Source of the DNA: Chloroflexota bacterium
GTDB taxonomy: Bacteria > Chloroflexota > Anaerolineae > Anaerolineales > Anaerolineaceae
Assembly (NCBI GenBank): GCA_021796375.1
Contig: JAJYJF010000022.1
Location: 1 to 12,931, forward strand
Direction: 5' to 3'
Length of the DNA: 12,931 nucleotides
Both the position numbers and the translations under genes were made by a program. The notes below the pieces were generated by a model. The model saw nothing but the letters and a program-made list of their open reading frames with translations. It did no database searches and had not been told where the DNA came from. Of this stretch, positions 1 through 12,931 are shown piece after piece. The stretch's first letter is position 1; each line of letters starts with the position of its first letter.

Positions 1-828
1 ATGCTGAACGGGAAGTTTGGCGAGCGGTACGCCAAAATGGTCAACATGGCCTGGCTGTGGGCCCGCCTGCACTCGCGGACCACCCGGCTGGGGACCTTCG
101 AGGGGGGCTTCCAGGCGTTCGCCGACCAGCTGGCTGACCGCCTGCGCCAGATGGGCGTGCGGATCTGCCTTTCGACGCCGGTCTCGCGCATCGCGCAAAA
201 CCCCGCGGGCGGGTTGGTGCTCGAAACCCCGGACGGGCCGGCGTCCTTCGATCAGGCCCTCGTCACGACATCGCCGGCCTTGCTGGCCCGCCTCGCGCCC
301 GACCTCCCGCCGGATTACCTGAAAGGCTTGCAGTCGCTCGAGAGCATGGGTGCGGTGGTGACCGTCCTGGCGCTCAAGCACCAGCTCTCCCGGGAGGGCT
401 ACTACTGGTACAACCTCCCCAAATCGGCCGGTTTTCCCTTCCTGGCCTTGGTCGAGCACACCAACTTCCTCTCCCCGGAATACTTCGGCGGCGACCACAT
501 CGTCTACATCGGCGACTACCTGGAGTCATCCCACGAGTATTTCCGGCTCACCCCGGAGGAGCTCCTCGCCCGCTTCCTCCCCACCCTGACCCGCTTCAAC
601 CCGGATTTCAAACCGGATTGGGTGAGGAAATTCTGGGTTTTCCGCACGACATATGCCCAGCCCGTGCCGCTGGTCAACCATTCTCGGAACATCCCCACCA
701 TCCAGACCCCGCTCCCCGGGCTGTATTTCGCCAGCATGAGCCAGGTCTACCCGTGGGACCGCGGGACGAATTTTGCCGTCGAGATCGGCCGGAGGGCGGC
801 CCGCCTGATGCAAGCGCAGCCCAGGTAG
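1..828 (+). CDS. FAD-dependent amine oxidase / protoporphyrinogen oxidase-like oxidoreductase, C-terminal part
   Basis: This is the 3' part of a gene that begins before the window. The reading frame is open from base 1, and the ATG there is probably an internal Met. The 275 visible residues resemble the substrate-binding and second FAD-binding parts of the flavin amine oxidase / phytoene desaturase superfamily. Clues are LGTFEGGFQAFADQLADRL near residues 31-49, a small beta-rich middle region, and a C-terminal GLYFASMSQVYPWDRGTNFA stretch followed by an amphipathic helix. That last block is where these enzymes close over FAD. The N-terminal GxGxxG dinucleotide-binding fold is absent, as expected if the start lies upstream. 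Substrate cannot be assigned; NAD(P)/FAD-dependent oxidoreductase is the safe name. The gene ends with TAG and is followed by a terminator hairpin, so it is the last gene of its unit. Confidence 0.75.
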   Translation: MLNGKFGERYAKMVNMAWLWARLHSRTTRLGTFEGGFQAFADQLADRLRQMGVRICLSTPVSRIAQNPAGGLVLETPDGPASFDQALVTTSPALLARLAPDLPPDYLKGLQSLESMGAVVTVLALKHQLSREGYYWYNLPKSAGFPFLALVEHTNFLSPEYFGGDHIVYIGDYLESSHEYFRLTPEELLARFLPTLTRFNPDFKPDWVRKFWVFRTTYAQPVPLVNHSRNIPTIQTPLPGLYFASMSQVYPWDRGTNFAVEIGRRAARLMQAQPR

Positions 829-852
829 CCCGTCTCGACCCGGTCCGGTCCT

Positions 853-898
853 GATTCCGATTCCTGTACGAACAACCCGCGGGAATCGGATTCTTTTT
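853..898 (+). terminator. Intrinsic terminator after the FAD oxidoreductase gene
   Basis: The arms TCCGATTCC (856-864) and GGAATCGGA (882-890) pair perfectly over 9 bp. Two more pairs are possible after one mismatch. The loop is 17 nt, and a T-rich tract (TTCTTTTT, 891-898) follows. It sits 25 nt after the stop codon of the upstream gene. Confidence 0.75.
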
Positions 899-961
899 AC
901 CGCAATTTGAACATGCTTTCTATCGGCACATATCGATACTTTGTTCTATTTTTTGGCAGGT

Positions 962-979
962 ACCGCCATATATAGCGGT
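962..979. promoter_or_regulatory. 18-bp dyad upstream of dnaA (copy 1)
   Basis: ACCGCCATATATAGCGGT is an 18-bp dyad with 8 of 9 symmetric positions pairing. It lies 141 bp upstream of the dnaA -35 box. A copy with 16 of 18 identical bases lies just after dnaA at 2573-2590. It could bind a dimeric regulator. The TTTT that follows this copy also allows a weak terminator reading. The rest of the 829-1192 gap holds the terminator at 853-898, AT-rich patches (897-960 and 1078-1100), a small TAGGG...CCCTA dyad (1098-1116) and the dnaA promoter. No gene is visible there. Confidence 0.4.
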
Positions 980-1120
980 TTTCACACCCGGCGCTGCCCA
1001 GATCTGGCAAAAAGCGGCTAGGCGCGTTTTTCGGCGGCAGGTCCGGGGCTCGAAATGGTTCGTTAAGGGAAGGCCATCTTAAAAATTAAAGAATCTTTAG
1101 GGTACCGTAGGCCCTACCGC

Positions 1121-1149
1121 TTGTCCGGGGTTTTCCTTTTTGTTAGAAT
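1121..1149 (+). promoter_or_regulatory. dnaA promoter (sigma70-type)
   Basis: TTGTCC (1121-1126) and TAGAAT (1144-1149) are separated by 17 bp. Transcription would start near 1156, giving a leader of about 37 nt that contains the GGAGGGG Shine-Dalgarno site (1184-1190) before the ATG at 1193. The -35 box also overlaps an upstream extension of the dnaA reading frame, which argues against translation starting that early. Confidence 0.65.
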
Positions 1150-1192
1150 CATTCCACGGTGGGGGATAGATACTCCAATGGATGGAGGGGTT

Positions 1193-2539
1193 ATGAACGC
1201 AGAGCAGGCCTGGCAAGCGGCCCTCGGGCAGCTGCAGATGGACCTCAGCAAGGCGGCCTTCGATACCTGGGTGCGCAGCTGCGAGTTCATCGGCTACGAC
1301 GACGGGGTGTTCACCGTTGGCGTCCAGAACGCTTATGCCCGCGATTGGCTGGAAAGCCGGCTCTCCAGCACGGTTAATCGCATCCTGGCCGGGATTATGA
1401 ACCGCCAGGTCAGCGTGCGCTTCACGGTCGGCCAGCGCGAGCCCGAAGCTGCCCCGGCGTCCGACCTGCCAGCCCCGCTGCCCATCGAAAACCCCTCGCC
1501 GCGCGGCGCCGGGAGCACCGTCAACCCGCGCTACACCTTCGAAAGCTTCGTCGTGGGTTCCTCCAACCGGCTGGCGCACGCAGCCTGCATGGCGGTGGCG
1601 GAAAGCCCCGCCCGCGCCTACAACCCGCTGTTCGTGTACGGCGGCGTGGGGCTTGGAAAAACCCACCTGCTGCACGCCATCGGCAACCGCTCGCGCCAGC
1701 TCGGGCTGCAGGTGCTGTACGTCTCCTCCGAGGAGTTCACCAACGATCTGGTGACGGCGATCCTCAAACACAATACCGAGGCATTCCGCGAGAAATACCG
1801 CCAGATCGATGTCTTGCTGGTCGACGACATCCAGTTCATCGCCGGAAAAGAATCCACCCAGGAAGAATTCTTCCACACGTTCAACACGCTGCACGGTCAG
1901 GATAAGCAGATCGTGATGAGCTCCGACCGGCCGCCCAGGGCCATGGTCACCCTCGAAGAGCGGCTGCGCTCCCGCTTCGATTGGGGCCTGACGGTTGACA
2001 TCCAGCCGCCCGACCTGGAAACCCGGCTGGCGATCTTACGTTCGAAGGCGGAGCGAGCCGGGAAGTACGTCGCGGGGGATATCCTCGAGTCCATCGCCCG
2101 CATGGTCCAGTCGAACATCCGCGAGCTGGAAGGCGCCCTGACTCGGGTGCTGGCTTTCAGCGAGCTCTCCGGACTGCCGCTCAGCCCGCAGCTGGTCAGC
2201 TCCGCACTCGCCGACCTGCTGCCCCAGCGGCGCGAGATCAGCTCGGACCAGGTGGTCAGCCTGGTGGCCCGCACCTTCGGCCTGACCCCCGAGCGGCTCA
2301 AGAGCCGGGACCGCACTCAGGACGTGGCCCTGCCCCGCCAGATCGCGATGTACCTGCTGCGCGAAGAGGCCAACATCTCGCTCCCGCAGATCGGCGAAGC
2401 CCTGGGCGGGCGCGATCACACCACCGTGATGTACGCCTGCGACAAGGTGGCGGACATGCTCGAACGCGACGACCGCCTGCGCCGCCAGCTGGTCAGTATC
2501 CGCGACCAGCTCTACGGCCGCACCTCGCTGGCCGCCTGA
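1193..2539 (+). CDS. dnaA: Chromosomal replication initiator protein DnaA
   Basis: DnaA is the AAA+ ATPase that binds DnaA boxes, melts oriC and helps load the replicative helicase. The 448-residue product has the full family layout. Domain I (residues 1 to about 85, AWQAALGQLQMDLSKAAFDTW) is followed by a Pro/Ala-rich linker to about residue 112. The AAA+ module has Walker A GGVGLGKTH (150-158) and Walker B VLLVDDIQF (207-215). Domain IV ends in the DnaA-box-binding signature GGRDHTTVMYACDKV starting at residue 405. The start at 1193 is chosen because GGAGGGG ends 2 nt before it and the family's N terminus fits. An in-frame ATG at 1178 is the alternative and would add 5 residues. dnaN is not next to it. 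The gene appears to be a single transcription unit with its own promoter. Confidence 0.97.
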   Translation: MNAEQAWQAALGQLQMDLSKAAFDTWVRSCEFIGYDDGVFTVGVQNAYARDWLESRLSSTVNRILAGIMNRQVSVRFTVGQREPEAAPASDLPAPLPIENPSPRGAGSTVNPRYTFESFVVGSSNRLAHAACMAVAESPARAYNPLFVYGGVGLGKTHLLHAIGNRSRQLGLQVLYVSSEEFTNDLVTAILKHNTEAFREKYRQIDVLLVDDIQFIAGKESTQEEFFHTFNTLHGQDKQIVMSSDRPPRAMVTLEERLRSRFDWGLTVDIQPPDLETRLAILRSKAERAGKYVAGDILESIARMVQSNIRELEGALTRVLAFSELSGLPLSPQLVSSALADLLPQRREISSDQVVSLVARTFGLTPERLKSRDRTQDVALPRQIAMYLLREEANISLPQIGEALGGRDHTTVMYACDKVADMLERDDRLRRQLVSIRDQLYGRTSLAA

Positions 2540-2572
2540 CCCGCCCCACCCCTGGCGGCGCGCAGCCGCACG

Positions 2573-2590
2573 ACCGCCATATCTGGCGGT
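2573..2590. promoter_or_regulatory. 18-bp dyad downstream of dnaA (copy 2)
   Basis: ACCGCCATATCTGGCGGT has 8 of 9 symmetric positions pairing and a 7-bp outer stem (ACCGCCA/TGGCGGT). It differs from the dyad at 962-979 at two of 18 positions. It lies 33 bp after the dnaA stop and 58 bp before the next promoter. No strong T-run follows, so a protein-binding site is at least as likely as a terminator. Confidence 0.4.
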
Positions 2591-2648
2591 TGGCTCCCGG
2601 GATTCGTCACATTAATCTTTATATGTGCCCCTTATTGTGAAGGAACCA

Positions 2649-2676
2649 TTGCAATTCTCAATAGTTTTACTATAAT
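2649..2676 (+). promoter_or_regulatory. Promoter of the secreted repeat protein gene, leaderless geometry
   Basis: TTGCAA (2649-2654), a 16-bp spacer and a perfect TATAAT (2671-2676). The expected start of transcription is about 2683, next to the ATG at 2684. No Shine-Dalgarno site can be present on such a transcript. The local AT content contrasts sharply with the GC-rich coding DNA. Confidence 0.7.
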
Positions 2677-2683
2677 TATGGAT

Positions 2684-3637
2684 ATGTTCCCCCGGAAGTT
2701 AAGCTTGGCGGCCGGATTGCTTTTGGCCGTCTTAATCGGTGTCTGGGCGCCCGCCCAGGCGCAAAAAACGGATTCGCAGTATTTTCCGGCCACCGGCCAC
2801 TGGGTTACCGGTGAGTTCCTGGCCTTCTACCAGAAAGCCAGCGATCCGCAGGTGGTCTACGGCTACCCGATCACCGACGCCTTCCAGGATCCGCTCACCG
2901 GCCTGACCGTGCAGTATTTCCAGCGCGCGCGCTTCGAGCTCCACATCGAAGCCCGCGAAGGCGACCGGGTGCAGCTGACCGCGCTGGGAACCCTGCTGTA
3001 CGCGCCCGGAAAACCCGTTTCGCTCCCCCCCGATTCGGCCGCCTGCCAGTACTTCCCCCAGCAGAAGCACTCCCTGTGCTACGCCTTCCTGACCTTCTAC
3101 AACCGCTACGGCGGCGAAGCCCAGTTCGGCGCCCCGATCTCGGATATCGAGGAGCAGGACAACATCTACGTCCAGTATTTCGAGCGCGCGCGCTTCGAAT
3201 GGCATCCCGAGCTCTCGGAAGGGCAGCGCGTCTCGGTCACCGACTTGGGGCAAACTTATTTTGACCAGGTGGTGGATGACCGCTCGCTGCTCGAGCCCAA
3301 GCCGAGCAGCAACCTCCCGCAGTCCGCGATCCAGCTCCAGGCGCACGTTTTCACCGACCGGGCCGCGGTCTCCCCCAACGACAGCCAGACGCTCTACGTG
3401 GTCGTCCAGGACCAGTACCTCCGGGCGGTCCCGCTCGCCAACGTGGCGGTCACCATCCACTACCCGATCGGGGGCGAGGAACGCTACCGCCTGCCCCTGA
3501 CGGACAAGGACGGCATCACCCGGTTTAATTTCAACGTCGGCAGCCAGCCGTACGATACGGTCACCACCGTCCAGGTCGAGGTCACCCAGGGCGGGCTGCA
3601 GGCGAAGACCGGCACCTGGTTCCGGATCTGGTGGTAA
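2684..3637 (+). CDS. Secreted protein with two YFP...RARFE repeats and a C-terminal Ig-like domain
   Basis: The product has 317 residues. An N-terminal signal peptide is clear: basic MFPRK, a hydrophobic core at residues 6-22, and a likely cleavage after AQA at 26. Two tandem repeats follow. The first begins YFPATGHW at 33 and ends VQYFQRARFELH at 76-87. The second begins YFPQQKH at 123 and ends VQYFERARFEWH at 163-174. Each has a central (Y/F)G(Y/A)PI(T/S)D turn. From about residue 215 the protein is beta-rich and Thr/Val-rich, with TDKDGITRFNF, resembling an invasin-type Ig domain. Similar YFP...GyPit repeats are, from memory, common in exported Chloroflexota proteins of unknown role. Start: an ATG at 2678 would lie before the predicted transcription start, so 2684 is preferred. 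Function is unknown; an extracytoplasmic binding or structural role is an inference. Confidence 0.75.
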   Translation: MFPRKLSLAAGLLLAVLIGVWAPAQAQKTDSQYFPATGHWVTGEFLAFYQKASDPQVVYGYPITDAFQDPLTGLTVQYFQRARFELHIEAREGDRVQLTALGTLLYAPGKPVSLPPDSAACQYFPQQKHSLCYAFLTFYNRYGGEAQFGAPISDIEEQDNIYVQYFERARFEWHPELSEGQRVSVTDLGQTYFDQVVDDRSLLEPKPSSNLPQSAIQLQAHVFTDRAAVSPNDSQTLYVVVQDQYLRAVPLANVAVTIHYPIGGEERYRLPLTDKDGITRFNFNVGSQPYDTVTTVQVEVTQGGLQAKTGTWFRIWW

Positions 3638-3670
3638 GCTGAGACCCAGACCGTTCGCCGGAGAAAGCAG

Positions 3671-3696
3671 GCCCCTGAGCGCTTCAGGGGCTTTTT
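3671..3696 (+). terminator. Strong intrinsic terminator after the secreted protein gene
   Basis: GCCCCTGA (3671-3678) pairs perfectly with TCAGGGGC (3684-3691) around a 5-nt loop and is followed directly by TTTTT (3692-3696). It lies 33 nt after the TAA stop. Confidence 0.9.
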
Positions 3697-3731
3697 GATT
3701 CATACGGGGGAGAAGGCCGGGACCGCGGTGG

Positions 3732-4000
3732 GCTGCCCGCGCCCTCGCAGCGAGCTGGTTTGGCGGGGGGGCTGCCCGCGCCCTCGCAGCGAGCTGGTTT
3801 GGCGGAGAGGGCTGCCTGCGCCCTCGCAGCGAGCTGGTTTGGCGGAGAGGGCTGCCTGCGCCCTCGCAGCGAACGAAGCGAGCGGAGAGGGTGGGATTCG
3901 AACCTGACGGCCGCAGGTAACGGTTTTATGGCTTCAACCGAATTTTCCTAGCGGAGAGGGCTGCTTGCGCCCTCGCAGCGAACGAAATGAGCGGAGAGGG
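3732..4000 (-). repeat. Array of ~40-bp repeats trailing tRNA-Ser
   Basis: Five units begin GCTGC at 3732, 3771, 3811, 3851 and 3960. The first four are spaced 39, 40 and 40 bp apart. All share (C/T)GCGCCCTCGCAGCGA. Units 1-3 continue GCTGGTTTGGCGG, while units 4 and 5 continue ACGAA...GAGCGGAGAGGG. Read on the minus strand, CCTCTCCG, the 3' acceptor strand of the neighbouring tRNA-Ser plus its discriminator G, recurs between units 2/3 and 3/4, before unit 5 and after units 4 and 5. The 3638-3991 gap holds only the terminator at 3671-3696, this array and a tRNA fragment. The array's translated frames are repetitive and spurious. Function is unknown; tandem duplication of the tRNA trailer is the simplest origin. 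Confidence 0.85.
3882..3904 (-). pseudogene. tRNA-Ser 3'-end fragment (T-loop to discriminator)
   Basis: On the minus strand this matches the functional tRNA-Ser from GGTTCGAATCCC through the acceptor CCTCTCC and the discriminator G. Identity stops at the 5' side of the T-loop, so the T-stem cannot form. The 55 bp further into the would-be tRNA (3905-3959) do not fold as a tRNA. Together with repeat unit 4 it forms a 54-bp segment (3851-3904) that matches 3960-4013 at 51 positions. Confidence 0.75.
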
Positions 4001-4079
4001 TGGGATTCGAACCCACGGTGGACACAGGGTCCACAACGGTTTTCGAGACCGCCCCATTCAACCACTCTGGCACCTCTCC
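3992..4079 (-). tRNA. tRNA-Ser(CGA)
   Basis: The 88-nt minus-strand sequence folds as a class II tRNA. The acceptor GGAGAGG (4073-4079) pairs with CCTCTCC (3993-3999), and the discriminator is G (3992). The anticodon arm is GCGGT-CTCGAAA-ACCGT with anticodon CGA at 4043-4045. The variable arm is long (GTGGAC/GTCCAC) and the T-arm is GTGGG-TTCGAAT-CCCAC. The acceptor and anticodon loop match the general form of bacterial tRNA-Ser reading UCG codons. CCA is not encoded and must be added post-transcriptionally. It lies 89 bp downstream of the RNase D gene on the same strand and has its own -10 element. Downstream it runs into the repeat array. Confidence 0.96.
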
Positions 4080-4094
4080 CCGAGCGCGGCAAAA

Positions 4095-4123
4095 ATTATA
4101 ACAGAAGATCGGCTGTAAGGCCA
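4095..4123 (-). promoter_or_regulatory. Promoter of tRNA-Ser
   Basis: On the minus strand a perfect TATAAT (4095-4100) is preceded by TGT, giving an extended -10. A weak -35 (TGGCCT, 4118-4123) lies 17 bp upstream. The predicted start is near 4088, leaving a leader of about 9 nt before the tRNA 5' end at 4079. Confidence 0.6.
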
Positions 4124-4168
4124 CATCTTCGTGCAGCCGCGGGTAATCCACGCGGTCGATATCGTTCT

Positions 4169-5326
4169 TCATTCCGTTGCCTTGTTCAAGACGGCCAGGA
4201 TCGCCTCTCCGTACTGCTGGAAGCGCCAGGGCGAGCTCGCCAGGATGCTCTCGACCTGCGGAAGCTGGCGCGGGTGCTGCTCGGCGAGCTGTTGGAGCAG
4301 GTCGCGCGGGAGCACAACGTCCGATTCAACCCCCATAGCCTGGGCGGTCCGTTTGCGCCAGTCGCGCAGCCCCTCCAGGCGGGCGAGGTAGCGCTCGTCC
4401 GGGCGGGGCGCCCGCTGGCGGCGCAGCGGCGGGGCAGCCAGGCCGCGCTGGACCGCCTCCAGCAAGCTGCCGGCGAAGCGCTCGGCCTGCCGGCGGCTCA
4501 GCGCGCCGGTCGACAGGAGCGCGTCCCGGTCCTGCGGGGCCGCCTGGGCGATTTCCACCAGCGGCTGGTTGCCGATGATTTTGAATGGCGGCTGGTTCGC
4601 GCGCTGCGCTTGCCGTTCGCGGAAGGCGACCAGCTCGCGGAGCACGGCAACCTGCTGCGGCGAGAGGTCCTGCACGCCCGAGATGCGCCAGACGGCCTCG
4701 ACCGTGCTCGCCGGTTCTCCAGCCGCGGCGAGCCCATTGCTGTAGAAGCTCGCCATCCGCTGGAAGTCTTCCTGCGCCAGCTGCAGGCGGCCGGCGGCGG
4801 CCAGCTCCTCGTACAGCCGGTTGCGCAGCGGGAGCAGGTAATGCGTATCCAGCCGGGCGTAGGCGAGCTGCGCGGGCGGCAGGGGCCGCTGCGCCCAATC
4901 CGCCCGCTGGAAGCGCTTATCCACGCTGATCGAAAACTCCGCCTCCAGCATCGATCCCAGCCCCACCGCGTCCCGCCCGAGAATGCGCCCCGCCGACATC
5001 GTATCGAAGAGGTTGGCGAACTTGAATTGAAAGTCGCGCCGCAGGCAGATCAGGTCGTATTCCGCGGCGTGGAAGATCTTCTCGATGGTCGGGTCGGCGA
5101 ACAGCGGCCCGAGCGGCGCGAGGTCGGCCAGCTGGATTGGGTCGACCAGGTAATCTTCTTCGGGGGTGGAGAACTGGATCAGGCAGACCTGCTCGCGGTA
5201 GGCGTGCAGGCTGTTGGATTCGGTATCCACCGAGACAGAATTCAGCTGGAGCAGCCTCTCCGCCAGGCGGGCCAGGTCTTGCGGCCGGTCCACCCAGATG
5301 GGAGGCTTTAACTCGGTCAGGCTCAT
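4169..5326 (-). CDS. rnd: Ribonuclease D (3'-5' exonuclease with HRDC domain)
   Basis: RNase D trims 3' trailers of tRNA precursors and other small RNAs. The 385-residue product has a DEDDy exonuclease domain over residues 1 to about 185. Its metal ligands are D34 and E36 (VDTES), D91 (HAAEYDL) and D160, with the catalytic Tyr at Y156 (YARLDTHYL). An HRDC domain lies at about 215-295, with the usual FRERQAQRANQPPFKIIGN helix-turn. The remaining ~90 residues look like the second helical domain. The length is normal for the family. The ATG at 5326 is only 7 nt from a TATAAT -10 and no Shine-Dalgarno is seen, so the mRNA is probably leaderless. tRNA-Ser follows on the same strand. A long plus-strand frame across this gene (3965-5311) is a composition shadow. 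Confidence 0.93.
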   Translation of the reverse strand: MSLTELKPPIWVDRPQDLARLAERLLQLNSVSVDTESNSLHAYREQVCLIQFSTPEEDYLVDPIQLADLAPLGPLFADPTIEKIFHAAEYDLICLRRDFQFKFANLFDTMSAGRILGRDAVGLGSMLEAEFSISVDKRFQRADWAQRPLPPAQLAYARLDTHYLLPLRNRLYEELAAAGRLQLAQEDFQRMASFYSNGLAAAGEPASTVEAVWRISGVQDLSPQQVAVLRELVAFRERQAQRANQPPFKIIGNQPLVEIAQAAPQDRDALLSTGALSRRQAERFAGSLLEAVQRGLAAPPLRRQRAPRPDERYLARLEGLRDWRKRTAQAMGVESDVVLPRDLLQQLAEQHPRQLPQVESILASSPWRFQQYGEAILAVLNKATE

Positions 5327-5333
5327 ACAGGAA

Positions 5334-5339
5334 ATTATA
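5334..5339 (-). promoter_or_regulatory. -10 box of rnd, leaderless geometry
   Basis: On the minus strand this is a perfect TATAAT. Only 7 nt separate it from the rnd ATG at 5326, placing the expected transcription start at or within 1-2 nt of the start codon. The -35 region is weak (GCAAAC, 5357-5362, spacer 17). Confidence 0.55.
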
Positions 5340-5387
5340 ACGTATTCCCGACCGCGGTTTGCGCGCCGGCATGGGAACCATTTCGAT

Positions 5388-5393
5388 TATAAT
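5388..5393 (+). promoter_or_regulatory. -10 box of the selW-like/trpS/dtd operon
   Basis: A perfect TATAAT lies 34 nt upstream of the ATG at 5428, leaving room for a leader with a GGGGG Shine-Dalgarno-like tract (5416-5420). No good -35 hexamer is found at 16-18 bp. It is divergent from the rnd promoter, and the two -10 boxes are 48 bp apart. Confidence 0.45.
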
Positions 5394-5427
5394 TTGTTAG
5401 GAATTAAAATCTTTGCGGGGGCAGCTG

Positions 5428-5670
5428 ATGATTAAAATTACCATCACCTACTGCGCGGTCTGACATTACACACCCAAAGCCGTCAGTTTGACGGATGAGT
5501 TGCTGATTGAATTCGAGCCCGAAATTTCGCAGCTGAGCCTGGTCCCCTCGGATGACGGCCGCTTCGAGGTCGAAGTGGACGGAGACCTGGTTTACTCCAA
5601 GCTGCAGACGGGCCGGCATGCCGCGCCCGGCGAGGTGGCCGGACTGGTCCGCAAGAAGATCAAAGGTTAG
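5428..5670 (+). CDS. SelW/Rdx-family selenoprotein (in-frame UGA = Sec12)
   Basis: Reading through TGA at 5461-5463 gives 80 residues: MIKITITYCAV-U-HYTPKA, then a continuous frame to TAG at 5670. This matches the Rdx family (SelW, SelT, SelH and relatives), small thioredoxin-fold proteins with a CxxU or CxxC redox motif. Here it is C9-A-V-U12. The second half, GRFEVEVDGDLVYSKLQTGR (residues 49-68), corresponds to the family's G-x-FEV...vysK...GrfP block. The start at 5428 is supported by GGGGG 7 nt upstream and by the family-typical short beta strand before CxxU. A hairpin 17 nt after the UGA is a good bacterial SECIS candidate. Without Sec decoding only a fragment from TTG 5488 would be called. 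trpS starts 18 nt after the stop, suggesting an operon. The redox partner is unknown. Confidence 0.88.
5480..5494 (+). promoter_or_regulatory. Candidate bacterial SECIS hairpin in the selW-like gene
   Basis: CCGTCA (5480-5485) and TGACGG (5489-5494) form a perfect 6-bp stem with loop GTT. The loop's first base, G5486, is 23 nt after the UGA. That spacing and a G at the loop's 5' side fit known bacterial SECIS elements recognised by SelB. The hairpin lies inside the coding sequence, as expected in bacteria. Confidence 0.65.
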
Positions 5671-5688
5671 AAAGGTTTTCCGTATCCG

Positions 5689-6675
5689 ATGAAAAAGGGA
5701 CGCGTTTTTTCCGGCGCCCGGCCAACCGGACGCCAGCATCTCGGCAACTACCTCGGCGCGATCCAGAACTACGTGGCCCTGCAGGAGGACTACGACTGCG
5801 TTTACTGCATCGTCGACCTGCACGCCCTGACCACCCTCGAGACCACCCTGGACCTGACCAGCAACACGTACGAGATGGCGCTGGACTGGCTCGCGGCCGG
5901 CCTGCGGCCGGATCAATCCATCATCTTTGTCCAGTCCCACGTCCCGCAGGTGACCGAGCTGCACACCATCCTGTCCATGGTCACGCCGATGGGCAAGCTG
6001 ACCGACCTGCCGACCTTCAAAGAAAAGGTCCGCCAGCAGCCGCATAACGTCAACTATGGGCTGCTGGGCTACCCGGTGCTCATGGCCGCCGACATCGTGC
6101 TGTATAAAGCCAACCTCGTGCCGGTCGGCGTGGACCAGGCGCCGCACATAGAGTTCACCCGCGAGACGGTGCGCTCCTTCAACTACCGCTTCAAGACGGA
6201 CGTGCTGATCGAGCCGGAGATGAAGGCGACCGAGTTCCCCAAGGTGATCGGGCTGGACGGCCAGCAGAAGATGAGCAAAAGCCTGAACAATCACATCGAG
6301 CTGGCGGCCACGCCGGAAGAGACGACCAAACTGGTGATGACCATGGTGACCGACCCGCAGCGCGTGCGCCGCACGGACCCGGGCAACCCGGACATCTGCA
6401 ACGTCTTCGCCATGCACAGGGTGTTCTCGAGCGCCGAAGAGGTCGCGATGGTGAACGTCGAGTGCCGGCGAGCCGGCATCGGCTGCGTGGACTGCAAGAA
6501 GATGCTGGCGCGCAATATGAACGCCGCGCTCGGGCCTTTCCGCGAGCGGCGCGCCGCGCTGTCGCAGGACCCGCAGGCCGTCTGGGACGTGCTGCACGAC
6601 GGCGCCCGCCGGGCGCGGGAGATCGCCGAGGCGACCATGGTCGAGGTCCGCGCGGCGGTCGGGCTGGCCAAGTAG
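5689..6675 (+). CDS. trpS: Tryptophanyl-tRNA synthetase
   Basis: TrpRS is a class Ic aminoacyl-tRNA synthetase that charges tRNA-Trp. The 328-residue product has the class I HIGH-equivalent in ARPTGRQHLGNYLG (residues 10-23; H17, G19) and a perfect KMSKS at 194-198. GYPVLMAADIVLYKA and PVGVDQAPHIEFTRE, around residues 126-153, form the Trp and adenylate pocket. IGCVDCKKML near 264-273 is a common bacterial TrpRS C-terminal feature. The length is normal. The start is the only one that keeps the canonical N terminus. An AGAAAGG tract lies 13 nt upstream, longer than the usual spacing. It is 18 nt after the selW-like gene and 5 nt before dtd, so the three probably share one transcript. Confidence 0.97.
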   Translation: MKKGRVFSGARPTGRQHLGNYLGAIQNYVALQEDYDCVYCIVDLHALTTLETTLDLTSNTYEMALDWLAAGLRPDQSIIFVQSHVPQVTELHTILSMVTPMGKLTDLPTFKEKVRQQPHNVNYGLLGYPVLMAADIVLYKANLVPVGVDQAPHIEFTRETVRSFNYRFKTDVLIEPEMKATEFPKVIGLDGQQKMSKSLNNHIELAATPEETTKLVMTMVTDPQRVRRTDPGNPDICNVFAMHRVFSSAEEVAMVNVECRRAGIGCVDCKKMLARNMNAALGPFRERRAALSQDPQAVWDVLHDGARRAREIAEATMVEVRAAVGLAK

Positions 6676-6680
6676 GGCGG

Positions 6681-7118
6681 ATGCGCGCCGTCCTCCAGCG
6701 GGTGATGTCCGGCCGGGTCAGCGTGGGGGGGCAGGCGGTGGCCGAGATCGGCCGCGGGCTGGTGATCCTGCTCGGCATCGGCCCGCAGGACGGCGAGGAG
6801 CAGGCGCGAGCCCTGGTGGATAAAATCGCCCACCTGAGGATCTTCGAAGACGATCAGGAAAAGATGAACCTCTCCGTGCTGGATGTGCGCGGAGAGGCGC
6901 TGGTTGTATCGCAGTTCACCCTGTACGCCGATACGCGCAGGGGCCGGCGGCCTTCCTTCACCGGCGCGGCGCTGCCTCCCCTGGCGGAGCCGCTCGTCGG
7001 GCGCTTCGCGGAGCTGCTGGCGGCGCAGGGCGTCCCCACCAGGCGGGGGGTGTTCGGCGCCCACATGCTGGTCGAGATCGCCAACGACGGCCCGGTGACG
7101 ATCATTCTGGAAGAGTGA
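6681..7118 (+). CDS. dtd: D-aminoacyl-tRNA deacylase
   Basis: Dtd hydrolyses D-amino acids (and Gly) mischarged on tRNA. At 145 residues it has the standard length. The active-site motif SQFTLYAD (77-84) followed by TRRGRRPSF is intact. So is the cross-subunit Gly-cisPro loop in GVFGAHMLVEIANDGPVT (123-140; G137-P138), which enforces chirality in the homodimer. The ATG at 6681 follows a GGGCGG tract, and the trpS stop is only 5 nt upstream. The pairing with trpS is a sensible quality-control grouping because Dtd acts on D-Trp-tRNA among others. No clear terminator follows. The next annotated gene on the other side is convergent. Confidence 0.96.
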   Translation: MRAVLQRVMSGRVSVGGQAVAEIGRGLVILLGIGPQDGEEQARALVDKIAHLRIFEDDQEKMNLSVLDVRGEALVVSQFTLYADTRRGRRPSFTGAALPPLAEPLVGRFAELLAAQGVPTRRGVFGAHMLVEIANDGPVTIILEE

Positions 7119-7181
7119 TTGCGATTGTTAGCGGTAGGTAGCCGGGCACCTGGGAGATTGGGAATTGGAGAGCCGTGAATT

Positions 7182-7219
7182 GTGAAGAGTGAATCGTGAA
7201 TCGTCCCTCCCTATCACCA
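7182..7219. repeat. GTGAAT-rich dispersed repeat, copy A
   Basis: 7188-7219 matches 9018-9049 at 29 of 32 positions (AGTGAAT(C/A)GTGAATCG... to ATCACCA). The 18 bp at 7182-7199 also match the reverse complement of 9051-9068 at 16 positions. Related TTCACC-rich text continues at 7235-7290 and 8085-8101. The 7119-7275 gap contains no gene besides this. Confidence 0.7.
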
Positions 7220-7275
7220 TTGGCAGGTCACGGTTCGCTATTCACTTCAAAATCCCCCAATCCCCTAATCACCGT

Positions 7276-8091
7276 TCACCAATCTTCAATCTCAAATCCT
7301 TTCCACCACGCCGCGTCCACCTGGACGGCGCAGGCGCCGGCGGAGAGCATTTCCCGGCCGTCCTGCCCGGCATACACGCCCCCGCTCCCAATCACCCGCA
7401 ACCCCAGGCCGGCCGCTGCCGCGACCGCTTGCAGCGCGCCGGGGAGAAGCGCCGGCCCGTACAGGCGCCCGTGAATCAGGCGGCCTTCCGGCCCCGGCAG
7501 GGCGCCGCGCGGCGCCGCCAGGCTGACCAGTCCCGCGCCCGCCCGCTGGAGCGCCGGGCCCAGATCCACGACCCGGTCGGGCGGGAGGGAGGCGATCACC
7601 GCCAGCTCTCCCCGCGCGGCCTGGTAGAAGCGGGCCGCCTGGTCCGGGGAGATCTCCGGATGCAGTCCGACCTCGATGCCGGAGACCCCCTCCAGCCCTT
7701 CCAGGCGCCGGACCATGCGTGCCAGCTCCTCGGGCTGGCTGGCGATCAGGTGGACGATGACCGGCATGCCCATGCGCGCCCAGCGGAAGGCATGCGCCCG
7801 CAGCACGGATCGAAACCCCGGGTTGGGCAGGCCGGTGTGCAGCAAAAAACCGCCCGGGAAGGGCACCAGGCAGCGGTTCTCGGCCGGGCGGCGCGGGGCA
7901 AGGCTGACCGGGTTGGTGAAAAAGGCCCCCAGCCGGTCCGGGTCGACGGCCCCGCGGCCGGGGAGCGAAAATCCCAGGCTGCCCGCCGCGTTCAGGAGCG
8001 GGGTAGAAAACTCCAGCCCAGGCGCCGGCGAGACCTCATCTTCAAAGCTCGCCGATCTGCCGATCTCCTTCTCTCCGCATCCCCTGTTCAC
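7276..8091 (-). CDS. Dihydroorotate dehydrogenase (PyrD class 1B)-like protein with degenerate active site
   Basis: The 271-residue frame follows the TIM-barrel plan of class 1B dihydroorotate dehydrogenase. It has TPLLNAAG (30-37), TNPVSLAPR (59-67), TGLPNPGF (86-93), GRLYGPALLP (208-217) and the C-terminal phosphate-binding region VIGSGGVYAGQDGREMLSAG (233-252). Key residues are missing. The Lys of the TKSxTLxPR motif is N60. The NxSCPN segment with the catalytic Cys is replaced by EVGLHP near 140-145. The Lys of VKLSPN is replaced in VIASLPPD. FMN binding may persist, but dihydroorotate oxidation is doubtful. The GTG at 8091 overlaps the preceding small ORF's stop as GTGA, suggesting translational coupling. 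No Met is available until residue 108. A PyrK-like partner lies upstream in the same operon. Confidence 0.7.
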   Translation of the reverse strand: MNRGCGEKEIGRSASFEDEVSPAPGLEFSTPLLNAAGSLGFSLPGRGAVDPDRLGAFFTNPVSLAPRRPAENRCLVPFPGGFLLHTGLPNPGFRSVLRAHAFRWARMGMPVIVHLIASQPEELARMVRRLEGLEGVSGIEVGLHPEISPDQAARFYQAARGELAVIASLPPDRVVDLGPALQRAGAGLVSLAAPRGALPGPEGRLIHGRLYGPALLPGALQAVAAAAGLGLRVIGSGGVYAGQDGREMLSAGACAVQVDAAWWKGFEIEDW

Positions 8092-8267
8092 CCTTCACCA
8101 AATCCTTTTTCGATGCCCATCCCGGCGTCCTTCACCCACTGCGCCAGGGGATCCGGGCTTTCCCCGGCCGGGGCCATGCGCGGCGCCGGCTCAAGCCCGT
8201 CACCCTGCGGCAGGGCCAGATGGATGCCAAAATAAGACGGGAGGTCCGGCTCACCATTCCAGTTCAT
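8088..8267 (-). CDS. Small 59-aa protein between the PyrK-like and PyrD-like genes
   Basis: The ATG at 8267 overlaps the end of the PyrK-like gene by 17 nt, and its TGA overlaps the GTG start of the PyrD-like gene by 4 nt, the spacing of a coupled operon. The product begins MNWNGEPDLPSYFGIHLALP and ends near QWVKDAGMGIEKGFGEG. Codon third positions are mostly G/C, like its neighbours, and the composition is protein-like rather than a low-complexity shadow. No family is recognised. It may be a small subunit or simply bridge the two genes. Its last few codons overlap TTCACC-rich repeat-like DNA, which is a caution. Confidence 0.45.
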   Translation of the reverse strand: MNWNGEPDLPSYFGIHLALPQGDGLEPAPRMAPAGESPDPLAQWVKDAGMGIEKGFGEG

Positions 8268-8946
8268 CCAGATCGAAAACCGGGCCGTCGCGGCAGGCGT
8301 AGCGGTAGCCGCGGCGGGCGCGGACCGCGCAGGCCCCGCATTCCGCCATCCCCCCGCACGGGAGGGGAACGTCGACCAGCACCTGGGCCGGGAAGGGCAG
8401 CCGCTTCCCGGCGCCCCATCCCAGCAGGGAGCGCAGCCCGGCCAGCCCGCCCGGAGACGCCGCCAGGGCCAGGGCATCGGCCCACCCGAGCGCCTCGGGC
8501 AGCGATTCGAGGGGCGCGACCTCCAGCGCGTTCGGCCAGCGGTCCAGGGCGCCTTCCAATCCGCCGGAGAACAGGATGGCCGCGCATCCGCGCGAGATCG
8601 CGGTGGTGATGGCCGGGCGCAGCCTGGCGGGGCTTCCATCCAGACAGGCAAACGCTGCCCGGCGGGCCGCCTCCGGGAGCGCAAAGCCGCGCCCCAGCGG
8701 GCCGTTCAGCGCGAGGACGCTTCCCGGCAACCATGCCCGCGGCAGTCCCGGGCCGGCGCTGAAGCCGTCACGTTCGATGGCGGTGGGGAAGAGGCGGTAG
8801 GGCAGCGCTGCGGCGCGGTCGGCCGGGTCGCTGGCTAGCACGTACTGCCCGGGAGCCGGGACGCCCGGCGCGGGGCACTGAATCCGGGCAGCCAGCTCCC
8901 CGTTCTCCTCCCACACCCCGGTAATTTTCCCCATGCTGCGGCCCAT
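8251..8946 (-). CDS. PyrK-like [2Fe-2S] electron-transfer protein, degenerate in its flavin/NAD motifs
   Basis: The 231-residue product resembles PyrK, the FAD/[2Fe-2S] subunit that passes electrons between NAD(H) and PyrD in class 1B enzymes. The C terminus carries the cluster motif C197-x5-C203-x2-C206-x11-C218, followed by RDGPVFDLDELEW, very like the PyrK ending. N-terminally, GQYVLASDP (33-41) and PLGRGFALPEAARRAAFACL (83-102) follow the FNR-type barrel and nucleotide-binding order. However, the FAD-binding RPFS motif appears only as YRLFP (50-54), and the glycine-rich GGGxG NAD motif is replaced by CLDGSP (101-106). So the cluster is kept while nucleotide sites look weakened. The ATG at 8946 is chosen because the predicted transcript starts about 4 nt earlier; M5 (8934) is an alternative. 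It heads an operon with the 59-aa and PyrD-like genes. Confidence 0.7.
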   Translation of the reverse strand: MGRSMGKITGVWEENGELAARIQCPAPGVPAPGQYVLASDPADRAAALPYRLFPTAIERDGFSAGPGLPRAWLPGSVLALNGPLGRGFALPEAARRAAFACLDGSPARLRPAITTAISRGCAAILFSGGLEGALDRWPNALEVAPLESLPEALGWADALALAASPGGLAGLRSLLGWGAGKRLPFPAQVLVDVPLPCGGMAECGACAVRARRGYRYACRDGPVFDLDELEW

Positions 8947-8956
8947 ACGCGAAGCA

Positions 8957-8985
8957 ATCCTAGCATGAACGGCGCGAGAAGGCAA
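8957..8985 (-). promoter_or_regulatory. Promoter of the PyrK-like/PyrD-like operon
   Basis: On the minus strand TTGCCT (8980-8985), a 17-bp spacer and TAGGAT (8957-8962) with an upstream TGC (extended -10). The predicted start near 8950 leaves only about 4 nt before the ATG at 8946, so the transcript would be nearly leaderless. Confidence 0.6.
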
Positions 8986-9017
8986 CTGGCGAAATGGGGG
9001 AAGCGTGATGCGTGGTC

Positions 9018-9068
9018 AGTGAATAGTGAATCGTCCTTCCCAATCACCAATCACTACTCACTCTTCAC
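9018..9068. repeat. GTGAAT-rich dispersed repeat, copy B, with inverted arms
   Basis: 9018-9049 matches copy A (7188-7219) at 29 of 32 positions. Its right end, TCACTACTCACTCTTCAC (9051-9068), is an imperfect inverted repeat of its left end. The two copies lie just outside either end of the PyrK/PyrD-like operon. No gene is seen here. Confidence 0.7.
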
Positions 9069-9077
9069 GCTTGCCGG

Positions 9078-9083
9078 TACAAT
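9078..9083 (+). promoter_or_regulatory. -10 box of the selD operon
   Basis: TACAAT lies 10 nt before the ATG at 9094, with no convincing -35. The tract AAGGGA (9084-9089) looks like a Shine-Dalgarno site. If this -10 is used the transcript would start near 9090 and lose that site, so either the promoter lies elsewhere or the mRNA is nearly leaderless. Confidence 0.4.
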
Positions 9084-9093
9084 AAGGGACAGA

Positions 9094-10167
9094 ATGAGCG
9101 AACCTATCCAATCGACTTCCGGGCGGCAGATCCGTCTGACCAGCCTGTCCAGCTGTGCTGGCTGAGCGTCCAAGCTAAGCGCGGAAGCGCTGGCGCAGGT
9201 CCTGCGCCCGGTACAAAACCTGTATGCCCCCGAAGACTATCCCGACCTGCTCGTCGGGCTTGGGTCTCCGGACGATGCTGCCGTCTGGCGGCTGGACGGC
9301 GAGCGCGCGCTGGTGGTGACCACCGACTTTTTCACCCCGGTGGTGGACGATCCTTACGATTACGGCGCGATTGCCGCGGCCAACAGCCTCTCGGACGTGT
9401 ACGCCATGGGAGGGAAACCTTTCCTGGCGCTGAACATCGCCGCCCTGCCGGTGGATTTGCCGGCCGAGATCGCGGGCGAAATCATGCGCGGCGGGGCGGA
9501 GAAAGCGCGCCAGGCCGGGGTGGTGATCGCCGGCGGCCACACGGTCCAGGATAAGGAGCCCAAGTACGGGCTGGTGGTGGTGGGGATGGCCGACCCGGGG
9601 AGGATGATCACCAAAGCCGGGGCGCGCCCCGGAGACCGCCTGGTGATGACCAAGCCGCTGGGCTTCGGGGTCACCACCACGGCGCTCAAGCGCGGCCAGG
9701 CGGCGGCCGCCGACGTGGCGGATGCCGTGCGCTGGATGGTGGCGCTGAACGACCGCGCCTCGTCGCTGGCGCTGTCCTGCGGCGTGCGCAGCGGCACGGA
9801 CGTGACCGGGTACAGCCTGCTCGGACACGGCCTTGAAATGGCGCGGGCCTCCGGAGTGGGGCTGCGCCTGGCGATGCGGCGCATCCCCTTCCTGGCCGGC
9901 GCGGCGCGCTACGCGCAGCTGGGAGCATTCCCGGGCGGCACGATCGAAAACCAGGCGTTTTTCAGCCCCGACGTGCGCTTTGACCCGGCGATCGATGACC
10001 GCCAGCAGCTGCTGCTCTTCGACACGCAGACCAGCGGCGGGCTGCTGCTGGCCGTCCCGGGCAGCGCCCTGGCAGACCTGAAAGAACGGGCTGCCCGGAT
10101 GGACCAGCCGGTCTGGGAGATCGGCGAGGTCGTCCCGGGCAGCGGCATCGAGGTAGTGCTGGAGTAG
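9094..10167 (+). CDS. selD: Selenide, water dikinase SelD, itself a selenoprotein (Sec24)
   Basis: SelD makes selenophosphate from selenide and ATP, the selenium donor for selenocysteine (and selenouridine) synthesis. Reading TGA at 9163-9165 as Sec gives 357 residues, a normal length. The N-terminal SSCAG-U24-ASK27 aligns with the GCGCK region of E. coli SelD, where Cys17 and Lys20 are catalytic; the Sec/Cys-x2-Lys spacing is conserved. Downstream are GSPDDAAVW, TDFFTPVVDDPYDYGAIAAA, SLSDVYAMGG, the ATP/metal-binding AGGHTVQDKEPKYGL and LLFDTQTSGGLL, all characteristic. The start has AAGGGA 4 nt upstream. Ignoring Sec would leave only a frame from GTG 9313, missing the active site. Hairpins right after the UGA are SECIS candidates. 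The LysM/M23 gene starts 26 nt downstream. Confidence 0.96.
9178..9208 (+). promoter_or_regulatory. Candidate bacterial SECIS region in selD (two adjacent hairpins)
   Basis: Two hairpins follow the UGA. AGCGC-GGAA-GCGCT (9178-9191) puts its loop G 18 nt after the UGA. GGCGCAG-GTC-CTGCGCC (9192-9208), a 7-bp stem with a 3-nt loop, puts its loop G 34 nt after. Both have a G at the 5' side of the loop. The second resembles the selW-like hairpin (loop GTT). Sequence alone does not decide which SelB reads. Confidence 0.55.
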
Positions 10168-10193
10168 CCCATACCCCCGCACGGGAACCCATC

Positions 10194-11378
10194 ATGAACG
10201 AAAGGCACACGCCTCTCCCCCCGCCAGGCGACGGCCGCGCTTCGCGCGCCGATGAACCGGCGCTTGCCCGCCTGTGGGAAGCCATCGTCGAGCTCGGGCT
10301 GGACGAGGTCGTGCAGCGAATCGGCACGGGGATCCTCTCCCTGGCGCTGTTCCTGGTCGTGATCTGGGTGATGAGCCGGTTTTACATCCAGGGCCCGGCG
10401 CGCCTGCCGGATGTCATCGCCTTCTCCCCGATCCTCCCGACCGCCACGCCGGAGCTGATCCCCACCCCGGACGGCCTGAGCCTGGCCTCCCTGCCCGCAG
10501 CGGGCATCTCGCGCCAGGCGCTGATGCACACCAATATGCCCTCCCGGCCGCGGTCCGAAATTGAGCAATATACCGTCCAGACCGGGGATACGATCTTCGG
10601 GATCGCCGCGCAGTTCAACCTGCTCCCGCAGACGATCCTGTGGAGCAACTTCGACGTGCTGGCCGATGACCCCGGGCGGCTGCTGCCCGGACAGGTGCTG
10701 AACATCCTGCCCGTGGATGGGGTTCTCTACCAGTGGCGGGAAGGGGATGGGCTGAACGCGGTGGCGAAGTTTTTCAGCGTCAGCCCGGAGGATATCATCG
10801 ACTGGCCGGGCAACCATCTCAACCGGGCCGCGCTGGGCGATCTTTCCAAGCCGAATATCCCCGCGAAAACCGAGCTGGTGATCCCCGGCGGCACGCGGCC
10901 GTTCACCGCCTGGACGGCCGCGCGCGTGGTGCGGACCGATCCGTCCGCCGGGAAATCGATCGGCGCGGGAGCCTGCTCCAAGGTGGTCGAGGGTGCGATC
11001 GGAAGCGGCAAATTCATCTGGCCGGTGACCGACCATACCATCTCCGGCAGCGGCTACAGCCCGGAGATCAACTACCCGGCGGTCGATATCGGCAGGCAGG
11101 CGGGCAGCCCGGTCTTCGCCGCCGATAACGGGGTGGTCGTCTACGCCGGGGACAGCAGCCCCGCGTACGGGAACCTGGTGATCATCGACCACGGCGACGG
11201 GTGGCAGTCGCTCTACGCTCACCTGGGCGCGATCGCCGTGACCTGCGGCCAGAGCCTGGCCCAGGGAGCCCAGATCGGCACCGTCGGAACGTCTGGGACC
11301 CCCGCCACACCCTACCTGCTCTTCGAGCTGCGCAGCGATACCCAGGGAACCGTGAACCCGCTCGACTTCCTCCCTTAG
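10194..11378 (+). CDS. Membrane-anchored LysM and M23 (LytM)-like protein lacking zinc ligands
   Basis: The 394-residue product has a cytoplasmic N terminus (1 to about 45), one transmembrane segment (about 46-63, GILSLALFLVVIWVM) and a Pro/Thr-rich linker. A LysM domain starts at YTVQTGDTIFGIAAQF (from 126), and a second, weaker LysM-like repeat at YQWREGDGLNAVAKFF (from 179). The C-terminal M23 fold (about 275-394) keeps the frame GSPVFAADNGVVVYAG...AYGNLVIIDHG...YAHL. The usual HxxxD is N293-YPAV-D298, and the usual HLHFE is YLLFE (374-378). Two zinc-binding His residues and one accessory His are therefore gone, though H343 of YAHL remains. Peptidoglycan cleavage is unlikely. Family precedent (EnvC, NlpD) suggests a wall-binding or amidase-regulating role; this is inference. 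It lies 26 nt after selD and 7 nt before the kinase gene. Confidence 0.85.
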   Translation: MNERHTPLPPPGDGRASRADEPALARLWEAIVELGLDEVVQRIGTGILSLALFLVVIWVMSRFYIQGPARLPDVIAFSPILPTATPELIPTPDGLSLASLPAAGISRQALMHTNMPSRPRSEIEQYTVQTGDTIFGIAAQFNLLPQTILWSNFDVLADDPGRLLPGQVLNILPVDGVLYQWREGDGLNAVAKFFSVSPEDIIDWPGNHLNRAALGDLSKPNIPAKTELVIPGGTRPFTAWTAARVVRTDPSAGKSIGAGACSKVVEGAIGSGKFIWPVTDHTISGSGYSPEINYPAVDIGRQAGSPVFAADNGVVVYAGDSSPAYGNLVIIDHGDGWQSLYAHLGAIAVTCGQSLAQGAQIGTVGTSGTPATPYLLFELRSDTQGTVNPLDFLP

Positions 11379-11385
11379 GAGCACC

Positions 11386-12318
11386 ATGATCCTGACCGTG
11401 ACCGCCAACTCAGCGCTGGATAAAGTGATTTTCATTGAGGAGTTCATCCCCACCACCGACATGCGCTCGCGCTGGATGGTCGAGAGCGTGGGAGGAAAGG
11501 GCTTCGATACCTCCGTGGTGCTGAAATCGATGGGCATCGACACCCTGGCGCTCGGGATCATGGCCGGCTTCACCGGAAAACAGCTGGAGCGGGTGCTCGA
11601 ACGCTACGGGTTCCCGCTCGACTTGGTCTGGGTGGATGGCGAAACCCGGGTGGCGAACGTGATCGTCGAGACCCTTCACTACCGCCAGAGCCACGTCACC
11701 TCTCCGGGGTACCCGGCATCGGAGGTGGCAGCCGCAGAGCTGTCCCGCCGCTTCTGCGCCCACCTGCCCGGCGCCAGCTGGGCTGTCGCCGGGGGATCGC
11801 TGCCCGAGGGGATCCGGCCTGATTTTTACGCCCGCCTGATCGAGCTGGCGAATCAGGCAGGAAAACCGTTCCTGCTGGACTGCGCCGGGGAGCCCATGCG
11901 GCTGGCGGCGGCCGCCAGGCCGGCCGTGATGAAGATGAACCGGTCCGAGCTCGGCCAGACGTTTGGGGTCCGGGCGGGTGGGGTGGAAGAGCTGGCTGCT
12001 GCGATCCGCGATTTTCGCGCCGCGCGAGACCTGCCGGCGCTGGTCGTCACCTGCGGGAAGGATGGGCTGCTCGCGTCGACCCCCGAGGGCGAGTTCCTGG
12101 CGGCCAGTCCCCCGCAGGAGGAAATCAATTCCGCCGGCGCAGGCGACGCCGCTTCCGCGGCCATCCCCTGGCGCCTCTCGCTGGGCGAGCCCTGGCCGGA
12201 AGCCCTGCGCTGGGGGGCGGCGGTCAGCGCGGCAGTGGTGCTCACCCCGGGGACGGCGGACTGCAGCCCCGCCGACGTGGCGCGCATCCTGCCGGATACG
12301 CGGGTCCGGCGGCTCTGA
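11386..12318 (+). CDS. PfkB-family sugar kinase (1-phosphofructokinase/LacC-like)
   Basis: The 310-residue product belongs to the ribokinase/PfkB family and most resembles the FruK/LacC branch that phosphorylates sugar phosphates. It has TANSALDKV at the N terminus (6-14; the branch usually has TxNPALD), GGKG (36-39), MKMNRSELG (about 184-192; usually KPNxxEL) and the anion-hole motif NSAGAGDAAS (248-257) with catalytic base D254. Two features are atypical. GGKG is followed by FDTS rather than the usual xNVA, and GAGD by AAS rather than SFV. Substrate therefore should not be assumed to be fructose 1-phosphate. AGGAG (11377-11381) lies 4 nt before the ATG and overlaps the stop of the LysM gene, so the two are translated from one message. 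Confidence 0.88.
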   Translation: MILTVTANSALDKVIFIEEFIPTTDMRSRWMVESVGGKGFDTSVVLKSMGIDTLALGIMAGFTGKQLERVLERYGFPLDLVWVDGETRVANVIVETLHYRQSHVTSPGYPASEVAAAELSRRFCAHLPGASWAVAGGSLPEGIRPDFYARLIELANQAGKPFLLDCAGEPMRLAAAARPAVMKMNRSELGQTFGVRAGGVEELAAAIRDFRAARDLPALVVTCGKDGLLASTPEGEFLAASPPQEEINSAGAGDAASAAIPWRLSLGEPWPEALRWGAAVSAAVVLTPGTADCSPADVARILPDTRVRRL

Positions 12319-12506
12319 GGTGACCCCGAATGGAGGCGAGCGCGGTAAATACAGGGTCCGAGTGCCGGCGCTGGAGGCTCGAAGCCGGGGGATCTTTTCC
12401 AGCGGGCGCGGGGTGGTGCACCCGGAGCGCACCGGCTCAGACAGCCTTTCCACGGGGCGGCCCGATTTGCGGTTAAGCCAGGCTGGGGCGGGGGGTTGAT
12501 TCATCC
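12319..12506 (+). other. 188-bp spacer with no convincing gene
   Basis: A GTG-initiated frame (12320-12499, 59 codons) begins right after the kinase stop. Its product is Arg/Gly/Ser-rich and unlike any family I recognise, and it has no Shine-Dalgarno of its own. No terminator hairpin with a T-run or clear promoter was found here. The tract GGGGCGGGGGG (12486-12496) lies 10 nt before the next ATG. Confidence 0.4.
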
Positions 12507-12931
12507 ATGGCAGAGATCCGCATCACCGGCCTGGTGCGCTTGATGCGCTGGGCGCGGGCGCAGCTGGAAGCCGGGATCCCGCCGGAGCAGGCGCAGCCAT
12601 TTCGCCAGGTGATCCAGAAGGCGCTCGCCCAGCTGGACGGCGCCCTCCGCGATCACCGCGCGACGCCCGCCAGCCTCCCCAGGCCGTCTCGAGAAGCCTA
12701 CGCCTTCCTCAAGGATATCGACCTGCAGCGCCTCCCGGCCCGGCAGCCGGCCCGGGCGCGGGTAAAAAATACCCCCCTCACCCTCAGCCAGGCGGTTCTG
12801 GAGGAGATGACCGCCAGGCTGCCGGCCCTGCGCGGCCCGGACCGCGCTCCGGCGGAGGAACAGCTCTACCAGAAGATCCTCGCGGCAGGGGAAGCCGCCA
12901 GAAAGTGCCTGACCCCCGCGAGCGGCGCGCC
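12507..12931 (+). CDS. Hypothetical protein, 5' part, runs off the window
   Basis: The frame opens at ATG 12507 and stays open to the last base, giving at least 141 residues. It begins MAEIRITGLVRLMRWARAQL. The visible part is Arg/Ala/Leu-rich and predicted to be largely helical, with charged helices at about 5-50, a Pro-rich linker around 53-60, the segment SREAYAFLKDIDLQRLP (about 61-77) and further helices after 90. No signal peptide or membrane segment is seen. I do not recognise the family. Codon third positions (mostly G/C) match the neighbouring genes, supporting real coding. It may still belong to the selD-to-kinase operon, but the 188-bp spacer makes that uncertain. Confidence 0.65.
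   Translation, partial: MAEIRITGLVRLMRWARAQLEAGIPPEQAQPFRQVIQKALAQLDGALRDHRATPASLPRPSREAYAFLKDIDLQRLPARQPARARVKNTPLTLSQAVLEEMTARLPALRGPDRAPAEEQLYQKILAAGEAARKCLTPASGA

Follow-up and report, generated by a model that had tools for sequence, protein, structure and literature searches.

A predicted SelW-like selenoprotein gene next to trpS in a Chloroflexota bacterium

SelW-like proteins and the rdx frame

SelW-like selenoproteins with a CxxU motif are an established bacterial family and have already been published. For the 80-residue SelW of Campylobacter jejuni, translation past the UGA codon is documented by Ribo-seq and proteomics in PMC11955535. PMC1794560 has a table entry for SelW-like proteins whose first numerical column reads 10, credits the Chloroflexi with three selenoproteins from three families, and states that Cys homologues of SelW-like proteins are very rare or lacking in organisms that contain Sec. 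In PMC2398784, 427 SelW-like selenoproteins are counted in ocean samples, SelW-like and SelD are named as the most widespread, and SelD features as a known selenoprotein family; the SelW-like family is also tabulated in PMC9312934, and PMC4959059 describes Anaerolineales with Sec-annotated formate dehydrogenases and Sec translation factors.

The locus described here lies in a 12,931-nucleotide stretch of DNA from a Chloroflexota bacterium (the window); the names of its relatives point to an Anaerolineales-like member of the phylum. A frame that we call rdx (5428..5670, + strand) opens with ATG at 5428, runs through an in-frame TGA at codon 12 (5461..5463, + strand) and ends with TAG at 5668-5670. 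The read-through product has 80 residues and the N-terminus MIKITITYCAVU, in which U stands for the proposed selenocysteine of a C9-x-x-U12 motif. The Pfam profile Rdx (PF10262) matches this product with 70.9 bits (1e-19, cut-off 22.6) across residues 3-76, that is, over profile positions 1-74 of 74 and hence the whole length of the domain; the NCBIfam model CXXU_selWTH (TIGR02174) scores 57.2 bits, over its cut-off of 34.2. Both the frame and the profile scores bear out the preliminary description, which had read an 80-residue Rdx-type protein from ATG 5428 with UGA at the CxxU position, and the homology extends upstream of position 12 in the Pfam and NCBIfam profiles alike. The more specific model SelTWH_Campy (NF041051) reaches 81.7 bits, under its cut-off of 88, and rdx is therefore not assigned to the Campylobacter SelW equivalog.

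The features shared with bacterial SelW-like proteins (PF10262, TIGR02174; for example Campylobacter SelW, NF041051) are a length of about 80 residues, the CxxU motif, a match to the Rdx profile from end to end, and a UGA followed by a hairpin. Two features set rdx apart from Campylobacter SelW: the score under the equivalog cut-off and the position ahead of trpS in this order. The solved Rdx/SelW proteins (2fa8, 3dex, 2p0g, 2obk, 2oka, 2ojl, C17orf37 2ljk and SelW 2npb) are matched by the family profile with E values from 7.9e-18 to 8e-7 and are distant in sequence; none of the solved matches listed comes from this clade. Taken together with the family to which it belongs, rdx probably encodes a SelW-like (Rdx family) selenoprotein with a thioredoxin fold and a redox role, both of which are carried over from the family only. 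The predicted CxxU motif sits near the N-terminus; its U is specified by UGA, and homologues have either U or Cys in that place.

Conservation of the UGA codon and the hairpin downstream

Relatives were sought in 41 genomes, comprising the genome of the window itself, 24 genomes labelled by the search tool as the same family and 16 labelled as the same order. An rdx match was found in 23 of them, 22 with an in-frame TGA and one (G016) without any stop. At the DNA level the CxxU codon is TGA in all 22 stop-bearing matches, the window's own genome included, and TGC (Cys) in G016; one of the matches (G031) has an additional in-frame TAG near its C-terminus, which is taken as the true end of the gene. 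A class-wide draw of 396 genomes, which partly overlaps the 41, yielded matches in 179. Among the 150 of these that were listed, 148 have a single TGA, none has TAA or TAG, and two are stop-free, carrying Cys in the motifs YCAPC (G185) and YCTQC (G192). Position 12 was thus found to be occupied by C or U only, as anticipated for a genuine CxxU site: 22 UGA and one Cys in the 23 closer matches, and Cys in both stop-free matches of the class.

The TGA position was read in 49 distinct loci and in another 18 stretches, of which G091 and G097 duplicate loci already counted. Upstream of the UGA the codons are conserved as protein, including the Cys of the family, and the downstream frame is conserved too. 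UGA-containing relatives of rdx also occur outside the phylum, in Ammoniphilus (L033) and in a Rhodopirellula MAG (L034), and both of these genomes have selB over the cut-off. The recurrence of UGA at codon 12 is more than chance would produce. The Ammoniphilus (Bacillota) relative (L033:5001-5231) has two UGAs in the motif YUTGU, possibly a UxxU arrangement in a SelW-like protein; it was seen in one genome only, where selB scores 388 bits, and could reflect a sequencing error.

Bacterial SECIS elements, as modelled by bSECISearch, are hairpins that follow the UGA at a short distance and carry a G in the first two bases of the loop. In rdx a SECIS-like hairpin occupies 5480..5494 (+ strand), with a stem formed by 5480-5484 and 5490-5494 that starts 16 nt after the UGA (CCGUC paired with GACGG, AGUUU in between) and a G at 5486. 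The ViennaRNA fold closes a sixth pair (A-U) and leaves the loop GUU; in either fold a G is among the first two loop bases, and the predicted structure in its main register agrees with the bacterial SECIS geometry. Counted from the UGA, the stem corresponds to columns 20-24 and 30-34, in which 92.8% of the cells pair across 25 UGA loci. Stem covariation in the same loci is 0.441 compared with 0.264 after shuffling, a value reached in 0 of 500 shuffles, which leave the relatedness among loci in place, and sliding the partner strand by 1-3 columns reduces pairing to 15-62%. Two of the five covariation measures are less clear: the number of pairs changed on both sides is 2, which was reached by 364 of 500 shuffles, and the number of further pair types is 7, reached by 17 of 500. 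The G-loop hairpin proposed in the preliminary description is thereby found again as a covarying element.

Codon usage provides a second line of evidence. Complete stems are present in 23 of the 49 loci, as opposed to a mean of 7 and a maximum of 15 in 1000 draws from a codon null that keeps the residues and draws their codons from the rest of the same genes. In the remaining 26 loci the register is shifted towards the UGA, with 6/6 pairs in 21 loci and 5/6 in five, according to a rule that was set post hoc from the folds and carries no chance comparison. Column 26 is G in 49/49 loci; in the main register this base is the second of the loop, and in the shifted one it would be paired. Where the codon covering column 26 encodes serine, it is AGY in 31/31 loci, compared with 44/190 serines elsewhere in the same genes (naive probability 2e-20, the loci not being independent). 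The region after the UGA is under RNA-level constraint, and the hairpin dictates the choice of codons and seemingly also of residues, as in several loci where the two sides of the stem encode Ile with Met or Thr with Val. The Rfam model SECIS_1 (RF00031) found no match in the window's own genome; since it was silent in all 14 control genomes as well (0/14), this null result is uninformative. Nor did any SECIS family turn up in the window when Rfam was run at a loose threshold.

Taken as a whole, these observations make it very probable that codon 12 of rdx specifies selenocysteine, whose incorporation we predict. SelB carrying Sec-tRNA would bind the hairpin just after the UGA, selenocysteine would be inserted at codon 12, and the resulting C9-x-x-U12 pair could then carry out thiol/selenol redox chemistry on a partner protein, for which the product of the conserved neighbour trpS would be the first candidate. 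We know of no bacterial substrate of the Rdx/SelW family; the conserved trpS neighbour is a lead towards one.

Three other readings of the UGA have to be weighed. If it were a real stop, either nothing or only a 60-residue product starting at TTG 5488 (5488..5490, + strand) would be made. Mechanical ORF calls do begin at this TTG, which lies within the SECIS-like hairpin, and 85/85 database matches to the rdx protein start downstream of the UGA, as the preliminary description had expected of standard annotation, which it thought would drop the gene or start it at TTG 5488. Among the 85, P0002 is apparently the 60-residue product encoded by the window itself. Such a product would have no CxxU pair, and its Rdx score of 44.6 bits is 26 bits lower than that of the read-through protein; moreover, protein-level conservation extends to the codons ahead of the UGA, among them that for the Cys of the family, the stop is TGA and never TAA or TAG in the 148 stop-bearing matches listed for the class, and Cys takes its place in G016, G185 and G192. 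We regard a real stop as most improbable.

The database also lends some colour to the idea that UGA is read as tryptophan, through a changed code or leaky reading. The family profile matches 5395 proteins among 7991 candidates scored, and the best 120 of these (P0087-P0206) have W at the selenocysteine position in 63 cases, Cys in 36 and L or R in three, the other 18 being truncated; the W entries are, we infer, most simply UGA codons translated with code 4. At the DNA level, TGG was found in none of the loci in which the codon was read, and the sense replacements are Cys. Of 12 genes checked in the window, six use TGA as their stop and only rdx and selD have it in frame; neither the covarying hairpin nor the presence of Sec genes is in keeping with a tryptophan codon, a reading that we consider scarcely credible. 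A pseudogene, sequencing error or chance frame, which a draft, metagenome-like assembly of 435 contigs might lead one to suspect, is refuted by 49 distinct loci that share this stop at the corresponding codon and keep the downstream frame conserved, and its probability is negligible. With selenocysteine as the preferred reading, a well-supported selenoprotein clade is mostly lost by automatic annotation, the active site being missing from 85/85 database matches, and this wide mis-annotation is possibly unreported.

Selenocysteine machinery and selD

The genome to which the window belongs is a draft, metagenome-like assembly of 435 contigs with an estimated completeness of 64%. The preliminary description had made its reading depend on selA, selB and selC in this genome. 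The first two are present, with selA at 539 bits and selB at 252 bits (cut-off 242), the latter starting at a contig end where it is apparently cut, but tRNA-Sec (selC) was not found by Rfam, by a model derived from eight relatives, by ARAGORN runs on the contigs that carry selA and selB, or by an anticodon-arm pattern, in searches that scored 78/488, 149/479 and 150/667 first-look candidates. The sole match to the anticodon-arm pattern, with one mismatch, was rejected because neither ARAGORN nor the model recognizes a tRNA there. tRNA-Sec was found in relatives from the family and the order, and in one of them (G024) the contig stops within the anticodon loop and leaves the gene truncated; an incomplete assembly is therefore a credible reason for its absence from the window's own genome.

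Across the 41 genomes, selB over the cut-off or a clear tRNA-Sec (at least 53 bits, with the partial G024 gene added by hand) is present in 21 of the 22 genomes with UGA-containing rdx and in 11 of the 19 others (Fisher P 0.006, uncorrected for kinship). For selB alone the figures are 20/22 and 11/19 (P 0.026); for tRNA-Sec alone they are 17/22 and 10/19, which is not significant (P 0.11). G009 has a UGA-containing rdx and no selB over the cut-off, and G026 combines a UGA-containing rdx with neither selB over the cut-off nor a clear tRNA-Sec, while having a selD with TGA. The single-contig genome G017 (99% complete) has a selD without TGA and lacks an rdx match, a clear tRNA-Sec and a selB over the cut-off, which looks like a loss of Sec coding.

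The window carries a second UGA-containing selenoprotein gene 3.4 kb downstream of rdx, namely selD (selenide water dikinase; 9094..10167, + strand; TIGR00476, 3.1e-108), whose proposed selenocysteine is codon 24 in SSCAGUASK (9163..9165, + strand). This selD resembles the Sec-containing SelD proteins already described, and nothing unusual was noted in it. A possible SECIS hairpin (9178..9191, + strand; stem AGCGC/GCGCT, loop GGAA) is suggested by single-sequence folds only, and rival folds appear with longer sequence context. Besides their UGA-containing selD, three relatives (G010, G016 and G004; L043, L044 and L045) have stop-free SelD-matching frames of 742-753 aa that look like oxidoreductase-SelD fusions; in G023, the selD match (L077:12150-13165) is divided between two reading frames, which points to a frameshift.

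The trpS neighbourhood

Immediately downstream of rdx, 18 nt past its stop codon, begins trpS (tryptophanyl-tRNA synthetase; 5689..6675, + strand), followed by dtd (D-aminoacyl-tRNA deacylase; 6681..7118, + strand; Pfam Tyr_Deacylase, 6e-53). The best solved match of the encoded TrpS is the Thermotoga maritima TrpRS with a [4Fe-4S] cluster (2g36, 2.5e-81), and all four cluster cysteines align. The signature reads C237-x21-C259-x6-C266-x2-C269 and differs in its first gap, which is x22 in the T. maritima enzyme according to PMC2954223. By these four cysteines the window TrpS would be of the iron-sulfur type, with a predicted cluster.

The preliminary description had called the placement before trpS and dtd unfamiliar. 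Within the order the arrangement of rdx and trpS is conserved: rdx is immediately followed by a trpS of the same orientation in 19 of the 22 genomes with UGA-containing rdx, and likewise in UBA2395 and in G016, whose rdx has Cys. In the three remaining UGA genomes this does not hold: dtd comes next in G026 and G029, and in G033 a TrpS with 34% identity is encoded on the opposite strand. The pair does not extend to the class as a whole, an idea that was rejected because trpS was found in 0/18 UGA-carrying stretches from other orders (roughly 4 kb fetched per side, less at contig ends); dtd was nearby in one of these 18. No report of an rdx-trpS gene pair was found in the literature searched, and its occurrence in this order is possibly unreported.

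Among the 18 relatives that lack rdx, TrpS was found in 14, of which 12 encode one with 68-81% identity to the window TrpS. A profile search of the trpS stretches of the 14 genomes detected no degraded rdx beside trpS, the positive control L081 being the only one to score. In eleven rdx-less genomes with upstream sequence available, a close trpS is retained and has no rdx as a neighbour; in G005, trpS stands at a contig start. The four-cysteine signature is present in 20 of 21 rdx-adjacent TrpS proteins (those of the window's own genome, G016 and UBA2395 included) and in 11 of the 12 close TrpS proteins from rdx-less genomes, and a tie between the signature and rdx was accordingly rejected.

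The link between rdx and trpS is real as gene order; a functional link to TrpRS we put forward purely as a hypothesis. In its specific form, TrpRS of the iron-sulfur type would work as a pair with the SelW-like selenoprotein in this order: the selenoprotein would protect or reset the redox state of that enzyme, or a selenium-dependent UGA would set the amount of TrpRS. We consider such a pair unlikely; if it existed, the charging of tRNA with tryptophan would be coupled to redox status or to selenium. The second variant would be an addition to the selenocysteine reading, in which scarce selenium makes ribosomes stop early in rdx and lowers trpS expression. The same-strand arrangement in 19 of 22 genomes and the 18-nt gap in the window are what such a switch would call for, but the gene order persists in G016, where Cys replaces the UGA, the 11 rdx-less genomes with upstream sequence retain a close trpS, and genomes from other orders of the class have a UGA-containing rdx with no trpS in the stretch fetched, all of which leaves the switch a very improbable proposal. 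Upstream of rdx, the window contains repeated units at 3695-3980 (PRPRSELVW when translated), located between the gene at 2678-3637 and a tRNA-Ser at 3991-4079.
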